A stretch of 64,000 nt of DNA, taken from IMG/VR virus record IMGVR_UViG_3300043774_000656, positions 59,305 through 123,304 of that record; one strand, given 5' to 3'. Below the pieces are notes generated by a model. That model had not been told where the DNA came from and did no database searches. It saw only the letters and a program-made list of their open reading frames with translations. Every line of letters begins with the position of its first letter. Positions within the stretch are counted from its first letter, which is position 1. Both the position numbers and the translations under genes were made by a program. The DNA is from a virus. Of this stretch, positions 1 to 64,000 are shown piece after piece.

Positions 1-695
1 TTGATACGTCCTCTACCATAGCCACGTTTAAATGGATTATCCCAATCTTTAAGTTCACCACCTCCTACTAGATAAGCTTCCTGGCAAACATCATGACAAA
101 GCTCAAGCAGGTCATCACTTAAAATCTTAACTGCTGGTAAAAATGGATTGACTCCTGATCTATAAAGGATCTCAGCTCTTAGATAGTTGCCGATACCGTT
201 AAAGTATTTTTGATCCATCATTATTTCATAGATGGGCTTTTCGAAAAGCTTTTTATTTGAAGATGACTTGACGTGTTCTACGAAGCCTTCATACTCTGAA
301 AGCGGGCAAGGGCCTCTCTTATTACTCCAACTTTCAGTCCAGTCCCATTTTGCAAATCGACGGACGTCTACCATCATTAGACTATATCCATCTTCTCTAT
401 AAAATTTAAGATGTGCATGTTTAACCATTTCACCGGGACTGGCAAGATACCAGTTGCCGCTCATGCCCATTGCAAACTTAATGCTACGTTCCTCACCTGC
501 CATTGATATTAAGGTAAGCATTAATTCCTTACCTCGGCTTTGGGCCTCAATTGTAAAAGGCATTCCTCCAAATGGATCTTCCATTTGAGTTTTAACTTTA
601 GTCTCAGGTGACTTTCTGATGTTAGTGTATATCTGACCTTCTGAAACTGAGTTAATGTACTCAGACATGATTTTGACTTCTGCTAATTCAGGCAT
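1..695 (-). CDS. Fpg/Nei-family DNA glycosylase, C-terminus cut by window edge
   Basis: Base-excision repair glycosylase/AP lyase. Starting at 695 the protein begins MPELAEV, so it has the family's catalytic Pro2 and Glu3; a start at 668 would lose both. Lys56 in SRGKELML fits the beta-hairpin lysine, MSG at 78-80 and DVRRF at 110-114 fit Fpg motifs, and GIGNYL at 167-172 is the helix-two-turn-helix that grips DNA. The C-terminal zinc finger, if any, is beyond position 1. First gene of a leftward repair cluster; it overlaps the gene behind it by 8 nt. Fpg versus Nei specificity cannot be told. Confidence 0.88.
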   Translation of the reverse strand, partial: MPELAEVKIMSEYINSVSEGQIYTNIRKSPETKVKTQMEDPFGGMPFTIEAQSRGKELMLTLISMAGEERSIKFAMGMSGNWYLASPGEMVKHAHLKFYREDGYSLMMVDVRRFAKWDWTESWSNKRGPCPLSEYEGFVEHVKSSSNKKLFEKPIYEIMMDQKYFNGIGNYLRAEILYRSGVNPFLPAVKILSDDLLELCHDVCQEAYLVGGGELKDWDNPFKRGYGRGRI

Positions 696-888
696 CTGCT
701 TCTTTGCTAGTGAAAATGTAGGTGTTATCAAAATCACCATAAGGTTCACCTAGCGTCACATTAAAATGTTTTCTTAGTTCGGTCAATTCAGACTGAAGCA
801 AGTTTACACCTAATCTATAAGACGCTTGTGTCTTAAGTCTTTCGTTTACGTGATTGATGATAACTACCAACTTTTCTGGGTTAAACAT
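688..888 (-). CDS. small hypothetical protein (66 aa)
   Basis: Unrecognised 66-residue protein lying between the glycosylase and the DNA ligase, with 1-nt and 8-nt overlaps on its two sides, so surely co-transcribed and translationally coupled with repair genes. Predicted mostly helical at the N-terminus. No motif seen. Confidence 0.7.
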   Translation of the reverse strand: MFNPEKLVVIINHVNERLKTQASYRLGVNLLQSELTELRKHFNVTLGEPYGDFDNTYIFTSKEADA

Positions 889-2213
889 TATTTGACATTA
901 TTTATATTGTCGGCTTCTGACTTATCATTCCTGATCTCAATAAACCTAGGTAAGAAAAGGCTATGGTTGCCATGCTTATCCGTAATGCTCAAGTTATATT
1001 GAATGGCTACGATTTTGCCGATCAGCTCATTCTTATTTATCAAACCATTGAACATTTCAAGATCAGCATCAGTAAAGCCAGAACCAACGTCTACTCTCAA
1101 TTTGCCAGTAGAGTCAGATACACAGAGACTGCCAACATAACCTGTACGTCGACCTTCACCTGGGATCCAGCCTGTAACAATTAAGTCACAGTCATTAACT
1201 TCCTTAAGCTTGATCCAGTTTCTGCTACGTTTACATTCATACACTGCATCAGTTTTGCAGATAACACCTTCACCGCCGTTCTTAACAATTTCTTTATACT
1301 GATCCATCATCTCATTGACGCTATTGAAAGTCCAACGCTCTGATAGACAAATATGCTTACAGTTTTCTGTCAGATGTAACCACAGCAAATCAAGAACATT
1401 TCTACGATCAGTATACTTTATTTTACCTTTACCTGCAGTAAGTACCTTTTCTTCCTCAAAGTCAAATATGTTGAACATGAACTCTTTAGAAATTTCTCCA
1501 TCTACTTTACCCTTGAGCATTCTGTTCAGTTTACCTGATACTGACTTGCGATCATGGTCAGTTAGCTCACCATCAAAGAACCAGCCTTCAAAATCAAAGT
1601 TAGGATTTGAGGCTACCATCTTATGAAGCTCGATATTCACATACTTCATATGTTCAGTAGGTACCTGATTGAAGTTTCTGGTAAAATACTGGAAGTCACC
1701 GTCTTTATAGATTGCAATAATACGAACTCCGTCATATTTATGCTCACAGTAGATGGTGTCCCATTTTTCAATAAGCTCTACGTCATCTTCTGAAAGCATC
1801 AAGCTTGGGTTAGGTATCAGCTCACGTCCTACAGCTTTATTGATAGACTTAGCCTGTATACCTATGTTGAGGTTCTTAGTAAGTACATCATAAAGTGTTT
1901 GTTGCAATTCAGATGGGAAACTAGATATAACCCAGTGTGCCTCTTCGCGCAATTCTTTATTTGCAGACTTAGCGTCTTTAAGTTTTTGTACTAGATCTTT
2001 AACCGCCTTAAATGTATCTGAAGTCCCAAATACAATTCCTACTTCCATGTCTAGCTTATTAAGCTTGGTAGTAATAAATGGGTTGTATGCAACCTCAAGT
2101 AGAAACTCCAATTCAGGAGTTAGATTCTGCTTAAGTATACGCTGCATCTGGTCCTGTGAACCTTTACCAGTACAGGCTGCAATTTTTTGCAATGTCTCTA
2201 ATGCTTTAATCAT
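888..2213 (-). CDS. ATP-dependent DNA ligase
   Basis: Seals nicks in duplex DNA by lysine adenylation. Nucleotidyltransferase motifs are in order: motif I EHKYDGVRI with Lys159 as the AMP acceptor, FDGEL near 213-217, GGEGVICK at 313-320 (motif IV) and NWIKLK at 332-337 (motif V), followed by an OB-fold-like tail. About 150 residues precede motif I, as in T4 gp30-type ligases with an N-terminal DNA-binding domain; 441 aa is close to that size. It sits with glycosylase, RNase HII and helicase genes, a repair/Okazaki-processing cluster. Confidence 0.95.
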   Translation of the reverse strand: MIKALETLQKIAACTGKGSQDQMQRILKQNLTPELEFLLEVAYNPFITTKLNKLDMEVGIVFGTSDTFKAVKDLVQKLKDAKSANKELREEAHWVISSFPSELQQTLYDVLTKNLNIGIQAKSINKAVGRELIPNPSLMLSEDDVELIEKWDTIYCEHKYDGVRIIAIYKDGDFQYFTRNFNQVPTEHMKYVNIELHKMVASNPNFDFEGWFFDGELTDHDRKSVSGKLNRMLKGKVDGEISKEFMFNIFDFEEEKVLTAGKGKIKYTDRRNVLDLLWLHLTENCKHICLSERWTFNSVNEMMDQYKEIVKNGGEGVICKTDAVYECKRSRNWIKLKEVNDCDLIVTGWIPGEGRRTGYVGSLCVSDSTGKLRVDVGSGFTDADLEMFNGLINKNELIGKIVAIQYNLSITDKHGNHSLFLPRFIEIRNDKSEADNINNVK

Positions 2214-2214
2214 A

Positions 2215-2514
2215 TTATGCGTGTGTATGTTCTAATTGAAAAGTTAACTCTAATCCCCATGGGAGTTTATAAGCAGTGAAACCGCCTGTGCCTACGTTTG
2301 TAACGTCTGCTTTATCATAGATAGCCCTTGTCAAAAGATCCCTTGCCGTAAAGCGTAAATCGTCCATATCTGGTACTTCCATTCTTCCGTCACCCTTATA
2401 CCATTTCCAGTCCTTTTCCTGCATGTGGTTTAACACCGCTTCGAAGTTAAAGCTTTTCATAATGTCGTAAGCTTTTTTCTCAAGTTCAGAATCTGTGAAT
2501 TTTTCGTGTGCCAT
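2215..2514 (-). CDS. conserved-looking hypothetical protein (99 aa)
   Basis: Unrecognised acidic protein, Trp/Lys-rich in the middle (KDWKWYKGDGR). It ends 1 nt upstream of the ligase start, so both are probably read from the promoter at 2531-2581, which lies just before this gene. Confidence 0.7.
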   Translation of the reverse strand: MAHEKFTDSELEKKAYDIMKSFNFEAVLNHMQEKDWKWYKGDGRMEVPDMDDLRFTARDLLTRAIYDKADVTNVGTGGFTAYKLPWGLELTFQLEHTHA

Positions 2515-2530
2515 GTTGATTATGTTTATT

Positions 2531-2581
2531 GTTATGGTGTAAATATAACTAGACTAGGTTCAATCTGAAAGTTATTTGCAG
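2531..2581 (-). promoter_or_regulatory. early-type promoter (CAGCAA/CTTT/TAnnTTTAC class)
   Basis: Reads on the minus strand CTGCAA, 4 nt, CTTT, exactly 20 nt, TATATTTACACCATAAC. Serves the 99-aa gene and the ligase operon. One of 22 such sites in this window. Confidence 0.8.
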
Positions 2582-2584
2582 ATT

Positions 2585-3154
2585 TTACTTTTTCCAGTTA
2601 TTGAAAGCCCATGAGACATCTTCTGAAACATGAGCTTTAGGTTGAGATGGTTCGTACTTACTATAAGGATTGTAGACAGGCTTGCTGGTCTGTTCAGGCT
2701 TTAAGCTTGCAGCCATTGATTTCAGTATACTGAATAGTCTGTGCGACTGGCCTATACTGATAATACTGTCTCTAACGTTTTTATAAATGAAAGCACTTGC
2801 TGATTCATAACCTTCGTTTTCCAGCAAGTCAATTACTTTAGCACCGACTTCATTGAATACGTCTTCAGAAGGATTAAGGACTGGAGCAACTTTGCAAATA
2901 CCAATACCGCTAAGCTTCTGTTTATCGGATTTGCCGGACATCATTCCTCGCATTACACCAAAGCCACTACGTCTTGAGGCTTTATTGATAAGCTCTGCTG
3001 TCTGCTTATCTACTGGTTGAACTGTGTTGCCGGTTTTGTGATATACGATATCTACACAACCATAAGACTCTACTGTACTACAAGTTACGCAAACTTTATA
3101 GCCAAGTTCTGCCCTTTTTACAGGCATGTCGTTTTTACATTTCGCACATTTCAT
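2585..3154 (-). CDS. zinc-ribbon protein of unknown function
   Basis: The N-terminus holds a C4 zinc ribbon: CAKC at 3-6 and CVTC at 22-25. The rest (about 160 aa) is unrecognised, with a Pro/Ser-rich linker near 150-170 before a short Trp-containing tail. The start codon lies inside the promoter's ACAC-TATG end, so its mRNA would be nearly leaderless. Zinc ribbons of this type often bind nucleic acid or RNA polymerase, but nothing here shows which. Confidence 0.8.
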   Translation of the reverse strand: MKCAKCKNDMPVKRAELGYKVCVTCSTVESYGCVDIVYHKTGNTVQPVDKQTAELINKASRRSGFGVMRGMMSGKSDKQKLSGIGICKVAPVLNPSEDVFNEVGAKVIDLLENEGYESASAFIYKNVRDSIISIGQSHRLFSILKSMAASLKPEQTSKPVYNPYSKYEPSQPKAHVSEDVSWAFNNWKK

Positions 3155-3190
3155 AGTGTAAATATAACAAGCATCTTTTGCCTGTCAAAG
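3153..3190 (-). promoter_or_regulatory. early-type promoter overlapping a start codon
   Basis: CTTT, 20 nt, TATATTTACAC then TATG: the -7 box is only 4 nt from the ATG of the zinc-ribbon gene. Predicts a leaderless or almost leaderless transcript. Confidence 0.7.
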
Positions 3191-3196
3191 AAATCT

Positions 3197-3826
3197 TCAG
3201 AAAAGTGAGTTGCTGTTATTTTTAGATATAACATAGTTGGAAATAAATGTAGTCCTGTGATGAACAGTAGGCCCATTTTCCAATAGGGCTTCACGATGAT
3301 CTGCAGTGCCATAACCTTTATTGCTTTCCCATTTATAAACAGGAAACTGTTCAGCAAGTCTGGTCATATAGCCATCTCTTTCGACTTTAGCCAAAATAGA
3401 AGCTGCAGCAATTGAATAGTAGTTAGCATCACCTTTAACTACACAGGTATGCGGTATACTTCTGTAACCGTTAAACTTATCACCATCAACTATAATATGC
3501 TCAGGTGTTTGACCAAGACCGTCAAGAGCTTTATGCATAGTTTTAAAGGTGGCCTGAAGTATGTTGAAAGTATCTATTTCATGAACAGAACCATAGGCTA
3601 CAGAATATGCTATGGCGTTCTTCTTAATTATTTCCACTGCCTCTAACCTTTGCTTCTCTGAAAGCTTTTTAGAGTCTTTAACCAGAGGATGGCTAAAATC
3701 TTTAGGTAGGATAACAGCTGCGGCAACTACAGGTCCAGCAAAGCAACCTCTACCTACTTCATCAACGCCTGCTTCTATACAGTCCTGTAAAAATGGCTTA
3801 AGTTTAGTCAATGTTTTTTGTGTCAT
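3197..3826 (-). CDS. rnhB: ribonuclease HII
   Basis: Cleaves RNA in RNA-DNA hybrids, removing primers or misincorporated ribonucleotides. VDEVGRG at 21-27 carries the first acidic pair (Asp22, Glu23), VDGD at 113-116 another catalytic Asp, and ASILAKVERD at 142-151 ends in the conserved Asp151. 209 aa is the normal bacterial RNase HII length. Its start overlaps the helicase gene by 23 nt, so the two are made together. Confidence 0.95.
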   Translation of the reverse strand: MTQKTLTKLKPFLQDCIEAGVDEVGRGCFAGPVVAAAVILPKDFSHPLVKDSKKLSEKQRLEAVEIIKKNAIAYSVAYGSVHEIDTFNILQATFKTMHKALDGLGQTPEHIIVDGDKFNGYRSIPHTCVVKGDANYYSIAAASILAKVERDGYMTRLAEQFPVYKWESNKGYGTADHREALLENGPTVHHRTTFISNYVISKNNSNSLF

Positions 3827-5219
3827 ACATCATAAAATAAAGTTCATGCTTAGGTCGGGTAATAGCAACGTAATGTACATTCATAGACTCTTGGTCCTCA
3901 ACATCACCTGGGTCAAATGAAACACTCTTAAGTTCCTTTTCATCTAGTTCAAGACCATTATGTTGTATGATGTCAGGTGAAATTGAATTGACTACAACAC
4001 AGGTTGGAAACTCTCGACCTTTGCTCTTGTGAATGGTAGTAATGAAAGTTTTGCTCTCACTGTTCTCGTCTATAAACTGTATCAGCTCACTACCTTTACC
4101 AAAATCTGGCAAGATTCTTTTAAGCTTCCTGTTTAACTGAGGTGTCACACCTTCCTTTTTTCTAATAACATCTAGTTCATCTTTTGTAAAAACGTTCTGA
4201 TACTTCATAGGTATCTTTTTAAGCAGGAACTTTTCTTCAAGACTTCTGATAACACTATTTGTTCTGGCCAATATCACAACCTCTTTCTTCTTCATTAACT
4301 TAAGAAGTTCATTTTCATCTATAAGATTCATGTGTACTTTACCTGGCTTATCAGAATGTGCCACTGCTTCAAGCGAACTGTAAGAGTTAGAATGCTCTAC
4401 AATATTATAATCTGATCTGAAGTTTTTAGACAGACTGTACTCAACTGTAGTCTTATCTTGCTTAAGTAGCTTTTCAATCATATCACAATTAGAACCAGAG
4501 AAAGCGTATATGCTTTGGTTACGATCACCGATAAGATGGTAGATTTTTGCTTTAAGCTTTAGTAGGATCTTAAGCTGAAGTGCTGAAGTGTCCTGATACT
4601 CATCGACGAACACATAATCATATCGCTTATGCATCTCATCATCCCAAGTTTTACTATCAGTAAGACGTAGTGTTTCAACCAGCATGTCAGTAAAGTCTCT
4701 ACTGCCTGTCTGCTTCAGAAACCTAGTGTATTCAATAAAGAAATCTGGTAGCCTAGACTTTACGTTCTCCTGTTGAAGCATCTTATACTTAGAAATTTGT
4801 GAGCTGCAGTATTCGGGCTCTCTTTCTAGCTTTTCAACTCTGCGCTTAAACGCAATCTTCTCATCAATCCTAGCCTTATTACCAGGTGAACAATTCTTTT
4901 TATACCAGTTTATGAAATGGTGGAAGTCTGCGGTCTTCTTAAACTTTCTACATTTAGCCAGGGTTGAAAGACAAAATGAATGTATCGTCGTGATATTAAC
5001 CCTAGGGTTTTTTATACGATTCCTCAATTCATTTACTGCGTCATTAGTAAAGCTAAAAAAGATTATCCGTTCTGGTTTAACGCCTTGTTCTAAAAGCCAA
5101 ACCAGTCTACCTGCAGCAGACGCTGTTTTACCTGAACCTGCAGTTGCTGTGAGTATCACAGACTCTGGTCCATTGTGTGTAATAAACTTAAATTGTTCCT
5201 CTGTAAATTTTGAAGCCAT
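3804..5219 (-). CDS. UvrD/Rep-like superfamily 1 DNA helicase
   Basis: 3'-5' SF1A helicase type. Motifs in order: Q-motif region FTEEQFKFI, Walker A TAGSGKT ending at 32, Walker B FVDEYQDT, RNFRS (motif IV), IHKSKGREF (motif V) and YVAITRPKHE (motif VI). At 471 aa it is short against UvrD (about 720 aa), so the 2B-type insertions are reduced. Upstream of rnhB in a leftward repair/replication group. Confidence 0.93.
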   Translation of the reverse strand: MASKFTEEQFKFITHNGPESVILTATAGSGKTASAAGRLVWLLEQGVKPERIIFFSFTNDAVNELRNRIKNPRVNITTIHSFCLSTLAKCRKFKKTADFHHFINWYKKNCSPGNKARIDEKIAFKRRVEKLEREPEYCSSQISKYKMLQQENVKSRLPDFFIEYTRFLKQTGSRDFTDMLVETLRLTDSKTWDDEMHKRYDYVFVDEYQDTSALQLKILLKLKAKIYHLIGDRNQSIYAFSGSNCDMIEKLLKQDKTTVEYSLSKNFRSDYNIVEHSNSYSSLEAVAHSDKPGKVHMNLIDENELLKLMKKKEVVILARTNSVIRSLEEKFLLKKIPMKYQNVFTKDELDVIRKKEGVTPQLNRKLKRILPDFGKGSELIQFIDENSESKTFITTIHKSKGREFPTCVVVNSISPDIIQHNGLELDEKELKSVSFDPGDVEDQESMNVHYVAITRPKHELYFMMYDTKNID

Positions 5220-5265
5220 TTGATATCATTCAGTTATAATTATACTGAAACAGATATCAAAGTTT

Positions 5266-5964
5266 TTACAGTTTACTGTTTTCAGATTTCCACTTCTCGT
5301 ATCTGTCAGTGATCTCAATAAGTATCTTGTCACGCATGATATCTTCTTTCGTGAAAACAAAATCACCAATACCAGTAATGCCGTCAAGCATCTTTACGAA
5401 ACTAGGTAAAGCAACCTTATTCTTTTCAATATCATATTGGCTTACGTCACCTGATACAACAACTTTACTACCTTTACCCATACGTGATATGAAAAGCATA
5501 AGTTGTCTGAAGTCAGCGTTCTGTGCCTCATCAAGTATCATAATACAATCATGGAATGTACGACCTCTCATATAGGCAAGCGGCTCATACTTTATAAGAT
5601 CTATAGACAATAACCAGTTAGCTGTGTCATTGCCAACGATCTGTGATAAACAATCCATGTAACTTTCCATGAATGGCTTAATCTTTTCGTCTACGGTACC
5701 TGGTAAAAAGCCAAGTTTTTCACCTGACTCCTGAATAGGTTTAGTAAGAATGATCTGGCTTATTTTACCTTCAGCAAGTAATTGCAGTGCAGCATATACT
5801 GTAGTAAAAGTTTTAGATGTACCTGCTGGCCCATGGCAGAATGTTACTTTGTTTCTTAAGATGGCATCTTTGTACTCAGACTGCTTATCTTTAAGTGTAA
5901 CGTGAGCTAAGTGAGCTAATGTAACCTCTGGTTGCTTAGTTCTTCTTGATGTTTTGCTTCCCAA
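5266..5964 (-). CDS. phoH: PhoH-like P-loop ATPase
   Basis: PhoH family NTPase, common in phages and of uncertain role (linked to RNA metabolism). Walker A GPAGTSKT at 45-52, the family's RGRTF and Walker B MILDEAQN near 141-148, and VVSGDVSQ (sensor-like). 232 aa fits the PhoH core domain alone. Its start overlaps the 90-aa gene behind it by 29 nt. Confidence 0.93.
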   Translation of the reverse strand: MGSKTSRRTKQPEVTLAHLAHVTLKDKQSEYKDAILRNKVTFCHGPAGTSKTFTTVYAALQLLAEGKISQIILTKPIQESGEKLGFLPGTVDEKIKPFMESYMDCLSQIVGNDTANWLLSIDLIKYEPLAYMRGRTFHDCIMILDEAQNADFRQLMLFISRMGKGSKVVVSGDVSQYDIEKNKVALPSFVKMLDGITGIGDFVFTKEDIMRDKILIEITDRYEKWKSENSKL

Positions 5965-6208
5965 ATTCTTGAGCTTTTTGTTTGATTAAAACCAGTTCAT
6001 GACACATTTCATATTCTTCATACTTCTCAAAGTATTCTATCACTTTATCAATAGCACGTAATCTGATTTTCATATTGTATGGAATTTCAATAACCTCATC
6101 CATGTCTTCATAGATAATGAAGATATCGTTGATATCGGATTTCAACATACAGTTATAACATTTCTTGATAAGCTTATCCAACTCATCATCTTTAACTGGC
6201 TTTTCCAT
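5936..6208 (-). CDS. small hypothetical protein, paralogue of 6772-7020
   Basis: 90-aa charged protein. Its second half (AIDKVIEYFEKYEEYEMC) matches the 82-aa protein at 6772-7020 (TIDNMLNFFEGKEEYEKC), same spacing, so the two are paralogues. The helix-rich FFE-x-x-EEYE-x-C stretch looks like a protein-protein interaction helix. Overlaps phoH by 29 nt. Function unknown. Confidence 0.75.
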   Translation of the reverse strand: MEKPVKDDELDKLIKKCYNCMLKSDINDIFIIYEDMDEVIEIPYNMKIRLRAIDKVIEYFEKYEEYEMCHELVLIKQKAQEFGKQNIKKN

Positions 6209-6226
6209 ACCATTGGTTATTAGTAA

Positions 6227-6463
6227 TTAGACCTTTTCGTTTTTATCCCATTTAGAAAGTATGTCTTTCCAAAGGTCCTTAAGATCTTCAGCCTGTTCTT
6301 TAATCGGCGGCATTTCCGTTTTATGCTCTGTCTTGTTATTAGTTATTCTAATCAGAGCAAATGATTTAACAACATTAGCAACATTTACTCCTGCTACAAA
6401 TATAAGCAAGATAGTTCCTAAGAAATTATACCAAGTACTTAAAATAAATTGAAGTGTTTCCAT
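6227..6463 (-). CDS. small membrane protein (78 aa)
   Basis: One clear hydrophobic helix (about residues 15-38, LGTILLIFVAGVNVANVV) followed by a charged cytoplasm-type tail with a likely amphipathic helix (DLKDLWKDILSKWDK). Lies 1 nt after a capsid-tag gene. Holin-like or inner-membrane roles are possible but not shown. Confidence 0.72.
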   Translation of the reverse strand: METLQFILSTWYNFLGTILLIFVAGVNVANVVKSFALIRITNNKTEHKTEMPPIKEQAEDLKDLWKDILSKWDKNEKV

Positions 6464-6464
6464 A

Positions 6465-6791
6465 TTATTTCTTTTTAGCCTTTTCAGCCTTTTCAGCTTC
6501 CTGCTTCTTCTTCAAAGCTTCGGCTTTCATAAAAATTTTATAATCAAGTTGAGCCAGATTTGAAACTATCAAAGACTTTCTATACTTTAGCGTTTCAATC
6601 GCGGCTTTATCTGCGTCACCTTTCTGTAAAAGCTCTTGTGCTTTTGCAGCTGCGGCATTTGCTTTATCCATATTCGCCCTCATCTTTTCCTTTAAAGCAT
6701 CAATCTTTTGATTGCGAATAGCATCGTCAGTTAAGCCGTCTCCTGCTCCTTCATTTATAAATATATCGTATTTACTTATTAACTGTTTCAA
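6465..6791 (-). CDS. coiled-coil protein with capsid-targeting-like N-terminal tag
   Basis: Begins MKQLISKYDIFINEGAG, matching the T4 internal-protein tag pattern (hydrophobic helix, F[IVL]xE, then A/G/S), where T4 gp21 protease cuts after I/L-x-E. The remainder is Ala/Lys/Glu-rich and predicted as a long helix or coiled coil with a Lys-rich end (EKAEKAKKK), fitting a DNA-contacting internal head protein. Packaging in the head is inferred from the tag only. Confidence 0.72.
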   Translation of the reverse strand: MKQLISKYDIFINEGAGDGLTDDAIRNQKIDALKEKMRANMDKANAAAAKAQELLQKGDADKAAIETLKYRKSLIVSNLAQLDYKIFMKAEALKKKQEAEKAEKAKKK

Positions 6792-7020
6792 TTTTTAATA
6801 TATCTTTTTTAACCTCGATCAGATAAGCGCATTTTTCATATTCTTCTTTACCTTCAAAGAAGTTTAACATATTATCGATCGTCTTAATCTTTATTCTATA
6901 ATCAGTCGGCGCATCTATAGCCTCCTGTCTAAAATTAAGTAAAAGATCATAGCCTGTGTTGAAGAAACGTTCTTTACTAACCTCCTTCAAAGCAGTAATA
7001 AATTCATTTACGTCATCCAT
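6772..7020 (-). CDS. small hypothetical protein, paralogue of 5936-6208
   Basis: 82 aa, helical. Shares the [AT]ID-x6-FFE/YFE-x2-EEYE-x-C core with the 90-aa protein encoded next to phoH. Overlaps the tagged coiled-coil gene by 20 nt. No known function. Confidence 0.72.
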   Translation of the reverse strand: MDDVNEFITALKEVSKERFFNTGYDLLLNFRQEAIDAPTDYRIKIKTIDNMLNFFEGKEEYEKCAYLIEVKKDILKIETVNK

Positions 7021-7036
7021 ATAGTATATATCAACT

Positions 7037-7720
7037 TTAAAGCTTTATCAAAAAATGAAGTATCTTCTTAATAACGTATTCATAACCTGGGCTTTTCTCA
7101 AAATGCGGACTGACGGCTACAACATGGCCTTCACCATATATGGTATGTACTGCGGCAGGTGTATCAATTACTTGACCTGCTGTGCCCTTTTCAGAGTAAA
7201 TATCTTCAGTAAACGTCATCAGCACATTCTCTTCTACAGATAAGCTTTCAATAAATCGTTGCCACACCGGGCCATTATGGTAATAGATACCTGGTAGTAC
7301 GTCTTCTTTTATCTTTAGAAGTTTCTTACCCTTATCTGTCATCTTAAACGACATGTTTGTCTCACCTCTATGTGCGTTCTCTTTATCAACTAATTCGTAG
7401 TTAATTAAACCAAGTGACCACGTATAACCTGAAGATAGAGCATAAGCCCCAGCGCATACACCAAGTACTTTACCCCCATTTTTTACATAATTTATTAAGG
7501 CAGCTCGACCTACCCATTCCAGTGTATTACATATTTTACTACCACTTCCGCCTGGCAATATAATGCAATCGTATTGCTTAAGTATATCATGTGTGAAGTC
7601 GCTTTCTTTCAGCACAGATAAGTCTCCGATTAAACCAGACTTATAGTGTTTAAGCCATACGTTAATTGTATTAGATGTTACGCCATCGCTGATATAAAGT
7701 CCTATCCTTTTATTTCTCAT
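7037..7720 (-). CDS. class I amidotransferase-like protein (BPL_N type)
   Basis: Resembles the stand-alone amidotransferase-fold domain found at the N-terminus of eukaryotic biotin-protein ligases. LPGGSGS at 55-61 is the oxyanion-loop region and GVCAGAY carries the nucleophile-elbow Cys89; a His is present in the C-terminal part (VSPHFE). 227 aa is the full domain and no ligase domain follows. Substrate is unknown for phage members. Overlaps the dnaJ-like gene by 11 nt. Confidence 0.8.
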   Translation of the reverse strand: MRNKRIGLYISDGVTSNTINVWLKHYKSGLIGDLSVLKESDFTHDILKQYDCIILPGGSGSKICNTLEWVGRAALINYVKNGGKVLGVCAGAYALSSGYTWSLGLINYELVDKENAHRGETNMSFKMTDKGKKLLKIKEDVLPGIYYHNGPVWQRFIESLSVEENVLMTFTEDIYSEKGTAGQVIDTPAAVHTIYGEGHVVAVSPHFEKSPGYEYVIKKILHFLIKL

Positions 7721-8525
7721 AAGTCTTTAATTGTTCTATAAGATTTTTCTCTTCGCTAGAAATTTGTCTAGGAAAAACAGGTCTTATCTTAACCATTAGA
7801 TTACCTTTCTTGTCACTGTCATAGAAAGGCATACCGCAACCAGGTATTGCTATAGTGCCTTCAGTCATTGGTGATATAGTATGCATCAGTGAACCCTCAG
7901 GTGCAGGTATTTCAACATGACCACCTGCCATGATCGTATAAATATGAACATTGAGATCTATGAACAGGTCAGCACCTCTTCTAATAAAGCGCTCATCCAT
8001 CAGCACAGTAGGTATGATAATCAGATCTCCTTTATTCAGTGCAGAATTATAGGGATGCGGATAACCTAAACCTCTTATTCTTAACTTCTGACCTGTTTCT
8101 ACACCTTTCTTAATGTTTATCTTATATGACTTGCCATTTAACTGGACATCTTTGCTAACTCCTGTATAAGCCTCTTGCATAGTCAGAGTCATCTGTATGA
8201 TAATATCAGGACCCTTTTTAACACCTTGACTTCCATATATTTCGTCAAATGCCTGTGACCAGCCCTGTGAAAACATAGTGTCTTTTATGAAATCATAGTT
8301 ATCGGCGTATTGCATGCGCTGACCAGAATGGTCATACTTAGCCCTCTTACCCTCATCACCTAAAATATCATATGCTTCTGATATCTGTTTGAATTTTTCT
8401 TCAGCAGCTGTATCACCAGGGTTCTTATCAGGATGGTATTTTATAGCCAAAGATCTATAGGCTTTCTTAATATCATCTTGACTGGAACCCTTCTCGACAC
8501 CCAGTATTTCATAAAAATTTTTCAT
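7710..8525 (-). CDS. DnaJ/CbpA-type Hsp40 co-chaperone
   Basis: Stimulates DnaK-type ATPase. J domain at 1-70 with HPD at 31-33, then directly the beta-sandwich substrate-binding C-terminal domains (GPDIIIQMTL, IRGLGYP, KGDLII); there is no Gly/Phe linker of normal length and no CxxCxGxG zinc domain, so it is CbpA-like. 271 aa is short for the class. Phage use is probably folding or assembly of virion proteins with host DnaK. Confidence 0.93.
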   Translation of the reverse strand: MKNFYEILGVEKGSSQDDIKKAYRSLAIKYHPDKNPGDTAAEEKFKQISEAYDILGDEGKRAKYDHSGQRMQYADNYDFIKDTMFSQGWSQAFDEIYGSQGVKKGPDIIIQMTLTMQEAYTGVSKDVQLNGKSYKINIKKGVETGQKLRIRGLGYPHPYNSALNKGDLIIIPTVLMDERFIRRGADLFIDLNVHIYTIMAGGHVEIPAPEGSLMHTISPMTEGTIAIPGCGMPFYDSDKKGNLMVKIRPVFPRQISSEEKNLIEQLKTYEK

Positions 8526-8533
8526 GTAATGGT

Positions 8534-8725
8534 TTAGAGATCCAGCTTGCTTTCGTTAAGCTGCTTCGTTTTCAATGCTCTCTCCTTTCTGTTTTCTAAG
8601 AGCATCCTTTCGGTTAATAGATTCTGGGCTTCAATAGCTTCTGAGAGCTTATTTAAAGATTTAATAAGTGAGGGTAAATCATTGTCATAATACTTTTTAC
8701 CCATTATAGTTTTGTGAAATTCCAT
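8534..8725 (-). CDS. small coiled-coil hypothetical protein (63 aa)
   Basis: Highly charged helical protein (LIKSLNKLSEAIEAQNLL) between the dnaJ-like gene and a tagged gene, same strand, short spacing. Not recognised. Confidence 0.65.
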   Translation of the reverse strand: MEFHKTIMGKKYYDNDLPSLIKSLNKLSEAIEAQNLLTERMLLENRKERALKTKQLNESKLDL

Positions 8726-8745
8726 ATCCTTTATTGTTTATATGG

Positions 8746-8973
8746 TTACTGGAGCAAACGGTTTACGTATGAGCCTGGATTAGCTAAAGGTGGTTGAGTA
8801 TCGGATGACGATAGGATATCGGCATTAGAACCCTTTATTCTTCTTTTCAATCTGCGTTTCGGTGTCATCGGAAAGATGTTATCATTCTTGCTAACATTTC
8901 CTACACCTTCAGTACCTGTATTAAGTATACCTAAACCCTCATTTACAAATTGTGAAAACGATAAAAGTTTCAT
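8746..8973 (-). CDS. small protein with capsid-targeting-like tag
   Basis: Starts MKLLSFSQFVNEGLG: the FVNE-G end fits the T4-type head-protease site seen in six other proteins here. The rest (about 60 aa) is basic (PKRRLKRRIKG), suited to DNA neutralisation inside a capsid. Overlaps the following gene by 4 nt (ATGA). Packaging is inferred. Confidence 0.7.
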   Translation of the reverse strand: MKLLSFSQFVNEGLGILNTGTEGVGNVSKNDNIFPMTPKRRLKRRIKGSNADILSSSDTQPPLANPGSYVNRLLQ

Positions 8974-9197
8974 GGGATGATTACTGCTTTTTCATAAGGT
9001 ATTGTGCCGCCTTTTACCCTAAAGCTTTTCTTTACACCACCGATATTTCCGCCGCAATTGCAACTGCCAGTGGTAAAAACACCATATTGATCATATATTT
9101 CACCAACCCTGAACATAACTCCCCTAGGCGTTTTATGATTCTTAATAATCTTTATTCTACCTGAAGGTTTTCTAGTTACCGTATTGATACCGTTCAT
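8970..9197 (-). CDS. small hypothetical protein (75 aa)
   Basis: Basic, beta-rich protein with a Cys pair in GSCNCGGNIGG. Coupled by short overlaps to tagged genes on both sides. Not recognised. Confidence 0.65.
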   Translation of the reverse strand: MNGINTVTRKPSGRIKIIKNHKTPRGVMFRVGEIYDQYGVFTTGSCNCGGNIGGVKKSFRVKGGTIPYEKAVIIP

Positions 9198-9478
9198 TAG
9201 TCCTTTTTGCTTTCTGCCTTCTTTTCAAGGTTCTTTAATTGGATATCTGCAGCAATAGAATCTGTACCTGCTTCGGCCTTTTTATGAATAAGCTTTGCTT
9301 TGGTTACCTCGTCCTGTTTAACACCATCCTTATTCTCTACTTTGTCCAAGGCTTCTTTAGCTTTAGCTTCAGACTGCTTAGCAGTCTTTAATTTATCAGC
9401 CATGTCTTTTTGCTTCTTGCGCTCTTCAGCTGCATCAGAAGCTTCAAATAAAAATTGACCAAAGTTTTTATAGTTCAT
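9197..9478 (-). CDS. Lys/Ala-rich coiled-coil protein with capsid-targeting-like tag
   Basis: The reading frame is open to 9517, but the likely start is the internal ATG at 9478, giving MNYKNFGQFLFEASDAA, which is the tag pattern (FLFE then A). An upstream start would bury the tag behind 13 residues. The body is a Lys/Ala/Glu helix (KLKTAKQSEAKAKEALDKVE), like an internal head protein. The start overlaps the end of the membrane-protein gene by 11 nt. Confidence 0.7.
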   Translation of the reverse strand: MNYKNFGQFLFEASDAAEERKKQKDMADKLKTAKQSEAKAKEALDKVENKDGVKQDEVTKAKLIHKKAEAGTDSIAADIQLKNLEKKAESKKD

Positions 9479-9726
9479 CTTTCTTAAGTTTTTTACGAGA
9501 GTAGAAATAAAGCCCAAAGAATAATCCCGACAGGCAGTAAAAAATAGCGTCCGTAATCCAGTATGAGCCTGTCAGGTCCATAACCATTTTGAATGCTGCA
9601 TCGAATCCAAAAGGGTTGAAAAATGTTGCAAAGATTAAGTAGAGCGTTGGTCTGTCTATCTTCTTTAGTGCAACTGTCGCCTTCGTCCTGTTCTTTAAGT
9701 TCACAATTTACTGTGCTGCTTTCCAT
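9468..9726 (-). CDS. small membrane protein with apparent +1 frameshift
   Basis: A two-helix membrane protein (LIFATFFNPFGFDAAF and AIFYCLSGLFFGLYFY) is encoded in the frame ending at 9468, but in that frame only a GTG at 9704 can start it. The best ATG (9726, 10 nt after the previous stop) is in another frame and codes an acidic leader MESSTVNCELKEQDEG. The two would join by a +1 shift in about 9660-9704. Either a programmed shift, a base error, or a GTG start with a spurious ATG. Confidence 0.55.
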
Positions 9727-9735
9727 GTTTTTATT

Positions 9736-10023
9736 TTATTTGTCGCCACTTAACTTACGTCTGGTTTCCATGTTTCTTTTTACCAAAGCGGTTTCACCAT
9801 TTGCAAAGTCCTGATAAGGGAGCGACTTGTCCTCTACTGAATGTGGGGTTGGATATAAATAATCAACCTTCTTTGTGGCAGACTGTCCAATCTTTTTATC
9901 CCAATACTCTTTAAACTGGAGAACACTACCTCTAAAATATCTGATATCTTCTAGGTTAGGGTCCTGTTCAGCACTGGGTTGTACAGCCTTCTCAAATACA
10001 GCATATGACTCTATGAATTTCAT
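9736..10023 (-). CDS. hypothetical protein with divergent tag-like N-terminus (95 aa)
   Basis: Starts MKFIESYAVFEKAVQ, related in spacing to the capsid tag (MK-F-x3-Y-x2-FE-x-A) but without the L/I/V-x-E site, so tag status is doubtful. Contains Tyr/Phe-rich FRGSVLQFKEYWDKK. Same operon as the tagged small genes. Confidence 0.68.
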   Translation of the reverse strand: MKFIESYAVFEKAVQPSAEQDPNLEDIRYFRGSVLQFKEYWDKKIGQSATKKVDYLYPTPHSVEDKSLPYQDFANGETALVKRNMETRRKLSGDK

Positions 10024-10061
10024 ATGGTATATATTAGGGCCACCACAGATGGCCCTAATTG

Positions 10062-10934
10062 TTAGATCTTTTTACCGCAAGTTGCACAGAACTTCCAAGT
10101 GGCCTTAAATTTAGTACCACAGTCTGTACAGTAATGTGCTACAGCAGCTTGCTTTTTGATATCCTGTGAATAGATCTTCTTCTGACTGATAGGTAAAATC
10201 TTGATCTTAGTTCTAGAACAGGGTATAGATTCAAATTCCATATTAACCTCTACAAAACTTTGATCGCTTTTTGAACCTTCGGCAATGCGGCCAGTTTCAG
10301 TAAGCCTTTCTTTGTATGACTGATCTGTAACTATGTTATTAGACACGCTGTTATCAAATGAAAGATACGCATCAGATGCTGTAGAGTAAAAATTAAGATT
10401 GTCTGATGTGGTGATAGTACCATCAAACATACCGCCGGTGTTCATGCTACCGCCTGTGTTTACAATACCACCTATGTTGTATAAACCATTCTGCCAGGTA
10501 CCTGCTCTCCAGCCAGCACCACTATCATGATAATAATTACCTGTAGAAGGATTGATATAGGTATAAATCTTTTTACTAAAGAACTCTACTTCTACAGATC
10601 CATTATTTTCAATAGCTTCCTGTACTTCTTTTGAGCTACCGACCTGATAAGTCTCAAATTTGAAACGATTGTTTTTGTCAAGATATCTTTCAAGCCAGAT
10701 TCTTTCACCCGGTCTAACTATAATACCAGACTGGCTAATGTTTTGACCATTAAGTTTAATAACAGCCAAGGCTTCTACTTTACTTGGATTGAATAATTCG
10801 ATCTCGAACTCTTGACCATCTTCGAGATAAACATTACCGTCATATTGTTTAAGACGGTTCTTTTTTGTGCTGATGTTAGCATATGGTTGTTTACCAAACC
10901 CCCATGTGCCGTTTGTGTTTGTAATGTACGACAT
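10062..10934 (-). CDS. probable virion protein with C-terminal zinc ribbon
   Basis: 290 aa. The N-terminal half is beta-rich (YLEDGQEFEIEL, IIVRPGERIWLER), a low-complexity Gly/Thr/Asn stretch lies near 155-185, and the C-terminus is a zinc ribbon, CTDCG ... CATCGKKI. It begins MSYITNTNGTW, much like MSYTYTDKIKF of the structural protein at 16779-18002. Placed before the tail cluster; a structural role is inferred. Confidence 0.7.
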   Translation of the reverse strand: MSYITNTNGTWGFGKQPYANISTKKNRLKQYDGNVYLEDGQEFEIELFNPSKVEALAVIKLNGQNISQSGIIVRPGERIWLERYLDKNNRFKFETYQVGSSKEVQEAIENNGSVEVEFFSKKIYTYINPSTGNYYHDSGAGWRAGTWQNGLYNIGGIVNTGGSMNTGGMFDGTITTSDNLNFYSTASDAYLSFDNSVSNNIVTDQSYKERLTETGRIAEGSKSDQSFVEVNMEFESIPCSRTKIKILPISQKKIYSQDIKKQAAVAHYCTDCGTKFKATWKFCATCGKKI

Positions 10935-11046
10935 ACTTCTTTACTTTATTTTAGTTTAGCGGTTACTAATCTCTTTGTCCTTTCGAACTCTCGGCTATCT
11001 GTGGTAGCCCGAGACCAATAACACGAAGTTACAAATTATATATCAA
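10935..11046. other. intergenic spacer with hairpin
   Basis: Between thyA and the zinc-ribbon virion gene. Holds an imperfect hairpin at 10990-11013 (CTCGGCTA against TAGCCCGAG, one bulge) with no U-run after it. It may be an mRNA processing or 5' leader structure; no gene seen. Confidence 0.4.
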
Positions 11047-12165
11047 TTATACCGCGATCGGTACATTCTTAAAGTTAGCATGGCAACCATAACCTACAAT
11101 CTCAAAATCATCATAGCTATAGTGTGTTACATTAGCTCTCTTATTCTTGATTACAAGCTTAGGTAAGTTCTCGTACGGCTCTCTTTTAATCTGTTCTTTC
11201 GCGAAGTCTAAGTGATTGTTGTATAAGTGAACATCGCCAAGTGAACAGATAAGCTTATCTGGCTCCATGTTTACAACATCTGCTAGTAAATGTAAAAGCA
11301 GGGCATAAGATGATATGTTAAATGGAAGACCGAGAAATGTATCAACACTTCTCTGGTTCCACATGAGAGATATGCCTCTTTCTGGTACACCAAGTTCGGT
11401 TAATACTCTATGACATTCCTTTTTACTTAAATTACCAATAGGAAAATCTAACACATCAAATGTTGGTAGTTTTTCCCATGCCTTTATGCGTTCAGTTATG
11501 TTTAGTTTTCTGGTATAAACCTGGAAGCCATAGTGACAAGGAGGCAAAGCCATCTGATCAACTTGTGCTACATTCCAGGCATTAACCATAAGTCTTCTGC
11601 TATCAGGATTGTTTTTAAGATCATCCACAAGTTTATTGATCTGATTGATGCCCTCAAAGTAAACAGGGCCTCCTGTCATTGTTTGATGTCTTCTCCCTGC
11701 TTCTCCGCCCCAGTCAACCCATTGTTTTCCATACACAGGTCCTAAGTCACCAAACTGTTTAGCAAAATGTTCATCTAGAACTATAGCCTCATTAAATTCT
11801 TGAATAGTCATCATTCTGGTGATATTCAAATTAGGATCATCGATGTGATACCTATAATCAGGCTCTTCTAGTTGAGAAGCATAATCATAATAGTTCTGAT
11901 AGGGCCATTCTGACCAGATAGTTACACCTTCTTTTACCAGGCTTCTAATGTTTGTCTCACCTCTTAAAAACCAAAGTAGTTCATGTGCAACCGACTTAAA
12001 GTGAACCTTCTTTGTAGTAAGAAGCGGAAAACCTTCAGACATGTCAAATTCAAGTTGTCGACCAAATACTGATACTGTGCCAGTACCTGTTCTGTCTTCC
12101 TTTGAAACGCCATTGTTCATTATATCTGCGATCAGATCGAGATACTTTTTATCTAGACTATTCAT
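11047..12165 (-). CDS. thyA: thymidylate synthase
   Basis: Methylates dUMP to dTMP with methylene-tetrahydrofolate. N-terminal EDRTGTGT phosphate-binding loop, nucleophile Cys210 in ALPPCHYGFQ, RRLMVNAWN, and the family's LGLPFNISSYALL and LGDVHLYNNH. At 372 aa it is about 100 residues longer than E. coli ThyA (264): one insert lies around 90-135 and another of about 45 aa right after the Cys loop (KLNITERIKAWEK...). Such inserts occur in other ThyA lineages. Supports phage DNA synthesis. Confidence 0.97.
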   Translation of the reverse strand: MNSLDKKYLDLIADIMNNGVSKEDRTGTGTVSVFGRQLEFDMSEGFPLLTTKKVHFKSVAHELLWFLRGETNIRSLVKEGVTIWSEWPYQNYYDYASQLEEPDYRYHIDDPNLNITRMMTIQEFNEAIVLDEHFAKQFGDLGPVYGKQWVDWGGEAGRRHQTMTGGPVYFEGINQINKLVDDLKNNPDSRRLMVNAWNVAQVDQMALPPCHYGFQVYTRKLNITERIKAWEKLPTFDVLDFPIGNLSKKECHRVLTELGVPERGISLMWNQRSVDTFLGLPFNISSYALLLHLLADVVNMEPDKLICSLGDVHLYNNHLDFAKEQIKREPYENLPKLVIKNKRANVTHYSYDDFEIVGYGCHANFKNVPIAV

Positions 12166-12352
12166 TTGAAAAAAGTTTTGTAAGTTCTATAGAGTTACCC
12201 TCACCTACAAGTTTAACCACTTCAGATGAAAATTCATCTTCACAAAAGACAGCATCAGGTTTTGTTACATAGACAGTGATACCTTCTATGCCTCTTGCTT
12301 TGAAAACTTGTAAAAGAGATTTTTGATTAAGAATACGTTTATTGAAGCCCAT
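12158..12352 (-). CDS. small hypothetical protein (64 aa)
   Basis: Unrecognised 64-aa protein, its stop overlapping the thyA start by 8 nt, so translationally coupled to it. Confidence 0.65.
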   Translation of the reverse strand: MGFNKRILNQKSLLQVFKARGIEGITVYVTKPDAVFCEDEFSSEVVKLVGEGNSIELTKLFSNE

Positions 12353-12382
12353 ATTAAATAGTACGGCTTAAATCGAAATAGT

Positions 12383-12835
12383 TTAACGAACGTTGGTAAA
12401 ATAAATGTATGGAAAAAAGTTCTCCATTTGCTGTCTGAAATCATCAGTCTTGATTGCAACTTCAGGCTCTTTGATCGAACCGGTTGGATCATCATCTATA
12501 AGTTCTTGCCAGTACTTAACCTTAAATGAATCTGGCTCAGTTTCATTTTTACATAAGAAGTACTCATACCTGTCTCTCTTATTAGAGCTGTCAAGCATGA
12601 TGTGATGTATTTCATTATTGTATTGACGCATCCTCTCATCGTCAAGATCATAAAAGATACCAACCTTTTTTAAGACCCAGCCTATACCGTTTCTGTTAAT
12701 GATAGAAATATAGGCCAGCTTACCCTTATCCCAGTCGGTTGCATAGTAGTCTATCTGATGGCCATTTGCATCAATAGATCCATAGTTACCTGAAGCCTCA
12801 AGTAGAAATTCGCCAAAGTTTTTAATGCTTCTCAT
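12383..12835 (-). CDS. protein with capsid-targeting-like tag (150 aa)
   Basis: Begins MRSIKNFGEFLLEASGN: FLLE then A is the best match here to the T4 I/L-x-E cleavage rule, and the following residues change abruptly to a globular, Tyr/Asp-rich domain of unknown fold. Overlaps the PAP2 gene by 14 nt. If packaged, the cleaved 130-residue domain would be injected with the DNA. Confidence 0.72.
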   Translation of the reverse strand: MRSIKNFGEFLLEASGNYGSIDANGHQIDYYATDWDKGKLAYISIINRNGIGWVLKKVGIFYDLDDERMRQYNNEIHHIMLDSSNKRDRYEYFLCKNETEPDSFKVKYWQELIDDDPTGSIKEPEVAIKTDDFRQQMENFFPYIYFTNVR

Positions 12836-13553
12836 GTTCTAGATATTTATCAAGGAAGCCATTGTCGACTAATTCCCTTGTAAGCATTTTAGATATTATA
12901 GAATCGCTTGGATAGTGCACTCCGCCTTTTATTCGACTCATTGTAATCTTTTCTGCCATATCAACCAGCTGCATTGCCTTTTCAGGATATCTTTTGGCTA
13001 AAAGAAAAGCTACATTATACGAGTCAAAAGCGTGACCACTAGGATATGCTGGACTGTTAGCATCGGTTGCAAGATATGGGTACAGGTTAATAGCATACTG
13101 ATATGCTAACTGTAAAGGTCTAGGTCTCTGGTAATGATACTTAAGTAAAAATACAATACTGTCTGTTTCAATAAAGAACCTGTGAATCTCATCTCTGCTA
13201 ATACCGGGTATATTCAATTCCTTTAAGTATTCATGCCAGACTTTAGCATGATCTTTTTCACAGGCAGTAATAAACCCTTTGTCTTCATCGGTCAGAGCAT
13301 CCTGTAAAGAGATCATATAGTCTATTTCAGCTTTAGCAACTCTTTCACCTCCTTCAATGAAGCTTTGCCATGGCATACTATAATACTTATTAAGTACACC
13401 GCTCTTTATTATGGCGTCACATAGCTCATTAGGTTTAAGCATGGTCCCCATTTGATAAAGGGTTGGATTACCATAGACAAAGCCTGTACGTGTTGCCATA
13501 GGTTTAGGAACACTCATGGATTTCATTGCTTGTCTAAAGGCATTTGCTATCAT
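12822..13553 (-). CDS. PAP2/vanadium-haloperoxidase family phosphatase
   Basis: Acid-phosphatase fold. All three motif blocks are present: KYHYQRPRP at 138-146 (K-x6-RP), YPSGHAF with PSGH at 171-174, and SRIKGGVHYPSD at 206-217 with the nucleophile His213 and Asp217. No signal peptide and no clear transmembrane segments, so it is a soluble class A-like enzyme. Substrate unknown (nucleotide or sugar phosphate possible). Rare among phage genes; sits between thyA and the tail genes. Confidence 0.85.
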   Translation of the reverse strand: MIANAFRQAMKSMSVPKPMATRTGFVYGNPTLYQMGTMLKPNELCDAIIKSGVLNKYYSMPWQSFIEGGERVAKAEIDYMISLQDALTDEDKGFITACEKDHAKVWHEYLKELNIPGISRDEIHRFFIETDSIVFLLKYHYQRPRPLQLAYQYAINLYPYLATDANSPAYPSGHAFDSYNVAFLLAKRYPEKAMQLVDMAEKITMSRIKGGVHYPSDSIISKMLTRELVDNGFLDKYLEHEKH

Positions 13554-13556
13554 GGG

Positions 13557-13787
13557 TTATGTATCTTGAATTTTGAATTTATATTTTTCATGTTCAGGTA
13601 TATCTACCTGTTCAAGTTCAAGAATCCAAAGAAATTCACCAGAACTTATGTTTTCTATCTCATAGTTAGTGATATAATATTGGCCGGATAAGTCATCCTG
13701 CATCGGGTTAAAAATACCCCAGTCTGAATACATCTTTCCATGATATTCAGTATACTGTTCATTTGTAATGTAAGCTATCTTTATCAT
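13557..13787 (-). CDS. small hypothetical protein (76 aa)
   Basis: Unrecognised acidic, Tyr-rich protein. Its start overlaps the stop of the tail gene behind it by 4 nt. Confidence 0.65.
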   Translation of the reverse strand: MIKIAYITNEQYTEYHGKMYSDWGIFNPMQDDLSGQYYITNYEIENISSGEFLWILELEQVDIPEHEKYKFKIQDT

Positions 13788-15304
13788 GCTCTACCTAAAA
13801 GTATTTGATATTGTTGAACTATATTGTTAAAGTCGGTAGGTTCAGTACCTGTTAAAGCTGTCGATCCCCATGCAGCTAAAGCCTGTCTTCTTAAACCGCC
13901 ATTTGCGGCATTTGTAGAGAATAGATAAGGAGCTGTGGTCGAGTTATTAGAACCTGAAGTGGGCGTGAGAACGATTGATCCATTCCTGTAAAGAGGTGAG
14001 GGCTGGCTTAAACCGGGTATATTTACCAGCCAGAAACCCGTGGTAGTTGTATTTGCGGCGTTAATATTTGTAGCTCCTCCGAAAGGACGAATAAGCAAGC
14101 TAGATCCATTAGTTGCCTGAAAATCCATCCTGTTTGTTGTACCAAACCAGTCATAACCGTTAGTAGTGTTTTGCTCATTGATATAAACACACATAAAGGC
14201 CTGAGTCCAGCCTAATGTAGTCCATGTGGTCGTGACCGGCGTGAGAGCGAATGAACTTGTTGTCTGCGGATCCATGCCAGACAAAGTATGTGTAAAAGAA
14301 CCGGAAAGACCTAGAGAAGCTAGCTGTACAACATCTCTGATTTGAGTTGCAGCATTAGTTCCTACCATAGGAAAAAGATATTGTAACTTACTAAAGATCG
14401 TAGTGTTTCTAAGATTTGTAATTAAATAATCCAGGCTGTTCTGTTGATTAGAATCAACGTTAGCGAAACCTACAGTATTCAAAAATCTATTAGTGTATAT
14501 GTCAAAATTCGGATTGATGGTATAGAGCTGTCTACCTAAAAGCTCTTGATATTGTTCTATTATTTCTTCAAGGATGATCGCCTCTGCTGTTGTATAGGCC
14601 TGTGATACAAAGGCTAACCTCATATTATTAATTTCAACTGAGGCTGATCTTGAAAGTTGTATAATCCATGAGCCTGATGATACCGTACTTCTTGTGAAGT
14701 TTGCATAAACGAATTGATTCCTAAACGAATAAGCGCTAGTGCCAGTAGATGTACTTGCAAATTGTAAACCAGGTATACCCGTGGCAAAAAAAGTGCCACC
14801 ACCACCGCCGCCTGCTATTCTAACACTATTTCCACCGAGTAAAAATGATGGACCTGAGGAGAGAATAGTATTACCGAAAGTAATAATACCACTGGGATTC
14901 CAGGTTCCATAATACGCAAATGATAGATTAGTAACGTCTACATTAGAATCAAGAAATCCGGTAGTTGCGTTAGCATTAGCAGATGGGGTACCTGATATAC
15001 CGTTAGAATCATGCACAAATGAACCTGTAAAAGTTATAGCGTATAGCGAAGGATCAATGAGATTAAAACGATGTGACGTTGAGTTACCTCCGATAAACGG
15101 ATATAAAACATGAAACCTGTTCCAGAACCCATTTTCTTTAAGTGCGGTTACTAAATAATTTAAGGCAATTATCTGTGCAGGATCTGTAATGTTAGCATAT
15201 GCCGATGAAACAAAGGTCTGCACAGCAGGATCAACACCTCCTGACCAGCCTCTCTGCCTATCTGTAATACTGGGTAATCTTCTATCTGATGTAGTGTGTA
15301 ACAT
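13784..15304 (-). CDS. duplicated lectin-like tail/virion protein (506 aa)
   Basis: Two repeats of about 240 aa: each has an N-terminal helix block (LNYLVTALKENGFWNRFHVL; LDYLITNLRNTTIFSKLQYL), then 'YPF-[IM]-[VG]-G-N/T', a beta-rich jelly-roll-like domain with GSF-x-H, and a closing helix (EEIIEQYQELLGRQ; NNIVQQYQILLGRA). The middle is Thr/Ser/Asn/Gly-rich. Beta-sandwich adhesin or tail-tip decoration is the likely role. Joined by a TAATG overlap to the next virion gene. Confidence 0.78.
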   Translation of the reverse strand: MLHTTSDRRLPSITDRQRGWSGGVDPAVQTFVSSAYANITDPAQIIALNYLVTALKENGFWNRFHVLYPFIGGNSTSHRFNLIDPSLYAITFTGSFVHDSNGISGTPSANANATTGFLDSNVDVTNLSFAYYGTWNPSGIITFGNTILSSGPSFLLGGNSVRIAGGGGGGTFFATGIPGLQFASTSTGTSAYSFRNQFVYANFTRSTVSSGSWIIQLSRSASVEINNMRLAFVSQAYTTAEAIILEEIIEQYQELLGRQLYTINPNFDIYTNRFLNTVGFANVDSNQQNSLDYLITNLRNTTIFSKLQYLFPMVGTNAATQIRDVVQLASLGLSGSFTHTLSGMDPQTTSSFALTPVTTTWTTLGWTQAFMCVYINEQNTTNGYDWFGTTNRMDFQATNGSSLLIRPFGGATNINAANTTTTGFWLVNIPGLSQPSPLYRNGSIVLTPTSGSNNSTTAPYLFSTNAANGGLRRQALAAWGSTALTGTEPTDFNNIVQQYQILLGRA

Positions 15305-15744
15305 TAGAAATCTCTTTTCATTATCATAAACGTCATAGTACCTGATGTCAGAGCGCTATTCATTTTAGCTCTAAGCTTCCATCCATTCGGGAGAAGAACA
15401 TAATAATTTTGATCTCTGTCTAGATAACGAACAAAAATGTTATTGTTATCCACTGCTTGTATTAAGCGATATGGATTTGGTGCACTTGCTGAAGTACCCT
15501 GATTAGCTGCAACACCTGCAGTACTTAAAAGTGATTTAATTGGCACGTCATTAGAACCATCAGAAAGGTATATCGTAATTGGTACCTGAGAGCCCTCTGT
15601 GCTGGTTATAAAAACCTCATATACCCAAGAGTCATCGGCTGATGCTGATACTAAATCTTTGGTTGATGTACTGTCAGCACTGGTAAAAGTGACCAGTGTG
15701 TAATTTTGATTTGCTAAAAAGTAAGCTGTTGTATTCTTTGCCAT
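15304..15744 (-). CDS. probable virion protein (146 aa)
   Basis: Beta-rich, Thr/Ser/Asn-rich protein without Cys, lying between the lectin-like and collagen-like genes. Composition and place support a structural role; no family recognised. Confidence 0.65.
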   Translation of the reverse strand: MAKNTTAYFLANQNYTLVTFTSADSTSTKDLVSASADDSWVYEVFITSTEGSQVPITIYLSDGSNDVPIKSLLSTAGVAANQGTSASAPNPYRLIQAVDNNNIFVRYLDRDQNYYVLLPNGWKLRAKMNSALTSGTMTFMIMKRDF

Positions 15745-15757
15745 ATTCTATATTTTA

Positions 15758-16774
15758 TTATCCTGGAAATGAACCCATAAATGAAAGAGGGGTATTGTTT
15801 CCGCTTGAACCACTTGAACCACTTGAACCTGAAGAACCATCTGTGCCAGATGTACCGCTTGAACCAGAAACTCCAGTCCCACCTGATGTACCACTTGAGC
15901 CAGAAACTCCTATTGCACCAGACGTACCTGAAGAACCATCTGTGCCAGATGTACCACTTGAGCCAGAAACTCCAGTCCCACCTGATGTACCTGAAGAACC
16001 ATCTGTGCCAGATGTACCACTTGAGCCGGATGCACCTGTTGCTCCTGACGTACCTGAAGAACCGTCTGTGCCGGATGTACCAGAGCTACCTGATGAACCA
16101 CTACTACCACTTGAACCAGACGAGCTCGATGAACCACTGCTACCACTTGTGCCGTTTGCTCCTGATGTACTTACCTGTACACCTATAAGTATTATAAGAT
16201 CAGTGTTATTTGGAAAATTTGTACTACCGACACCATTAGATGATATCAATGTGACAGGATAAGTCCAGTAATTATTAGGAACTGTAGTCGGTGTGCCATT
16301 TACTTTCCAGATCTGATAATCCACAGAGTTATTTCTATCTTGAATTATTATCTGCTGGTTGATTTGAATAAGACCTAAAATTACATCTATATCCTGGTTG
16401 TTTTGGTCAAGATGATCTATACTAATGCTAGTAGAGTTTATCTGCGTCGCATTATTCCAGATGATATTTCCAGCACCTGGGTCGCCTGACTGTATAGTAG
16501 TTTCAGCAGCATAATCAAATAAACTTGAAGATGCACCGTTTATACCACTGGTACCGTTTATACCACTTGTGCCTGAAGTACCGGCAACACCGCTGGTTCC
16601 TGAACTACCTGCAGTACCTGAGCTACCTGCAGTGCCTGAAGGTCCAACTGGACCTGGTGCACCAGGTGAGCCTAGAGTTTGCCAGGCAGATCCATTCCAT
16701 TCCCAGGACTCTCCTGTAGGAAGTGTGTATATCTGTCCGATACTTAACGGCGGTGGTGGAAAACTTATTGGCAT
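15758..16774 (-). CDS. collagen-like fibre protein 1 (338 aa)
   Basis: N-terminus MPISFPPPPLSIGQIY and WEWNGSAWQ (carbohydrate-binding-like), a first short G-x-y block (about 35-80), a globular beta domain (about 85-205), then over 100 residues of G-x-y triplets rich in GTSG and GSSG. Triplet repeats of this type form trimeric triple helices in phage fibres. Pro is scarce, so stability would come from Thr/Ser. The codon repeats also open long mirror ORFs on the plus strand, which are not genes. Confidence 0.88.
   Translation of the reverse strand: MPISFPPPPLSIGQIYTLPTGESWEWNGSAWQTLGSPGAPGPVGPSGTAGSSGTAGSSGTSGVAGTSGTSGINGTSGINGASSSLFDYAAETTIQSGDPGAGNIIWNNATQINSTSISIDHLDQNNQDIDVILGLIQINQQIIIQDRNNSVDYQIWKVNGTPTTVPNNYWTYPVTLISSNGVGSTNFPNNTDLIILIGVQVSTSGANGTSGSSGSSSSSGSSGSSGSSGSSGTSGTDGSSGTSGATGASGSSGTSGTDGSSGTSGGTGVSGSSGTSGTDGSSGTSGAIGVSGSSGTSGGTGVSGSSGTSGTDGSSGSSGSSGSSGNNTPLSFMGSFPG
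15787..16147. repeat. collagen-like codon repeat
   Basis: Degenerate 9-nt repeats (gly-thr/ser-ser codons; plus-strand look CCAGATGTACC etc.) covering the C-terminal triplet region of collagen-like protein 1. Prone to slippage and to copy-number change. Confidence 0.85.
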
Positions 16775-16778
16775 ATTT

Positions 16779-18002
16779 TTATCTTGTTATTTCCTCCCAG
16801 TCCATAGATCCATAGACCGTTTCGCCGTTGGTGGAAGCAGCTACGGCTAAACATATTTCATGCGGATCCGGGATAAAAGGATCACGTTCAAGCTGAAATC
16901 TAAAAAGGGCCTCTTTAAGAACGTCGGTGTTTACTGATGCTTGTATAGTGGATGAAAGATATCCTGTAGCAAGCGTTCTACCACCAGAAACGCCTGTTCC
17001 GGTGATGTTATATTCTACTGCAGAATCGGCACCTGCTGATACCCACGATCCGCCGGCAGTTGTACAACTTTCAAGCATTTTCCAATTGTATTTTCCAGTA
17101 CCAGCTCCCATAATTGAAAGAGCTGAAATAATTGCAATTGCGTCTAACGCTGTAGTTTTTAATCTTATGCTAATAATAGGATAGTATGTTCCTCCAGTTG
17201 CAAGAGAAACTGGGGTAGTAATAGGCGTAACGACAGCCTGTTGAACTCCATGCATTTCATATCCGCCTTCAGATATTACCGAAGAACATATTTGTTTAAA
17301 TGTACTACCTGTTACAGTACCTGCAGTATTAAAGATCTCATATCGTAGAGGTAATGATGCAGTAGTAATATATGTTGATGTGATAATGTTTGCGTGATGA
17401 AATATGTGACACGTATGAAACTCACCATTAATGACAAATCCACAACGAACACTGCCTACGCCTAGCCATTCAAAGTCCATAAAGAGGATTTGCGCCTTAG
17501 TAATATCTAAGGTAATACCAGAAGGACCGGTGCCATCCATTGGATCTACATTCCAGGAAGCTTGTGCAACTGGCGTATCAACAAGTACGCCAGTTACGGA
17601 ACTCCTCTCTACAAGTGAAAGCGTAGAATTTGCTAATTGCAAAAACATACCGTTTGCTGCTCCGTAATAACCAACTCTTTGTGTTAGGCCTGACTGCGCA
17701 GGTGCCATAACAAATGTATTAAGAGCTAGGAGACTCTTGCCAGGCTGATATGCAAACACCTTATAGGTTTCACGTCTTATCGTTGATCCCGATGCGGCTG
17801 TCACATTTAGGTTTACTAAACCTTCGTTTGCATCAAAAACAGCGGTACCGCCAGTGGCAGTTTGAGTAGCCCAAAGACCGTTATCTTTGTAACGATGTGA
17901 CGAATCGAAAAGCGTAAACGGCTCTGATATACGCAATCTTCCGAATGAATCGAAATTATTAGTATATGCAAACTTTATTTTATCCGTGTAGGTGTACGAC
18001 AT
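16779..18002 (-). CDS. virion structural protein (407 aa)
   Basis: Starts MSYTYTDKIKF and continues NFDSFGRLRISEP, a signature I know from structural proteins of large myoviruses (capsid or tail decoration). Beta-rich throughout; receptor-like second half. Lies between the two collagen-like genes in a cluster of five virion genes read leftward with 4-14 nt gaps. Exact location on the particle cannot be told. Confidence 0.8.
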   Translation of the reverse strand: MSYTYTDKIKFAYTNNFDSFGRLRISEPFTLFDSSHRYKDNGLWATQTATGGTAVFDANEGLVNLNVTAASGSTIRRETYKVFAYQPGKSLLALNTFVMAPAQSGLTQRVGYYGAANGMFLQLANSTLSLVERSSVTGVLVDTPVAQASWNVDPMDGTGPSGITLDITKAQILFMDFEWLGVGSVRCGFVINGEFHTCHIFHHANIITSTYITTASLPLRYEIFNTAGTVTGSTFKQICSSVISEGGYEMHGVQQAVVTPITTPVSLATGGTYYPIISIRLKTTALDAIAIISALSIMGAGTGKYNWKMLESCTTAGGSWVSAGADSAVEYNITGTGVSGGRTLATGYLSSTIQASVNTDVLKEALFRFQLERDPFIPDPHEICLAVAASTNGETVYGSMDWEEITR

Positions 18003-18008
18003 ATTTCT

Positions 18009-18890
18009 TTATATTGTTTTCCAGGAATTGTTTCTGAATAAAAAGTTTAATGACATTCTATCTATTTTCATCAATACTGATGATTCTCCATTGATTAGTT
18101 GTCCACCTTGCCCTTGTACCAGTATGCCTCTGTTGCCATAGCTTATACCTCCTACCTCATCTGCAATATTGATAAACTTTCCTTCATCAGAAGGCACAGT
18201 TCCTAATGGGAGTGTAATAGTACAAACTCCTGTATTATATGTAACTCCATAATATTCGTATGCAAAAGTCGGAGAATAGGTTGAAGTGTTAATATAACTT
18301 GCCTGATACGTAACATTACCTAATTGTGTAGGCTGCATCCAAAGATACTGTGTTCCATCCCATACCCAAACATATTCTATACCGTTGTCATTGTCAATCC
18401 ATCTTGCTCCTACATTAGTAGGATCTGGTGACGGACGTGTCGGTTGGTAGTAAAATTCAGTAACACCTGAAGTACCAGATGAGCCAGATGAGCCAGATGA
18501 GCCAGATGAGCCAGATGAGCCAGAAGTTCCTGTTACACCACTTGTACCAGATGTACCTCTAGTTCCCGATGTACCATCTATACCTGATGCTCCTGTTGCA
18601 CCGCTTGTACCAGATGTACCTCTAGTTCCAGATGTACCATTTACACCACTTGTACCACTTGAACCTCTAGTACCTGAAGTACCGCTTTGACCATTTGTAC
18701 CTGAAGTACCATTTGTACCTCCTCCGCCACCACCACCTCCATTTGTACCAGATGTACCACTTGTACCTCCACCTCCAATGTTTAATGGAAAACCTAAACC
18801 GTCGTAGTAGTTACCTGCGCCATCGGTTTGAACTACTCGTTCAAACGTAGAAGATATAAGTTTATTGGTTAAATCAAATGGTCCTGGCAT
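18009..18890 (-). CDS. collagen-like fibre protein 2 (293 aa)
   Basis: About 40 N-terminal residues (MPGPFDLTNKLI) are followed by about 100 residues of G-x-y triplets (GTSGTSGTNG, GGGGGG, GSSGSSG), then a beta-rich C-terminal domain from about 145 that opens FYYQPTRPSPDP and has the pattern ARWIDNDNGIEYVWVWDG. Fibre with a triple-helix shaft and a globular tip. The tip differs fully from that of fibre 1, suggesting swapped receptor domains. Confidence 0.87.
   Translation of the reverse strand: MPGPFDLTNKLISSTFERVVQTDGAGNYYDGLGFPLNIGGGGTSGTSGTNGGGGGGGGTNGTSGTNGQSGTSGTRGSSGTSGVNGTSGTRGTSGTSGATGASGIDGTSGTRGTSGTSGVTGTSGSSGSSGSSGSSGSSGTSGVTEFYYQPTRPSPDPTNVGARWIDNDNGIEYVWVWDGTQYLWMQPTQLGNVTYQASYINTSTYSPTFAYEYYGVTYNTGVCTITLPLGTVPSDEGKFINIADEVGGISYGNRGILVQGQGGQLINGESSVLMKIDRMSLNFLFRNNSWKTI
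18466..18775. repeat. collagen-like codon repeat 2
   Basis: Nine-base repeats encoding the G-x-y shaft of fibre 2; a run of five identical GAGCCAGAT units is seen on the plus strand at about 18481-18525. Confidence 0.85.
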
Positions 18891-18912
18891 GAAATTTATA
18901 TTCGATTAGACG

Positions 18913-19458
18913 TTATTGTTTAAAGCTGACCTTTACACCTTTCTGTGATCCGAATTTAACATTAACCTTTTTAGAAAGTGTAACTACAAATTCATCCTCC
19001 CATCCAACAAACAGCTGATCATCAACAATTATCTCTAATCTAATATCACCCTTTGTGCCTTCAGCTAGGGGAATACCTTTCTTAATAGGCACTGAGCATT
19101 GACCATCTTTATCTAATTCGCCATACAGCACTATGTTCCAGACCTTAGAATCAAGAACCAATCTTATCTGAGCTGTATCTGGGTTAGCGCCTTCTATAGA
19201 AATGTTACATTCGAAATTTTCATCCTTGTCTTTGAAAATTCTATAGGAATCTTTTTCTGGTTCACCAGACGATGTAACTATCTTAATAGTATCATCTTCA
19301 TTAAGAAGACTGTTTACATCATTTTCAAATTCTTCAAATAGATCATCGAAGTTAACATCGTTCACAGCCTGTTCTTTAAGATCCTGAATACGATCAATTA
19401 TAGAATTACGATAGTCTTTATCGTTATCCATATAATCATTGTAACTTTTGACTGACAT
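18913..19458 (-). CDS. hypothetical protein (181 aa)
   Basis: An acidic helical N-terminus (IQDLKEQAVNDVNFDDLFEEFEND) is followed by a beta-sandwich-like region (DTAQIRLVLDSKVWNIVLYG). Joined to the next gene by a 1-nt overlap. Baseplate or chaperone role possible from context only. Confidence 0.65.
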   Translation of the reverse strand: MSVKSYNDYMDNDKDYRNSIIDRIQDLKEQAVNDVNFDDLFEEFENDVNSLLNEDDTIKIVTSSGEPEKDSYRIFKDKDENFECNISIEGANPDTAQIRLVLDSKVWNIVLYGELDKDGQCSVPIKKGIPLAEGTKGDIRLEIIVDDQLFVGWEDEFVVTLSKKVNVKFGSQKGVKVSFKQ

Positions 19459-19841
19459 TAACTTTTATTTCTTTTTTTCACGTCTACTGAAATGACTTTA
19501 ACTGTAGGCATTACAATTGATAGGGTATTCTTGATATGGTCTACGGTAATTTCCTTTTTCATATCATCAACTTCTCTTATCTCTTTTTTCTTTAGACCAT
19601 TAACCTCTACAACGACTTCTAAAAATCTTGTAGCTTCCTCATCACTGTAACCCTTTTTCTTAAGAGTCTTTTCAATGCTTCTCCATACCGGTCCTTTTTT
19701 AGGGGCTTTGAATGCACCACCTCCTGCAACTGCACCGGCAAACTGTTCTATGAGTATAAACACCTGGCTCCAAATATATGGATTGTCACTCCATGAAATA
19801 CCTGGCCAATTCCAAGGTAGATATTTTTTATAGGATGACAT
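19458..19841 (-). CDS. hypothetical protein (127 aa)
   Basis: Begins MSSYKKYLPWNWPGISW with a hydrophobic AGAVAGGGAF stretch, then a Lys-rich helical body ending KKRNKS. First gene of the leftward virion block; not recognised. Confidence 0.65.
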   Translation of the reverse strand: MSSYKKYLPWNWPGISWSDNPYIWSQVFILIEQFAGAVAGGGAFKAPKKGPVWRSIEKTLKKKGYSDEEATRFLEVVVEVNGLKKKEIREVDDMKKEITVDHIKNTLSIVMPTVKVISVDVKKRNKS

Positions 19842-19880
19842 AGTGTATAAGCATAACAGTTAAGCTATATATTCAAATCA

Positions 19881-20927
19881 CTATTTATTATATCTTCTGA
19901 CAGACTGTTCAGATACAATAACTACCTCAGTATTACCAATAAACTGATAAAGGTCTTTGCTGTTAGTGTAGCTCATTGCTGAAGCCAAATAATGTTCAAA
20001 ATTTGAAACCCAGCTTGACAGGGTGTATTGAACCTTTCTGTTGGCAATTATACCTTCTGAAGTCTTAAGTCTTTTTGAACCGAAAGATTTCTGAACCTCT
20101 TTAGTACTCATACCTCTAAACTTCTTGTATAAAGGTAGCTTATACTTCATAGCCAGTTTAGCCAGCTTACCGTGTTGATCTATCTTAACGCCAAATAGTG
20201 TAGTATCGCCAGCTGACTCTAATGATTTATTGAAAATGCTACCAACCATTACATACTGCGCACCAAGTGCAAGAGCTTTAATGACGTCAGCATAATCTTT
20301 CATACCGCCGTCAGCAATGATACAAACACCCGACTTGCTTTCTCTCTGTATCACTGAACACTCTGAAATAAGAGAAGCCATTGGATAGCCAACACCCGTC
20401 TGCTGAGTAGTTAAACAGCCATTGCCATTACCAATACCTACTCTAACACCAAACAGCCACGGATATCTTCTAACAATATACGAATACGTATCAGGATTTG
20501 CAATGTTACCAATCATCAGGGCAACACGATCTTTATGTTCAGTTTCTGCAAACTCATCCAATGTATCATATAGCTTTTTCATATGACCATTGGCCATATC
20601 AATCAGTATACAGTTAGGAAGAACTTTTGCCGACATCATCTCTCTGAACTCGCTCAATGAGTAAGATTCAAATATAGGAAACTGAGACAGTGATGCATGA
20701 ATAGAATGCTCCTGACTTGATCTAGGTATGCAGTAACCTATTTTGTTCTTAATAAACTCTTGTTGATTACCACCCACCACAGTGTCCATAGGTGCTGCAA
20801 TAATAGGTAGATGCCTGTCATTGCCCTCGCCGTAATAAATGTTGATGTCATTGAACCTTGACTCAATACTTGTAATTGTGTCAGGCTTAATAAGAATGTC
20901 GTTTAAGTCGTACTTAGTTATGCTCAT
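19881..20927 (-). CDS. IMP dehydrogenase/GMP reductase family enzyme
   Basis: TIM-barrel purine-nucleotide oxidoreductase. The true start is the ATG at 20927 (MSITKYDLNDILIKP), which matches the family N-terminus; longer readings run into a neighbour. Catalytic Cys171 in NGCLTTQ, followed by TGVGYPMASL, and ADGGMKDYADVIKALALGAQ (phosphate-binding). No CBS domains; 348 aa, so GMP-reductase-sized. The loop NGNGCLTTQ replaces the usual GS-x-C-x-TR, so substrate choice is uncertain. Likely tunes the purine pool. Confidence 0.88.
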   Translation of the reverse strand: MSITKYDLNDILIKPDTITSIESRFNDINIYYGEGNDRHLPIIAAPMDTVVGGNQQEFIKNKIGYCIPRSSQEHSIHASLSQFPIFESYSLSEFREMMSAKVLPNCILIDMANGHMKKLYDTLDEFAETEHKDRVALMIGNIANPDTYSYIVRRYPWLFGVRVGIGNGNGCLTTQQTGVGYPMASLISECSVIQRESKSGVCIIADGGMKDYADVIKALALGAQYVMVGSIFNKSLESAGDTTLFGVKIDQHGKLAKLAMKYKLPLYKKFRGMSTKEVQKSFGSKRLKTSEGIIANRKVQYTLSSWVSNFEHYLASAMSYTNSKDLYQFIGNTEVVIVSEQSVRRYNK

Positions 20928-21105
20928 AATTCCCCATCTGGTTGGTTGCGCTGTTAAACAAGTCTGCGTAATTTTTTTTCTGTGCTGATTTTGCTTTATG
21001 TTCCCATGCATCACGTTCAGCCTCAACCCCTTTAAGTTTAGACCTGTAATACATCTTGGCTACAAAAGCACCTAATAAAAAAGCTAGTATTATCATTTCA
21101 TCCAT
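20914..21105 (-). CDS. small membrane-anchored protein (63 aa)
   Basis: N-terminal hydrophobic helix (IILAFLLGAFVAKMYY) then a charged helix (AERDAWEHKAKSAQKK). Overlaps both neighbours by 13-14 nt. Rz-like spanin or anchor topology, but no cognate partner is seen. Confidence 0.65.
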   Translation of the reverse strand: MDEMIILAFLLGAFVAKMYYRSKLKGVEAERDAWEHKAKSAQKKNYADLFNSATNQMGNYEHN

Positions 21106-21452
21106 TCATGGAAGCCAAGTGACATGGCTTCGTTTATTTTTAAAGAGTTATCCTCTTTCATGTATTTAAGGGCAAATGCTACCACTTCGGCTTGAAGACC
21201 CTGACCTGCAGCATTCTCAAGATAAAACTGTATAGCCTTTACTGAAGATGCTAAGTCATCTGGCTCAGGATCTTTGTGCCTAACTTTAGAAATTTCCTTT
21301 ACTTTATAATTAAAGCCTTTTGCATTCGCATTCAAGATATCACACATATCTTTAGCATCACATAGGTTATCGTACTCAAGTACTTCAGCCTGTGAGTCAA
21401 GCATTAAAGTATTTCTTTTAGTCCCTATCTCTTGTTTTACTATCTGGTACAT
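21093..21452 (-). CDS. hypothetical protein (119 aa)
   Basis: An open frame extends to 21527, but the ATG at 21452 lies immediately after the stop of the small gene 21454-21615 (TAA-T-ATG), so MYQIVKQEIGTKR is the likely N-terminus. Mixed alpha/beta; not recognised. Confidence 0.68.
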   Translation of the reverse strand: MYQIVKQEIGTKRNTLMLDSQAEVLEYDNLCDAKDMCDILNANAKGFNYKVKEISKVRHKDPEPDDLASSVKAIQFYLENAAGQGLQAEVVAFALKYMKEDNSLKINEAMSLGFHEWMK

Positions 21453-21453
21453 A

Positions 21454-21615
21454 TTAAAATCTTTTAGTTGATATGAAACTAGAACCTGACCAGCAGAATG
21501 AACAAAACCAAGCGGTTGCCAATTCATACTGTGAAGATGTTAATGCAATAATACAACTGATCAAACTACAGACACAACCTACGCCTGCGGTCCATAAAAG
21601 AATTTTTTCACTCAT
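21454..21615 (-). CDS. small membrane protein (53 aa)
   Basis: Starts MSEKILLWTAGVGCVCSLIS; one strongly hydrophobic helix, then Ser/Phe/Lys end. It stops 1 nt before the start of the 119-aa gene, a typical coupled pair. Function unknown. Confidence 0.6.
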   Translation of the reverse strand: MSEKILLWTAGVGCVCSLISCIIALTSSQYELATAWFCSFCWSGSSFISTKRF

Positions 21616-21674
21616 GTTATTATTTTAAGTTTATAGCTAGTAATGATGCACTGTTTATGCCTGTAAAATAAAAA

Positions 21675-21696
21675 AGGTCGCTATTGCTAGCGACCT
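21675..21696 (-). terminator. intrinsic terminator after HTH gene
   Basis: Stem AGGTCGCTA/TAGCGACCT with a 4-nt loop; on the minus strand it is followed by TTTTT, so it ends leftward transcription of the HTH gene at 21721-21966. Confidence 0.85.
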
Positions 21697-21720
21697 GTAA
21701 ATTGTAAGTGTTCTAAAATC

Positions 21721-21966
21721 TTAGTCAATAATGCTATGATTTTGTACGCGACCACGAGACATATCATATGCGGCATTAATGATACGCTCGTTCATGTAGT
21801 GGCCATTAAGAACATCACTTACGTAGCTAGTTGAAAAACCAGTGCGATCAGCTACTTTAGTAACATCACCGCTACGACGGCGTGAGTTAATAGAAGCAAG
21901 CTTTGCGGTCAAGCTAATTTTCTTATAGCTTGCAGGGCGGTTTGAAAAATAATAATGAAAGTACAT
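21721..21966 (-). CDS. helix-turn-helix DNA-binding protein (81 aa)
   Basis: Small regulator: ADRTGFSTSYVSDVLNG (about 39-55) is a clear HTH of the Cro/C1 or resolvase-like type, preceded by a basic patch SRRRSGD. Own terminator just downstream and start region free of other genes, so a single-gene transcript. It lies at the border between the left virion/repair genes and the accessory region, a sensible place for a switch. Confidence 0.75.
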   Translation of the reverse strand: MYFHYYFSNRPASYKKISLTAKLASINSRRRSGDVTKVADRTGFSTSYVSDVLNGHYMNERIINAAYDMSRGRVQNHSIID

Positions 21967-22068
21967 TGTAAATAAATTTTGGTTATTATGTATGTTATAG
22001 GTGTCTAGGCATAAAATGTTTTACTCAGCTGCTGACATTTCAATACATATACTAAATAATATCCTATC

Positions 22069-22143
22069 ATGAAAAAAGCTATTTGTAAATTAGTGCAGAA
22101 GGTTACATTTGGTAAAATATGCCTAGGATGGTGTAAATTATAA
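22069..22143 (+). CDS. 24-residue peptide gene
   Basis: ATG to TAA: MKKAICKLVQKVTFGKICLG then WCKL. Three Cys, six Lys; ends 6 nt before the next ATG on the same strand, so it is read with the tagged gene that follows. Too small for certainty; it may be a real micro-protein. Confidence 0.4.
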   Translation: MKKAICKLVQKVTFGKICLGWCKL

Positions 22144-22149
22144 AAGACA

Positions 22150-22425
22150 ATGAAATACTTCCAGTTATTCGAACAATTTATAAACGAGTCGATCTACGAT
22201 ATCGTTGGACGCAAGCAATTAAGAGTAGTTATTGAAGGTGACCCTGTTGCCAAAAATCATGAAAACATCCTGGCTGCTATGCTTAAAGCTGATAATGAGA
22301 ATAGTCTTAAATTCTTTGAAGCAACAGGTAAGATAGTAGGTAATATCACTAAGGTTAGACTTGATGCTATTAAGAGAGACTTGCGTTCTATTTCAAAAGA
22401 TATCGTTATCAGAGAAAAGAAATAA
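22150..22425 (+). CDS. small protein with capsid-targeting-like tag (91 aa)
   Basis: N-terminus MKYFQLFEQFINESIYD is nearly the same as MKYFKLFEQFISE of the 2H phosphoesterase 39 kb away, while the rest differs. The rest is basic and helical. Ends before a structured RNA stretch and a strong terminator, so a plus-strand island inside a minus-strand region. Confidence 0.72.
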   Translation: MKYFQLFEQFINESIYDIVGRKQLRVVIEGDPVAKNHENILAAMLKADNENSLKFFEATGKIVGNITKVRLDAIKRDLRSISKDIVIREKK

Positions 22426-22435
22426 TAGACTTAAG

Positions 22436-22507
22436 GGTAAGCGAAAGCCCAACTTAGGACCGGAAGCTTAGTTAATTCGCTATCGCTAGGTTTCAATGTT
22501 ACAATCA
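22436..22507 (+). ncRNA. possible structured RNA or 3' UTR element
   Basis: Between the tagged gene's stop and its terminator are 70 nt with self-pairing parts (CTTAAGGG with CCC-AA-CTTA around GCGAAAGC; GCTTAG with CTAGG). It may be a processed sRNA or a stabilising 3' UTR. No known family assigned. Confidence 0.25.
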
Positions 22508-22510
22508 ACA

Positions 22511-22532
22511 GGCCGTCGAAAGACGGTCTTTT
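22511..22532 (+). terminator. intrinsic terminator
   Basis: Stem GGCCGTC/GACGGTC closed by a GAAA tetraloop and followed by TTTT on the plus strand. Ends the short plus-strand transcript of 22069-22425. Confidence 0.88.
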
Positions 22533-22539
22533 GATGTCT

Positions 22540-22878
22540 TTACTTTTTACGTTGAAAAATCATATATTGTACTGGACGATCTATGCACTTTTTAAGTACA
22601 CCTAATTCCATAAACGTAACACGCATATTATCACCCCATTGATTGACGTATTCATAGTTGTGACCAAAGGCCTTGTCGACTTTATATTCAAATAGGGTGC
22701 CATCACTAAAATGGGTAAGCAAGCTGTCGCTTTCAGAGTATGCCCAATACCCTGTCCAATTTGCTGTTCTTCTTTTTTGACCGTCATAGTCAATTATGCC
22801 GCTATAAAACACTGTGTCTTTTTGGGCCATTGCTGAAATTGATATTGCTGAAAGCAATAAAACTAAAAGTTTCTTCAT
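22540..22878 (-). CDS. exported protein with signal peptide (112 aa)
   Basis: Clear Sec signal peptide MKKLLVLLLSAISISAMAQ, cut after AMAQ or before it, then a soluble domain with repeated Trp/Tyr (TGYWAYSES). Likely periplasmic in a Gram-negative Bacteroidota host. Convergent with the tagged gene across the terminator. Confidence 0.78.
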   Translation of the reverse strand: MKKLLVLLLSAISISAMAQKDTVFYSGIIDYDGQKRRTANWTGYWAYSESDSLLTHFSDGTLFEYKVDKAFGHNYEYVNQWGDNMRVTFMELGVLKKCIDRPVQYMIFQRKK

Positions 22879-23014
22879 GTGTTTGCTGTTTGTTGATTGT
22901 TATGGTATGTATCGTTGAAGTTGAAGTTGAAGATGGAAATTCAGACTATTACTGTACCGTAACCCACTGGTTATCAGCAGATTTGGGTGCTGATTTTTCA
23001 GTCTAGATCAGTAA

Positions 23015-23133
23015 GATGAGTGATAGTATGTACTGAACCATAAGCTGTCTAAAACAGACTATTTCTGATGGCTAACTCACTGAAAATAAGTAACTTAAAT
23101 ACCATTGATTATCAGTAAGTTACGGTATAAATA
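23015..23133. repeat. dispersed non-coding repeat, copy A
   Basis: About 120 nt resembling 31561-31675: shared blocks include TGATAGTATGT, CTGTCTA-AACAG, GATTATCAGTAAGTTACG and a TATAAA end. No ORF. Third partial copy at 34091-34145. Confidence 0.65.
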
Positions 23134-23215
23134 AAGTCAGCAAGCTTGCTGTTTTTCAGGAACTTTGGCATGGTTATTGTAGCCTTCTGAAGTCTATTTT
23201 TACCCACACCACAAA

Positions 23216-23233
23216 GGGCCACATATGTGGCCC
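23216..23233 (-). terminator. palindromic terminator of the 365-aa gene
   Basis: Perfect inverted repeat GGGCCACAT/ATGTGGCCC, 28 nt after the stop of the leftward gene; on the minus strand followed by TTTGTGG, only a weak U-run. Confidence 0.6.
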
Positions 23234-23261
23234 AGTGCGGTCATCAATCAACAATTTATAT

Positions 23262-24359
23262 TTAGAATGGAGAACGAACGATGTTCTCCATGTCTAGCTT
23301 TTTAGTCAACATTTGACCAGCAACTACTTGAAGACGACGGCGGTCATAATCACTAATTTCAATACCGTTATCGTGTGTTGCAAAGTGCGTGATACCGTTG
23401 ATGAGCTCCCATACTGAAGTACCGGTTTTTGCATTTTTCATTTTAGCTGCATCAAGTGTTTCAGCATCAACTCCAATTCGGTTGTAAGCTTGTTCAGTAG
23501 ACTTGAGAGGTACCCAAGCTTCCATATCCTCTTTGCTCACATCAGCTACTGACCAGATGGCATTTGCTGCAGTATGCATTTCATGAAGTGAAGCATTAGT
23601 ACCGTTGGTTAAACGAACTGCATCAACAAAACCAAATGGCTGAAAGCTATTTTTACGCAATTCTTTCAAGTGCATCAAGAACTGGTTCATTTCAGCATCA
23701 TCAAGTTTAGTCAACTTGTACTGTTCTTCAAAACCACGTGTTACAAGACCGTTTGCACATACCAGACGATTGATGTATGGAGATACTTGAAAACCATTTG
23801 ACGGATTGTTAGTAAAGCTGATACCACCAATGAAGTGTTCATCTTTCATACCAGGTACATCGAAGCGCATGTTAGTGCTAAAAGCATTTACTGCAATACC
23901 ACCGTTATCAGAATTTACACTGAAGTCTGCAACGTCAAGTCCAGCATCGTTGATGATGTTATGGATAAAACCGATTGCAGTAGAGTTGCTGATAAGGTTA
24001 CGGTTAGTTTTATGTACAGCTACGATAACCATTGTCTTTGGGTTCAACACAAGTGTTACGTTACGGTTGCCGTTTGAGGCCATTACGTTTTTGATAGTGT
24101 TGATGAACTTCTTTTGAGCATCAGGACCTACGATACCTTTAAAGCGTTCAACGAATGCTGTAGGTACTTTAAGGATCGACATCAGATCTTTGAAAGCTGG
24201 ATTGGTGATCTTGACACGATGACCATTGTACTCAATGTTCTCATTGTCAATAATTGTAATTTGCTGCAAGGCAACTTCACGGCGGATAGGTTGCGTTTCA
24301 ATTGCTTGCTGCATTCGCTCTTGTACTAGAGCATCGGCTAAACTTACTAATTGTGGCAT
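23262..24359 (-). CDS. DUF932-like phage protein (365 aa)
   Basis: Resembles phage/plasmid DUF932-type proteins: an N-terminal part with a short helical block, a central MVIVAVHK region, and RLVCANGLVTRG, equivalent to the family's C-x-NGL motif. Function of the family is unknown; members are abundant early phage proteins. It has its own early-type promoter (24375-24424) and its own terminator, so it is a single-gene unit. Confidence 0.6.
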   Translation of the reverse strand: MPQLVSLADALVQERMQQAIETQPIRREVALQQITIIDNENIEYNGHRVKITNPAFKDLMSILKVPTAFVERFKGIVGPDAQKKFINTIKNVMASNGNRNVTLVLNPKTMVIVAVHKTNRNLISNSTAIGFIHNIINDAGLDVADFSVNSDNGGIAVNAFSTNMRFDVPGMKDEHFIGGISFTNNPSNGFQVSPYINRLVCANGLVTRGFEEQYKLTKLDDAEMNQFLMHLKELRKNSFQPFGFVDAVRLTNGTNASLHEMHTAANAIWSVADVSKEDMEAWVPLKSTEQAYNRIGVDAETLDAAKMKNAKTGTSVWELINGITHFATHDNGIEISDYDRRRLQVVAGQMLTKKLDMENIVRSPF

Positions 24360-24374
24360 AAGATTTTGTTTTTG

Positions 24375-24424
24375 TTATGTTGTAAACTTAATACGTTTTG
24401 TTCAGATAAGAAAGTGTGTTGCTG
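24375..24424 (-). promoter_or_regulatory. early-type promoter of the DUF932-like gene
   Basis: CAGCAA, CACA, CTTT, 20 nt, TAAGTTTAC. The -7 box differs from TATATTTAC but keeps the TAnnTTTAC rule. Confidence 0.75.
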
Positions 24425-24469
24425 TGTTTGCGAAACTTTGTTTTTCTGTTATAGTATATATCAGAAATT

Positions 24470-25411
24470 TCAGATTTGTTCTTCATCAACTTCTGCATTC
24501 TCAGCAACAGCTTCTTCTTCTGTATTTGCAAATATCTTATCCCATGCATCGGCATCTTTCTTCAACTCTTCCATTTCCTGATCAAGACGCTTTCTGTTCT
24601 CTTCTTCTTGAATAAAGCGTTCAGCATGATACAGTACATCACCTTCTGCAGCAAGGCTGAAATACATTTTCTTGTATACATCACCTCTTCGGTTCTTAGT
24701 AAACATCAGATAACGTTCTTGACCACCTTCTTCTGTAAAGCGTATTTCAAGCATACCTGTAGTATTGTGCTTCAGCTTGTTTGAACCAACGAAATTACCA
24801 CCTTTAGTTACTTGCTGAATCATCAAAAAGCTGGTGTAGCTGTTACCTTTGTTTTCACCATTGTTATGCTTAAGCATCAGGTCAATCAACCATTTCTCTG
24901 CAGAACCTGTTGTCATACCAGCAGTTTCTTTCACGGCGTCTTGTATCTCTACAAATGAGTCGCCAAGTACGATATCATAGCCACGGTCAAGTACTTGTTC
25001 AACTACCAGCTTGCAGTTCTCATCGGTGTACTCACCTAAGAACAAGATATCAATGTTGCCGAATTTTGGATAGCGCTGCATGTACTGGTACATATCTACA
25101 CGTGACATTTCACCGCTAATGAACAGAACCTTTTCCTTCTGTTTCTTAATATCTGATATGATATCAAGACAGACTGTAGACTTACCAACACCTGGATCAC
25201 CGATGACGATGTAGTTGGTAGCACGAGGTATACCACCTTGGTTGCTGAATAGTTTATCGATGGCCTTGCCGCCTGACATTGACTCAAATACACGTTTGTC
25301 AAACTTGACCTTGCTGAGTTGAACCAACTCTACATTCTTTGTTAAAGTCTTACTGACAGTAACTTCTGCTTTTGTTTTTGTTGCGCGTTTGCGATTTCTT
25401 ACTCTTGCCAT
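24470..25411 (-). CDS. RecA-fold ATPase related to RadA/Sms
   Basis: Walker A GDPGVGKST at 71-79, preceded by the Sms-like SGGKAIDKLFSNQGGIPR (a 'pick target, get ATPase' layout), LFISGEMS (Walker B region start), IVLGDSF (Asp), and MFTKNRRGD, comparable with RadA's KNRFG motif. No zinc finger and no Lon-like domain; the C-terminus is an acidic coiled coil (EEENRKRLDQEMEELK). Probably a DNA-branch-migration or recombination ATPase, or a DnaB-like helicase relative. Confidence 0.82.
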   Translation of the reverse strand: MARVRNRKRATKTKAEVTVSKTLTKNVELVQLSKVKFDKRVFESMSGGKAIDKLFSNQGGIPRATNYIVIGDPGVGKSTVCLDIISDIKKQKEKVLFISGEMSRVDMYQYMQRYPKFGNIDILFLGEYTDENCKLVVEQVLDRGYDIVLGDSFVEIQDAVKETAGMTTGSAEKWLIDLMLKHNNGENKGNSYTSFLMIQQVTKGGNFVGSNKLKHNTTGMLEIRFTEEGGQERYLMFTKNRRGDVYKKMYFSLAAEGDVLYHAERFIQEEENRKRLDQEMEELKKDADAWDKIFANTEEEAVAENAEVDEEQI

Positions 25412-25428
25412 TGTTGTATGATTGATGA

Positions 25429-25478
25429 TTATGGTGTAAATATACTATGAAAAGTTGGAAAGTGAAAGTCTTTTGCAG
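25429..25478 (-). promoter_or_regulatory. early-type promoter of the RadA-like gene
   Basis: CTGCAA, AAGA, CTTT, 20 nt, TATATTTACACCAT. All boxes at standard spacing. Confidence 0.8.
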
Positions 25479-25483
25479 TTTTC

Positions 25484-25891
25484 TTAGAAAGACATTTTAA
25501 AGATATCACTCATAGTATCAGCAACAGCAATTGCACCTTGGAAGTCATTCTGTCTTCCCCATACTTCTGCTTTTCCAGAATGACCAGATTTAGGTGTCAC
25601 TGACCAGATCACGTCACCTGTTTCACGATCACAGATGCGAAAATCGTCATACAATGGCCCATTCATAGGACAGTTATTCTTAAAGAAGACATAGCACTTG
25701 TCAGTATCAGTGTTTCTGAACTTGACCCAACGTTTAACCTGTTTCATCAACTTAATTGACTTACGTTCAAGTGAAGAGTCTTTGCAGAACCAGTCATAGA
25801 AGTTATAGCAATCGTTGCTGCGACCTTCATTGTCAATGATGTTGCCGTTTTCGAATGCTTCAAGTTGTTTTGTAAGTGATACGCTTTTCAT
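25484..25891 (-). CDS. hypothetical protein (135 aa)
   Basis: The open frame reaches 25927 but the upstream codons are promoter and leader; the ATG at 25891 (MKSVSLTKQLEAFENG) is the start. Trp/Tyr/Lys-rich, with RICDRETGDVIWSVTPKSG, which reads like a small beta domain. Unrecognised. Confidence 0.7.
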   Translation of the reverse strand: MKSVSLTKQLEAFENGNIIDNEGRSNDCYNFYDWFCKDSSLERKSIKLMKQVKRWVKFRNTDTDKCYVFFKNNCPMNGPLYDDFRICDRETGDVIWSVTPKSGHSGKAEVWGRQNDFQGAIAVADTMSDIFKMSF

Positions 25892-25906
25892 GTTGATTGT
25901 TTTAAT

Positions 25907-25957
25907 GTTATGGTGTAAATATAACAAGGATCGGTTGAAGTTGAAAGTTATTTGCTG
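25907..25957 (-). promoter_or_regulatory. early-type promoter
   Basis: CAGCAA, ATAA, CTTT, 20 nt, TATATTTACACCATAAC; precedes the 135-aa gene. Confidence 0.8.
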
Positions 25958-25962
25958 CTTTC

Positions 25963-26130
25963 TTAGTAGTCAGAAACTCTAAACTTAGTTCTGCCATCTT
26001 TGATTTGCTGCTTTCGCTTTTTATTCTCAATAGTACGTTGACGAAAACGACCATCAAAAAAGCCTTGCTGCTTTGCAGATTCTCTGTTTTGGCCCTTGGC
26101 CATCTTGAATAGTTTATCAGATACCGTCAT
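25963..26130 (-). CDS. small basic protein (55 aa)
   Basis: MTVSDKLFKMAKGQNRESAK opening, then Arg/Lys-rich (FRQRTIENKKRKQQIKDGR). Overlaps the end of the 120-aa gene upstream by 14 nt. An inner ATG at 26103 gives MAKGQNRE as an alternative start. Likely nucleic-acid binding by charge only. Confidence 0.6.
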   Translation of the reverse strand: MTVSDKLFKMAKGQNRESAKQQGFFDGRFRQRTIENKKRKQQIKDGRTKFRVSDY

Positions 26131-26479
26131 AGTGGTAGTATTTATTTAGTATTACAATTGTCGGCAAATCGTTTCCAGCATCATCTGTTTCAAAATACCA
26201 GTCGTCACCTCCTTCCAGTTCACAGAAGATAGAACCATACGTATGATTGTCAAAGTTCTCAGTTATCATATAGGCTTCATTTTCGAATTGACTGAAGGTC
26301 AAGCTTCTGCCATCGCTATTGTCGTTGACGCATTCTGCATTGTTGCCAAGCTCGTAGTTGGTGCCTGCTTCGTCGTTTAAGACTCCAATCAAGTCTTCAG
26401 TACTTAGGTTAGACAGATAGTCATCAACTCTAGTTTTTGCCATAGATAGGCTGTGATGTTCTTGTTTCCAGGTACTCAT
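26117..26479 (-). CDS. acidic hypothetical protein (120 aa)
   Basis: A longer frame to 26716 is only a shadow of the upstream gene; the ATG at 26479 sits 1 nt after that gene's stop. Very acidic (ELEGGDDWYFETDDAGND). Such small acidic early phage proteins sometimes mimic DNA, but nothing here proves that. Confidence 0.68.
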   Translation of the reverse strand: MSTWKQEHHSLSMAKTRVDDYLSNLSTEDLIGVLNDEAGTNYELGNNAECVNDNSDGRSLTFSQFENEAYMITENFDNHTYGSIFCELEGGDDWYFETDDAGNDLPTIVILNKYYHYDGI

Positions 26480-26480
26480 A

Positions 26481-26777
26481 TTATTTACTGTTTTTGGTTG
26501 GTTGATATTCGTCTCTAAATATGAACATGAACAGGTAACCACGATCTTCGTCCCAGTCACAGTCTGTTGTAACATATTTCCAGATCTCACTATCTTCTGG
26601 AACGTTGATTTTTCGCCAGTAATCGTAGCGCAGATATCGAGTTTCGAAGCGTTGCTGATATTCATTCCAGTCTCCGCCTCTGAACTGTATTTCGTTTTGA
26701 TCGTGGCCAGTAGCAATCAGCAAGTCTTCAATCTTCTGTTCTACTGGATTCTGTGGTTGTTCGTTTTCTAATCGCAT
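26481..26777 (-). CDS. acidic hypothetical protein (98 aa)
   Basis: Start at 26777 (MRLENEQPQNPVEQK); the upstream codons are the promoter leader. Aromatic and acidic (RYDYWRKINVPEDSEIW; DCDWDEDRGYLFMF). First gene of a three-gene unit with the 120-aa and 55-aa proteins. Confidence 0.7.
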   Translation of the reverse strand: MRLENEQPQNPVEQKIEDLLIATGHDQNEIQFRGGDWNEYQQRFETRYLRYDYWRKINVPEDSEIWKYVTTDCDWDEDRGYLFMFIFRDEYQPTKNSK

Positions 26778-26787
26778 ATTGTTAATT

Positions 26788-26850
26788 GTTATGGTGTAAA
26801 TATACAATGAAAGTTTGATACCCCAAAGAAAAAAACGAAAAAAACAGCAA
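26788..26850 (-). promoter_or_regulatory. early-type promoter with T-tract upstream element
   Basis: CTTT, 20 nt, TATATTTACACCATAAC, and upstream GCTG with two T-runs (TTTTTTTCG, TTTTTTT). The T-tracts also serve as the U-run of the terminator at 26853-26885. Confidence 0.8.
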
Positions 26851-26852
26851 AA

Positions 26853-26885
26853 GGGCTAACTTACTGAAAATCAGCAGGTTAGCCC
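26853..26885 (-). terminator. intrinsic terminator after the 302-aa gene
   Basis: Stem GGGCTAAC/GTTAGCCC with an inner CTGA/TCAG pair; leftward it is followed by TTTTGCTG and T-runs. It fuses with the next promoter's upstream element. Confidence 0.85.
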
Positions 26886-26907
26886 TAAGCTATTCACAAT
26901 CAACAAT

Positions 26908-27816
26908 TTAGCAATTTATGTTCAACTTCAACTCCTCAGAAGTCATCCATTCTGTATATGCCTCGTAATTTTCACCATACTCTTCTGACATAAAATCTTC
27001 AATATCTTTACTCAATACCTTGTGTACGTTTACTGTACTTTCAAAAAAGTTTAGAACTGTCAGATACACTTTATGGCAATCACAATCTTCATCGTCTTCT
27101 TCAAGACCATCAGCAAGTGTATGCCACCAGGGGTTGCCATACATTTCTGACCATACTGTACCTAGAAAATTATCAAGTTCTGGGTACTCTTCAAGTTCAA
27201 AGCCATTGTCATGCATCCAGATCGCTAGGTCTTCAGCACAGTCTTTATGTATAATATGAATTTCAATTTCTTCAGCATTGACTGGAACTGCAAGTACACC
27301 GATTTTGCGAAGATCAATACATGCCTTAATAATATCAATACATTGAAAGGTTGCCAATGCCTCACCTGGTTGTGGAGCATTTTTATTGCTGTTAACCTTT
27401 TCTGCTTCTTCTATCAACTCAAACTTCAGCTTGCTGATATTGATACAACTGTTAATCATGTCTTGCCATTGTTGCCGTGTCTTACCCTTATATTGAGATT
27501 TGCGGCTACGTGTTTCATAATTCCACTCACCGTAACCAAGAGCAAAGTTGACAACTCCAAGATCCAACCATTCAGGTGCATGACCAAGAACCTTCCATTC
27601 TCCTCGTTTTACATTCTGTAAAAAACCAAGACGACTAAGGTACGTTTGATATGTACGAGTACGATAGGCCTCGTTTTTGTTGATTCGTTTCCACCAGGTA
27701 ACTTCTTCTACACCACGTGTGGCATTTACAAGTTCTGATGATTTGTAGGTACTGCCGACTGGTATTGCATTAATGAAGTCGACTACAGTTGAAAATAAAG
27801 ATCCGTCTTTACGCAT
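26908..27816 (-). CDS. hypothetical protein (302 aa)
   Basis: N-terminal about 75 aa (VVDFINAIPVGSTYKSSELV ... YLSRLGFLQ) look like a small winged-helix-type domain; the C-terminal half is very acidic (DGLEEDDEDCDC) with Trp-rich GNPWWHTLADG. Own promoter and terminator. No family assigned. Confidence 0.7.
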   Translation of the reverse strand: MRKDGSLFSTVVDFINAIPVGSTYKSSELVNATRGVEEVTWWKRINKNEAYRTRTYQTYLSRLGFLQNVKRGEWKVLGHAPEWLDLGVVNFALGYGEWNYETRSRKSQYKGKTRQQWQDMINSCINISKLKFELIEEAEKVNSNKNAPQPGEALATFQCIDIIKACIDLRKIGVLAVPVNAEEIEIHIIHKDCAEDLAIWMHDNGFELEEYPELDNFLGTVWSEMYGNPWWHTLADGLEEDDEDCDCHKVYLTVLNFFESTVNVHKVLSKDIEDFMSEEYGENYEAYTEWMTSEELKLNINC

Positions 27817-27833
27817 GTTGATTATGTTTTATT

Positions 27834-27884
27834 GTTATAGGGTAAATATAACCTAAAGATTGTAGTTATGAAAGTAAGTTGCTG
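27834..27884 (-). promoter_or_regulatory. early-type promoter
   Basis: CAGCAA, CTTA, CTTT, 20 nt, TATATTTACCC; precedes the 302-aa gene. Confidence 0.8.
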
Positions 27885-27896
27885 CTTTCTTGAAAA

Positions 27897-28322
27897 TTAG
27901 ATTGCTGCAATTTCTGAACAGTCTTTGATGTACTTCAAACGATCTGTTGCTGAATATTCACCATTCACGTAGATCCAGTTGCCGTCTACTGTATAAAGAT
28001 AGCCCCATTCTTCAACGTCGCTGGTCAAATACTCATCAATACTGGCATGCTGAATTTGCATAAAGTCTTCGCCACGATCTCGGTGATAGGCTACAGTTAC
28101 ACCTTCTTCAGGGTTGCTGAAGTCGTGTGCACCTTCTGGAAATACAAATTCATGTAGAGAACTAATAGAACCCAGGTCAATCAGCTGTTGTACCTTTTCA
28201 CGGTGTTGATAGTTTTCAGCAAGTGTCTTGCCGTTGCCTTGAGGATAACCGTCCCAGTGACAGTAGATAGAGGTTACAGTACCATCTGCATTTTCAATTC
28301 CAATTCTAGAGCGAGTTGCCAT
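27897..28322 (-). CDS. conserved phage hypothetical protein (141 aa)
   Basis: Begins MATRSRIGIENADGTVTSIY then CHWDGYPQGNG, a pattern I recognise from many tailed-phage hypothetical proteins (MATRS-x-I, YCHWDGY). Role unknown. Single-gene unit under the promoter at 28340-28390. Confidence 0.78.
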   Translation of the reverse strand: MATRSRIGIENADGTVTSIYCHWDGYPQGNGKTLAENYQHREKVQQLIDLGSISSLHEFVFPEGAHDFSNPEEGVTVAYHRDRGEDFMQIQHASIDEYLTSDVEEWGYLYTVDGNWIYVNGEYSATDRLKYIKDCSEIAAI

Positions 28323-28339
28323 GTTGATTATGTTTTAAT

Positions 28340-28390
28340 GTTATGGTGTAAATATACCTTGAATGGTTCAGAATAAAAAGCGTTTTGCTG
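28340..28390 (-). promoter_or_regulatory. early-type promoter
   Basis: CAGCAA, AACG, CTTT, 20 nt, TATATTTACACCATAAC. Confidence 0.8.
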
Positions 28391-28406
28391 TTTATCTTAT
28401 TTAGTA

Positions 28407-28646
28407 TCAGTCAAACCAGAGGACGTCAAAGATCTCCCTCTCTTCCACATCCGATTCCTTCACCTCGCACCAGTACTCCTCATTGACCTCATCGAACTCA
28501 TATGATACAAAATCTTCATCTGTGAAAAACTCGTCTTGGATCTCGTTGTATCTCTTTTTAAGCTCACTGATCAGCGCAATGGTTTTCTCGTCTTTTTGGA
28601 ATTTCTCCTTGAACCCAAGGAGCTTCTCGATTAGATCTTCTTTCAT
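28407..28646 (-). CDS. very acidic small protein (79 aa)
   Basis: Lys-rich helical N-terminus, then a strongly acidic C-terminus (DEVNEEYWCEVKESDVEERE). Single-gene unit. Candidate host-takeover or DNA-mimic protein by composition only. Confidence 0.65.
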   Translation of the reverse strand: MKEDLIEKLLGFKEKFQKDEKTIALISELKKRYNEIQDEFFTDEDFVSYEFDEVNEEYWCEVKESDVEEREIFDVLWFD

Positions 28647-28661
28647 AGTGTATGTTTTAAT

Positions 28662-28712
28662 GTTATGGTGTAAATATACAATGACTTATTGAAAGATAAA
28701 AGAGAGTTGCTG
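28662..28712 (-). promoter_or_regulatory. early-type promoter
   Basis: CAGCAA, CTCT, CTTT, 20 nt, TATATTTACACCATAAC. Confidence 0.8.
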
Positions 28713-28715
28713 CTT

Positions 28716-28931
28716 TTACATGCACATATAACTTTCTGTAGTTTGCCAGTAGGCCATGAACTCGTTTGCAGCTTCAGCAACTTCAGACTTGCTGACCGCT
28801 TTATGTAGAGTTCTACGACTTCCCCAAACTCCTCGTAAGTTGACAGTTTCTCGAGTTGACCTGCTTACACGATAGTAGCCGCCTTTGTAATTGACAATAG
28901 AACCGACTGATAGATTATTTTGATCTTTCAT
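28716..28931 (-). CDS. small beta-rich protein (71 aa)
   Basis: Start at 28931 (MKDQNNLSVGSIVNYKGGYY); the frame upstream is promoter leader. SVGSIVNYKGGYYRVSR reads like a small SH3/KOW-type barrel, then a basic segment. Single-gene unit. Confidence 0.65.
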   Translation of the reverse strand: MKDQNNLSVGSIVNYKGGYYRVSRSTRETVNLRGVWGSRRTLHKAVSKSEVAEAANEFMAYWQTTESYMCM

Positions 28932-28940
28932 AGTGTGATT

Positions 28941-28991
28941 GTTATGGTGTAAATATAACCCAACCCTATCAGAAGCCAAAGAGACCTACTG
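28941..28991 (-). promoter_or_regulatory. early-type promoter
   Basis: CAGTAG, GTCT, CTTT, 20 nt, TATATTTACACCATAAC; the upstream box is slightly diverged. Confidence 0.75.
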
Positions 28992-29086
28992 CTTTTGCAT
29001 TTCTGCCGGATCTTCAACTTCAACCACTAGGTCTATATAGATCGCGCCGCTCCCGCACGCGCAAGAACAACCTTATAAAATAACTC

Positions 29087-29332
29087 TCAACCCCTTGGGG
29101 AACCCGGGGGCACCCCAGGCAATTCAACAGCCCCACAAACTTCAGCAAGCCACCCATCAAATCTTTCCTTATCCAGTCGCTCGTCTAGGTTTACCCAGAT
29201 AAAAAAGAAGCCCACAAGGTTTCGATACTCCAAAATCGTCGCAGAATAACCAAGACTATAATACGTATCAGCCTCAAAATTCTTCCAGTCGTCTGGACGC
29301 CATGTACCGATTATCTGATAGCAACAGGTCAT
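29087..29332 (-). CDS. small hypothetical protein (81 aa)
   Basis: MTCCYQIIGTWRPDDWKN opening; Trp-rich. The C-terminus ends in a Pro/Gly run (LPGVPPGSPRG) made by GC-rich sequence. Overlaps the next gene by 4 nt. Base composition here is more GC-rich than the neighbourhood. Confidence 0.6.
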   Translation of the reverse strand: MTCCYQIIGTWRPDDWKNFEADTYYSLGYSATILEYRNLVGFFFIWVNLDERLDKERFDGWLAEVCGAVELPGVPPGSPRG

Positions 29333-29694
29333 CGTTTCTTCTTACCAGTCTTTGGACTATTATCAAAACTAAAGTCACCATAAGGTGTGTAACCATTGTT
29401 ACGAGGAGCCGAGGGCTCTTGACGATTACTGAGTCGTTCTAGACGTTCAGTCGTCTTTTGAGAAGCTTTAGGCTCGTTAACAGTCTTTTTAGCCTCAGTC
29501 ACCGTAACGGTTACCGGCACCTGATCAACATCAATCAGATAGAAGTCACGATTAGGATCATCAAGACCCTTAAACAGGTCAAGTATAGCCCGAGACCAAT
29601 CAGGGTCAACAATGGCTATCAGGCGATCAGTCACGACTAGACCACTGTCAGGGTCGATATCTCGATAGCGCAGTTCACGATTTTTTGCTTTCAT
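29329..29694 (-). CDS. hypothetical protein with basic tail (121 aa)
   Basis: Compact N-terminal domain (YRDIDPDSGLVVTDRLIAIV) then a disordered, basic, Ser/Pro/Arg-rich C-terminus ending KTGKKKR. Uses CGA/CGC/GGG-type codons more than its neighbours. No early-type promoter is seen before it. Confidence 0.62.
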   Translation of the reverse strand: MKAKNRELRYRDIDPDSGLVVTDRLIAIVDPDWSRAILDLFKGLDDPNRDFYLIDVDQVPVTVTVTEAKKTVNEPKASQKTTERLERLSNRQEPSAPRNNGYTPYGDFSFDNSPKTGKKKR

Positions 29695-29944
29695 AAGGGT
29701 TATAGTCTAAGACTTACAGATTGTCTCAACGGCTTACAGGGTCGACAGAAGGGCGCGCAGACCCGGGCCAGCCCAAAAAATTTTGTAAACCGGTGACAGT
29801 TGCCCTAATACCAAGAGCCCTATAAAAGACATCGCGGGGGCGGGCAGTTCCGGGGCCGGTATAACATTTGCGACAGGGTTCCAACGTTAACCCCTAATAC
29901 TGGGTATATTATAAGTAAACTTGTCATGACACCTACTGATCACC

Positions 29945-30070
29945 ATGAATTTCCAGGACTATAGGGCGTTCACCCGAAAGGCTAGGTTTTTCGAAAACTT
30001 CGAGGATTTCGGAGGTCACCCTCCCCCTCCGTCCGGCAGCACAATCAACAAAGCTACCGGACGGTCATGA
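29945..30070 (+). CDS. possible 41-aa protein
   Basis: ATG to TGA: MNFQDYRAFTRKARFFENFE then DFGG and a PPPP stretch. Preceded by TATATTATAAG, a weak promoter look. Its end is overlapped by the hairpin at 30029-30064. Opposite strand to all neighbours; low certainty. Confidence 0.35.
   Translation: MNFQDYRAFTRKARFFENFEDFGGHPPPPSGSTINKATGRS
30029..30064. terminator. strong hairpin between convergent reading frames
   Basis: CCGTCCGG pairs with CCGGACGG, extended by AGC/GCT after one mismatch. GC-rich, no U-run in either direction, so Rho-independent activity is unsure; it separates the plus-strand small ORF from the minus-strand gene at 30083. Confidence 0.5.
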
Positions 30071-30082
30071 CCACGTGAGGTC

Positions 30083-30463
30083 TTAGTCTATTCCCTCAGC
30101 CTTTACGGCGTTTCGCCTCTCTTTACGGAGTTTACGCTTTTCGGTTCGGGTAAGTTTCTTTTCGGTATCGGATAGGAGGCTCATCTTAGTACCGCGCATT
30201 TTGCCTCGACCATTAAGTTGGGCTAAACGTACCGCATCCGCAAATAGATTTCTGATCTGACCTTCACCATCACGGCATTTACAAGCGGGGGTGCCATCAG
30301 CCTCATAGTACCATTCCATAAACTCAAAGGTTTGATCCTCATAGTTCGCATCTACTATACGTTGGCCTGATCGGATGTCTTGCCATTCTGGAGGTAGATT
30401 GACAAAGCGATTGCGGGGAGCGGGGATACCTTGACCGAAAAATATTGTTTCTATCTGGAACAT
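30083..30463 (-). CDS. hypothetical protein with basic C-terminus (126 aa)
   Basis: Start at 30463 (MFQIETIFFGQGIPAPRNRF), directly after the stop of the 79-aa gene; the longer frame to 30553 only shadows that gene. The C-terminus is Lys/Arg-rich (KLTRTEKRKLRKERR). Confidence 0.68.
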   Translation of the reverse strand: MFQIETIFFGQGIPAPRNRFVNLPPEWQDIRSGQRIVDANYEDQTFEFMEWYYEADGTPACKCRDGEGQIRNLFADAVRLAQLNGRGKMRGTKMSLLSDTEKKLTRTEKRKLRKERRNAVKAEGID

Positions 30464-30464
30464 A

Positions 30465-30704
30465 TTAGTTAAGATTATGGGTGAGTTGAATATTGTAAAG
30501 AAGCTCGAGATGGCGGCACATACGGGTGAGCTCGATCTCAGTAAGTTCTGCAATAGGTATAGGTCTGCCAGTGATCCAGTTTAGAAATGACATTTGATTT
30601 TCGTCTATCTCTATATGGACTTGGCGGCCATCATACTCTGGAAAAAGATAATGATCTTCTATAAGCAGAAAGCTGAGGCCTACTATAGGTATAAGCTTAT
30701 GCAT
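30465..30704 (-). CDS. hypothetical protein (79 aa)
   Basis: Starts in a TAATG overlap with the stop of the 59-aa gene. Acidic, helical C-terminus (ELTEIELTRMCRHLELL). Unrecognised; middle gene of a three-gene unit. Confidence 0.68.
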   Translation of the reverse strand: MHKLIPIVGLSFLLIEDHYLFPEYDGRQVHIEIDENQMSFLNWITGRPIPIAELTEIELTRMCRHLELLYNIQLTHNLN

Positions 30705-30883
30705 TAGCGTATAGTCTTTTTACGGTTAGTGTCAAGTGTAGAGGCGATCTCTTGTGGAGTGCGACCTCTTTCTGTGGCACGTTCTATAAAGTCACGACTA
30801 GTGTTTACCATTGAGGCTGATAGGGCGCTGCCATATCCGAGTTGTCTTAGTGACTGTTCTACTTGTTCGAAAATTGCTTTCAT
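30704..30883 (-). CDS. small helical protein (59 aa)
   Basis: MKAIFEQVEQSLRQLGYGSA start and a RERG-like basic middle, ending NRKKTIR. RTPQEIASTLDTNRKK looks like a short HTH helix pair, so a small DNA-binding protein is possible. First gene after the promoter at 30893-30943. Confidence 0.68.
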   Translation of the reverse strand: MKAIFEQVEQSLRQLGYGSALSASMVNTSRDFIERATERGRTPQEIASTLDTNRKKTIR

Positions 30884-30892
30884 ATTGTGATT

Positions 30893-30943
30893 GTTATGGG
30901 TCTAATATACTATGAAAAGAGCTAGGGCCAAAGCCTTTTGCTG
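30893..30943 (-). promoter_or_regulatory. early-type promoter
   Basis: CAGCAA, AAGG, CTTT, 20 nt, TATATTAGACCCATAAC; drives the three-gene unit 30083-30883. Confidence 0.8.
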
Positions 30944-30944
30944 T

Positions 30945-31184
30945 TTATTTTTGTGCTGTTACAAAACGTTCAGCCTGGTCATATACGTTTTTGTCAACAT
31001 ATCCAAGCTCTACTAGCTTTGCTCTATAGCAGTCAAGTTCGTCATCTGTCATCAGCTTAAAAAGCTCATAGATACATGACTCATATCTGGCTGCTTTATG
31101 CAAGTCCTCTTCGTACTTCTCTGAGGTGCATTGTTCAAAGCAGTAGATGGCTTCTTTTACCTGGTCGGTGTAGTGTTCGCTCAT
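30945..31184 (-). CDS. hypothetical helical protein (79 aa)
   Basis: Acidic, four-helix-like (VKEAIYCFEQCTSEKYEEDL). Overlaps the upstream gene by 4 nt, so second gene of a pair. Confidence 0.68.
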   Translation of the reverse strand: MSEHYTDQVKEAIYCFEQCTSEKYEEDLHKAARYESCIYELFKLMTDDELDCYRAKLVELGYVDKNVYDQAERFVTAQK

Positions 31185-31399
31185 ATACCTTGCTCCATTT
31201 TAAGTTGTTGTGCATGATGCTCGACTTCGCTGTAGACAGCTAAGTTGAGGTAGGTGTTATTCCAAGAGTTGAGGAATAAGTATTCAGCAGCCCATTGGGG
31301 TTCTATTGAGCGGAGCATTCCTGCTTCGTATGCTGAAAGTATTTCTTTGGCTTTAAGCTCTGTGGTGAGCTGATTGATACCGAATATATCTTCTGTCAT
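31181..31399 (-). CDS. hypothetical protein (72 aa)
   Basis: Start at 31399 (MTEDIFGINQLTTELKAKEI), 9-10 nt after the promoter's conserved end; the longer frame is promoter translation. Helical, unrecognised. Confidence 0.68.
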   Translation of the reverse strand: MTEDIFGINQLTTELKAKEILSAYEAGMLRSIEPQWAAEYLFLNSWNNTYLNLAVYSEVEHHAQQLKMEQGI

Positions 31400-31408
31400 T
31401 TGTTGATT

Positions 31409-31449
31409 GTTATGGTGTAAATATACAATGACTGCAGCAGAATCCAAAG
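31409..31449 (-). promoter_or_regulatory. early-type promoter with T-tract
   Basis: T-tract with GCTG upstream, CTTT, 20 nt, TATATTTACACCATAAC, then AATCAACAA before the ATG. Confidence 0.8.
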
Positions 31450-31560
31450 AAAAAAACGAAAAAAACAGCAAACAAAACTGTTTTTATCTAACTTATTGAC
31501 AGTAAACATACTACTGATATGTCTGTTTTTAGCTGTCTAGAGGCAGAAAATAGCAGAAGA

Positions 31561-31675
31561 TAGATGATAGTATGTCTGATAAAATGACTGTCTAGAACAG
31601 CTTAAAACTGACCTATTAAGATACTGAAAGTCAGTGAGTTATAACCTATTGATAATCAGTCAGTTACGTATATAA
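31561..31675. repeat. dispersed non-coding repeat, copy B
   Basis: Matches copy A at 23015-23133 in order of blocks (GATAGTATGT, CTGTCTAGAACAG, TGAAAGTCAGTGAGTTA, TTGATAATCAGTCAGTTACG, TATAAA). About 60-65% alike by eye. Confidence 0.65.
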
Positions 31676-31723
31676 AAAATATAAGCAGGTCGGAGTATAC
31701 TCGGTCCTCATTGAAGAATGATT
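31570..31723 (-). ncRNA. candidate non-coding RNA from the orphan promoter
   Basis: The complete promoter at 31724-31761 has no reading frame downstream (its first ATG is followed at once by a stop). The transcript would run leftward through a palindrome and the reverse of repeat copy B. End point is unknown. Confidence 0.4.
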
Positions 31724-31761
31724 ACATGGCTAATATACAATGAAGGGCTCAGAAGCCAAAG
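31724..31761 (-). promoter_or_regulatory. orphan early-type promoter
   Basis: T-tract, CTTT, exactly 20 nt, TATATTAGCC. All features of the gene-linked promoters but no CDS behind it. Confidence 0.72.
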
Positions 31762-31844
31762 AAAAAAACAGAAAAAACAGCACACCCTAAACTACTGACT
31801 AGCAGTAGGTTAGGTAGAGCACTGAATATAAGTGGGTTAGCTAT

Positions 31845-31943
31845 TTACACTGCACCGCAGCATTTTAAGGTAACAATCAACAATACACATACGATGATGT
31901 AGCCAACAATAAGGGTCCACGTGCTTTTAGATTCTGTGCTCAT
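31845..31943 (-). CDS. single-helix membrane peptide (32 aa)
   Basis: MSTESKSTWTLIVGYIIVCV, then LLIVTLKCCGAV: short polar start and one membrane helix. It begins 5 nt after the stop of the 228-aa gene, same strand. Small phage membrane peptides of this shape are common; function unknown. Confidence 0.55.
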   Translation of the reverse strand: MSTESKSTWTLIVGYIIVCVLLIVTLKCCGAV

Positions 31944-31948
31944 TTTTC

Positions 31949-32635
31949 TTATACGATTTTTTCAAGGTTCATTTGAGTGATGATGGATTGCGCTTGTGTC
32001 AAGGCTTGCTCATACTCTTCTATTTCGTTTTTCAATTCTTGTATACGGGTTTGGTTGAACCAATCATAGTTGTTCATGGTTCTGATACAGTACTTCTGTA
32101 CAGTATACTCACTTGTCTTGTAGTTATAGCGGATCTGGAACATTCTGGTACCATCTTCACCATTTCTGATATCCATTTCAACCGTGTCATTATCATAGCG
32201 CTCTGCTTTACAACGAGGATTGAACTTGCCTTTAAGCCATGTGTCAATCTGTTGTACATATTCTTGTGCCTCTCGTAGCTTTTGCTTTCGTTCACGTTCT
32301 GCTGTATCTTGTTCACGGCACTTTTCAACTATCTCAGTCAAGCGATTCTTAAGTCGCTTTGGGTTGCCAATCAGCTCACCATACTTGATGTTGGTGGTGA
32401 TACTGCCGTCATGCTTAGACCTATATCGTGTAGTTGCTATAGTGATCTTATCACCACATGGATCAATTGGTACGGGCACGTTATTGATAAGAGCTTTCAT
32501 TGGCCAGTTGCCACGTTCATCTGATTCGATCTGGCACCTAAAGCCTAATGCTGTTATCAGATTGATGAAGTCTTGTTGTTGTGCCTGCCTTTCTTCAGTA
32601 GAGGCACTATAGCTGTAGATCTTTCTTACTATCAT
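31949..32635 (-). CDS. hypothetical coiled-coil protein (228 aa)
   Basis: Start at 32635 (MIVRKIYSYSASTEERQAQQ); earlier codons are promoter leader. Central charged coil (KCREQDTAERERKQKLREAQ) and a C-terminal helix (IQELKNEIEEYEQALTQAQS). Not recognised. Confidence 0.7.
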   Translation of the reverse strand: MIVRKIYSYSASTEERQAQQQDFINLITALGFRCQIESDERGNWPMKALINNVPVPIDPCGDKITIATTRYRSKHDGSITTNIKYGELIGNPKRLKNRLTEIVEKCREQDTAERERKQKLREAQEYVQQIDTWLKGKFNPRCKAERYDNDTVEMDIRNGEDGTRMFQIRYNYKTSEYTVQKYCIRTMNNYDWFNQTRIQELKNEIEEYEQALTQAQSIITQMNLEKIV

Positions 32636-32643
32636 TTGTTGAT

Positions 32644-32695
32644 TGTTATGGTGTAAATATACAATGATTGATTCAGAATAAAAAGTGGGTTGCTG
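32644..32695 (-). promoter_or_regulatory. early-type promoter
   Basis: CAGCAA, CCCA, CTTT, 20 nt, TATATTTACACCATAAC; begins 2 nt after the stop codon of the gene upstream. Confidence 0.8.
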
Positions 32696-32696
32696 A

Positions 32697-33113
32697 TTAT
32701 TTGATTTTGAATGCGTAATCGTCCCATGTCTGTGCTCCAGCAATTCTGTAGTTGTTCTGGCTATACAAGTTGGTTCTAGACCAATCTTGATTGATATCAC
32801 CTACTTTCATTGTCATGAACATCTCTTCATCCATGCTGTGGACATTTTTACCTTTGCGGGCAAATACAGTGAACCAATGTTCTGTACCCTCAGGGTTGAA
32901 TTGAATAGTCTGAAGACCTTTTTGATTGTAGCTTCTGAAAGCATCTATAGCACTAACTGCATATCTGCAATCTGATACTGTCATAAAGCCTGCTTGGCAT
33001 TTAACTATTGCTCTGAACTTTCCTTTTTGACCTTGTATGAAGTTAGTTACTCCGATTCTTTCTGAGTTAGCGAATGCTGTGGTGTTTACTCGTTTTAAGA
33101 TAGTCTGTTTCAT
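32697..33113 (-). CDS. hypothetical protein (138 aa)
   Basis: Start at 33113 (MKQTILKRVNTTAFANSERI). Basic, mixed alpha/beta; ends GAQTWDDYAFKIK. Single-gene unit, unrecognised. Confidence 0.7.
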   Translation of the reverse strand: MKQTILKRVNTTAFANSERIGVTNFIQGQKGKFRAIVKCQAGFMTVSDCRYAVSAIDAFRSYNQKGLQTIQFNPEGTEHWFTVFARKGKNVHSMDEEMFMTMKVGDINQDWSRTNLYSQNNYRIAGAQTWDDYAFKIK

Positions 33114-33123
33114 ATTGTTGATT

Positions 33124-33164
33124 GTTATGGTACTAATATACAATGATTGTTTCAGCGGCCAAAG
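33124..33164 (-). promoter_or_regulatory. early-type promoter
   Basis: CTTT, 20 nt, TATATTAGTACCATAAC with an A/T tract before CTTT. Confidence 0.78.
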
Positions 33165-33265
33165 TTTTTTTTGACAAAAACAGCAAGCATTCCCCACTAC
33201 TTCCCCACCCCCACCTAACCAGCGGCTATGCCAACTCTGGATAGGATGGGGTTTGTTAAGGTTGT

Positions 33266-33775
33266 TTAGGCTAAGGCTTCAGCTGCTGCGTTCTTAGCTT
33301 TTGGGGTAGCTTTAGTCTTGGCAGCTTCTTTAGCTTTAGATGCTTTTTCAGCTTCTTTAGCTTTAGCTTTCTCGGCCTTTGCAGCTTCACGTTGAGCTTT
33401 AGCTTCTGCTTTAGCTTTTGCCTTATCGGCAGCTTTAGCATCACGTGCTGCTTGACGTTCAGCTTTAACTTTTGCTTTCTCCTCTTTAGTAGGAGTGATA
33501 CGTACTCGTGTAGGCTTAAGGTTGCTTACTGTACCGTCTTCAGCAATGACTTCGATCTTGCGGATTTTAGCTCCAGCCTCTACCATCTTGTTGATGTGTG
33601 CGTTAGCTGCATCTGTAGTTTTGAAAGTCACACTGTCACGCTTCTTCTTGAATTTCACGTCACCTTTTGCACGTGACTTAGAATAGATGCGTACTGTCAT
33701 TTTCTCGTCTACTGGTACGTTTACGAGGTTCTTGCTGTTTTCAGCGTTTTGAGCTTTTGCTTCTTTAGCGTTCAT
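33266..33775 (-). CDS. Lys/Ala-rich histone H1-like protein (169 aa)
   Basis: N-terminal about 95 aa form a small folded domain (MTVRIYSKSRAKGDVKFKKK), the rest is a highly basic low-complexity tail of KAKAEAK/KAEKAKAKE repeats like bacterial H1 homologues. Likely binds DNA non-specifically (phage DNA compaction or host chromatin take-over). Long mirror frames on the plus strand come from its repeats. Confidence 0.8.
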   Translation of the reverse strand: MNAKEAKAQNAENSKNLVNVPVDEKMTVRIYSKSRAKGDVKFKKKRDSVTFKTTDAANAHINKMVEAGAKIRKIEVIAEDGTVSNLKPTRVRITPTKEEKAKVKAERQAARDAKAADKAKAKAEAKAQREAAKAEKAKAKEAEKASKAKEAAKTKATPKAKNAAAEALA

Positions 33776-33803
33776 ACTTTTTATTTTACTGGTTATCGTT
33801 ATT

Positions 33804-33844
33804 GTTATAGGGTAAATCTAACTAAAAGTTTTGATTCTCCAAAG
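33804..33844 (-). promoter_or_regulatory. early-type promoter of the H1-like gene
   Basis: CTTT, 20 nt, TAGATTTACCC; fits TAnnTTTAC. Confidence 0.78.
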
Positions 33845-33867
33845 TTTTTTTGCTGTTTTTTCGGCAA

Positions 33868-34008
33868 TTATTGTAGGCCAATAGCTGAACCTAACCATAA
33901 TACTCCGTAAAATGCTGCAAATAAGCATACTAAACCTAATGCATTCAAAATGAACTCTTTAGGATTTTCAGTGTAGGCTTCTTTAAGGGTGGTTATCATC
34001 TGTTTCAT
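33868..34008 (-). CDS. small membrane protein (46 aa)
   Basis: MKQMITTLKEAYTENPKEFI then a membrane helix LNALGLVCLFAAFYGVLWL. Sole gene of its promoter at 34018-34059. Function unknown. Confidence 0.62.
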   Translation of the reverse strand: MKQMITTLKEAYTENPKEFILNALGLVCLFAAFYGVLWLGSAIGLQ

Positions 34009-34017
34009 ATTGTTGAT

Positions 34018-34059
34018 TGATCTGGTGTAAATATACAATGACTGTTTCAGATTCCAAAG
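34018..34059 (-). promoter_or_regulatory. early-type promoter, leftmost of divergent pair
   Basis: CTTT, 20 nt, TATATTTACACCAG; GCAAAG and T-runs upstream. Faces the plus-strand promoter at 34250 across repeat copy C. Confidence 0.78.
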
Positions 34060-34090
34060 AAAAAAACAGTGTCTTTGCTGTTTTTTCTTA

Positions 34091-34145
34091 GTATATTGAT
34101 AATCAGTCAGTTACGGTTAGTCCACTTATTTTCAGTCACTTAGCC
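34091..34145. repeat. dispersed non-coding repeat, partial copy C
   Basis: TATTGATAATCAGTCAGTTACG, followed by ACTTATTTTCAGTCACTTA: the end of the copy A/B element, here between divergent promoters. Confidence 0.55.
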
Positions 34146-34249
34146 CGGTCATTATTAAATGCGTGCACATACATGCCCGCCCGTATCAACAACCATGCCA
34201 AAGTCCCCTCTTTGTTAACAAGTATTTGTCAAGTTTTTTCCGTTTTTTT

Positions 34250-34290
34250 CTTTGGCCAGAACAAATGTCATTGTATATTTACACCATAAC
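34250..34290 (+). promoter_or_regulatory. early-type promoter, first on plus strand
   Basis: T-tract, CTTT, 20 nt, TATATTTACACCATAAC. Start of the long rightward region. Confidence 0.8.
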
Positions 34291-34299
34291 AATCAGCAA

Positions 34300-34566
34300 A
34301 TGACACACAAAGAATTTACCCTTACCGTCAAAAAAACTATCTATGAAACTAGTGGATCCGTGAAGGCCACACTATACCGCAAAGGTGAGCAAATCACAGT
34401 AGACGAAACCACCTTTTTGGATCTACAAGCAGGTCACCGCTATGCTAAGTACACCAACAGCGGAGTAGTCTATCTAAGTAAAGACCTTTTCGAAAACGAG
34501 GTCACCTGCACCACAGTTGAGGTCAGCTATACCACCAGGAAACTTGGTCAACGTAAATCAAAATAA
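34300..34566 (+). CDS. hypothetical protein (88 aa)
   Basis: Start at 34300 (MTHKEFTLTVKKTIYETSGS); the frame upstream is promoter translation. Beta-rich, with a basic tail (TTRKLGQRKSK). Unrecognised. Confidence 0.7.
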   Translation: MTHKEFTLTVKKTIYETSGSVKATLYRKGEQITVDETTFLDLQAGHRYAKYTNSGVVYLSKDLFENEVTCTTVEVSYTTRKLGQRKSK

Positions 34567-34567
34567 T

Positions 34568-34618
34568 CAGCAAACCTCTTTGGCCCCTCAACCTTTCATA
34601 GTATATTAGTACCATAAC
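34568..34618 (+). promoter_or_regulatory. early-type promoter
   Basis: CAGCAA, ACCT, CTTT, 20 nt, TATATTAGTACCATAAC. Confidence 0.8.
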
Positions 34619-34627
34619 AATCAACAA

Positions 34628-34870
34628 ATGACAAAGACCCTTTTTAAACTTAAAAGCCTTACAGATTACCTGAACGGCCAATGCAGACCATCTGCCGCTC
34701 ACACAATCTCTAAGTACGGCAAGATGTATACCATCATCGGAGACCGTGAGCAATACGTCTACGTAGATGCAGCAGACGTGAAAAACATCCTCGTCCCACA
34801 ACTTTACCGCGAATGCTCAGCATCCGTGACCCAGTTCAACCTTTCTGTAAACGACATCAAAAAGTTCTAA
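34628..34870 (+). CDS. hypothetical protein (80 aa)
   Basis: Mixed alpha/beta, MTKTLFKLKSLTDYLNGQCR. First gene of a three-gene unit with the two that follow; gap of 1 nt to the next ATG. Confidence 0.7.
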   Translation: MTKTLFKLKSLTDYLNGQCRPSAAHTISKYGKMYTIIGDREQYVYVDAADVKNILVPQLYRECSASVTQFNLSVNDIKKF

Positions 34871-34871
34871 G

Positions 34872-35042
34872 ATGACCACAACTTTCACAGGAGCAGAAAA
34901 AGTCCTCTATCGCGCAGAATACCAATTTGCCATTGACGTGCTAAAGCTTACAGAAGCTGAAGCAACCGAAAAGGCAATGAGTAAGATCCTCTCCACGAGA
35001 GCCCTAAGCAAAAAAGTAAAACGATCAGAATACGGTCACTAA
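34872..35042 (+). CDS. small hypothetical protein (56 aa)
   Basis: MTTTFTGAEKVLYRAEYQFA, helical, basic end (LSKKVKRSEYGH). Starts 1 nt after the previous stop and ends 10 nt before the next start. Confidence 0.62.
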   Translation: MTTTFTGAEKVLYRAEYQFAIDVLKLTEAEATEKAMSKILSTRALSKKVKRSEYGH

Positions 35043-35052
35043 TCCCAACAGC

Positions 35053-35589
35053 ATGAAAACAGTCAATGTATACCAGTTCCATGAGCTCCCAGCGGCTATA
35101 CAAGAAAAGGTCCTTAATGACTTCAACACCGATCCTCTATACGATCACGATCCTATACTAGAAGGCATGAAAGAGGATCTAGAAGCTATAGGACTAGGAG
35201 ACGTCGAGATCGAGTACTCAGGCTTCTGGAGTCAAGGAGATGGACTCAGCTTTACGGCCAGTATCGACGACATGTTTAAATTCTGTAACCATATAGGAGT
35301 GCCAGCCATGACAGATACAGACGGCTCATTCTATAGAACCACAAGTCGGTATCAACACGAGAACACTTGTACAACCGAGCTCAACTTCATTCAAGCCCCG
35401 GAGTCTAAGGAGCATGAAGAGCAACTGGCCACTACCGCTGCGGCCATAGAGCTTTGGAGAAAGGACGAATGCAAACGCCTTTACAGAGTCTTAGAGAAGT
35501 ACTATGACGAATGTACTAGCCGTGAAGCCATTATCGAGCATATGGAGGCCAATGGCTACCACTTCTTAGAAGACGGCCGCCCGGTATAA
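35053..35589 (+). CDS. conserved phage hypothetical protein (178 aa)
   Basis: N-terminus of the type V-x-V-Y-x-FHELP-x-A-x-Q-x-K-V, then IEYSGFWSQGDGLSF: I recognise this layout (helix with 'A-x-E-KAL' and 'Y-x-x-F-x-x-GDG-x-SF') from widespread phage hypotheticals of unknown function. Acidic overall. Confidence 0.7.
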   Translation: MKTVNVYQFHELPAAIQEKVLNDFNTDPLYDHDPILEGMKEDLEAIGLGDVEIEYSGFWSQGDGLSFTASIDDMFKFCNHIGVPAMTDTDGSFYRTTSRYQHENTCTTELNFIQAPESKEHEEQLATTAAAIELWRKDECKRLYRVLEKYYDECTSREAIIEHMEANGYHFLEDGRPV

Positions 35590-35600
35590 GGCCCGGTCTT

Positions 35601-35633
35601 ACCTCTGGCGGTCTGTAATGGACTGCCAGAGGT
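35601..35633 (+). terminator. long hairpin after the 178-aa gene
   Basis: Nine paired bases ACCTCTGGC/GCCAGAGGT with inner GTC/GAC, 11 nt after the stop. No U-run, so it may be an RNA stabiliser rather than a terminator. Confidence 0.55.
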
Positions 35634-35790
35634 GTAGGTCACCCGCTAAGGCAGTACGCGCACGACGCACGCACACGCGGAGAGGCCGTTTCAGTTGTCA
35701 GAGGCATTTAATCTAGGACGGGCAACTTTACCTAAACATTACCTAGAGGCTACTATGAGGCATCTCCCGAGGGGTGTAGCCGCTGCCCGA

Positions 35791-35832
35791 GATAGTATGA
35801 TAGTAAGATAGTATTATACTATGATACTATAT
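35791..35832. repeat. GATAGTA direct repeats with near-palindrome
   Basis: Three GATAGTA units in a row, then ATAGTAT-T-ATACTAT and ATACTAT again. Iteron-like AT-rich block between CG-rich flanks. Confidence 0.55.
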
Positions 35833-35952
35833 TGCCGGTCTACACGCGCATGGACGACGCGCGCACGATTAGGCCATGGGCTGCGGCTCTGCTGGTCATG
35901 TTGCTGAGATCCGGCTGGAAAAGAGGCAAAAGACTTTGAAACAGAGAGCCAT

Positions 35953-36117
35953 ATGAGTATATTAGACTATATGATAACCCTTATAGGTATGCTTATGAAA
36001 AAACGACGTAATCCAGAGGACCTGATGTATGCCTTAGCTATAGGCTTTGGTCTATTCGTAATTGTGATGGGCGTGATTGCTCTTATTGGACAATTGATAA
36101 TCGGCCTAATTGACTAG
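35953..36117 (+). CDS. small membrane protein (54 aa)
   Basis: MSILDYMITLIGMLMKKRRN then a membrane helix (ALAIGFGLFVIVMGVIALIG). Arg/Lys before the helix suggests the N-terminus in the cytoplasm. Ends 6 nt before the next start. Confidence 0.62.
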   Translation: MSILDYMITLIGMLMKKRRNPEDLMYALAIGFGLFVIVMGVIALIGQLIIGLID

Positions 36118-36123
36118 AAAGTT

Positions 36124-36357
36124 ATGAGTAAACAAACAGCAGTAGAATGGTTATTGGAGGAATTAGATAACACCATGCCTCAAAGAAATGTTAAAACATC
36201 TCAAGTCTTTACCGAGATATTTGAAGTAGCCAAAGCAATGGAGCGTGAGCAGATGCTGGAACTAATCAGCTTTGTCCGAGTACACAACAAGATGGGCAAG
36301 ACTGCTGAGGACTTGCTGCAACAATTTGAAGCATATAAAGGAGGTGAAAAATGTTAA
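36124..36357 (+). CDS. hypothetical protein (77 aa)
   Basis: MSKQTAVEWLLEELDNTMPQ: this QTAVEWL-x-EEL start is common in Bacteroidota phage small proteins of unknown role. Helical. Overlaps the next gene by 7 nt. Confidence 0.7.
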   Translation: MSKQTAVEWLLEELDNTMPQRNVKTSQVFTEIFEVAKAMEREQMLELISFVRVHNKMGKTAEDLLQQFEAYKGGEKC

Positions 36358-36506
36358 TTACTAAGGAACAGCAAGAGGCCATGATAGACGGCTATATCCG
36401 ATCTGGTAGAAGTCAAGACGAGGTCATTGGCTTTATTGATGGCATGGACAAAATGCTTGATCTAGTGGTGAGACTGGACCGGGCTAGACGAGAGATAAAG
36501 CAGTAG
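36351..36506 (+). CDS. small hypothetical protein (51 aa)
   Basis: MLITKEQQEAMIDGYIRSGR, helical. It has a strong Shine-Dalgarno, GGAGGTGA 4-5 nt before the ATG, which is exceptional in this window where leaders lack one. Confidence 0.65.
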   Translation: MLITKEQQEAMIDGYIRSGRSQDEVIGFIDGMDKMLDLVVRLDRARREIKQ

Positions 36507-36510
36507 AAGT

Positions 36511-36551
36511 CTTTATGGGTTGAGAGACTATTGGTTATATTTACCCTACAA
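36511..36551 (+). promoter_or_regulatory. early-type promoter (variant)
   Basis: CAGTAG, AAGT, CTTT, 21 nt, TATATTTACCC; spacer one longer than the rest. Confidence 0.65.
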
Positions 36552-36562
36552 CAATAAAAGAT

Positions 36563-36709
36563 ATGGATATAGAATGTACATTAAATCGTTTGGAAGGTGG
36601 ATGGTGGTTCGAACTCGGTTTCAGCTATCAGAGAACAGAGTATCACCACAAACATAAACGAGTGATTACCATTGCACTTTTATTGGGTAGTGTGTACATT
36701 CGATGGTAG
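36563..36709 (+). CDS. small hypothetical protein (48 aa)
   Basis: MDIECTLNRLEGGWWFELGF then His-rich YHHKHKR and a hydrophobic end. Stops 7 nt before the first tRNA-like element, so it is on the same transcript. Confidence 0.55.
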   Translation: MDIECTLNRLEGGWWFELGFSYQRTEYHHKHKRVITIALLLGSVYIRW

Positions 36710-36716
36710 CAAAAAT

Positions 36717-36822
36717 AGTCAGGTGGCGGAATTGGAAAGTCAATTGGAGAGTCATAAACAGGAAAGATACCATATGACATCGGTGGTAAATGCCAATACA
36801 GGTTCGATTCCTGTCCTGACTA
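36717..36822 (+). ncRNA. tRNA-like element A (no normal D or anticodon arm)
   Basis: Acceptor stem AGTCAGG/CCTGACT is a perfect 7 bp; T arm ACAGG-TTCGATT-CCTGT is perfect; discriminator A then C. The 5' part GTCAGGTGGCGGAATTGG copies elements B and C. The centre (70 nt) forms other helices: ATTGG/CCAAT, GTCAT/ATGAC, TACCA/TGGTA. No 7-nt anticodon loop is seen, so not an ordinary tRNA. Confidence 0.6.
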
Positions 36823-36824
36823 CA

Positions 36825-36977
36825 ATGAGTAAGAGATACTCAGAGTCTTCGAATCAAGACTTTAAGAATGATTCCGCAGAATGTCTACGGCGCGAGTGGG
36901 ACATCGTGGGAATAAAGGGAGCAGACACAGCCCCTCCCAGTAGTGTTGATTTATGGTTTCATGTGGTAAGACACTAA
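36825..36977 (+). CDS. doubtful small ORF (50 aa)
   Basis: ATG 2 nt after tRNA-like element A; MSKRYSESSNQDFKNDSAEC. Could be a real small protein or part of a structured RNA (AGTCTT/AAGACT and GGGAG/CTCCC hairpins lie inside). A longer frame starting at 36672 runs through element A and is rejected. Confidence 0.3.
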   Translation: MSKRYSESSNQDFKNDSAECLRREWDIVGIKGADTAPPSSVDLWFHVVRH

Positions 36978-37045
36978 TGTGTTTGTTTTTAAGAAAACTA
37001 AACCGTTAAAATCTACTCATCAGTAATCTCAAGGTGGGGAAACAT

Positions 37046-37134
37046 GGTCAGGTGGCGGAATTGGTAGACGCACCGAGTGAGCGGCGGAGGTAATAGTCAA
37101 TAACTCCTAACAGGTTCGATTCCTGTCCTGACTA
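37046..37134 (+). ncRNA. tRNA-like element B (Leu-like body, abnormal anticodon arm)
   Basis: Acceptor GGTCAGG/CCTGACT (G-U at the end), D arm GCG-GAATTGGTAGA-CGC as in bacterial tRNA-Leu, T arm ACAGG-TTCGATT-CCTGT, A73; CCA not encoded. Between D and T arms, 37 nt fold only as CCG-AGTGAG-CGG and GGAG-N14-CTCC; no 5-bp stem with a 7-nt loop and U33 can be drawn. Closest of the three to a true tRNA; an annotation tool may call it tRNA or pseudo-tRNA. Confidence 0.6.
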
Positions 37135-37151
37135 CAAAAACAAGATAGATT

Positions 37152-37364
37152 ATGAAATACATTTTTAGAGGACATACGATATTTGAGTATATGCCAGATA
37201 AAGGTGTAGTAAAACAACATGACATCAGTGGTCTCCCGATTGCAGGATTCAACTATTGTGGATTCATTAACGAGGACTACAAACTATTAGCTGAGTTTTT
37301 TAATACTGTTTATAGGCATACCCAAGATCAGGATGTTAAATTAAAAGATATTATAGTAAATTAA
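37152..37364 (+). CDS. hypothetical protein (70 aa)
   Basis: MKYIFRGHTIFEYMPDKGVV; small alpha/beta protein 17 nt behind tRNA-like element B. Unrecognised. Confidence 0.65.
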   Translation: MKYIFRGHTIFEYMPDKGVVKQHDISGLPIAGFNYCGFINEDYKLLAEFFNTVYRHTQDQDVKLKDIIVN

Positions 37365-37369
37365 AGTAT

Positions 37370-37576
37370 ATGGCAAAATGGCGCATTAGAGTCGAGAGAC
37401 TAGACGAAGAGTATAATATCCTGTATCAGGGTCAACATGAGATTACCGATGAGATGATCGCCGAAAGTCGATTGGGTGAAAAGGAGATGATGTCCATGGC
37501 CTTTCTACAATGTATGCATAGACTGGAAATACTGAGACACGAAACAGAAAATAGAAATGATACAGGAACAATTTGA
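37370..37576 (+). CDS. hypothetical protein (68 aa)
   Basis: MAKWRIRVERLDEEYNILYQ; beta strands then helix, acidic. Overlaps the next gene by 20 nt. Confidence 0.65.
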   Translation: MAKWRIRVERLDEEYNILYQGQHEITDEMIAESRLGEKEMMSMAFLQCMHRLEILRHETENRNDTGTI

Positions 37577-37955
37577 CGTTGGCCGAATTATTGGCGTGAA
37601 AATAGTTGGCCGTAGTTTGACGAGTTATACATGGATGCCTGCAAAGCAGAAGACCACTTTCTTTGGCTTAATCAAAAGAAATAAATGGTGGAGCGAAGGC
37701 TTTTACCAATGTGGCTGCTATCAAGAATGCTATGAAAGTGGATGCTGGGATGCCTGTTCGTATACTGCAGAAGAATTGAGGCGAGATGGCTATATTGTAG
37801 AATCGGGCAAAGTGTATAGTAAACCCTATGTTACAGTGTATCTGGAGTCCGAGTATCAAAGTACAAAGCGCTTCAACACAGAGGAAGAGGCGAAACAATG
37901 GGTTGATGAGCTAAAGGCAACTAGTGGTAAAACATTTGAAATTATAGAACGATGA
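37557..37955 (+). CDS. Cys-rich hypothetical protein (132 aa)
   Basis: Central cysteine cluster (YQCGCYQECYESGCWDACSY, five Cys in 20 residues) that could bind a metal, then a TEEEAKQWVDELKA helix. Overlaps neighbours by 20 and 4 nt. Function unknown. Confidence 0.65.
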   Translation: MIQEQFDVGRIIGVKIVGRSLTSYTWMPAKQKTTFFGLIKRNKWWSEGFYQCGCYQECYESGCWDACSYTAEELRRDGYIVESGKVYSKPYVTVYLESEYQSTKRFNTEEEAKQWVDELKATSGKTFEIIER

Positions 37956-38092
37956 AAGGATTCATGAGTATCGTGATATTGCTAATGGCCCTGTTTATGG
38001 TCATACCAATGTTTTTGCTAATTTTTGAACATATGATGGAGGGTAAAGACTCGATTTTGCAGAAATTGCTGAATAACATCACAGAAGTATAA
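37952..38092 (+). CDS. small membrane protein (46 aa)
   Basis: MKGFMSIVILLMALFMVIPM then LLIFEHMMEGKDS: N-terminal membrane helix and short tail. Begins in an ATGA overlap and ends 4 nt before tRNA-like element C. Confidence 0.6.
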   Translation: MKGFMSIVILLMALFMVIPMFLLIFEHMMEGKDSILQKLLNNITEV

Positions 38093-38096
38093 AACT

Positions 38097-38224
38097 GGTC
38101 AGGTGGCGGAAGAGGGTATTTCCGGATAAAACCCCAGGTAGACGTATAGTTGGTGAAATCCCGAGGCGGGTAATTATTACATAAGCCCCTAACTATGTTG
38201 CAGGTTCGAATCCTGCTCTGACCA
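38097..38224 (+). ncRNA. tRNA-like element C (expanded, 128 nt)
   Basis: Acceptor GGTCAGG/TCTGACC, T arm GCAGG-TTCGAAT-CCTGC, A73 then C. D loop split by a hairpin insert (GGGT-N13-ACCC at about 38114-38134) before AGGTAGACG. The centre forms ATAGTT/AACTAT closing CCCG-AGG-CGGG and GTAA-TTA-TTAC hairpins in place of an anticodon arm. Shares ends with elements A and B. Confidence 0.58.
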
Positions 38225-38243
38225 CTAAAATAGATATTAGTAA

Positions 38244-38915
38244 ATGAGAAAGTTTTTTTCTTTAGCCCTAATTTTTGCCTGGCTGTCGTCAGTTGCTCAA
38301 GAGCCCATTGAGGGTAAGGATGCCGGGTCTGTCCATTGGCGAGTTCAAGTTGGAGCATTTCAAAAACCAGATGACCTGAGATTCGATAACTTTAAAGATG
38401 TTGGGAGAGAATGTGAGAATGGTATTTACAAATGGACAGTAGGCTTTTTTACAGATCGAGAATCGGCTGTTCTCTATAGGGACAGTATTAGGGTTACAGG
38501 TTACCCTGATGCCTTTGTTGTAGGATATCTTGACGGAAAGAGATCTTCTCTGAAAGAGATCGAGACCAATAGGGTAGATTTAGATGCCTTCAAGCCAGAT
38601 ACAGTACAGATTACAGTAACTGATACAATATGGGTTCCGGGCAAAGAAGTAGGGGCCATTGAGAAGGTTGCGGTTGCGGATTCGGTTAATAACGATGGTA
38701 TTGATATAGAATTGATGCGACAGAAATTAAACAGGATAACCTGGATGAAGGTTGCTCTAGGTCAAACTGCTCTAGTTGGAGGTGTAGCACTTAGCATAGT
38801 AACAGGGGCTTGGGTTCCTGTCATGATGGGTGTTGCAGTAGTCGAGCTTTATCTGTTAACGGAGAGTAAGTATCGTTTCAATCGTAGAGATCTCAGAAAA
38901 ATTACCGGGTACTGA
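38244..38915 (+). CDS. exported SPOR-domain protein with C-terminal membrane helix (223 aa)
   Basis: Signal peptide MRKFFSLALIFAWLSSVAQ, then a SPOR-like domain (WRVQVGAFQKPDDL ... YKWTVGFFTDRESAVLYRD ... GYPDAFVVGYLDGKR, about 32-105), a linker, and hydrophobic helices near 170-205. SPOR domains bind denuded peptidoglycan at division sites. In a phage this could mark lysis or division interference. 19 nt after element C. Confidence 0.8.
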   Translation: MRKFFSLALIFAWLSSVAQEPIEGKDAGSVHWRVQVGAFQKPDDLRFDNFKDVGRECENGIYKWTVGFFTDRESAVLYRDSIRVTGYPDAFVVGYLDGKRSSLKEIETNRVDLDAFKPDTVQITVTDTIWVPGKEVGAIEKVAVADSVNNDGIDIELMRQKLNRITWMKVALGQTALVGGVALSIVTGAWVPVMMGVAVVELYLLTESKYRFNRRDLRKITGY

Positions 38916-38950
38916 CCTGACGCAGATAAATACAATAAACAGGACATATT

Positions 38951-39856
38951 ATGAATCGTCAGAAATCAATGGAGGATGTAAGAAGGCAGAGCCTTCAGGT
39001 TTGGGCACAGGCTCAACGTCAAGCCCTTCATGAGGCAGTTAAAAATACTCCAGTTGCTCCTCCTGCTGTTGCTGCAGGTTTAGGTACAGGAAGCGGAGGC
39101 TCTAATACGTTACCGGGTCTATATGGTGTAGCTGTCGATGGCTTAATATACTCACTTGATAATTTCACCAATTTTCCATTTAATTATTTACCGTTTCCGG
39201 CGGAACCTGCTGTCTGTAATAGTGGCGACGGTTACCTATATGCAGTTGTAGATTATGGTGATATTGCTTTCCTGAGTATAAATATTGCAACAGGCGAGTT
39301 ATCATTTTACGATAACGATATTTCAGACTTTGCGCAAAAGGGTTCAAGTTCTTTATATCGCGAAGAAAGTGGTAGTTTTATCTATGTCGATAATGGATCT
39401 AAGAAGTCAGCAATTACTAACATTATCAGAATTACAATAGATGGACCAGACACAGCATCTGCAACACTAGTTAACTCCATAGACTCAAATGTTACTGGTG
39501 AATTTTTCCTAAAACAATTATATCTAGTCAACGGTTCTGTTTGGGCAACTAGTTTAGCTATCGGTGATGAAGAGCTCACTGGACCATTTGACATTGACGA
39601 AGGTGATTTCACAGAACAGCCATATCAGATAGGAACTGCCGATAAAAATGGAGAACCGGTTAGTATTGATTGGATAACAAGTTGTGTTCAGAATAACGGC
39701 ATCATTTACATTTATGCCGTATATGGTGGCGGTTTAAACATTGGCTTATTTAGATTCGATATCGAAGGCGGTTACCCGACATGGGTTAAAGACGGAATTA
39801 TTTCAGGTGTTATAGGTGAAGATGTCAATTATATTTTCACACTATTTAATATCTAA
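38951..39856 (+). CDS. fibre-like protein with shared N-terminal module (301 aa)
   Basis: Residues 8-35 (EDVRRQSLQVWAQAQRQA, then KNTPV) and GTGSGGS match the start of the 700-aa protein at 42054-44156, while the rest is a beta-propeller-like domain with repeated strand patterns (GDGYLYAVVDYG, GSFIYVDNG, NNGIIYIYAVYGG). Likely an N-terminal particle or partner anchor plus an exchangeable binding domain. No signal peptide. Confidence 0.75.
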   Translation: MNRQKSMEDVRRQSLQVWAQAQRQALHEAVKNTPVAPPAVAAGLGTGSGGSNTLPGLYGVAVDGLIYSLDNFTNFPFNYLPFPAEPAVCNSGDGYLYAVVDYGDIAFLSINIATGELSFYDNDISDFAQKGSSSLYREESGSFIYVDNGSKKSAITNIIRITIDGPDTASATLVNSIDSNVTGEFFLKQLYLVNGSVWATSLAIGDEELTGPFDIDEGDFTEQPYQIGTADKNGEPVSIDWITSCVQNNGIIYIYAVYGGGLNIGLFRFDIEGGYPTWVKDGIISGVIGEDVNYIFTLFNI

Positions 39857-39870
39857 AAAAACATTAGAAT

Positions 39871-40197
39871 ATGAACTTATGTATATTATGCGATGACGCA
39901 AACGTAATTGAAGCAAGAGAACGCTGCATTTCTGCAATGCCTGTTGTCGACGCAGAAAGGTTAAACAAAGTACTTGCTTTTAAAAGATCTAAAAATCCAA
40001 ACTTTGAGACTGGGCACTTAAAAATACCAGTTTCAGCAACAGGTGAATATCCGGCAACACATTGGTTTTGTTTTATCACAGTAAATGACGAAACACATCA
40101 AAAAATGCTAGACAATCAGAAGCATACTATTATCGAAGAGGGTGTACCCAGTGAATTTCTAGCAAAACATGGTTTATTGAAAATCAAAACTTATTAA
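39871..40197 (+). CDS. hypothetical protein (108 aa)
   Basis: MNLCILCDDANVIEARERCI: Cys-rich start then alpha/beta. 3 nt before the oxygenase gene; the pair is co-transcribed with the fibre-like gene upstream. Unrecognised. Confidence 0.68.
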   Translation: MNLCILCDDANVIEARERCISAMPVVDAERLNKVLAFKRSKNPNFETGHLKIPVSATGEYPATHWFCFITVNDETHQKMLDNQKHTIIEEGVPSEFLAKHGLLKIKTY

Positions 40198-40199
40198 AC

Positions 40200-40817
40200 A
40201 TGAGTTACCTGATCTTCAATGACTTTATAGATGAGACAGAAACTACGCAAATAGTTGACTGGATATCTGGACTAAGTTCTGGGACAGGCATGCCAAATCA
40301 CCATCTCGGTGAATTATCAAAATCACTTAACGGCAGTAGTACAATATTTGATATTTCAAAGACTGAAAAAACCGGTTATATTACCAGTTTCCAGTCTATA
40401 TCAGGTGTAAGACAAGAAGATGTGCCGAAATTTATCAAAGATATTATTACACGTATTAGTAACAAGTTAAGCATACCAACAGATAATGTATTTTTACAGG
40501 CTGTTGACATGCATAAAGGCGGAACTATACAGAAACATTATGATGCCTCAATTGATGGCTATATAAACTATAAGTGTAATATCAGTGTCTTGGCCGAAGA
40601 TTATAAATTCTGTGTAGATGGTTCTACTCTTTTAATTAAACAGGGCGACATGTATTGCTTTGAAGCATCTCTATATAAACACTGGACACCAGAGCCATTT
40701 AATTCAAGACGTGTGATGTTAAGCTTTGGCTTTGTATTGCCCTATGAAGCGTTAAATAGAAGTGAAGATGACCCCAGGGTCAGATTAAGCAAGAGAATCG
40801 AAAAGTATTTTCAATAA
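40200..40817 (+). CDS. 2-oxoglutarate/Fe(II)-dependent oxygenase (P4H-like)
   Basis: Double-stranded beta-helix hydroxylase. Iron ligands: H113-x-D115 (KHYDAS) and distal His161 (YKHWTP); Arg170/171 (SRRVMLSFGF) fits the 2OG carboxylate binder. 205 aa is a usual single-domain length. The substrate (protein prolyl/lysyl, nucleic acid or small molecule) is not shown; phage members lie near fibre genes often enough that virion-protein hydroxylation is an option. Followed by a terminator. Confidence 0.87.
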   Translation: MSYLIFNDFIDETETTQIVDWISGLSSGTGMPNHHLGELSKSLNGSSTIFDISKTEKTGYITSFQSISGVRQEDVPKFIKDIITRISNKLSIPTDNVFLQAVDMHKGGTIQKHYDASIDGYINYKCNISVLAEDYKFCVDGSTLLIKQGDMYCFEASLYKHWTPEPFNSRRVMLSFGFVLPYEALNRSEDDPRVRLSKRIEKYFQ

Positions 40818-40834
40818 ATTCTAACTATTACAGC

Positions 40835-40866
40835 AAAGGTCTTTGATTATTCAGAGACCTTTTTTA
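40835..40866 (+). terminator. intrinsic terminator after the oxygenase
   Basis: AAAGGTCT/AGACCTTT stem with a 12-nt loop, followed by TTTTTT. Confidence 0.9.
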
Positions 40867-40895
40867 TTTTGGTCATATAACAAAAATAATCTGAC

Positions 40896-41219
40896 ATGAA
40901 AAAAGGAGAAGAGTATCTAAACAGACGTGTAGTTGAAGTTGTAACTGTTGAGGCTAATGGCACATTCGGAGCAATTCGTGAAGCAGAAGAGATCTTAAAG
41001 GGACAGGGCTATCGTATTGGTAGTATGTGTCTTAATGAACCAATTGGATTTGCGCCGGCTGACAAGTATAAGCATATAGCGAAATGGTATAACATAGAAA
41101 CAAAGGACTACTCTAAGCTCCATGGAGTCCTGTTGCCAATTGGCGGTTTTCGTGAAGGAGCAGTAGAAATTGTATATCTTAGCACAATCCAAGAGTATGA
41201 TCAGAATAACGGCGAATAA
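40896..41219 (+). CDS. hypothetical protein (107 aa)
   Basis: MKKGEEYLNRRVVEVVTVEA; alpha/beta with two Cys and a Gly-rich C-terminal loop (LLPIGGFREGAVEIV). Starts a four-gene unit of overlapping small genes. Confidence 0.7.
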   Translation: MKKGEEYLNRRVVEVVTVEANGTFGAIREAEEILKGQGYRIGSMCLNEPIGFAPADKYKHIAKWYNIETKDYSKLHGVLLPIGGFREGAVEIVYLSTIQEYDQNNGE

Positions 41220-41526
41220 GGGTTTTCAAATGACTTTTGAGAACGGATTGACGATTAGTGTCCAAATCGGCAACATGAACTACTGTTCAAGAAAAAGCAT
41301 GCATTCCGCATATAACAGCGAAATGCAGGTAGACTTTGTGGAAAGTCCAGATGCAGAAATTGCGATTTGGGACGATAAAAACAACTGGCTTGACTTTGGC
41401 GCTGATGAAGTGAAAGGATATGTGACAGTAGATGAGATTAGCCACTGGATCACCTGGACTAAAGTCGCAAGAGATCTTGAAGATCTTGCAGGTTTGGCAA
41501 ACTTACCTAAAACTGAAAAGGCGTGA
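41197..41526 (+). CDS. conserved phage hypothetical protein (109 aa)
   Basis: The core NKGFQMTFENGLTISVQIG and the following NYC look like a family of phage hypotheticals with a small beta-barrel and a paired Cys; function unknown. Start at 41197 (MIRITANKGF) keeps the family's first strand; 41230 is an alternative. Overlaps both neighbours. Confidence 0.72.
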   Translation: MIRITANKGFQMTFENGLTISVQIGNMNYCSRKSMHSAYNSEMQVDFVESPDAEIAIWDDKNNWLDFGADEVKGYVTVDEISHWITWTKVARDLEDLAGLANLPKTEKA

Positions 41527-41618
41527 TGTACTATGTTTTCATAGGTCTGGTTTCGGTTTTTATGATCTGGGCCCTAGTTGACCTTTTTCGCCAAACCGGT
41601 AGAACAGAAGATGAGTAA
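41526..41618 (+). CDS. single-helix membrane peptide (30 aa)
   Basis: MYYVFIGLVSVFMIWALVDL then a charged tail RQTGRTEDE. Starts at the TGATG overlap with the previous stop. Confidence 0.55.
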   Translation: MYYVFIGLVSVFMIWALVDLFRQTGRTEDE

Positions 41619-41637
41619 ACAATTAAAATCTAAATAA

Positions 41638-41967
41638 ATGAGTGGTAACGAAGAAAGGATCCGTCAAGTATTTCAAGAGGAATATTGGGATCTAGGTGTT
41701 TTCCGATGGATGAACAGAAATAAGCGACAACTGAAGGCTAGCTTTCTTGCTGCTTTTATCCTGTGCATCTGGTGGGCTTTTATCTGGTCAAGTTGGCCGA
41801 TTGCGATTTGGGCTTTTGCCTTTATCGGTATAATCTGGGCTGGAGGTATTGACCATTTTATCATTGGCTTGCGTTTCAAGAAAATGATAAACGTGCTGAA
41901 GGCCGAAGGTATTGATGTTAATCTCATAGGTATACAAGATGCCTGTGAGGATATTATGCCAAACTAA
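41638..41967 (+). CDS. membrane protein with helical hairpin (109 aa)
   Basis: Two adjacent membrane helices (about 35-75: AFILCIWWAFIWSSWPIAIW, AFAFIGIIWAGGI) between charged ends. Followed by a strong terminator. Holin-like topology but no family match. Confidence 0.7.
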   Translation: MSGNEERIRQVFQEEYWDLGVFRWMNRNKRQLKASFLAAFILCIWWAFIWSSWPIAIWAFAFIGIIWAGGIDHFIIGLRFKKMINVLKAEGIDVNLIGIQDACEDIMPN

Positions 41968-41984
41968 CAGTTTTACAACTATTG

Positions 41985-42014
41985 AAAGGGGTCTGTTACA
42001 GACCCCTTTCTTTT
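41985..42014 (+). terminator. intrinsic terminator
   Basis: Perfect 11-bp stem AAAGGGGTCTG/CAGACCCCTTT with loop TTA, then CTTTTT. Confidence 0.95.
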
Positions 42015-42053
42015 TGATAAATAGACTAAATCATACAACATAGATAAACCAAT

Positions 42054-44156
42054 ATGGACAGTAACAGAAAATTAACACTTGAGGACATAAGAAGACAGAG
42101 TCTTGAAAAATGGACTGAAGCACAGAGAAGAGCCTTAAATGAGGCTACTAAAAATACACCTGTCAATGACAGAACTGCTGCAGGCACAGGTACAGGAAGT
42201 GGTGGTAGCTTTTCAAATAATAATGTACCAGGCATAGCAGCCCAGATTTTCTTTAACGTTTCGGACGTTGTTAATCCATTTGAATATATTCATTACAATA
42301 CTACAACGGGTGCATGGTCTGATGTACTTCTATTTCCAGAAGACATAACAACTTCAGATAACCTTGAGGATTATTTTCTTACAAATGGATATGGTACTAG
42401 CTTCTGGTATATTAAAGATACAACAAGCGAAAACAGAGTAGTTCACGTCAGTACAGATGCAAAAATCCTATGGGACAGTGGTTGGCTTACAGGTGTTACT
42501 GGCTTTGATGTAGATAGTTCAGACGCATTTGGTCTTGTAACACATTTTATAGAATACGGCACTACTAAATTTGAATTGGTTACGATATACAGAGATATAG
42601 TAAATACATTTACATTTGATAATCCGTCAGCTGGTACTTCAAACAATTTCACAAATCGTTTGTATGAAAATAAGGGTTTATATAAACTAACAACTTCAGA
42701 TAACAGTGAAGTTTTATATTCTATAGACGTATTAACGGGTGCTAAAATAGAGTTAGCATCATGTCCAGATGGGTTTACATTGCTATGGGGTAATTATGAC
42801 GGAGCAACGGCTGCTGCAGGCGCTATAGGTTACGGCACAGACGCTGCATTAAACTGTATTTGGTATTACATAACAAATGAGTCTAACGACCAACTTGTCG
42901 AAGCAAAACTTGTTGACTATGATGGAAATGTCCTGGTTGACATAATTGCACAAGCTGCAGATCAGGGAGTTGATTTAACAACTAAGATAATTGACAGTTA
43001 TAGCCAGTTTGGATCCGGTAGAATTACCGGTAATGCCAATAATTGTAGACTTTTACTAGACTTTGATGACAATTACATATTATTAGCCAGCCCAGGCGAA
43101 GGCGTTTATTTCGTTGATGAAAATCCAAAGCCGCCTGGAGGCTTTACTTATTTCCCAGGTGACACAATTACTGGTGATGTGCTTGTCATGACAATTGAGC
43201 CACAGACATATAGCTCTAATGGCCCTCTATACTACAACAGCGGTGCAACAGCCGACGATCCTGGTTTTTGCCTGATAGGCCCAAGTGGCACACCGCAAAT
43301 AGAAACATTTAGTGAGGCAATAACCCTATTTGATGCATATACTGATAGTGACAATGCAGTCACTTTCTGGAAATATGAAGGTAACACAATGTCAGTGGAG
43401 AAATTTTATGCTGCCGATGGTTCAACTGCTAGTTATATTCTTTCGACTGCAGAATATAATATAAATACTGATAGCTTTGCAGTATGGCGTAGTTATACTC
43501 CTACCGGTAGAGGCGAACAGGTTTTTCAAGCAACAAAGTCGGAAAATAACTGGGTTACAACATGGTACATCAATGACACCGATGAACCCGGTACTATACA
43601 TGATGATCCAGGTGCATCCTATAGTACATACACAAACGCATTAGGAGGAAAAGCGAGCATAATATACGCGGACACGACAGAAAGCCCAAATCAGTTATAT
43701 GTAATAGACAGAGATACATCTACTGCTACAGCTTATCCGGTTCAACCGGGCATAGCATATAGCCTCAATGCAAACACCCCCTGGTATCAAAGTTACAGAG
43801 AAACTTGGGCTGCGGTTGTTGATGAAAATTTTTGTGTAATATATGAAGATGGCACTGTTGTACAAGGATCTATTCCTCCAGATCCTACAGGTGCTACCAT
43901 TGGCTTTTTAAATTATTCAGAAAATTATTTGATAATAGCGAATAACGAAAACAAACTTTATTATTATTCACATGACGGTGAAACCATAATTTCTGAAACG
44001 CAAGATAGCGGCAATATATATGGTCCTGTTAATGAATTGACTATCATATCAAATAATGATGGTACAACTTACACTGCGGTAGTAGGATCTTCAGTTGTTC
44101 AGTCACCTGCTCTTTCTGGTAGAAATAGTTATGGATATAATGATCGTGCATGGTAA
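42054..44156 (+). CDS. large fibre-like protein with shared N-terminal module (700 aa)
   Basis: N-terminal LEDIRRQSLEKWTEAQRRA ... KNTPV ... GTGSGGS is shared with the 301-aa protein. The long body is beta-rich with recurring LYxxD/N and Y-x-x-D-G-x patterns suggestive of WD/propeller blades (NTTTGAWSDVLLFPED, DNEN-KLYYYSHDGE). No signal peptide, few Cys. A tail-fibre or receptor-binding protein is likely. Single-gene unit between two terminators. Confidence 0.77.
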   Translation: MDSNRKLTLEDIRRQSLEKWTEAQRRALNEATKNTPVNDRTAAGTGTGSGGSFSNNNVPGIAAQIFFNVSDVVNPFEYIHYNTTTGAWSDVLLFPEDITTSDNLEDYFLTNGYGTSFWYIKDTTSENRVVHVSTDAKILWDSGWLTGVTGFDVDSSDAFGLVTHFIEYGTTKFELVTIYRDIVNTFTFDNPSAGTSNNFTNRLYENKGLYKLTTSDNSEVLYSIDVLTGAKIELASCPDGFTLLWGNYDGATAAAGAIGYGTDAALNCIWYYITNESNDQLVEAKLVDYDGNVLVDIIAQAADQGVDLTTKIIDSYSQFGSGRITGNANNCRLLLDFDDNYILLASPGEGVYFVDENPKPPGGFTYFPGDTITGDVLVMTIEPQTYSSNGPLYYNSGATADDPGFCLIGPSGTPQIETFSEAITLFDAYTDSDNAVTFWKYEGNTMSVEKFYAADGSTASYILSTAEYNINTDSFAVWRSYTPTGRGEQVFQATKSENNWVTTWYINDTDEPGTIHDDPGASYSTYTNALGGKASIIYADTTESPNQLYVIDRDTSTATAYPVQPGIAYSLNANTPWYQSYRETWAAVVDENFCVIYEDGTVVQGSIPPDPTGATIGFLNYSENYLIIANNENKLYYYSHDGETIISETQDSGNIYGPVNELTIISNNDGTTYTAVVGSSVVQSPALSGRNSYGYNDRAW

Positions 44157-44171
44157 TAAACTAAATACTAT

Positions 44172-44196
44172 AAAAGGGGCAAAGCCCCTTTTTTAG
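44172..44196 (+). terminator. intrinsic terminator of the 700-aa gene
   Basis: AAAAGGGGC/GCCCCTTTT around AAA, followed by TTTT. Confidence 0.95.
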
Positions 44197-44243
44197 GCTT
44201 AAACATTTTCTAAACTCTAATTATAAGAATAAAAATATCCACG

Positions 44244-44573
44244 ATGACTGAACACCCAAAAATAGGTAACTGCAAAGTCTTAATTGAAGCAGAAATTGGT
44301 AATAAGTATTTTACACTTGTACAGAGTTACATGACACCCAGATATGATCGTATGCATGGCACTCAACTAATAGGTTTCAAGCATTCTCATTCTAGAACAG
44401 GTACAAAGCTGAAGAGTCAGTACTATGTACTTTGGGGTAACACACCAGATTTTGCCACAATGGGTATCACACAACTACTGACAGATAAGCTAAATGCTGT
44501 AACTGGTAAAACAGTAGTTAAGCGCTTCTTTGAAATTATAAATGCTTCAGAAACTATATCATTTAAGAAATAG
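44244..44573 (+). CDS. hypothetical protein (109 aa)
   Basis: MTEHPKIGNCKVLIEAEIGN, basic alpha/beta, with YVLWGNTPDFATMGI. Unrecognised. Confidence 0.68.
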   Translation: MTEHPKIGNCKVLIEAEIGNKYFTLVQSYMTPRYDRMHGTQLIGFKHSHSRTGTKLKSQYYVLWGNTPDFATMGITQLLTDKLNAVTGKTVVKRFFEIINASETISFKK

Positions 44574-44639
44574 CGGCAAAAAACTTTAGTGGCTGAAATG
44601 TTTTTTATAATTTTACAAAACTAACTAACTTTATAAATA

Positions 44640-44843
44640 ATGGCAGCAACTAGCAACCACTGGGGTGATATAGCTAAATGGATTGAGCTATCAATTGAAA
44701 CAAGCACCTCTAACAAACACAGAGATGCTAACTACAATCTAATAAATCTACTTTGGGATAGAATGATTGAAAGAGGAGTAAATTTTGAAACAGCACAACT
44801 TCTCAGAAGAAATCTTTTAGCCAAGTTAAACAGTCACATGTAA
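44640..44843 (+). CDS. small helical protein (67 aa)
   Basis: MAATSNHWGDIAKWIELSIE; helices throughout. Separate from its neighbours by about 65 nt on both sides. Unrecognised. Confidence 0.65.
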   Translation: MAATSNHWGDIAKWIELSIETSTSNKHRDANYNLINLLWDRMIERGVNFETAQLLRRNLLAKLNSHM

Positions 44844-44861
44844 TGGAAAAACAGAAGATCT

Positions 44862-44903
44862 CTTTTATTTTAGCTTAATCTACCGTATATTTACACCATA
44901 ATC
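44862..44903 (+). promoter_or_regulatory. early-type promoter
   Basis: CTTT, 20 nt, TATATTTACACCATAA; drives the PspC-like unit. Confidence 0.78.
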
Positions 44904-44911
44904 AATAACAA

Positions 44912-45112
44912 ATGGGAAACAGTTTTAAGTTTAATTTTTTAGTAAAAGCCGCAACATTTACACTCTTCTGTGCGATTTTTTATCTAGCTTCGGCTTTTGT
45001 CAATCTATCATGGAATCCTCTAGAATTTGGCTTCTGGACTAGAGTAACAGACGCAGCTTGTCTTTTAGGAGCATTATTCTTGATAATCAGAGCAGATGTT
45101 CCACATGTATGA
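44912..45112 (+). CDS. membrane protein, two helices (66 aa)
   Basis: Helices ATFTLFCAIFYLASAFV and AACLLGALFLIIRA. Overlaps the PspC-like gene by 4 nt (ATGA), so made together with it. Confidence 0.68.
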   Translation: MGNSFKFNFLVKAATFTLFCAIFYLASAFVNLSWNPLEFGFWTRVTDAACLLGALFLIIRADVPHV

Positions 45113-45285
45113 AAAAGTTCTATAGATCTAAAAGCGACCAATACATTGGAGGTGTATGCGGTGGTCTAGGTGAGTACACTGGCATCGATCCAATTATTTG
45201 GCGTGCAGTTTTTCTCTTTGCACCAGGCACGTTCTGGGCATATATGTTCATTTTATTTTTTACAAAACAGGGTGAAAATGTCTAA
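45109..45285 (+). CDS. PspC-domain membrane protein (58 aa)
   Basis: MKKFYRSKSDQYIGGVCGGL then GEYTGIDPIIWR and a C-terminal membrane helix: a minimal PspC domain (PF04024-type). In bacteria PspC acts in the phage-shock envelope-stress response. A phage copy may dampen or mimic this response. Start at 45109, not the longer frame. Confidence 0.88.
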   Translation: MKKFYRSKSDQYIGGVCGGLGEYTGIDPIIWRAVFLFAPGTFWAYMFILFFTKQGENV

Positions 45286-45589
45286 AATCAAAATTCCATA
45301 TAATCAACTTGGTATAAATGGCAGTTACGGCATTTTTACCTCAATCTACGGTGAAACCTATGTAGTTCCAGCCTGGATCGAAGTTCCTGCAGGTACAAAA
45401 TACGAAGATATCGAGGTTATTGATAGGCCAGTTAAACCAAAGGCAAATCGCCGAGAGTTAAGTATACAAAGTAAAAGCGGCAACACTTACAGGGTTATAA
45501 TTGACAGCCAACTGGGTAATAGCTGTGAATGTGTCGGCTTTATGTATCATAGAAACTGCCGACACTTAAAACAAGTACTTGAAAATTAA
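45278..45589 (+). CDS. SWIM zinc-finger-like protein (103 aa)
   Basis: C-terminal CEC-x8-CRH (Cys83, Cys85, Cys94, His96) fits the SWIM pattern CxCx(n)CxH, which binds nucleic acids or proteins. The N-terminal part is a beta domain (YGIFTSIYGETYVVPAW). Start at 45278 inside the 3' end of the PspC gene. Confidence 0.78.
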   Translation: MSKIKIPYNQLGINGSYGIFTSIYGETYVVPAWIEVPAGTKYEDIEVIDRPVKPKANRRELSIQSKSGNTYRVIIDSQLGNSCECVGFMYHRNCRHLKQVLEN

Positions 45590-45615
45590 GTAAATACTCC
45601 AAATACTTACTAAAC

Positions 45616-46584
45616 ATGAAAAAACTAGGCTTATTTTTTATAGCTCTTTTGAGCTTTTTATTTACTACTGCACAGGACTGTAGCAATGACGTTACAAACC
45701 CCTGGTTCACTAACTTTCAAGAAGATGTAACCATTCTTTGTAGTGATGATCTATCTTCTGTGTTTCCTACTGCTCACGATGATTGTGATACCCTTGTAGA
45801 AATAGCATACTATGATGAAGTTTCACCTGGCTATTGCCCATCAGCTTCTGAAATTGTTAGAATTTACCGAGCCTTTGATGATTCTGGTAATTCTAAAGTT
45901 GAAATGCAATTCATACATATTGTTGATGAACTTGCACCTGTTTTTGCGTATGTACCACCCAGTCTTGTATTGAGCTGTTCTGACACTACTGGCTTTGGTG
46001 TTCCAATTGTTTTTGACAATTGCAGTACAATTTCTTTGTCATTTGAAGACTTTTCAGAAATTGAGAGTAACTGCATGCGCCGTTTAACTAGAATGTGGAC
46101 TGCAGTTGATGAATGCGGCAATTCTTCAATGGCAACACAGATATTACAATTTATTGATCTTATGCCACCTGTCATTACTGGCGATCCTTTTATTGAGTTA
46201 CCAGCAGGATCAAGCATTGATACAGTATTTGTACAGGTATCTGAAAATTGTAATGGTTATAACATTTACTATACAGATATGCCTGCTTCTGGCAATAATA
46301 TCATAAGAACATATACTGCAGTTGATGAATGCGGCAATTCTTCTTCATTTGAACAGATTATAGGCTTTGCTGTTAGCCAAAATGTACAACTTTGCCATAG
46401 ACTTGGTAACGGAAACTATATCACCATAACTGTAAACCAAAATGCAGTACAGGCACACTTAAATCACGGTGATTATCTAGGACCTTGTAATATACAAAAC
46501 TGGCAAAACCAAAATGTGCCATTCCAGATGGGTCTAGAAATGAAAGAGGATGGGACTATCGTTAAACGCGTAAAACAAAAGTAA
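45616..46584 (+). CDS. exported HYR-like adhesin (322 aa)
   Basis: Signal peptide MKKLGLFFIALLSFLFTTAQ. Then three to four Ig-like modules with the HYR-type hallmark TAVDECGNSS (twice) and FDDSGNSKVE, and paired cysteines that should be oxidised outside the cytoplasm. The C-terminus has CHRLGNGNYITITV-x-HLNHGD, another known extracellular motif. No CHU_C domain. Secreted or surface-bound in the host envelope. Confidence 0.83.
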   Translation: MKKLGLFFIALLSFLFTTAQDCSNDVTNPWFTNFQEDVTILCSDDLSSVFPTAHDDCDTLVEIAYYDEVSPGYCPSASEIVRIYRAFDDSGNSKVEMQFIHIVDELAPVFAYVPPSLVLSCSDTTGFGVPIVFDNCSTISLSFEDFSEIESNCMRRLTRMWTAVDECGNSSMATQILQFIDLMPPVITGDPFIELPAGSSIDTVFVQVSENCNGYNIYYTDMPASGNNIIRTYTAVDECGNSSSFEQIIGFAVSQNVQLCHRLGNGNYITITVNQNAVQAHLNHGDYLGPCNIQNWQNQNVPFQMGLEMKEDGTIVKRVKQK

Positions 46585-47255
46585 TGGAAGTAAAGTACAA
46601 GATCCATGAGGTAAAAGAGAATATTTTTGCAGTCGAAGTAACCGATGATTATAAGCTTGCAATGCTCTTCCTGAGAGTGCAAGAGTTTTATGAATCACCG
46701 AACCCAAGATTCAGAGGAGTCCATTTTAGTATCTGGGATTTCCATGAATGGTATTCAAAAGAAAGAGGCGGATCTTTTACTTATACATCTGACTGGGCTG
46801 GCTTTAATATCCCATATGATGTTCTCAGTGAATGTTATCTCAATATAATTGCAATTGAAACACCATACGACATTGTGATGCAAGAAATTCTTGCTACAAT
46901 TGCTTATAGAAAATCTGAAGGTCCAGCATACATAATTGGAGTACCTGATATCACTGGCCATACATTTATGCATGAAGTTTGCCATGGCATGTATTACGTC
47001 AATGAAGACTATAAACAGGCCGCAGATTCAGTTACTAATGAATTACTTTCGGTTTCGCCACAGTCTTACTACGCTTTCAAGAAAAACCTATTAGGTATGG
47101 GTTATACAGATAGTGTAGTTGATGATGAGATACAAGCATATCTTTCTACAAATTGGGAAAATGGCAACTTTGGATCAGGAGTTGAAAAATCAGTTAAAAG
47201 AAAATTCCATAAACAGTATATAAAACAGTTATCTAAATTTATTGAAATCATATGA
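46584..47255 (+). CDS. putative zinc metallopeptidase (HEVCH) (223 aa)
   Basis: HExxH at 130-134 (HEVCH) in TFMHEVCHGMYYVNED, with downstream acidic candidates for a third ligand (NELLS). I recognise this layout from uncharacterised phage proteins with HEICHA-type motifs. Cytoplasmic (no signal peptide). Starts in a TAATG overlap with the adhesin. Substrate unknown. Confidence 0.7.
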   Translation: MEVKYKIHEVKENIFAVEVTDDYKLAMLFLRVQEFYESPNPRFRGVHFSIWDFHEWYSKERGGSFTYTSDWAGFNIPYDVLSECYLNIIAIETPYDIVMQEILATIAYRKSEGPAYIIGVPDITGHTFMHEVCHGMYYVNEDYKQAADSVTNELLSVSPQSYYAFKKNLLGMGYTDSVVDDEIQAYLSTNWENGNFGSGVEKSVKRKFHKQYIKQLSKFIEII

Positions 47256-47542
47256 AACAAACATTTTTTATTTTAGGCGCTGCCCTATTGTTTTCTTGCA
47301 ATAATGGCACACAAAGCACAGAATCCGCAAACGCATCAGATTCAACACATGTATGTTGTTCTGATACCCTTACATGTTGTATGGACACAACGGAAAAACA
47401 TTTTCCATGTGTCGTTGAAAAATGCGAAAAGGAAGGTCCTGGCGACTGGGCAATTTACACAGAATGCGGTCTTTGCGTTCATTGTAGTACTGAATGTAAA
47501 GTGGGTGACACTTTAAACATCGAGTCACCAAAGCATGACTAA
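47252..47542 (+). CDS. Cys-rich lipoprotein (96 aa)
   Basis: Lipobox ALLFSC ends at Cys16; next residues NNGTQST. Then a cysteine-rich domain (CCSDTLTCCMDT, CVVEKC, CGLCVHCSTEC; 13 Cys), which may bind metal or form disulfides. Anchored to an outer or inner membrane. Overlaps both neighbours. Confidence 0.8.
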   Translation: MKQTFFILGAALLFSCNNGTQSTESANASDSTHVCCSDTLTCCMDTTEKHFPCVVEKCEKEGPGDWAIYTECGLCVHCSTECKVGDTLNIESPKHD

Positions 47543-47756
47543 GACCATTGAGTTTGGAAGCTACATCTATGAGGTAACAGATGACCTGTCTCAAATAAAG
47601 CCAGGTGATCTTTGCCTCTTAGATGGTTGTGCCTTTAGTGCAGGCGACATGAAAATTCTAAATGAATCAATTAGACCTACAGGCCTCTTAAAGGTTTTAA
47701 AGTTTTATGATAAACCTCACCGTAGATTATATTACAGTAGTGAGGTGATTGTGTGA
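47535..47756 (+). CDS. hypothetical protein (73 aa)
   Basis: MTKTIEFGSYIYEVTDDLSQ; small beta-rich protein, GDLCLLDGCAF loop. Unrecognised. Confidence 0.65.
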   Translation: MTKTIEFGSYIYEVTDDLSQIKPGDLCLLDGCAFSAGDMKILNESIRPTGLLKVLKFYDKPHRRLYYSSEVIV

Positions 47757-47814
47757 TGTTTTCACGGTCTGTAAAGTTAGATATATAGACCTAACAAAAA
47801 ACAATCAACAATCA

Positions 47815-48372
47815 ATGAAAAAACTAATCCTTCTTTTGCTAGCAATCATCCCAATGGTTGCTCTTTCGCAGTCTACCTTAAACCCAGACACTGTTTGCTA
47901 TCAATCTACAGGTTCTGTTTATCAAGTCGTCAATGAAGCAGGTAATACTTATACCTGGACAGTAGTTGCACCAGGTGTCATCACATCAGGTCAAGGAACC
48001 AATACAATTACCGTTGACTGGTCAGGTGCTGCACCAGGTCTAATAGGTAATGGTGTTTCTGTTTTTCCAACTAACCAATTTGGCTGTGTAGGACCAACTG
48101 TTACCCTTAACGTCTTTATTTACAATGAAACACCTGTTGTCACCCCGATGACTTTCTGTTTCGATGAACCTTGTGCAGATCTTATAGGAACACCATTTGG
48201 TGGTACTTGGTCTGGACCTGGTGTAGTTGGCTCACAGTTTTGTCCAAGTGTTGCCGGCGTTGGTGACCATGTTGTAACTTACACTTATACAGTAGGTGAT
48301 TGTGTATTCACTGCTACTGGCATAATGACTGTTAATCCTATTCCAACTATCTCTCCAATTAGTCACGACTAA
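47815..48372 (+). CDS. exported PKD/Ig-like protein (185 aa)
   Basis: Start at 47815 (MKKLILLLLAIIPMVALSQ), a clear signal peptide; the longer frame has no sense. Body: two PKD/Ig-type modules (GNTYTWTVVAPGVITSGQGT; FGGTWSGPGVVGSQFCP). The C-terminal PTISPISHD recurs in the 382-aa protein two genes on. Ends in a TAATG overlap. Confidence 0.8.
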   Translation: MKKLILLLLAIIPMVALSQSTLNPDTVCYQSTGSVYQVVNEAGNTYTWTVVAPGVITSGQGTNTITVDWSGAAPGLIGNGVSVFPTNQFGCVGPTVTLNVFIYNETPVVTPMTFCFDEPCADLIGTPFGGTWSGPGVVGSQFCPSVAGVGDHVVTYTYTVGDCVFTATGIMTVNPIPTISPISHD

Positions 48373-48938
48373 TGAAGAGACTGCTTTCTGCAGTTCTGCT
48401 TTTGTTTAGTACATCCCTATTTGCACAACAACAGACAGTGGAACTGTGTGAAGATTACAGGAACACTTTTACATATTATTCGTCTTCAAATGTGGTTGGT
48501 ACCTGGTTCTGGACAGTCGGACCAGATACCTTATCACATTCTAGAACTGTTACTATAACCTGGGACACACCTGGCACATATGAAATAGTAGCAAATTTTG
48601 AAAGCGGTTGTCCTGTTAATCCTAGAACCTATTGGGTACATGTAATTGAATGTGCCGAATCTGCGATTTATTTTCCAAATGCCTTTACGCCAAATGAAGA
48701 TGGCATAAATGATAGATGGGGACCTAGCGGAGTAGGTATAGCCGAGATCAGATGGAAGATATTTGATAGATGGGGACTTGAAATATATGATTCTGGGTCA
48801 ATGACTGACTGGTGGAACGGCTCTTTTAGAAGAGGTGAGTATTACGTCCAAAACGATGTATACATATACAAAGCGGACTGGGTAGGAATAGACGGATCAT
48901 CTGGTACCAAAGTCGGCCATGTAGTACTAATAAGATAA
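48372..48938 (+). CDS. exported protein with CHU_C type IX secretion domain (188 aa)
   Basis: Signal peptide MKRLLSAVLLLFSTSLFAQ, a short Ig-like module (VVGTWFWTVGPDTLSHS), then from about 98 a gliding-motility C-terminal domain (TIGR04131-like): YFPNAFTPNEDGINDRW, KIFDRWGLEIYDS, and the end VGHVVLIR. This domain directs type B cargo of the Bacteroidota T9SS through the outer membrane. A phage gene for such cargo is remarkable. Confidence 0.88.
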   Translation: MKRLLSAVLLLFSTSLFAQQQTVELCEDYRNTFTYYSSSNVVGTWFWTVGPDTLSHSRTVTITWDTPGTYEIVANFESGCPVNPRTYWVHVIECAESAIYFPNAFTPNEDGINDRWGPSGVGIAEIRWKIFDRWGLEIYDSGSMTDWWNGSFRRGEYYVQNDVYIYKADWVGIDGSSGTKVGHVVLIR

Positions 48939-48948
48939 CAATAAAACC

Positions 48949-50097
48949 ATGAAACACTTAACCCTAATAGTGTTTTTCATATTAACCAGTCTTTTTTCAT
49001 TCTCACAATGTGATAATGCTGACTTTGAACTTGGTAATTTTACAGGATGGGTTGGTAGAACAGGGACTTGTTGCCCTATAAATTTTACAAACACTGGAAT
49101 AGTCGCAAGTCAGCATACAATAACATCAGGCACCGGAACAGACCCTAGAACCTGTAATCAGGTTCCGGTTGTTTCACCACAAGGTGGAAACTTTTCTGCA
49201 AGACTTGGAAATCCACAAAGAGGTGCAAGAGCAGCAGGTGTTACTTATACATATACTGTAACCGCAAACTCATCTCTTTTTACTTATCAATACGCTGTTG
49301 TATTTGAGGACCCTGGGCATTTTGATGACGAACAACCTAGATTTGAAACTCAGGTAATAGCAGGTGGTCAACCGATACCATGTACTCAATATATGGTTAC
49401 TGCTTCTTCAAATTTACCAGGCTTTCAAAGTTGCCCAGGTATTGATGCACAAGGTAATCCTATCAGCATTTTATACAGAAACTGGTCTACAGTAGGTGTA
49501 GATCTTAGTGCCTACATAGGACAGTCTGTTACTCTTGAATTTAGAGCAGGTGACTGTGATCTAGGAGGGCACTATGGTTATGCATACATTGATGCAATAG
49601 GTTGTCAGCCAATGGAACTTGAGGTCTTGTACTGCGTAGGTGACACTGCTGCAGTGTTGACAGCACCTCCAGGTTTTTCATCATATCAATGGAGTACCGG
49701 CGAGACAACACAGTCAATAACAGTAGATCCATTGGACTATAATCAAATCACATGTACTCTAACCTCCTTTTCAGGTTGTGTTGCAGTACTATCAACTGCA
49801 ATTAACCCTGCAGACCCTCAGGTCAACTTTAGTGCTCAAAATTCATGTTTCTGCGTTGATCCAATTATAGAATTTGCAAATACATCAACATCTGTACATA
49901 GCCCTATTATAAGTTGGCTTTGGGATTTTGGCGATGGAACTACATCAACACTTCAGAATCCATCTCATGTCTATAGTTCACCTGGAACCTATAATGTAAA
50001 ATTGACAGCTGTCACGGAACTTGGATGCTGGGATGAAATTACTTATCCAGTAACCCTGTACCCGTGTCCTACCATTTCTCTTATTAGTCATAACTAA
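48949..50097 (+). CDS. exported PKD-domain adhesin (382 aa)
   Basis: Signal peptide MKHLTLIVFFILTSLFSFSQ. Residues 20-210: a Cys-rich beta domain of lectin/PA14-like look (DFELGNFTGWVGRTGTC; GHYGYAYIDAIGC); then an Ig-like module (SSYQWSTGETTQSITV), and a PKD domain at about 300-375 (WDFGDGTTS, HVYSSPGTY). No CHU_C, but ends PTISLISHN as in the 185-aa protein. Surface-exposed or secreted. Confidence 0.82.
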   Translation: MKHLTLIVFFILTSLFSFSQCDNADFELGNFTGWVGRTGTCCPINFTNTGIVASQHTITSGTGTDPRTCNQVPVVSPQGGNFSARLGNPQRGARAAGVTYTYTVTANSSLFTYQYAVVFEDPGHFDDEQPRFETQVIAGGQPIPCTQYMVTASSNLPGFQSCPGIDAQGNPISILYRNWSTVGVDLSAYIGQSVTLEFRAGDCDLGGHYGYAYIDAIGCQPMELEVLYCVGDTAAVLTAPPGFSSYQWSTGETTQSITVDPLDYNQITCTLTSFSGCVAVLSTAINPADPQVNFSAQNSCFCVDPIIEFANTSTSVHSPIISWLWDFGDGTTSTLQNPSHVYSSPGTYNVKLTAVTELGCWDEITYPVTLYPCPTISLISHN

Positions 50098-50112
50098 GAA
50101 TACTGAAGAACA

Positions 50113-50152
50113 CTATTATTTTAGAAAAGTTATGTGTATATTCACACTATAA
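50113..50152 (+). promoter_or_regulatory. early-type promoter (CTAT variant)
   Basis: CTAT in place of CTTT, 20 nt, TATATTCACACTATAAC. Confidence 0.6.
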
Positions 50153-50162
50153 CAATAACACT

Positions 50163-50633
50163 ATGGCTAAAAAGAAAATCGAAAAAACAAATCTCACAGA
50201 ATGGGAATGGACACTTGTCTGGTCTAGTATGCGATATTTTATGGGACGTCAAACAATTGCCTCAGCAACTTGGCCAAGCGATTTCATTAAAAATTATGAC
50301 AAGTATCTAACACAGACCCAACGTGATACGATACACAAAGAACTTACTCGCTATTTTGAAGAGTACAAGCAGTTTGGCAACCCCATGATAGACTCAGACC
50401 ATTGGGAGCGCCTGATGTGCTACATGGATAAAAATAACAGGTATCTTGTTGAAAGTAAGCGCACTGCAGATGGTGAAAAGATAGTAGAAATGAATATCTG
50501 CTTTAAGTATAAAGATGCATATTGCCCTATTGAAAAATACGCAGAACAACCCTATCATAGTTGGTATATCAACCCTGAGTATATTAGTTACGTAAGAGAA
50601 ATTATTTCAGATGAACAACTTTACAAAAATTAA
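50163..50633 (+). CDS. hypothetical protein (156 aa)
   Basis: MAKKKIEKTNLTEWEWTLVW; Trp-rich, helical, charged. I know the TEWEW-x-LVWSSMRY start from uncharacterised phage proteins, no function. Overlaps the next gene by 23 nt. Confidence 0.68.
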   Translation: MAKKKIEKTNLTEWEWTLVWSSMRYFMGRQTIASATWPSDFIKNYDKYLTQTQRDTIHKELTRYFEEYKQFGNPMIDSDHWERLMCYMDKNNRYLVESKRTADGEKIVEMNICFKYKDAYCPIEKYAEQPYHSWYINPEYISYVREIISDEQLYKN

Positions 50634-51222
50634 AGAGCTGTTAAAATTTGACGATCCGGATAAATTCTATTTTATCCAGATTCTCAAGCGCAGAAAGGAC
50701 AACCCAACAATGGGCAAAGACATGTGCAACATAGATAACTTCTGTGTTTATAGCTTGCAGGATTTTGAAAGATACGAGAGCCGCATTATAGAAATTTGTG
50801 AACGTAACAATGCCAGGGCTTATATTAGGCTGAATAGGCGAAGTGATAAGAAGATAGCACTCCAAATGCTTGCCCGTATGGCCCAGATGATTGCATCTGA
50901 ACAATACAACATACGTAAACTGTATTATAGCATTACAGGTGAGTTCCATTCAGAAGAGGATAAAACTTGGATCATCGACATTGACATGAAGCCATTTGAT
51001 GATTTTGATAGAATAGAAAAACTGATCAATGGGTTGCAGCCAACTGGAGACAAGTTAATAGCCATTATTCCTACTGTAAATGGCTTTCACATGATTACCA
51101 GACCATTTAACCTGTCTGAATTTAGAAAGTACATGGAGTTACAGGGAGACACCACTGATATCCATAAAGATAATCCTACACTTCTGTATTTCCAAGAAAC
51201 AAAAGAGAATGCTTTAATATAA
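50611..51222 (+). CDS. primase-like protein candidate (203 aa)
   Basis: Motif WIIDIDMKPFDD (acidic h-D-h-D) followed by IPTVNGFHMITRPFN resembles motifs I and II of archaeo-eukaryotic primases (DxD, then sxH). The whole would be a short AEP-type domain; the third Asp is not certain. This could equally be another DxD nucleotidyl enzyme. Weak call from motifs only. Confidence 0.5.
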   Translation: MNNFTKIKELLKFDDPDKFYFIQILKRRKDNPTMGKDMCNIDNFCVYSLQDFERYESRIIEICERNNARAYIRLNRRSDKKIALQMLARMAQMIASEQYNIRKLYYSITGEFHSEEDKTWIIDIDMKPFDDFDRIEKLINGLQPTGDKLIAIIPTVNGFHMITRPFNLSEFRKYMELQGDTTDIHKDNPTLLYFQETKENALI

Positions 51223-51230
51223 ACTAAACT

Positions 51231-51566
51231 ATGGCTAAGAAAAAGAATAAAATAGAAAGACCGGAAATTCCAGTTAAGCTAACTGAAACCTTTAAATTGA
51301 CAAGACACGACGGTCTTGTTAGAACCGGCTACACCATACAATGGATTGAATGGAAAAAAGACGGTAGCTTCAAGAAGAGCTTTGATAAACCAGCAGTAGG
51401 TTTAAGTTGCATTCTTGATGGTCACATAATGACGTATACATGGTTGACCACGGCAGTAAAGGAGTTTGGTGAAAATGAGGATGGTAGCATCTGGTTCAAT
51501 ACTGAGAATAGCAAGTACGTTTTAACAAAGGAAACAACATTAACTATAGACAGTCTTTTACCATGA
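51231..51566 (+). CDS. hypothetical protein (111 aa)
   Basis: Lys-rich start MAKKKNKIERPEIPVKL, then a beta-rich domain. Overlaps the lipoprotein gene by 4 nt. Unrecognised. Confidence 0.68.
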   Translation: MAKKKNKIERPEIPVKLTETFKLTRHDGLVRTGYTIQWIEWKKDGSFKKSFDKPAVGLSCILDGHIMTYTWLTTAVKEFGENEDGSIWFNTENSKYVLTKETTLTIDSLLP

Positions 51567-51808
51567 AAAAACTAATCTATATCTTAATCGCCATTTTGGC
51601 CTTTTCTTGTACCTCTGGTAAATACAAAGATGAGACAGTCAAATGTGCAGTAACTGAAGTTGAGTATATTCAGCCAGGTAAAATCAGCACATTGCAAATT
51701 GACCCAATGTGGAAGATCAAAACAGAATGTAACATTGAGCTGAAGACAAGAAGAGAAATGAAAGTAGGTGACACAATTGTTATTGTAAAATTAAAACCAT
51801 TCCAATGA
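51563..51808 (+). CDS. small lipoprotein (81 aa)
   Basis: MKKLIYILIAILAFSC: lipobox AFSC at 13-16. The mature part is a small OB-like beta domain (KAVGDTIVIVKL type). Anchored to a host membrane facing the periplasm. Confidence 0.8.
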   Translation: MKKLIYILIAILAFSCTSGKYKDETVKCAVTEVEYIQPGKISTLQIDPMWKIKTECNIELKTRREMKVGDTIVIVKLKPFQ

Positions 51809-51969
51809 TAGGATATATTTTATTCATAATACTGTTCTGGTCAGCCTTGATCTTATCTGAGCTTTTTGCAAACAGATTTCCGGAAACCAGATACTCAAAA
51901 TTCTGGAGAAAACACATTTTAAGCAAAGATCATAACGAAGACGATGATACATGGGGGTCTACAATATGA
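51805..51969 (+). CDS. small membrane-anchored protein (54 aa)
   Basis: MIGYILFIILFWSALILSEL membrane helix then basic and acidic segments (KFWRKHILSKDHNEDDD). ATGA overlaps on both ends. Confidence 0.65.
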   Translation: MIGYILFIILFWSALILSELFANRFPETRYSKFWRKHILSKDHNEDDDTWGSTI

Positions 51970-52577
51970 AAAGATTTTTTAGAAAATTCAAAAACATCCA
52001 CTTTCTTATATTAACTGGGCTTATTTGCTTTTACAGTTTTTATGTACCTGTGGCCATATTTACAACGTATACAGATATAGTTCCTATCTGGACTATTCCG
52101 TTTTTTATCATAGGCTCTATGTTTCCTCTATGGTTTAATGAATTTATGTGGAGAACTTCAAAGTTTGGCTCAGATACTTATATTATGTTTCATGAAATTC
52201 ACTTTGAAGATCGTAAATGGAAGAAAAGAACTATGAACCCATTTGTGTTGTTCAAAACATTTGGTAAATGGTGTTTAAAGAGCAGCGAATTTATAATAAT
52301 GAGCATAGTTAACCTGGCTGCATTATTCTATGGTTTTGCGGATATTTTACATGAAGTTGTTTTCCCTTTTACCCCGTTTTATCTCATAAACGCATTATGG
52401 TGGATAAGCCTAATAAAAGTGTTTGCAGGTTTTAGAAATGCAGTTGAAGAAGGAGAGATAAGCTATGGTAGACGTGAACAGGGTGTTAAAACACATTTTT
52501 CTGATGAATGGCATTTGGAAATGAAAAGGATCAGAGAACGTGAAGAGGAATTAAGAAAAATGAAAAGAGACTTATAA
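51966..52577 (+). CDS. multi-helix membrane protein (203 aa)
   Basis: Start at 51966 (MKRFFRKFKNIHFLILTGLI). At least four hydrophobic segments (15-40, 45-65, 105-130, 140-160), cytoplasmic C-terminal coil (MKRIREREEELRKMKRD). Unrecognised. Confidence 0.7.
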   Translation: MKRFFRKFKNIHFLILTGLICFYSFYVPVAIFTTYTDIVPIWTIPFFIIGSMFPLWFNEFMWRTSKFGSDTYIMFHEIHFEDRKWKKRTMNPFVLFKTFGKWCLKSSEFIIMSIVNLAALFYGFADILHEVVFPFTPFYLINALWWISLIKVFAGFRNAVEEGEISYGRREQGVKTHFSDEWHLEMKRIREREEELRKMKRDL

Positions 52578-52619
52578 ATAAGTTTATAATAAATAAACAA
52601 AAACCAAACATAATTAAAA

Positions 52620-53417
52620 ATGAGAAAATTATTTTTATTTCTATGCCTGTTAGCTTTTAGTGTAGCTAGCATCGCACAAGCAGAAACCGCACAAGTAGAC
52701 ACTATCAAAATGCATGGCCTATTTTATAAGCCTGCCAAAAAAGAGACACCATTCAGTGTTGAATTTGGCTTGGCAACAACTAACCTTTGGAGAGGTGTTG
52801 ATGTAGGAAGACAGGTATGTGTAAAAATCGAAACAGAATATGAGCCAGTCGAATGGTTTACCCTTTCAAACGTGAGTACAGTTGTTTCAAATCAGTATAA
52901 AGTAGGTTATGGTAACATGTACAACACTAAAGCCAGTTTCAACTACTATAATGTAAAAGCAGGTTTACAAGATGTTTATTTCCATAATAATCTTGCCACA
53001 CCAAATGACACTAGTTTTTTCGATTTTAATAAAAATACAACTAATCACTTTGCTGAAGCCTTTTTTGAATATAAAGGAGACGAAACATCTAAAGTCGACT
53101 TTTTGACAACATATTGTTTTTATCAAAACGCTTCATATACTAAAGGATCTTGGTATGTAGAAGCCACTTATCGTGTAGCAGAAAACGCAAAATTATTCGC
53201 TGGCTATGTAGTAGGTCCATCTGGTGTTAGCTTCCAAAACAAAACTGGCTTCACTAATATAGGTATCAATGTCAAGCGTAGTCTACAATTTTCTAAAGAC
53301 TTCAATACCACAGCAAATCTTACAATTGCAGTTAACCCAAGCTACAGTACTATAAAAAATGATAACCCAACGGTTGCAACTAGACCAGTTAACGTAGTAT
53401 TAGCAGTAATATTCTAA
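52620..53417 (+). CDS. outer-membrane beta-barrel-like protein (265 aa)
   Basis: Signal peptide MRKLFLFLCLLAFSVASIAQ; then alternating strands with aromatic belts, TTNLWRGVDVG near the start (a pattern of porin-like barrels in this phylum) and a terminal Phe (VVLAVIF), the usual C-terminal signature for Bam-inserted barrels. Probably placed in the host outer membrane. Immediately followed by the CHU_C gene. Confidence 0.78.
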   Translation: MRKLFLFLCLLAFSVASIAQAETAQVDTIKMHGLFYKPAKKETPFSVEFGLATTNLWRGVDVGRQVCVKIETEYEPVEWFTLSNVSTVVSNQYKVGYGNMYNTKASFNYYNVKAGLQDVYFHNNLATPNDTSFFDFNKNTTNHFAEAFFEYKGDETSKVDFLTTYCFYQNASYTKGSWYVEATYRVAENAKLFAGYVVGPSGVSFQNKTGFTNIGINVKRSLQFSKDFNTTANLTIAVNPSYSTIKNDNPTVATRPVNVVLAVIF

Positions 53418-53418
53418 T

Positions 53419-55227
53419 ATGAAGAGAGTAATAGCCACATTATACTTAACGCTTATAAGTCTGATCGGTATATCGCAGTGTACTGGCGATATTTCTTATA
53501 CATTAAGCGTTCCACCTGGTCCGAATAACACATATCCGCCTGGATCGACTGTTGAACTTTGTATAACAATGGATGGTTGGAATGGAAATTCACAGGGATC
53601 GAATTGGTTCGAAGGTTTTTTCATAGCCCTAGGTGAAGGCTGGGAAACAGTTACTCCGACTCTATATCCTATCGACGCAGAAGGTGATGGTAGTGGTACA
53701 TGGATATGGGCTACAAGTACAGTTTCAGATAACGGCGCAACTGCTGGTAATGGATTTTATTTTGAAGGACCTACTGGACCTCTCGATGGAAACGGCGGCA
53801 ATGATTGGGGTGATTCATGCCCTAGTACTACATGTGTTTGGTCATGCTGCGTTGAACTAACTGCAGCAGCCGGACCTGCAGGTACAGATCTTCATATCGG
53901 TGTTATTCCCTATTCAGATGGAACAATGGGTAGTTGGGGTACTCAAATGTGTAACGAAACACAAACAGATTTCTTCACTGGATCTATTGGTTGTTTTATA
54001 CCGGGTTGTACAGACCCTCTAGCCTGTAATTTTAGCCAGACTGCAGATTGTGATGACGGTTCATGCACAATTCCCGGATGTACAGATCAAACCGCATGTA
54101 ATTATGATGCTACTGCAGGATGTAATGATTTAAGTTGTACATATCCGGGTTGTATAGACCCGATGGCATGTAACTTTGATTTACTAGCAGGTTGTGATAA
54201 TGGTAGTTGTGATTACTTCAGTATGGGTCCGATTACACCTAGTCTTGTATCATCCGACACCGTATGTACTGGCTTAGAGTTAGTTTATACAGTGACCGGC
54301 AACATAAACTCAATCTATAATTGGAATGTAACAGGAGGAGAGATTATCTTACCAGACCAATCAAAGAATTGCACAGTGCTCTGGGGAAATACACCTGGTA
54401 CATATACAATTACAGCCCAGGAAACAACAGCATCTGGATGCATTGGGCCTATTGAAATCTTTGATGTTGTAGTAGAAGATCCTGTAATAGTTTTTGATAC
54501 AATATACACTGTATGCCCAGGTGAATTAGTTCAATTATCTGCAAGCCCATCAGGAGGTACCTGGTCTGGTGAAAATGTACAGGCTGACATATTTAATTCA
54601 AATATCCCAGGGCTATATAGCCCAGAATATACAGTCACAGTATATGGATGTGAATTAACAGACTTTGCGACAGTTATATTAAGACAACCTTATCCTGCAC
54701 CTGGTCTGTTATATGATTTATTTGAACATGATCTATGCTATTCAGGTTTACAGCACATGTATTCGGTTGACGATAATTCAAATCTAAATTATCTCTGGAG
54801 TGTAGATGATGTATTACAACAAGAAAACAGCAATCAAATACAGGTTATTTGGTCTGATACTACTTTAACACATGAACTTTCAGTATGTGGGATAGATGAA
54901 TTTGGTTGTATCACAGACACGTCCTATATGACAGTGAAGACGACGGCCTGTAACAGGCTTTATATTCCAAACTCATTTACGCCTAATAATGATAAAGTCA
55001 ATGATGTATTTGGCGTATTTGGTTCAGGTGTCTATGAACAAAGGTTAAGAGTGTACAATAAATGGGGTTTTTGTGTGTTTGAATCAAATGGTAACAATGT
55101 GCATTGGACAGGAAGTGATGGTTCAGGCTATTACTGCCCAGATGGTGTTTATTACTGGACTTTAAATTATAGAAATGAACAAGGCTTTAATAAAAATGAA
55201 CAAGGCCATGTAACACTTATAAGATAA
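53419..55227 (+). CDS. large exported protein with CHU_C type IX secretion domain (602 aa)
   Basis: Signal peptide MKRVIATLYLTLISLIGISQ. An N-terminal beta domain (about 20-190), three tandem Cys-rich repeats of the type GC-x-D-x2-ACN(Y/F)-x6-C-x-DGSC (about 195-265), Ig/PKD modules, then CHU_C from about 510 (YIPNSFTPNNDKVNDVF, VYNKWGFCVFES, ending GHVTLIR). The GC-x-D-x2-ACN repeats are typical of marine Bacteroidota surface proteins. Likely T9SS cargo. Confidence 0.88.
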   Translation: MKRVIATLYLTLISLIGISQCTGDISYTLSVPPGPNNTYPPGSTVELCITMDGWNGNSQGSNWFEGFFIALGEGWETVTPTLYPIDAEGDGSGTWIWATSTVSDNGATAGNGFYFEGPTGPLDGNGGNDWGDSCPSTTCVWSCCVELTAAAGPAGTDLHIGVIPYSDGTMGSWGTQMCNETQTDFFTGSIGCFIPGCTDPLACNFSQTADCDDGSCTIPGCTDQTACNYDATAGCNDLSCTYPGCIDPMACNFDLLAGCDNGSCDYFSMGPITPSLVSSDTVCTGLELVYTVTGNINSIYNWNVTGGEIILPDQSKNCTVLWGNTPGTYTITAQETTASGCIGPIEIFDVVVEDPVIVFDTIYTVCPGELVQLSASPSGGTWSGENVQADIFNSNIPGLYSPEYTVTVYGCELTDFATVILRQPYPAPGLLYDLFEHDLCYSGLQHMYSVDDNSNLNYLWSVDDVLQQENSNQIQVIWSDTTLTHELSVCGIDEFGCITDTSYMTVKTTACNRLYIPNSFTPNNDKVNDVFGVFGSGVYEQRLRVYNKWGFCVFESNGNNVHWTGSDGSGYYCPDGVYYWTLNYRNEQGFNKNEQGHVTLIR

Positions 55228-55835
55228 TGAGCAACACTGAAAAATTTATACAATTCGTCAAAGGTGAATGTAAAAAGCACAAGGTTAAATTTAAACCTTA
55301 TAAAAGGCGTTACATTAAACTGTCTGATTCTATAAAATGCGGAGGATTCTTTGATGATGGAACCAGTGAACAATTTCCTAAACCTGTTCTGGCTTTTGCC
55401 GCAGGTCATAAAGACTATCTTGAACTTCTAGTCCATGAATATTGCCATATGACCCAATGGCTGGAAAATATCCCACTTTGGAGAAAAGCAAATGACTCAC
55501 TATTAGAAATAGATTTATGGCTAGACGGTGAAGATATTGAAAACATAGAAGAATGTATCAACGCTTCCCGTGATCTGGAACTTGATAATGAGAAAAGATC
55601 TGTTGAAATGATTAAGAGATGGGATTTGCCGATTGATACAACAGAGTATACAAAAAAGGCAAATGCATATGTTCTTTTCTATAATTACATGAAAACGTCT
55701 AGAAAATGGTCTTTACCCAGTAATTCACCATATACTAATAAAGAGGTCCTCTCTAATATGTCAGACAAATTTGACATGGATTATGAAAAACTGGATCTGG
55801 CAATTGAACAGGTTTACAAAGAACAGAATATCTAA
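55227..55835 (+). CDS. putative zinc metallopeptidase (HEYCH) (202 aa)
   Basis: HExxH at 70-74 in LELLVHEYCHMTQW; an acidic helix with candidate third ligand follows (ECINASRDLELDNEKRS). No signal peptide. Overlaps neighbours by 1 nt each. Second of three HExxH genes in the window. Confidence 0.72.
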   Translation: MSNTEKFIQFVKGECKKHKVKFKPYKRRYIKLSDSIKCGGFFDDGTSEQFPKPVLAFAAGHKDYLELLVHEYCHMTQWLENIPLWRKANDSLLEIDLWLDGEDIENIEECINASRDLELDNEKRSVEMIKRWDLPIDTTEYTKKANAYVLFYNYMKTSRKWSLPSNSPYTNKEVLSNMSDKFDMDYEKLDLAIEQVYKEQNI

Positions 55836-56011
55836 TGAGCTTCATGTTATTGATGATGATAGGAACCGTTTTAACAAGGGTCATACATCATATAAAACAT
55901 AAAACAAGACGTGTAACACTACAGGAGGAGCTTGTTGATTTTGCTGCTACCTATATAATTTATACAATTTTATTTTTGATAACATACTCAGCTTTGTGCT
56001 GGATTTTATAA
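55835..56011 (+). CDS. small membrane protein (58 aa)
   Basis: MSFMLLMMIGTVLTRVIHHI, basic middle (HIKHKTRRV), second helix TYIIYTILFLITYSALC. Starts at TAATG. Confidence 0.6.
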   Translation: MSFMLLMMIGTVLTRVIHHIKHKTRRVTLQEELVDFAATYIIYTILFLITYSALCWIL

Positions 56012-56031
56012 ACAGCTTAAATAAATATAAC

Positions 56032-56322
56032 ATGAAAACATCAACCAGACTTAATTCTTTAGTCAACATGATGACGACTATAGATGGCCTTGTTTTAAAC
56101 TCTAAAAACGATCAAGAACTTGGTCAAAAGGTTAGAGAAGTCTTTAACGGTAAAACAATAGCCCCGAAATGGTCAGTTGATGAGCATGCTGAAGATGGCC
56201 CAATTGCCATTGCTCTCTTTGAAAGCTTACCGCACGCTAAAATGTATCTAGATATGATTAGTGAAGTTGAAAAAGGTGAAAAAAAATTCGGCATAACAGA
56301 CCTTGGAAAAGCACCCTTCTGA
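56032..56322 (+). CDS. hypothetical protein (96 aa)
   Basis: Start at 56032 (MKTSTRLNSLVNMMTTIDGL). Helical then mixed; overlaps the next gene by 20 nt. Unrecognised. Confidence 0.65.
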   Translation: MKTSTRLNSLVNMMTTIDGLVLNSKNDQELGQKVREVFNGKTIAPKWSVDEHAEDGPIAIALFESLPHAKMYLDMISEVEKGEKKFGITDLGKAPF

Positions 56323-56554
56323 ATACCAGATTCTAGTCGATAAAAAGACTGGCATGTACATTACCTTTGTTTTTGAGAATAGCAAAGTCGAAATGTGCAA
56401 AACCGCATACCCTGAGCTATGGGGTAAATACGTATTTCCTGAAGACATCAAAAATTATATCAACAGAAAAGACCCAGTTAATGAAATAGACTGGGACAGC
56501 TTTTTTGAAAGCACTGAGTTGACCAAAGTTGATCTGTCTGTCTCTAAAAACTAA
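56303..56554 (+). CDS. hypothetical protein (83 aa)
   Basis: MEKHPSEYQILVDKKTGMYI; small alpha/beta, acidic end. Unrecognised. Confidence 0.65.
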   Translation: MEKHPSEYQILVDKKTGMYITFVFENSKVEMCKTAYPELWGKYVFPEDIKNYINRKDPVNEIDWDSFFESTELTKVDLSVSKN

Positions 56555-56559
56555 GTTTT

Positions 56560-56606
56560 CTGCAAATTTCTTTTGTAACTCACTATCTTTTATTAGTTTT
56601 ACCCAT
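56560..56606 (+). promoter_or_regulatory. early-type promoter
   Basis: CTGCAA, ATTT, CTTT, 20 nt, TAGTTTTACCC; starts the methylglyoxal synthase unit. Confidence 0.7.
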
Positions 56607-56618
56607 ATAAACTAAACT

Positions 56619-56852
56619 ATGATAGTAAAAGACAAACCAAAAACAGGCAAGATTGAAATTGATCTTTCCGGTCCACAGGGTAATGCATTTCACCTGCTGG
56701 CTACCGCAAAAAGCCTAGGCCGCCAACTTAAATTTTCAAAAGAGCAAATCAAGGAGATCGAGTCTGATATGATGTCAGGCGACTACAGTAATCTGATTGA
56801 CGTTTTTGACAACCATTTCGGCGACTACGTAATCCTGTACAAAACATTTTAA
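56619..56852 (+). CDS. hypothetical protein (77 aa)
   Basis: MIVKDKPKTGKIEIDLSGPQ; 'GNAF-x-LL-x-A-x-SLGRQL' helix suggests a small phage family of unknown role. First gene of a unit of six. Confidence 0.68.
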   Translation: MIVKDKPKTGKIEIDLSGPQGNAFHLLATAKSLGRQLKFSKEQIKEIESDMMSGDYSNLIDVFDNHFGDYVILYKTF

Positions 56853-56853
56853 T

Positions 56854-57114
56854 ATGGCAAAAGCAATACTTGAATTTGACCTCAACGATCCAGATGACCA
56901 AATGGCATTTAAAAGAGCCAGCAAGTCATTAGATATGGCAATTGTACTATTCGAAATTCAAAATAATTTCAGAAAGAGCTGTATGCGTGGATTAGAGGCC
57001 AAAGAAGAGTTTGGCCTTAAACTGGATGCATTTGATGGAGTGAATTTTGTACTTGAGGAATTATTTAAACTGTTGGATGAGCATAACATCGACACTGACG
57101 AAATCATAAACTAA
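56854..57114 (+). CDS. hypothetical protein (86 aa)
   Basis: MAKAILEFDLNDPDDQMAFK; acidic, helical. The EFDLNDPDD-x-MAF-R/K start is common in phage proteins of unknown function. Overlaps mgsA by 1 nt. Confidence 0.7.
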   Translation: MAKAILEFDLNDPDDQMAFKRASKSLDMAIVLFEIQNNFRKSCMRGLEAKEEFGLKLDAFDGVNFVLEELFKLLDEHNIDTDEIIN

Positions 57115-57494
57115 TGGGTAAAATAACATATCTAGCCTGCATAGCACATGACGCTAAAAAACCAGAAATGGTACACTTGGCCATGCAGTACAAAGAAGTA
57201 TTTGAAAACTATAACATAGTTGCTACAGGTACTACAGGAAGACATATAAAACAGACGGGCGTTGAAGTACTGGAAATGAAAAGCGGACCACTTGGCGGTG
57301 ATGCTCAGATTGCCGCAATGGTTACCAATAATGAGATATTGGGTATCATATTTCTGGTAGACCCATTAGACGTACATCCCCATCAGGTTGACGTCAGTAT
57401 GTTGCTTAGAATTTGTAACGTACACAATGTACCCTTGGCCACAAATAAAGCCACTGCTGAAATTTTATTAAGAGAATTAAAAAACGTACTATAA
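57114..57494 (+). CDS. mgsA: methylglyoxal synthase
   Basis: Converts dihydroxyacetone phosphate to methylglyoxal and phosphate. Active-site pattern intact: AHD at 11-13, ATGTTG at 37-42 (phosphate loop), GPLGGDAQ with Asp63, DPLDVHPHQVD with His90 and Asp93, and PLATN-x-ATA. 126 aa is the single-domain length of E. coli MgsA (152). Methylglyoxal is toxic and uncouples sugar metabolism from phosphate; a phage copy is unusual. Confidence 0.93.
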   Translation: MGKITYLACIAHDAKKPEMVHLAMQYKEVFENYNIVATGTTGRHIKQTGVEVLEMKSGPLGGDAQIAAMVTNNEILGIIFLVDPLDVHPHQVDVSMLLRICNVHNVPLATNKATAEILLRELKNVL

Positions 57495-57730
57495 TGTATA
57501 ACTTTTATCTAATAGCATATAAACCGGAGCTCAGTGAACCTGTATTTGAAAGGTTTATGCTGACAGAAGATGATGCTAAAATTGCTGGCTTTGAAAATTT
57601 TGCAGAATATTGTAATGCTGTGTTAAATCAGATTACAGAAGAATGTGAAAACGCACAGGCAAGATATATCCTCTTGAACCAAGAGGAATATATGAAACTA
57701 ATTATAAGAATGGGAGAAAAGGTATTATGA
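57494..57730 (+). CDS. hypothetical protein (78 aa)
   Basis: MYNFYLIAYKPELSEPVFER; acidic alpha/beta. Overlaps mgsA by 1 nt and the receiver-like gene by 4 nt. Confidence 0.66.
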   Translation: MYNFYLIAYKPELSEPVFERFMLTEDDAKIAGFENFAEYCNAVLNQITEECENAQARYILLNQEEYMKLIIRMGEKVL

Positions 57731-58143
57731 GAATATACTTAGACGACTTAAGAACGCCAAAAGAAAATGACTGGACTGTTGTACGAAACTACGAAGAGTT
57801 CGTCAACAAAATTACAGAAATTGGCTTGGATAAAATAGAATTGATCTCTTTAGACCATGATCTTGGCGATTCAGCAATGGCTGAATGGTGTAATAATGTT
57901 TATCAAAACTATACCTTAAACTACGATAACATTACTGAGAAGACAGGTATGGACTGTACTAAATGGCTCGTTGAACAATGGTTAAATGGAGCACCGGTCT
58001 GTAAGGTGATGGTACATTCTGCGAATGCCGTAGGATCAGCAAACATGATGGGCTATATCAATAACTATAGACATATCCATCGTTTACCTCAAGATTGCGA
58101 AAGATGGGTTGTACCCCATACTATCGAAACTATAATTGAGTAA
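57727..58143 (+). CDS. cyclic-phosphate processing receiver-domain-like protein (138 aa)
   Basis: YLDDLRTP at 4-11, ISLDHDLGD in the middle and MVHSANAVGSANMMGYIN in the last third match the receiver-like 'cyclic-phosphate processing' domain described next to RNA-repair genes. Acidic pockets (LDD; LDHD) stand for the receiver Asp cluster. Just before a phosphatase-kinase-ligase set, which supports an RNA-end role. Followed by a terminator. Confidence 0.78.
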   Translation: MRIYLDDLRTPKENDWTVVRNYEEFVNKITEIGLDKIELISLDHDLGDSAMAEWCNNVYQNYTLNYDNITEKTGMDCTKWLVEQWLNGAPVCKVMVHSANAVGSANMMGYINNYRHIHRLPQDCERWVVPHTIETIIE

Positions 58144-58146
58144 ACT

Positions 58147-58179
58147 GCAAAGCCCTTTGAAACATGGGCTTTGCTTTTT
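58147..58179 (+). terminator. intrinsic terminator overlapping next promoter
   Basis: Stem GCAAAGCCC/GGGCTTTGC with a 10-nt loop, then TTTTT. The 3' arm and U-run are also the spacer of the promoter at 58155-58190. Confidence 0.9.
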
Positions 58180-58190
58180 ATATTTACACT
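58155..58190 (+). promoter_or_regulatory. early-type promoter inside a terminator; near-leaderless start
   Basis: CTTT (in the loop), 20 nt, TATATTTACACT, then ATG directly. Terminator and promoter share bases. Confidence 0.7.
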
Positions 58191-58853
58191 ATGAAAATCG
58201 AACTACAAAAGGGACAAAGGCTTTGGTTTACAAGTGACACCCACTATAATCACTCTAATATATGTAGGGCAACTACAAGATGGAAAGATTCTGATAATGT
58301 GACACGTGATTTTAGTTCATTAGAAAAAATGAATGACGAATTAGTGTTCTGGATAAATGAAAGAGTAGCCCAAGATGATATCTTAATACACCTAGGTGAT
58401 TGGTCGTTTGGCGGTTTTGATAGCATCAAACAGTTCAGAGATCGTATTATTTGTAAAAATGTACACTTGGTACTCGGTAATCACGATCATCATATCCAGA
58501 GAAACAAAGATAATGTACAATCACTTTTCAGCTCAGTACATGACTATTTACATCTAGATGTCTGCTGGTGGGTTAAAGAATGGAAGGTAGCTAAAAAAGA
58601 GCGCCAGCATTTTATTTGTATGCACTATCCTATTGCCAGTTGGAATGGAATGAATGACGGAGTGATTCACTTACATGGTCACGTTCACTTACCCAACCAT
58701 TTAAGAGTATCAGACGGTAAAGCAATGGATGTCGGTGTTGATGGAAACGAAATGGAACCTATCAGCTTAGAAAATATATTAACGATCATGAGGAATCAGC
58801 CAGTTGCTAAACTGGCTTTGCCAAAAGATCATCACGAAAAACGATTAGTATGA
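58191..58853 (+). CDS. calcineurin-like metallophosphoesterase (220 aa)
   Basis: Start at 58191 (MKIELQKGQRLWFTSDTHYN); upstream codons are promoter. Metal motifs in order: SDTHYNH (Asp16, His18), LGDWSFGG, LGNHDHH, MHYP, LHGHVHLPNH. Phosphatase or cyclic phosphodiesterase. As part of the kinase/ligase set it probably heals 2',3'-cyclic or 3' phosphate RNA ends, the job of the phosphatase half of Pnkp. Confidence 0.9.
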   Translation: MKIELQKGQRLWFTSDTHYNHSNICRATTRWKDSDNVTRDFSSLEKMNDELVFWINERVAQDDILIHLGDWSFGGFDSIKQFRDRIICKNVHLVLGNHDHHIQRNKDNVQSLFSSVHDYLHLDVCWWVKEWKVAKKERQHFICMHYPIASWNGMNDGVIHLHGHVHLPNHLRVSDGKAMDVGVDGNEMEPISLENILTIMRNQPVAKLALPKDHHEKRLV

Positions 58854-59239
58854 ACACACTAGTATTACTTAGAGGTTTACCCGGAAGTGGCAAATCAACC
58901 ACGGCAAAGTTATTTGATAAAGCTCCTCATTTTGAGGCTGACATGTATTTCATGGATGCCGATGGAAACTATCAGTTTGATGTATCTAAAATCAAAGATG
59001 CCCATAACTGGTGCCGACATTCTACAATGGATGCCATGAAAAGGGGATATCCTATTGTTGTCGTTTCAAATACGTTCACTCAAGAATGGGAAATGGAGGC
59101 ATATTATCTGTTAGCTGAAGAACTCGGATATCGTGTAGTTTCAATGATTGTTGAAAATCGGCATAATGGTAAAAACATACATGGTGTACCAGCTGATAAG
59201 TTAGAGATAATGAAAAACAGATTTGAAATAAAACTATGA
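58850..59239 (+). CDS. P-loop polynucleotide-kinase-like protein (129 aa)
   Basis: Walker A RGLPGSGKST (8-17), FEADMYFMD (substrate Asp), WCRHSTMDAM, and VVVSNTFTQ, the AAA_33/N4BP2-like kinase type that includes 5'-OH polynucleotide kinases. Overlaps the phosphatase gene by 4 nt. With phosphatase and ligase it makes a split Pnkp-Rnl set. Confidence 0.88.
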   Translation: MNTLVLLRGLPGSGKSTTAKLFDKAPHFEADMYFMDADGNYQFDVSKIKDAHNWCRHSTMDAMKRGYPIVVVSNTFTQEWEMEAYYLLAEELGYRVVSMIVENRHNGKNIHGVPADKLEIMKNRFEIKL

Positions 59240-59397
59240 CACTTTTCGAAGCATTAATGAGCAAAGGCTACTCATCAGATGAAGCCAGACAAGTTGTATT
59301 TGAAATGAAAGAGAGAGTTCTCCAGGGTGAAGATCCGGAAGAACTTTTATACGAAGAAGGGCTAGAACCCGATTATATAATGGACTTACTTATGTGA
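59236..59397 (+). CDS. small acidic helical protein (53 aa)
   Basis: MTLFEALMSKGYSSDEARQV, acidic. Overlaps the kinase gene (4 nt), ends 2 nt before the ligase start. A partner protein of the repair set is possible. Confidence 0.65.
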   Translation: MTLFEALMSKGYSSDEARQVVFEMKERVLQGEDPEELLYEEGLEPDYIMDLLM

Positions 59398-59399
59398 TT

Positions 59400-60512
59400 A
59401 TGAAATACGCACACTACGATAAACTTGAAAAATACATGGCAGATGGTCTGATTGAGGTGAATAAGCACCCTGATCTGCCTCTGTATATCTACAACTATTC
59501 TCGTAAAGTGCAGTATGAGAGACTATGGGACGAAGTAACTATAGGATGTAGAGGTCTTATCCTTGATGAGACAGGTGAAATAATTGCTAAAGGCTTCGAC
59601 AAGTTCTTTAACTTTGAAGAGGTTGGAGAATTAGACTGGGCTTCTACAGAATATGTTTGGGTTCAGGAGAAGATGGACGGTTCACTGGGTATTCTTTTCT
59701 ATTATGCAGACAAGTGGCATCTGGCAACCAGAGGTTCTTTTACTTCAGAGCAGGCAAAACGAGGAATGGAAATCCTGAAGAAAAGATATGACCTAAATAA
59801 GTTTGTCAAAGAGGCAGTCTTTGTTTGTGAAATCATTTATCCTGAGAATAGAATAGTTGTTGACTATGGCGGTGAAGAAAAGATCGTCTTCTTGTCAGCA
59901 TTCTCTAATGACACGGAACTTTCTGTAACTACAGCGCAGATGCTGTTCTTTGTTTCTGGAGTAAATGTTGAAGATATTGTACTTACAAACCAGGTATATG
60001 ACGGTTCAAATCAGTCAATGCTTCAATTTCTAAAAGATCAGAATGCTGAAAACAGAGAGGGTTATGTAGTCAGACTGTGGCCATCTAATACCAGGGTTAA
60101 AATCAAGTTCGAGGAATATGTACGTCTACATAGACTGTTTACTAATTTCTCAAATCTAGATATCTGGGAATATCTAAAAGAGGGCAAAGACATAAACGTT
60201 CTCTTAGAAAATGTTCCTGATGAATTTGATAAATGGGTTAAAGGCACAATATCAGATTTGAGATATCATAAGTATAAAATTGAAGAATACGCCGGAAAGG
60301 TCCATGAGTATTTTAGATATGGCAAATACGGTGATGTGGATCCAGAGCCTACAAAAAAGGAGTTCGCCCTACATCTTGAGAAATGTGACATGAATCCTCG
60401 TGTAAAAGCCCTATGCTTCATGATCTGGGACGGTAAGAATATTGAAAAAAAGGTCTGGGACATGGTCAGACCTAAGTACCAGAAACCATTCTGGAGTAAG
60501 GAAGATAAATAA
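59400..60512 (+). CDS. RNA ligase, T4 Rnl1 type
   Basis: Joins 5'-phosphate to 3'-OH RNA ends with ATP. N-terminal YNYSRKVQYERLWDE and CRGLILDETGEIIAKGFDKF, then motif I EKMDGSLG with Lys91 as the adenylated residue, EGYVVRL near 220 and KIKFEEYVRLH (motif V). 370 aa against 374 in T4 Rnl1, and the C-terminal helical domain is present. Start at ATG 59400. In T4, Rnl1 with Pnkp repairs tRNA cut by host anticodon nuclease. Confidence 0.92.
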   Translation: MKYAHYDKLEKYMADGLIEVNKHPDLPLYIYNYSRKVQYERLWDEVTIGCRGLILDETGEIIAKGFDKFFNFEEVGELDWASTEYVWVQEKMDGSLGILFYYADKWHLATRGSFTSEQAKRGMEILKKRYDLNKFVKEAVFVCEIIYPENRIVVDYGGEEKIVFLSAFSNDTELSVTTAQMLFFVSGVNVEDIVLTNQVYDGSNQSMLQFLKDQNAENREGYVVRLWPSNTRVKIKFEEYVRLHRLFTNFSNLDIWEYLKEGKDINVLLENVPDEFDKWVKGTISDLRYHKYKIEEYAGKVHEYFRYGKYGDVDPEPTKKEFALHLEKCDMNPRVKALCFMIWDGKNIEKKVWDMVRPKYQKPFWSKEDK

Positions 60513-60529
60513 ACAAAATAGACGTTTTA

Positions 60530-61879
60530 ATGGAGAATATATTTAATCTTAAGAACTTTACAGAGTTTGTAAACGAGGCAGTAAGAACAAAAGATGCACC
60601 TAAAGCATTTGACCTGATTGCTTCATACATTTCTAGAAAAATGGGAGAGCAACTTTACCCATATCCAGAATTTGAAAGATATTCAAAAAGTGATGGCTCA
60701 TCCGGTTTCGGTAAGAGATATTACACTGACAGCGCAAAATCTGTAAGATTAAATGTTGAAGAAAGTGAAGGTTCTACTGACATCACTTCTATTGACTATT
60801 GGGATGGTAGTAGTTCTGAACCCGCATGGACTATTGATGGCCATGGTCAGAGTCTTGCTAAAGTTTTACCACAGGTTGCTGACAGACTTGTAAACCCAGA
60901 AGCTGAACTGGTTGCACCAGATGAGGTAAATGAGGCAAAGAAAGTTGATGGTAATATGATAAAAGATATCATCAAACTTAGCAGCCAAATGAATGCAAAA
61001 CAAATTGCTAGTCAAGTTGGTTTAAGCCCTAAATCAGTTCGTGAAATCCTGAAAGAGAATAATGTAGTTAGTGCACGCCCTGCTGCTAAAGAAAAGAGAG
61101 AAGAGTCGACAAGTGAAATCGACATGATCTTCAATAGTGAATCAGCTTTAAAAGATAAAGTTAAATTGCTTGATGAGATCATGGAAGATATTGCAGACGT
61201 TGTAAACGCCGTTGCTCTTGGAAATGTTAATGGTCTTATGATCTCAGGTAAAGCAGGTACTGGTAAAACACATACAGTTACTTCGGCTCTTGACAAAGCA
61301 AGTTGCCAATATGTAACAATAGCAGGTTCTACAAGTACTCCGGGTATTGTTGAAACTCTTTATGATAACAACAACGGCGTAATTGTATTCGATGACTGTG
61401 ACAGTGTATTCGATGAGCAAGAAAGTAGAAACATTCTTAAAGCAGCCCTTGACACTAAAAAGGTACGTACTATCTCCTATATGAAGAAGAACCCTAAGTT
61501 CTACGATCCTGAGAAGATTATGTCACCTGAGCAACTTGAAGAGGTTGAAACCGCAGGTCGTATTCCTAATCGTTTTGAATTTACAGGTCGTATCATCTTT
61601 ATTTCTAACCTTAAGAAAGAGAAACTCGATCCAGATGGTGCAATTCGTTCAAGAAGTTTGATTATTGACGTTTCACCAGATGACATGACTATCATGGAGA
61701 GAATGAAGCGCATGCTTAAATTCATGGAACCAATGGACATGTCAATGGAAGAAAAGGAAGAAGTCTTTGAATTTATTAAAGACAGTAAAAACGTTTCAAT
61801 GAGAACATTTGTGAAAGCTGCCTTATTCAAGCAAACCGGTTGTTCAAACTGGAAGAGAATTTTGACCCGTTACGTTTAA
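60530..61879 (+). CDS. AAA+ ATPase with HTH and capsid-targeting-like tag (449 aa)
   Basis: Tag-like start MENIFNLKNFTEFVNEAVRT (FVNE-A). Then an unknown beta domain, a helix-turn-helix-type segment at about 152-176 (AKQIASQVGLSPKSVREIL), AAA+ core with Walker A GKAGTGKT at 240-247, Walker B VIVFDDCD at 284-291 and sensor/second region RFEFTGRIIFISN. The family of phage AAA+ proteins is known without a firm role. If the tag is real, an ATPase enters the capsid, which is unusual. Confidence 0.83.
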   Translation: MENIFNLKNFTEFVNEAVRTKDAPKAFDLIASYISRKMGEQLYPYPEFERYSKSDGSSGFGKRYYTDSAKSVRLNVEESEGSTDITSIDYWDGSSSEPAWTIDGHGQSLAKVLPQVADRLVNPEAELVAPDEVNEAKKVDGNMIKDIIKLSSQMNAKQIASQVGLSPKSVREILKENNVVSARPAAKEKREESTSEIDMIFNSESALKDKVKLLDEIMEDIADVVNAVALGNVNGLMISGKAGTGKTHTVTSALDKASCQYVTIAGSTSTPGIVETLYDNNNGVIVFDDCDSVFDEQESRNILKAALDTKKVRTISYMKKNPKFYDPEKIMSPEQLEEVETAGRIPNRFEFTGRIIFISNLKKEKLDPDGAIRSRSLIIDVSPDDMTIMERMKRMLKFMEPMDMSMEEKEEVFEFIKDSKNVSMRTFVKAALFKQTGCSNWKRILTRYV

Positions 61880-62631
61880 GATAACTCAAATCTAATTTTA
61901 GATCCATCTGGCTTGCTGTAGACCAGATGGGTTGGGGTTACGGTGTATGCTTTATCTGCTAGACGCTCTACATACTTTGGACCTTCGCCCTTCTTTAAGT
62001 ATGCCACGGTCATATGTGGCTTATAATCAGGATATGATGTTGTATGTGGAAGTTGTCTTAAATTGAAATTACAACCATGTAGAGTTGGATTTTCAGCCTC
62101 CATCTTTAAGACGTCAAAATCATTTTGAAATAATCCGGCGCTGTGTAGTTTAATAGTACCTGCTAAGCCTCTGGCAGCTTCTTTAACCTGCTCATCTGTT
62201 ACCTGGCTACTGTGTATACCATAAAGTAGAGTAACGTGCGGTTCATCTTCAAGACCCTTTTCATTTGAGTCAAGATCTTTTGGGTCAACCAGGTCATGGA
62301 GATCTCCCATTTCTGGAAAATCAAAATATACCATTACACAACCATAATCATAGGTCACCTTGGCCTCATCCACACCCAGTTGCTTTTTAACTTCTGCTCT
62401 AACTTTTTCCATTTTCTGTGCGTATTCTGGGTCACTCTTTTTATTAAATGCTATCTGTTGATTAAGGCTTCCAGTAATTTTCTGCATATCACCGTCTCTG
62501 GTTTTAATTAACCATTTTGCCAAATCTTTAATTCCAAGATCTCTGAATCTGCCTTCGGCATCTGGTGCATCACTGTGGTGAAAATCTCCTATTTCGGAAA
62601 TAAATTGCTCAAAAAGTTTAAAGTACTTCAT
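61876..62631 (-). CDS. 2H phosphoesterase with capsid-targeting-like tag (251 aa)
   Basis: Tag MKYFKLFEQFISEIGD, almost the same as that of the gene at 22150. Then a helical region and a 2'-5' RNA ligase-like 2H domain: first HVT at 132-134 (EPHVTLLYG) and second HMT at 206-208 (KPHMTVAYL), preceded by YGCVMVYFDFP. Family enzymes open 2',5' or cyclic phosphodiesters, including cyclic signalling nucleotides. Opposite strand and 4-nt convergent overlap with the AAA+ gene. Confidence 0.85.
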   Translation of the reverse strand: MKYFKLFEQFISEIGDFHHSDAPDAEGRFRDLGIKDLAKWLIKTRDGDMQKITGSLNQQIAFNKKSDPEYAQKMEKVRAEVKKQLGVDEAKVTYDYGCVMVYFDFPEMGDLHDLVDPKDLDSNEKGLEDEPHVTLLYGIHSSQVTDEQVKEAARGLAGTIKLHSAGLFQNDFDVLKMEAENPTLHGCNFNLRQLPHTTSYPDYKPHMTVAYLKKGEGPKYVERLADKAYTVTPTHLVYSKPDGSKIRFELS

Positions 62632-62714
62632 AATGTTTGCTTATATTATATGTATCTTTGTTCAAAATTACAGCTAAATTATGAAATTTAAGAATAGTTT
62701 ACAGTATAAACAAC

Positions 62715-62951
62715 ATGAAAGAAATCAATGTAAAAGACGAGTATCGTAAAAATGAGCTATCCACAATACCTGGAGGTTCAACAATCTCTGTACATTACCA
62801 TGATGGTACAATAAAGCATTATGACAAGGTTAAAGACCCTGTAAAATATGCGTCGAGGATTAAAAAGCAAAATGTTACAAAAATAACCTGCCAGCACCCA
62901 ATAGCAGAAGGCAGTACTACATATAAAATTATAAACCTGTACAATGTTTAA
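62715..62951 (+). CDS. hypothetical protein (78 aa)
   Basis: MKEINVKDEYRKNELSTIPG; beta-rich, basic. Overlaps the next gene by 8 nt. Confidence 0.65.
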   Translation: MKEINVKDEYRKNELSTIPGGSTISVHYHDGTIKHYDKVKDPVKYASRIKKQNVTKITCQHPIAEGSTTYKIINLYNV

Positions 62952-63144
62952 TCAGAAAAGTGAGATGAGCTTTGAAAAGAAAGTTCAAACAGCCGTGGAC
63001 GGATATGGTCAATTCATAGTGGATGAAGTTATGCATGCCGTTGAACTGACAGATGATGTAAAAGAGGCTTTCAATATGTTTAATGAATTTGATCAGCACA
63101 ACCATTGTGAAGTTCTAAAAATAATATACAATGAACGTTTTTAA
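62944..63144 (+). CDS. hypothetical protein (66 aa)
   Basis: Acidic helical protein; an inner ATG gives MSFEKKVQTAVDG as a possible true start (62965). Overlaps the next gene by 14 nt. Confidence 0.6.
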   Translation: MFNQKSEMSFEKKVQTAVDGYGQFIVDEVMHAVELTDDVKEAFNMFNEFDQHNHCEVLKIIYNERF

Positions 63145-63553
63145 CAAATACACCAGGGCTAAGTTTTATTACAGGTTTATGAAGCTCTTTGAAAAAAAGG
63201 CTCCAAATAAAACCGATAAGACGCAAGATTATGTAATGAAAATTGCGTCTAGTATCGTTTCTGATCCTGAAACAGAGTTTATCGAGTCACACGTTGAGTG
63301 TATTATCTATATGCACTGGCAACATATCACTATTAAAATCTTTTATGAAGATTGTAGAGTAGTAATGATGAACGGTAAGTATTTTTACTATTTTACATTG
63401 AGCGGTAAAGATATAACTAAACTAAGAAACCGAATCTATCGTGTAATGGACGCTCGTGCTGAAAAATGGGAAGATAAATTTACCAGTGATACTATAAACA
63501 ACCTGCAAATAATTCTTGACGAAGTTCAGCATAAAGATAAATATACTAAATAG
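63131..63553 (+). CDS. hypothetical protein (140 aa)
   Basis: MNVFNKYTRAKFYYRFMKLF; an inner ATG at 63179 gives MKLFEKKAPNK. Mixed alpha/beta with beta hairpins (VECIIYMHWQHITIKIF) and a C-terminal helix. Unrecognised. Confidence 0.65.
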   Translation: MNVFNKYTRAKFYYRFMKLFEKKAPNKTDKTQDYVMKIASSIVSDPETEFIESHVECIIYMHWQHITIKIFYEDCRVVMMNGKYFYYFTLSGKDITKLRNRIYRVMDARAEKWEDKFTSDTINNLQIILDEVQHKDKYTK

Positions 63554-63563
63554 GACATGTTGA

Positions 63564-63983
63564 ATGCGCTTAGATGAACTCAAGGATGTTATCAATGACA
63601 TGATAAAAGAGCATGACATCAAAGTTGTCAGAAAGCGCTTCAAGTCACCAGCAGGCAGAGCCTGGGTTCAAAACAGAACAATCAAAATTCCAAGCATAGT
63701 CGATTTTCAATCAGCAGGTACTGCAATTCATGAAATTGCCCATATCATTCTAGGCCATGATGACGAAGTACCTGATTATATCTGTGAATATGATACAGAA
63801 AGATGGACGATCGAGTTCTTGAAGCTCTGTAATATGAATATAGACTATAAAGCAGAGTATGAAATCTATATAGAAGGCGCTAAGGCCAATGTCAGAATGC
63901 ATATAGAGCGCCAAATCAATCGTGATATCAAAAAGGGTCGTAAACCTAGAATAAGGAAGAAAATCATAAAATGGGCGGAGTAG
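63564..63983 (+). CDS. ImmA/IrrE-like zinc peptidase (139 aa)
   Basis: HEIAHIILGH with zinc ligands His56, Glu57, His60 and downstream acidic CEYDTERWTIEF (third ligand region). Layout TAIHEIAHIILGHDD matches the ImmA/IrrE family, which cleave or regulate repressors and defence switches; also seen in phage-encoded peptidases. C-terminal tail is very basic (KKGRKPRIRKKI). Third HExxH gene of the window. Confidence 0.78.
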   Translation: MRLDELKDVINDMIKEHDIKVVRKRFKSPAGRAWVQNRTIKIPSIVDFQSAGTAIHEIAHIILGHDDEVPDYICEYDTERWTIEFLKLCNMNIDYKAEYEIYIEGAKANVRMHIERQINRDIKKGRKPRIRKKIIKWAE

Positions 63984-64000
63984 GGAATATATAATCCAAA

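Follow-up and report, generated by a model that had tools for sequence, protein, structure and literature searches.

Phage RNAs with a tRNA body and a replaced decoding region: three elements of a virus genome and their relatives in other phage contigs

The question raised by this locus is what kind of RNA is encoded between positions 36717 and 38224 of the window, where three tRNA-like elements (A, B and C) share their ends and differ in their centres. The window is the whole stretch of 64,000 nucleotides analysed here, bases 59305–123304 of an IMG/VR virus record with a total length of 123,304 bp. Its proteins include those of phage replication and nucleotide-metabolism genes, together with secreted proteins possessing Bacteroidota-type C-termini, and on this basis the host of the phage probably belongs to the Bacteroidota. 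We think it rather probable, from comparison of sequences, that A, B and C are stable, non-decoding phage RNAs built on a tRNA body, which would be matured by the host tRNA machinery and in which the centre would be the working part.

Three tRNA-like elements in one phage record

A strict scan, demanding a paired T arm with a TTCRA loop and a fully paired 7-bp acceptor, recovered A, B and C and nothing else from all 123,304 bp of the record, and no such acceptor-plus-T-arm structure from its 60 dinucleotide shuffles. A search of the record with the Rfam tRNA model gave matches at the same three places alone (weak ones of 29.7 bits for A and 37.0 for B, and a partial one of 17.1 for C). Outside the three elements the record holds no further exact T-arm match to GGTTCRANTCC, and an ordinary tRNA is therefore probably absent from it. 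The earlier note had described tRNA-like elements of 106, 89 and 128 nt here, and its placement of them was right; they are the sole ones in the 123-kb record. All features described below lie on the plus strand, and element lengths include the discriminator base, A73.

Element A (36717–36822; 106 nt) has the acceptor AGTCAGG/CCTGACT, the 5' strand of which (36717–36723) pairs with 36815–36821 and is followed, after its partner, by A73 at 36822. The ends are indeed shared among the three elements, as had been claimed, but the start had been misread: A begins with AGTCAGG, giving an A1-U72 pair, and not with GGTCAGG. The T arm is ACAGG-TTCGATT-CCTGT (36798–36814), and U8-A14, A15-U48 and G18G19 are all there. 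No clear D stem could be seen, in agreement with the previous description; a hairpin, AATTGG-AAAG-TCAATT (36730–36745), forms at this place once the tRNA core is imposed, a weak prediction from the constrained fold of a single sequence. At the place of the anticodon arm lies a centre (36746–36797) with predicted GTCATA/TATGAC and GGTGG-type hairpins and no 5-bp stem with a 7-nt loop.

Element B (37046–37134; 89 nt), with a G1-U72 wobble in its acceptor, carries a Leu-type D arm, GCGGAATTGGTAGACGC (37055–37071), and the same T arm as A, ACAGG-TTCGATT-CCTGT (37110–37126). Its centre (37072–37109) consists of a 3-bp CCG/CGG stem capped by a 6-nt loop and, after it, a GGAG/CTCC arm, which bears out the statement that a Leu-like D arm is here combined with the loss of the 7-nt loop with U33. 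ARAGORN made a single prediction in the window, B as tRNA-Leu-GAG, although B has no proper anticodon arm.

Element C (38097–38224; 128 nt) has a G7-U66 wobble in its acceptor and the T arm GCAGG-TTCGAAT-CCTGC (38200–38216). As had been noticed, a 24-nt hairpin, GAGGGTATTTCCGGATAAAACCCC, is inserted in the loop of its D arm (GCG/CGT; 38106–38145), and a long arm with internal hairpins, closed by ATAGTT/AACTAT (38146–38199), replaces the anticodon arm. D-loop inserts resembling that of C occur at six other loci (L034, L072, L087, L091, L104 and L110).

In each of the three elements all seven acceptor pairs and all five T-stem pairs form, wobbles included, and the acceptor-T geometry is 7/5; the arms had been called perfect, which holds for the pairing but not for the one acceptor wobble each in B and C. 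A 5-bp anticodon stem with a 7-nt loop, U33 and a purine at 37 is present in none of them, and a proper anticodon arm, sought by folding, with the Rfam tRNA covariance model and with ARAGORN, was found in none. Neither Rfam nor ARAGORN detected a tmRNA in the window, and the group I and group II intron families gave no Rfam match in the window or at 15 loci; the inserts are too short for such introns. Folding energies gave z values of -1.9 (A), -1.2 (B) and 0.0 (C), so that the putative cloverleaf is not favoured by the folding energy of single sequences and its support is comparative.

The elements are tightly set among small ORFs. An ORF of 48 amino acids (36563–36709), read from the sequence, stops 7 nt upstream of A, and the ATG of one of 50 amino acids (36825–36977) lies 2 nt past A73 of A; an ORF of 70 amino acids (37152–37364) starts 17 nt downstream of B; and C lies 4 nt past the stop of an ORF of 46 amino acids (37952–38092), also read from the sequence, and 19 nt ahead of the start of one of 223 amino acids (38244–38915). 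Most likely A, B and C would be transcribed together with these neighbours. The gaps that separate the genes from A (7 nt) and from C (4 nt) are too short to hold promoters of their own, and co-transcription followed by excision is thus the likely route. We found no relatives of the flanking genes in viral contigs, and the centres of A, B and C can therefore not be traced in close relatives.

A large class with a tRNA core and no decoding arm

Viral contigs were searched with 14 bases of the shared 5' end and with 26 bases of the 3' end, and at least 120 contigs matched in each case. Most matches to the 5' piece are elements that share the two ends and have unrelated middles of about 30–130 nt. 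The phage contigs of IMG/VR contain more than 300 unique relatives of A, B and C, most with the acceptor AGTCAGG/CCTGACT, the T arm ACAGGTTCGAATCCTGT and A73-C74, and element length across the class ranges from 66 to 190 nt. These searches relied on exact seeds, and the range of acceptors found depends on the seeds. Elements with non-decoding centres were also found on the acceptors GGCTATG and AATCGGT and in a group with TATCNCCTCA...GGTTACAT. An independent search, seeded with another D arm (AGTCAGGTGGTGTAAT), retrieved 68 complete elements, 51 of them unique, of which 7/68 are canonical-looking. In cellular genomes the 3' pattern matched seven stretches, all in metagenome bins.

A scan of the loci retrieved with the two end pieces (1.87 Mb), made without reference to the seeds, found 480 acceptor-plus-T-arm structures, against none in shuffles; the 7/5 geometry of all scanned elements is required by the scan itself. 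Among these, 193 are canonical-looking and use 164 different acceptors. The remaining 287 possess no canonical anticodon arm, and most of them have the acceptor AGTCAGG or a one-base variant of it. The comparison was repeated, for removal of seed bias, with the 89 non-canonical elements that match neither search seed: AGTCAGG, AGTTAGG or GGTCAGG is present in 39 of them versus 7 of the 193 canonical-looking tRNAs, a group of seven that includes few convincing decoders.

The tRNA core is well kept in 264 unique scaffold elements, with U8 in 95%, A14 in 86% and the D-loop GG in 90%. The 243 elements with a purine at position 15 include 207 with a matched 15-48 pair (A15-U48 in 201, G15-C48 in six), and the two positions covary (Fisher p 1.7e-5, which is indicative, since related sequences are not independent). 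C74 follows the discriminator base in 98% of the elements, and in every canonical tRNA of these loci (100%); we take this likeness as a sign of shared 3' processing. As with A, B and C, the folding energies predicted for the elements are weak.

Of the 264 elements, 4.2% have an anticodon arm that looks canonical, compared with 2.3% when the centre is shuffled. A decoding role was rejected, as this rate is near chance and real tRNA-Leu genes are already present in the arrays that hold many of the elements. The anticodons which ARAGORN assigns to elements (Leu-GAG for B; Ile, Glu, Ser or '???' for others) are rejected likewise, as artefacts of forced fitting. The proposition that ends are kept while centres vary, without decoding, is strongly supported by this comparison, and on a far wider scale than the three elements for which it was made. 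Rfam reported tRNA matches at the examined loci, together with a separate, true phage tmRNA at L110, and nothing else. No description of this class exists in Rfam or in the largely open-access literature that was searched; phage RNAs with the shape of a tRNA and a replaced decoding part thus apparently form a large, undescribed class.

Centres, genomic setting and carriers

When 268 centres were clustered, the largest group had nine members; 89 centres fell into recurring groups and 179 were singletons. Those of A, B and C are among the singletons, so that it is the body that places these three in the class. The only short motif common to the centres that stood out clearly was remnants of the D arm. 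The two largest groups have a conserved structure of their own, unlike removable inserts. We used these two centre sequences as queries, with the ends left free, and recovered 20 occurrences of family 2 and 13 of family 1 from viral contigs, the loci already found being counted in. A matching acceptor and T arm enclose all 20 of family 2 and 11 of the 13 of family 1 (31/33 together); the two remaining family-1 occurrences have an imperfect acceptor. A family-2 element in MW202828.1, a complete circular environmental genome, possesses the acceptor AGTGCAG/CTGCACT, and double-sided acceptor changes are seen also in L231 and L250 (AGTCAGA/TCTGACT) and in L251 (GGTTAGG/CCTAACC). In the consensus fold of family 2 compensatory changes affect 12 of 28 pairs, located in the acceptor, the D stem, an 8-bp centre stem and the T stem; in that of family 1 they affect 7 of 18. 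Identity within family 1 is 94% in the acceptor, 89% in the T stem, 76% in the centre and 57% in the D arm. Since the acceptor and T stem are the best conserved parts, their sequence seems to be constrained beyond the needs of pairing. An action as antisense sRNA against the phage's own genes is unsupported, as complementarity to the element's own contig is at the level of shuffled sequences (mean longest complement 10.07 nt, versus 9.94 nt in shuffles; n=184).

Many elements lie in tRNA arrays, where canonical and non-canonical genes adjoin on one strand, about 20 of the former with 9–12 of the latter. L253 and L254 hold 21 canonical and nine non-canonical genes and L258 holds 16 and 12; canonical tRNA-Leu genes with TAA and TAG anticodons are already present in the arrays of L253 and L254. 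The ordinary tRNAs of the arrays have acceptors different from those of the elements. Several carriers, namely the record containing the window, G010, G015, G025 and G030, are devoid or almost devoid of canonical tRNAs, which argues that the elements are not simply the debris of tRNA arrays.

The 30 carrier records examined are 28–289 kb in size; half encode a T4-type capsid protein and in the other half none is seen, it being possible that some records are incomplete. Given these sizes and the divided occurrence of the capsid protein, the class probably extends over more than one phage lineage. One carrier has a capsid protein with 75.7% identity to its counterpart in Flavobacterium phage immuto. 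Among the matches listed, no named cultured phage has an AGTCAGG element. Phage immuto, which infects Flavobacterium sp. LMO8, carries, at 20246–20331, a gene annotated as tRNA-Cys (element 20247–20329) which is a member of a second scaffold, that with the acceptor AATCGGT, none of whose 12 unique members has a 7-nt anticodon loop by the test applied here. In Tenacibaculum phage pT24 two genes annotated as 'tRNA-Undet' (192032–192110 and 192399–192477) have a long hairpin in place of the anticodon arm. The immuto 'tRNA-Cys' and some other annotated phage tRNAs are probably not decoding tRNAs.

Possible roles and relation to known RNAs

According to the reading that we favour, that of non-decoding RNAs on a tRNA body, host tRNA enzymes would excise A, B and C from the common transcript, RNase P cutting at the 5' end and the 3' tRNA nuclease after A73, with CCA then added; the products would be compact RNAs, shielded from exonucleases. 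The constant mount would consist of the acceptor, the T arm and the elbow, and the region of the anticodon and variable arms, different in each element, would be the working part. Comparison of sequences shows the tRNA core with its covariation, the loss of the decoding arm, the conservation of centres inside the body and the spread over unrelated phages. Transcription, processing and stability would be needed in addition, as would a centre with a trans action on some protein or RNA of the host or the phage; its target, we would guess, may lie in host defence or RNA metabolism. The constancy of the acceptor and T sequences implies that some partner reads them, the candidates being a processing enzyme, a synthetase (LeuRS would be the best candidate) or another partner. 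Gene conversion, or a common origin not long ago, could also account in part for the constant ends, instead of recognition. More tentatively still, one may picture a general, natural platform of phages, probably for the most part those of Bacteroidota, in which one leucylatable body bears varied effector RNA domains, exchanged between unrelated phages, which would, for example, inhibit proteins of host defence or RNA metabolism. Of the three suggestions in the earlier note, scaffolded sRNAs fit best. Its 'tRNAs with unusual inserts' describes the anatomy correctly, but the insert does not appear to be removable, no known intron type being present and structured centres being recurrent. Its decoys are considered below.

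The alternative that we rank second, while thinking it unlikely, is that host LeuRS charges the RNAs, which then occupy EF-Tu or the synthetase, or donate leucine outside decoding, the centres being secondary. In E. coli leucine identity resides in A73, the A15-U48 Levitt pair, G18G19 and A20a, and a tRNA-Leu stripped of its anticodon and variable arms stays active (PMC9976931). As scored here (A73, U8-A14, A15-U48 and GGNA, i.e. G18G19NA), the full leucine set is found in all 16 canonical phage tRNA-Leu, in 7.2% of 167 other canonical tRNAs, in 51.5% of the 264 scaffold elements and in 35% of the 116 that have no seed D arm. It is complete in A and C and in B lacks U48, and the common D arm of the elements is that of tRNA-Leu. 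Many elements, as carriers of the full set, may accordingly be leucylated. About half, however, do not have it and some D arms are not of the Leu type; LeuRS does not require the constant AGTCAGG acceptor, and charging leaves both this acceptor and the centre families unexplained, which is why we place it behind the favoured reading. The shared Leu D arm and acceptor also hint at a single ancestral tRNA, and hence at decaying tRNA genes, or at unusual decoders or tRNAs with introns of a new kind, whose ends were homogenised by recombination between copies. Recombination could spread ends, and the same ends do occur on canonical tRNAs at L070 (Lys TTT) and L204 (Thr TGT). In decay the helices would break, whereas pairing in the acceptor, in the T arm and at the Levitt positions has been maintained, with compensatory changes; with the canonical Leu TAA and TAG genes of the same arrays and the carriers that are nearly devoid of canonical tRNAs also against it, we regard this origin as very improbable.

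Decoys would give the phage a benefit, and the ends and elbow, exactly the parts that are kept, in up to 12 copies per genome, might soak up host enzymes or effectors which act there, such as CCA-end toxins, acceptor-stem nucleases or modification enzymes. The version of this idea in which anticodon nucleases are the target is downgraded, since the arm cut by those enzymes, the best-known of the phage-related tRNA nucleases, is missing in about 96% of elements. For the version directed at tRNA ends, which we judge quite unlikely, conserved structured centres would be unneeded, and the real tRNAs of the same arrays use other acceptors. The least probable of the readings makes the tRNA body a cutting signal that divides a polycistronic phage mRNA, with the centre irrelevant. 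It suits the kept ends, the tight setting of A, B and C among small ORFs on one strand and the same-strand arrangement in 52 of 53 multi-element loci, but it accounts neither for conserved centres confined to the body nor for the many elements inside tRNA arrays.

Among known RNAs the closest is tRNA itself, in particular the type II tRNA-Leu, with which the elements share the 7-bp acceptor, the T and D arms, U8-A14, A15-U48, G18G19, A73 and C74 and, in many cases, the leucine set. They differ in that 20–130 nt of other structure occupy the site of the anticodon and variable arms, with no decoding arm left, and in the single acceptor sequence common to hundreds of elements. Like the elements, tmRNA (SsrA) carries a tRNA-like end on a non-decoding RNA; the elements have U3-A70 rather than the Ala G3-U70 pair, contain no tag reading frame and measure 66–190 nt against about 350. 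The 3' tRNA-like structures of plant viruses are viral RNAs which retain the ends and the elbow of a tRNA and can accept an amino acid, whereas the phage elements are separate, internal genes of dsDNA phages, several per genome, with both ends of the tRNA type. The allo-tRNAs and tRNA-Sec-like molecules are, again, non-canonical tRNA structures from metagenomes; they have an 8/4 or 9/3 acceptor-T geometry (PMC7609411) and an anticodon, unlike the phage elements with 7/5 and none. In the laboratory tRNA scaffold foreign RNA is placed at the anticodon region and gains stability from the tRNA body. This scaffold, used for the expression of recombinant RNA (PMC3753655 and its predecessors), is artificial, and the phage elements constitute a natural, evolving class. 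GOLLD and ROOL, the large, ornate structured non-coding RNAs of bacteria and phages (PMC12286853), are far larger and not tRNA-shaped, and gave no Rfam match at these loci. The novelty would lie in the joining of many different structured, non-decoding centres to one constant tRNA body. RNAs that resemble tRNA are in themselves familiar, and on a stricter view the class might count as a variant of them.

Should these RNAs be made, phages would long since have put the tRNA body to its laboratory use, the mounting and protection of other RNAs, and there would exist a large class of viral non-coding RNAs which tRNA finders miss or report as odd or undetermined tRNAs. With such a class one could test directly what in tRNA recognition works without decoding, and it would be a source of many candidate RNA-based phage effectors. 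The cultured carriers immuto and pT24 make the question testable now.

Non-decoding elements in cultured and large phages

Non-decoding elements, in which a tRNA body carries other folded RNA (the centre) in place of the anticodon region, also occur in cultured phages, where they have been annotated as tRNA genes. The gene annotated as tRNA-Cys in Flavobacterium phage immuto (MW353175.1, 20246-20331) is such an element, with a hairpin in its D loop; its scaffold, defined by the acceptor AATCGGT, has 12 unique members with differing centre hairpins. In Tenacibaculum phage pT24 (LC168164.1) a long hairpin takes the position of the anticodon arm in two genes annotated as tRNA-Undet (192032-192110 and 192399-192477).

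The 735 kb genome of an uncultured phage (LR756501.1) contains one element near 204,000 (acceptor AGTTAAG, T arm ACAGG). Among the loci from IMG/VR phage contigs matched by the element searches, L110 encodes a tmRNA (5724-6218), and the array around it also includes several non-decoding elements and many canonical tRNAs. Genes for a small coiled-coil protein with a membrane anchor are common in the vicinity of elements; that of L139 (1300-1627) has homologues in 11 loci, and a protein of similar appearance follows the immuto element.

Units on other acceptors

A second recurring unit, of 67-70 nt with acceptor GGCTATG, is found in L017, L045, L089, L106, L129, L165, L196 and L201, its centre being the hairpin CATACAA-CACC-TTGTATG or ACCCC-AATGGC-GGGGT. 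The unit TATCNCCTCA...GAAAGNGTAANTGGTTACAT (L094, L096, L163, L198) is carried on differing acceptors; its D-arm-like piece apparently lies 3' of the centre, and the order of its arms is perhaps rearranged.

Leaders of ORFs and of tRNA-like units

Several ORFs of the window have a conserved leader, TATATTTACACCATAACAATCA (28949, 31417 and 32653 on the minus strand, 34282 on the plus strand), directly 5' of their start codons. ORF finders translate it as a false N-terminus, VYLHHNNQQM; it probably serves as a promoter or as a signal in the 5' UTR. The window also encodes proteins with long collagen-like GTSGSSGT repeats (15758-18890), which are probably virion fibres.

A different leader, the hairpin NNNN-GGAAAGAC-NNNN, has a fixed loop and a covarying stem, and occurs in L002, L010, L014, L048, L098, L101, L110, L176, L181, L245, L247, L259, L329, L330 and others. 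A tRNA-like unit, canonical (with a normal-looking anticodon arm) or non-canonical, lies downstream in 21 of 38 unique occurrences, in these mostly at a spacing of 3-7 nt. The hairpin is possibly a common processing signal.

Follow-up and report, generated by a model that had tools for sequence, protein, structure and literature searches.

A tagged 2H phosphoesterase, probably packaged in the head of a T4-like phage, as a candidate injected counter-defence enzyme

Tagged 2H phosphoesterase and its genomic setting

The window, by which we mean the whole 64,000-nt stretch of DNA analysed, forms the end (final 64 kb) of a viral contig 123,304 bp long and encodes a 2H phosphoesterase that is probably packaged in the phage head and injected with a counter-defence role, whichever substrate it acts on. 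Its first 13 residues match the T4 head-loading label and its relatives are mostly tagged, and it is therefore probably carried in the particle and injected with the DNA. The preliminary description had proposed an injected anti-CBASS enzyme. The delivery half of that proposal is well supported by comparison: the tag has the spacing of the T4 CTS, most family members examined are tagged, tag style follows that of each contig, unrelated tags stand on near-identical enzymes, tagged genes form a run in one relative, and head genes of T4 type occur in relatives. The Acb1-type substrate half was not established, as the protein fell under the Pfam Acb1 cut-off, the lid motif was absent, structural comparison gave a tie, and the surroundings were those of RNA repair. 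We favor an injected enzyme that would act in counter-defence on RNA ends bearing 2',3'-cyclic phosphates; an Acb1-like enzyme that degrades the signal comes close behind. The computed findings concern the sequence and predicted fold, how well the motifs are conserved, the spacing of the tag, and the tags of the family with their agreement with each phage's own tag style; packaging, cleavage, injection and substrate are inferred.

The source is a T4-like phage. T4-like genes in the contig included those for an Rnl1-type ligase, PhoH, DNA ligase, thymidylate synthase and a helicase, and a reading of the ORF list placed baseplate-like and replication genes in the first half of the contig. Because the best isolate matches to the 2H protein were phages of Maribacter, a flavobacterium, the host probably belongs to the Bacteroidota. 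Gene calls were made mechanically, and tag motifs were defined as simple patterns.

The boundaries first given for the 2H gene proved exact, with an ATG start on the minus strand (Table 1), and both HxT motifs (HVT and HMT) were recovered, with the H and T of each invariant in 54 aligned sequences. The fusion of the 2H domain to a tag, running from M1 to E13 at the N-terminus, was also borne out; tag and enzyme domain are separated by ∼78 residues, mostly a separate helical module that the preliminary description had not mentioned. Comparison with an 87%-identical relative (L006) gave a dN of 0.083 and a dS of 1.11, and by this measure the gene is under strong purifying selection.

The AAA+ neighbor does carry its own tag, as described earlier. 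The AAA+ and 2H genes are convergent, with a 4-nt overlap at the 3' end of the 2H gene, and the AAA+ tag and the gene arrangement are also kept in L006. The AAA+ core (PHROG 1250, unknown function) had matches in 1,233 phage records, many of them T4-like; the version in the window consists of this core, the tag and an added N-terminal region.

Table 1. Positions in the window of the 2H phosphoesterase gene, its parts, and neighboring or similarly tagged genes.
Feature	Position	Strand	Remarks
Tagged 2H phosphoesterase gene	61876..62631	-	ATG start, 251 aa
N-terminal capsid-targeting-type tag MKYFKLFEQFISE, aa 1-13	62593..62631	-	predicted prohead-protease cut after E13
Helical module (SDAPDAEGRF...KKQLG), aa 20-86, separating enzyme from tag	62374..62574	-	
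2H phosphoesterase domain, aa 93-251	61879..62355	-	pLDDT mostly >90
First HxT motif, H132-V-T134	62230..62238	-	H132 and T134 invariant, 54 sequences
Second HxT motif, H206-M-T208, inside YPDYKPHMTVAY	62008..62016	-	H206 and T208 invariant, 54 sequences
AAA+ gene with own tag MENIFNLKNFTEFVNE, 449 aa	60530..61879	+	PHROG 1250, 1.8e-40
T4 Rnl1-type RNA ligase, untagged	59394..60512	+	PF09511 7e-18, PHROG 562 1e-59
PNK-like P-loop kinase, untagged	58850..59239	+	PF13671 1.8e-11, PHROG 505/8238
Metallophosphoesterase, untagged	58164..58853	+	PF00149, PHROG 547 2e-40
cREC cyclic-phosphate-processing receiver domain protein, untagged	57727..58143	+	PF20274 3.8e-24
91-aa protein with nearly identical tag MKYFQLFEQFINE	22150..22425	+	without PHROG match

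Capsid-targeting tags and delivery

The spacing of the tag, F7-x-x-F10-I11-x-E13, is that of Y4-x-x-F7-I8-x-E10 in the T4 internal proteins IPII and IPIII, both of which start MKTYQEFIAEA (read from NC_000866). In T4 tag mutants, residues 4 and 7 mainly serve targeting and residues 8 and 10 permit processing, and cleavage by the T4 head protease falls after (L/I)xE (PMC9026906). As in CTS cargo, the targeting aromatics and the (I/L)xE site lie within 10–20 N-terminal residues, and the tag is conserved in L006. The AF2 model showed residues 2–13 as a helix, at low confidence. Similar tags also occur on several unrelated proteins of the same phage, another trait of CTS cargo; of the contig's 162 called genes, 17 had tag-like N-termini, versus 5.1 ± 2.2 expected from shuffled N-termini. 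A shared motif ahead of the tagged genes, such as a late promoter, was looked for and none was seen.

Two proteins encoded outside the window contained internal tag-like sites (SVFESIINEA, TFNDFIFESA, TFESFINEIS), as if the head protease cut them into pieces. The larger, of 1,114 aa, includes a cytidyltransferase domain (G000:C1:6752-10096, minus strand) and the other has 287 aa (G000:C1 5433-6296, minus strand).

A scan of IMG/VR gave at least 597 pattern matches; 492 of these viral stretches encode relatives, and 80 were fetched. The strict tag motif stood at the N-terminus in 56 of the 80, versus about 10% after N-terminus shuffling, but these loci are partly redundant and not all independent, so that the tag percentages are descriptive. 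An origin of the motif as an artefact of trying several start codons was rejected, since the shuffled control with the same starts gave 10% versus 70%. Most relatives had an extension of 10–25 residues ending in hydrophobic-x-E directly before the enzyme domain, without the helical module. Tag styles among them were KLFEEFxxE, KLxDLLxE, RMQxLAGxIxE and RIKxLMGxxE. Tag-like starts were present in the huge-phage relatives LR745206 and LR756502; four of the loci (L007, L009, L012 and L013) had untagged 2H relatives, and those of the Maribacter phages and of Microbacterium phage Pumpernickel had no tag-like start. In the 635-kb phage LR745206 (L008, 3974-5287), a single 438-aa frame combined a tag-like start, the 2H domain and an apparent DEDD-type exonuclease domain.

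The 2H tags resembled other tags of their own contigs (mean best score 20.3 versus 15.2 ± 1.0, with none of 10,000 permutations as good). Two relatives, L030 and L048, had enzyme domains that were 83% identical and unrelated tags (RMQELAGIIVE and MIKLLDLLKE) joined at the same residue. Both the own-contig match and this swap are expected if the tag must fit the scaffold and protease of each phage and the enzyme is cargo. In a 256-kb contig (G006, the contig of L021), the 2H gene lies among twelve tagged genes at 193,196-199,513, a block that is a candidate run of injected-protein genes. Among these genes, one encodes a P-loop kinase/zeta-toxin-like domain and one a GNAT domain, and the others scanned had no Pfam match. 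The run consists of nearly consecutive small genes, each starting with a tag of the KLFEEFxxE type.

A protease of the S77 family was found in 27 of the 43 records searched, T4 being included as a control, and a Gp23-type capsid gene adjoined the S77 protease in all five large relatives tested. Neither gene was found in the 123-kb contig of the window or in its nearest relative, L006, because both are fragments. In five contigs (G002, G003, G006, G012 and G028; L144-L148), the S77 match lay within a frame of 604–670 aa beside the capsid gene, which suggests a protease-scaffold fusion.

Late in infection, the 13-residue N-terminus would bind the prohead core, like the T4 internal proteins, and a prohead protease of the gp21/S77 type would cut after E13. 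The mature enzyme would remain in the head and leave it together with the DNA on injection into the next cell. On the comparative evidence, packaging and injection of the 2H protein are highly probable.

Helical module between tag and enzyme

The module was modelled as four helices (AF2), and it was absent from the aligned 2H relatives except L006. It is encoded at 90 viral loci, either alone as proteins of ∼80 aa or behind tags on other proteins. No PDB fold match and no significant Pfam match was obtained for the module. A tblastn search with the N-terminal 91 aa against phage records also gave no match, though copies of the module abound in viral contigs of uncultured origin. There, the 67-aa sequence SDAPDAEGRFRDLGIKDLAKWLIKTR... 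was very widespread (L154-L232; 56–96% identical); some copies are stand-alone proteins (MAKKRPTWKDSDAPDAEG...), and others lie behind capsid-type tags, fused to varied domains.

Enzyme domain and candidate substrates

The AF2 model built from 54 aligned sequences had a confident 2H (LigT-like) fold (pLDDT 87), and the HxT motif pair and LigT-like fold by which the 2H superfamily is recognized are both present. Beyond the HxT pairs, C98, F168, K176, N188, Y203, P205 and Y211 were invariant in the 54 sequences. Pfam matches of the protein were to 2_5_RNA_ligase2 (1.1e-5), Acb1 (5.5e-5) and LigT (1.9e-4), all slightly under the curated cut-offs, and PHROG 755, 'RNA ligase', was matched at 6.7e-11; PADLOC returned nothing for the 2H protein. 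The HxT pair is very likely to hydrolyze a linkage of the 2',3'-cyclic-phosphate type or a phosphodiester beside a 2'-OH, in a reaction that would be metal-free. As to the substrate, 2',3'-cyclic-phosphate ends of RNA produced by host anti-phage ribonucleases are the leading candidate, which we hold tentatively at somewhat under an even chance. A cyclic-oligonucleotide signal, as for Acb1, seems rather unlikely, and another cyclic nucleotide, such as ADP-ribose cyclic phosphate, less likely again.

An injected Acb1-like enzyme would destroy CBASS-type cyclic oligonucleotides on DNA entry, before the signal builds. The closest solved relative by sequence profile was indeed Acb1 (9q2g, E = 0.0028), and hhalign over the second HxT region gave 1.3e-6 for Acb1 versus 0.027 for Escherichia coli ThpR, with the same context of the second HxT motif as in Acb1, HDFDDYTPHITLSY. 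Every one of the 54 aligned members matched the Acb1 model PF23474 (E < 0.01), whose cut-off was exceeded in 23 of the 43 records, including T4. Residues W74 and F107 of Acb1, which belong to the base-stacking positions named for that enzyme (PMC9117128), align with the invariant F168 and with Y/F200, so that aromatics occupy two stacking positions. T4 internal proteins, moreover, are counter-defence factors (PMC3012670).

Against such an enzyme, the window protein reached 23.4 bits with PF23474, below the cut-off of 27, versus 202 for T4 Acb1 and 27–33 for some relatives. The C-terminal lid of Acb1 (E141 and W147; E-P-L-x-L-x-W) had no counterpart by sequence comparison, and the family C-terminus is instead a beta strand with YSxPDGxKxxI. 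Of the residues invariant in the family beyond Acb1 (K176, N188 and C98), K176 has no matching lysine in the Acb1 alignment, and T4 Acb1 has no F-x-x-F-I-x-E tag. Models of RNA 2',3'-cyclic phosphodiesterases matched at similar strength, and the gene neighborhood suggests RNA repair. The 2H fold and HxT/HxT tetrad are shared with Acb1. We consider an injected Acb1-like enzyme unlikely.

Structural comparison gave Z scores (VIA) of 12.9 for Usb1, 12.8 for a Pyrococcus horikoshii ThpR-like protein, 12.4 each for CPDase and Acb1, and 12.2 for LigT; as these scores are tied, structure was taken as evidence for neither Acb1 nor the RNA enzymes. ThpR/LigT and plant CPDase resemble the window protein in fold (Z about 12–13), motifs and C-terminal strand. 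In contrast to ThpR, it lies far below the TIGR02258 cut-off (22.7 bits versus 65.7; 44 of the 54 members match weakly), and its profile match to E. coli ThpR was marginal. A tree of 2H domains was set aside as a means of placing Acb1 or ThpR, being unreliable with very long branches.

RNA-repair genes and the remaining alternatives

An RNA-repair cassette had been noted near the 2H gene, and its members were all identified (57727-60512): cREC, metallophosphatase, PNK-like kinase and T4 Rnl1-type ligase, none of them tagged (Table 1). Phage 2H enzymes and cREC have been predicted to remove 2',3'-cyclic ends so that RNA ligases can act (PMC7824862). Under the favored reading of an injected enzyme acting on RNA ends, the cleared ends would be resealed by the phage-encoded kinase and ligase. 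As a counterpoint to the RNA-end role, the kinase/metallophosphatase/ligase cassette, which is like a split bacterial Pnkp, might suffice for end healing with no 2H enzyme involved. The kinase, phosphatase and ligase of the window matched separate parts of the 737-aa PHROG 8238, and the three genes in a row look like the pieces of a divided Pnkp-type protein.

Across contigs, the proximity of RNA ligases to the 2H gene was a modest signal. An RNA-ligase gene lay within 10 kb of the 2H gene in 14 of 33 contigs versus 6.5 expected (p = 0.002), or in 10 versus 5.3 expected once near-duplicates were removed (p = 0.02), in a distance test that ignored circular permutation. Many ligases were distant (median 31 kb, not below expectation). 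A cREC gene was present in 27 of 43 records, and at a set of loci the 2H gene had, within 6 kb, genes for a kinase, phosphatase, ligase or cREC, none tagged.

These associations would also suit an ordinary cytosolic RNA-repair enzyme, made during infection as a partner of the kinase and ligase, whose N-terminal helix has no delivery role. The repair genes adjoin the 2H gene in the window and lie close by at other loci, untagged relatives exist, and a role in RNA repair has been predicted in print (PMC7824862). Yet the tags occur far above the shuffled expectation, are written in the phage's own style and are exchanged between near-identical enzymes. The repair genes proper are untagged, and in G006 the 2H gene sits in a tagged run with the RNA ligases ∼193 kb away, all of which makes a purely cytosolic enzyme improbable. 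Still less probable is a packaged enzyme that serves the head or the DNA (e.g., by clipping RNA or nucleotide fragments while packaging proceeds) rather than the next host: T4-like heads hold ∼1,000 internal protein molecules, many of them cleaved, and ejection cannot be told from a tag alone, but T4 internal proteins and CTS fusions enter the cell with the DNA (PMC9026906), and head maturation has no known need of a 2H enzyme.

Comparison with known systems and significance

The favored reading, an injected counter-defence enzyme, has a close model in IPI, IPII and IPIII of T4. Shared with these are the short F/Y-x-x-F-I-x-E tag, the many unrelated proteins behind similar tags, the T4-like genes of the contig, and S77 and Gp23 in relatives. 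The T4 internal proteins differ in not being enzymes of the 2H kind; IPI, for instance, is a small inhibitor. In the family studied here, an enzyme forms the cargo and persists in many phages behind changing tags, and one relative has a dozen tagged genes together. The Jumbo Phages survey of 2021 (PMC7824862) likewise reported 2H, cREC and ligase in one phage, which in the window are close together, but its text contains neither 'capsid targeting' nor 'internal head' and mentions no capsid tag on 2H proteins. An open-access literature search, which may miss papers on tagged internal proteins, found no capsid-tagged 2H enzyme.

More broadly, T4-like phages, many of them uncultured, may carry large, exchangeable sets of injected effectors, comprising diverse enzymes with tags matched to each phage's own protease and scaffold and sometimes arranged in dozen-gene runs. 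The 2H enzyme would be a widespread member of such sets, clearing a nucleotide-based alarm or damaged ends of RNA ahead of any phage gene expression; we put this general picture forward as a tentative one, at a little less than even odds. If true, capsid-delivered counter-defence enzymes would be widespread beyond a few models (T4 IPI, the P1 Dar proteins), and the tag would offer a sequence-only way of listing injected effectors in uncultured phages. It would also permit a direct test of which defence nucleotide or RNA end vanishes at entry. Tag styles could, in addition, help to assign head proteases to the orphan contigs they belong with.

Other features of the window

GTGTAAATATA, a motif embedded in a longer conserved sequence, TTGTTATGGTGTAAATATAC, occurred at 14 exact sites between small genes (2537-58179), for example at 25434, 31415 and 34025 on the plus strand and at 34274, 44886 and 58179 on the minus strand. 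It is perhaps a phage promoter for one gene class. Two plus-strand stretches, 36711-36825 and 38091-38227, repeat the ends of a tRNA-Leu gene (37046-37135) and may be degenerate or unusual tRNA genes, although ARAGORN called no tRNA in them. Long arrays of 9-nt repeat units resembling CCAGATGTACCT occupied 15800-18800 on the minus strand. The encoded proteins would therefore repeat a short peptide, perhaps as collagen-like tail or adhesion repeats.
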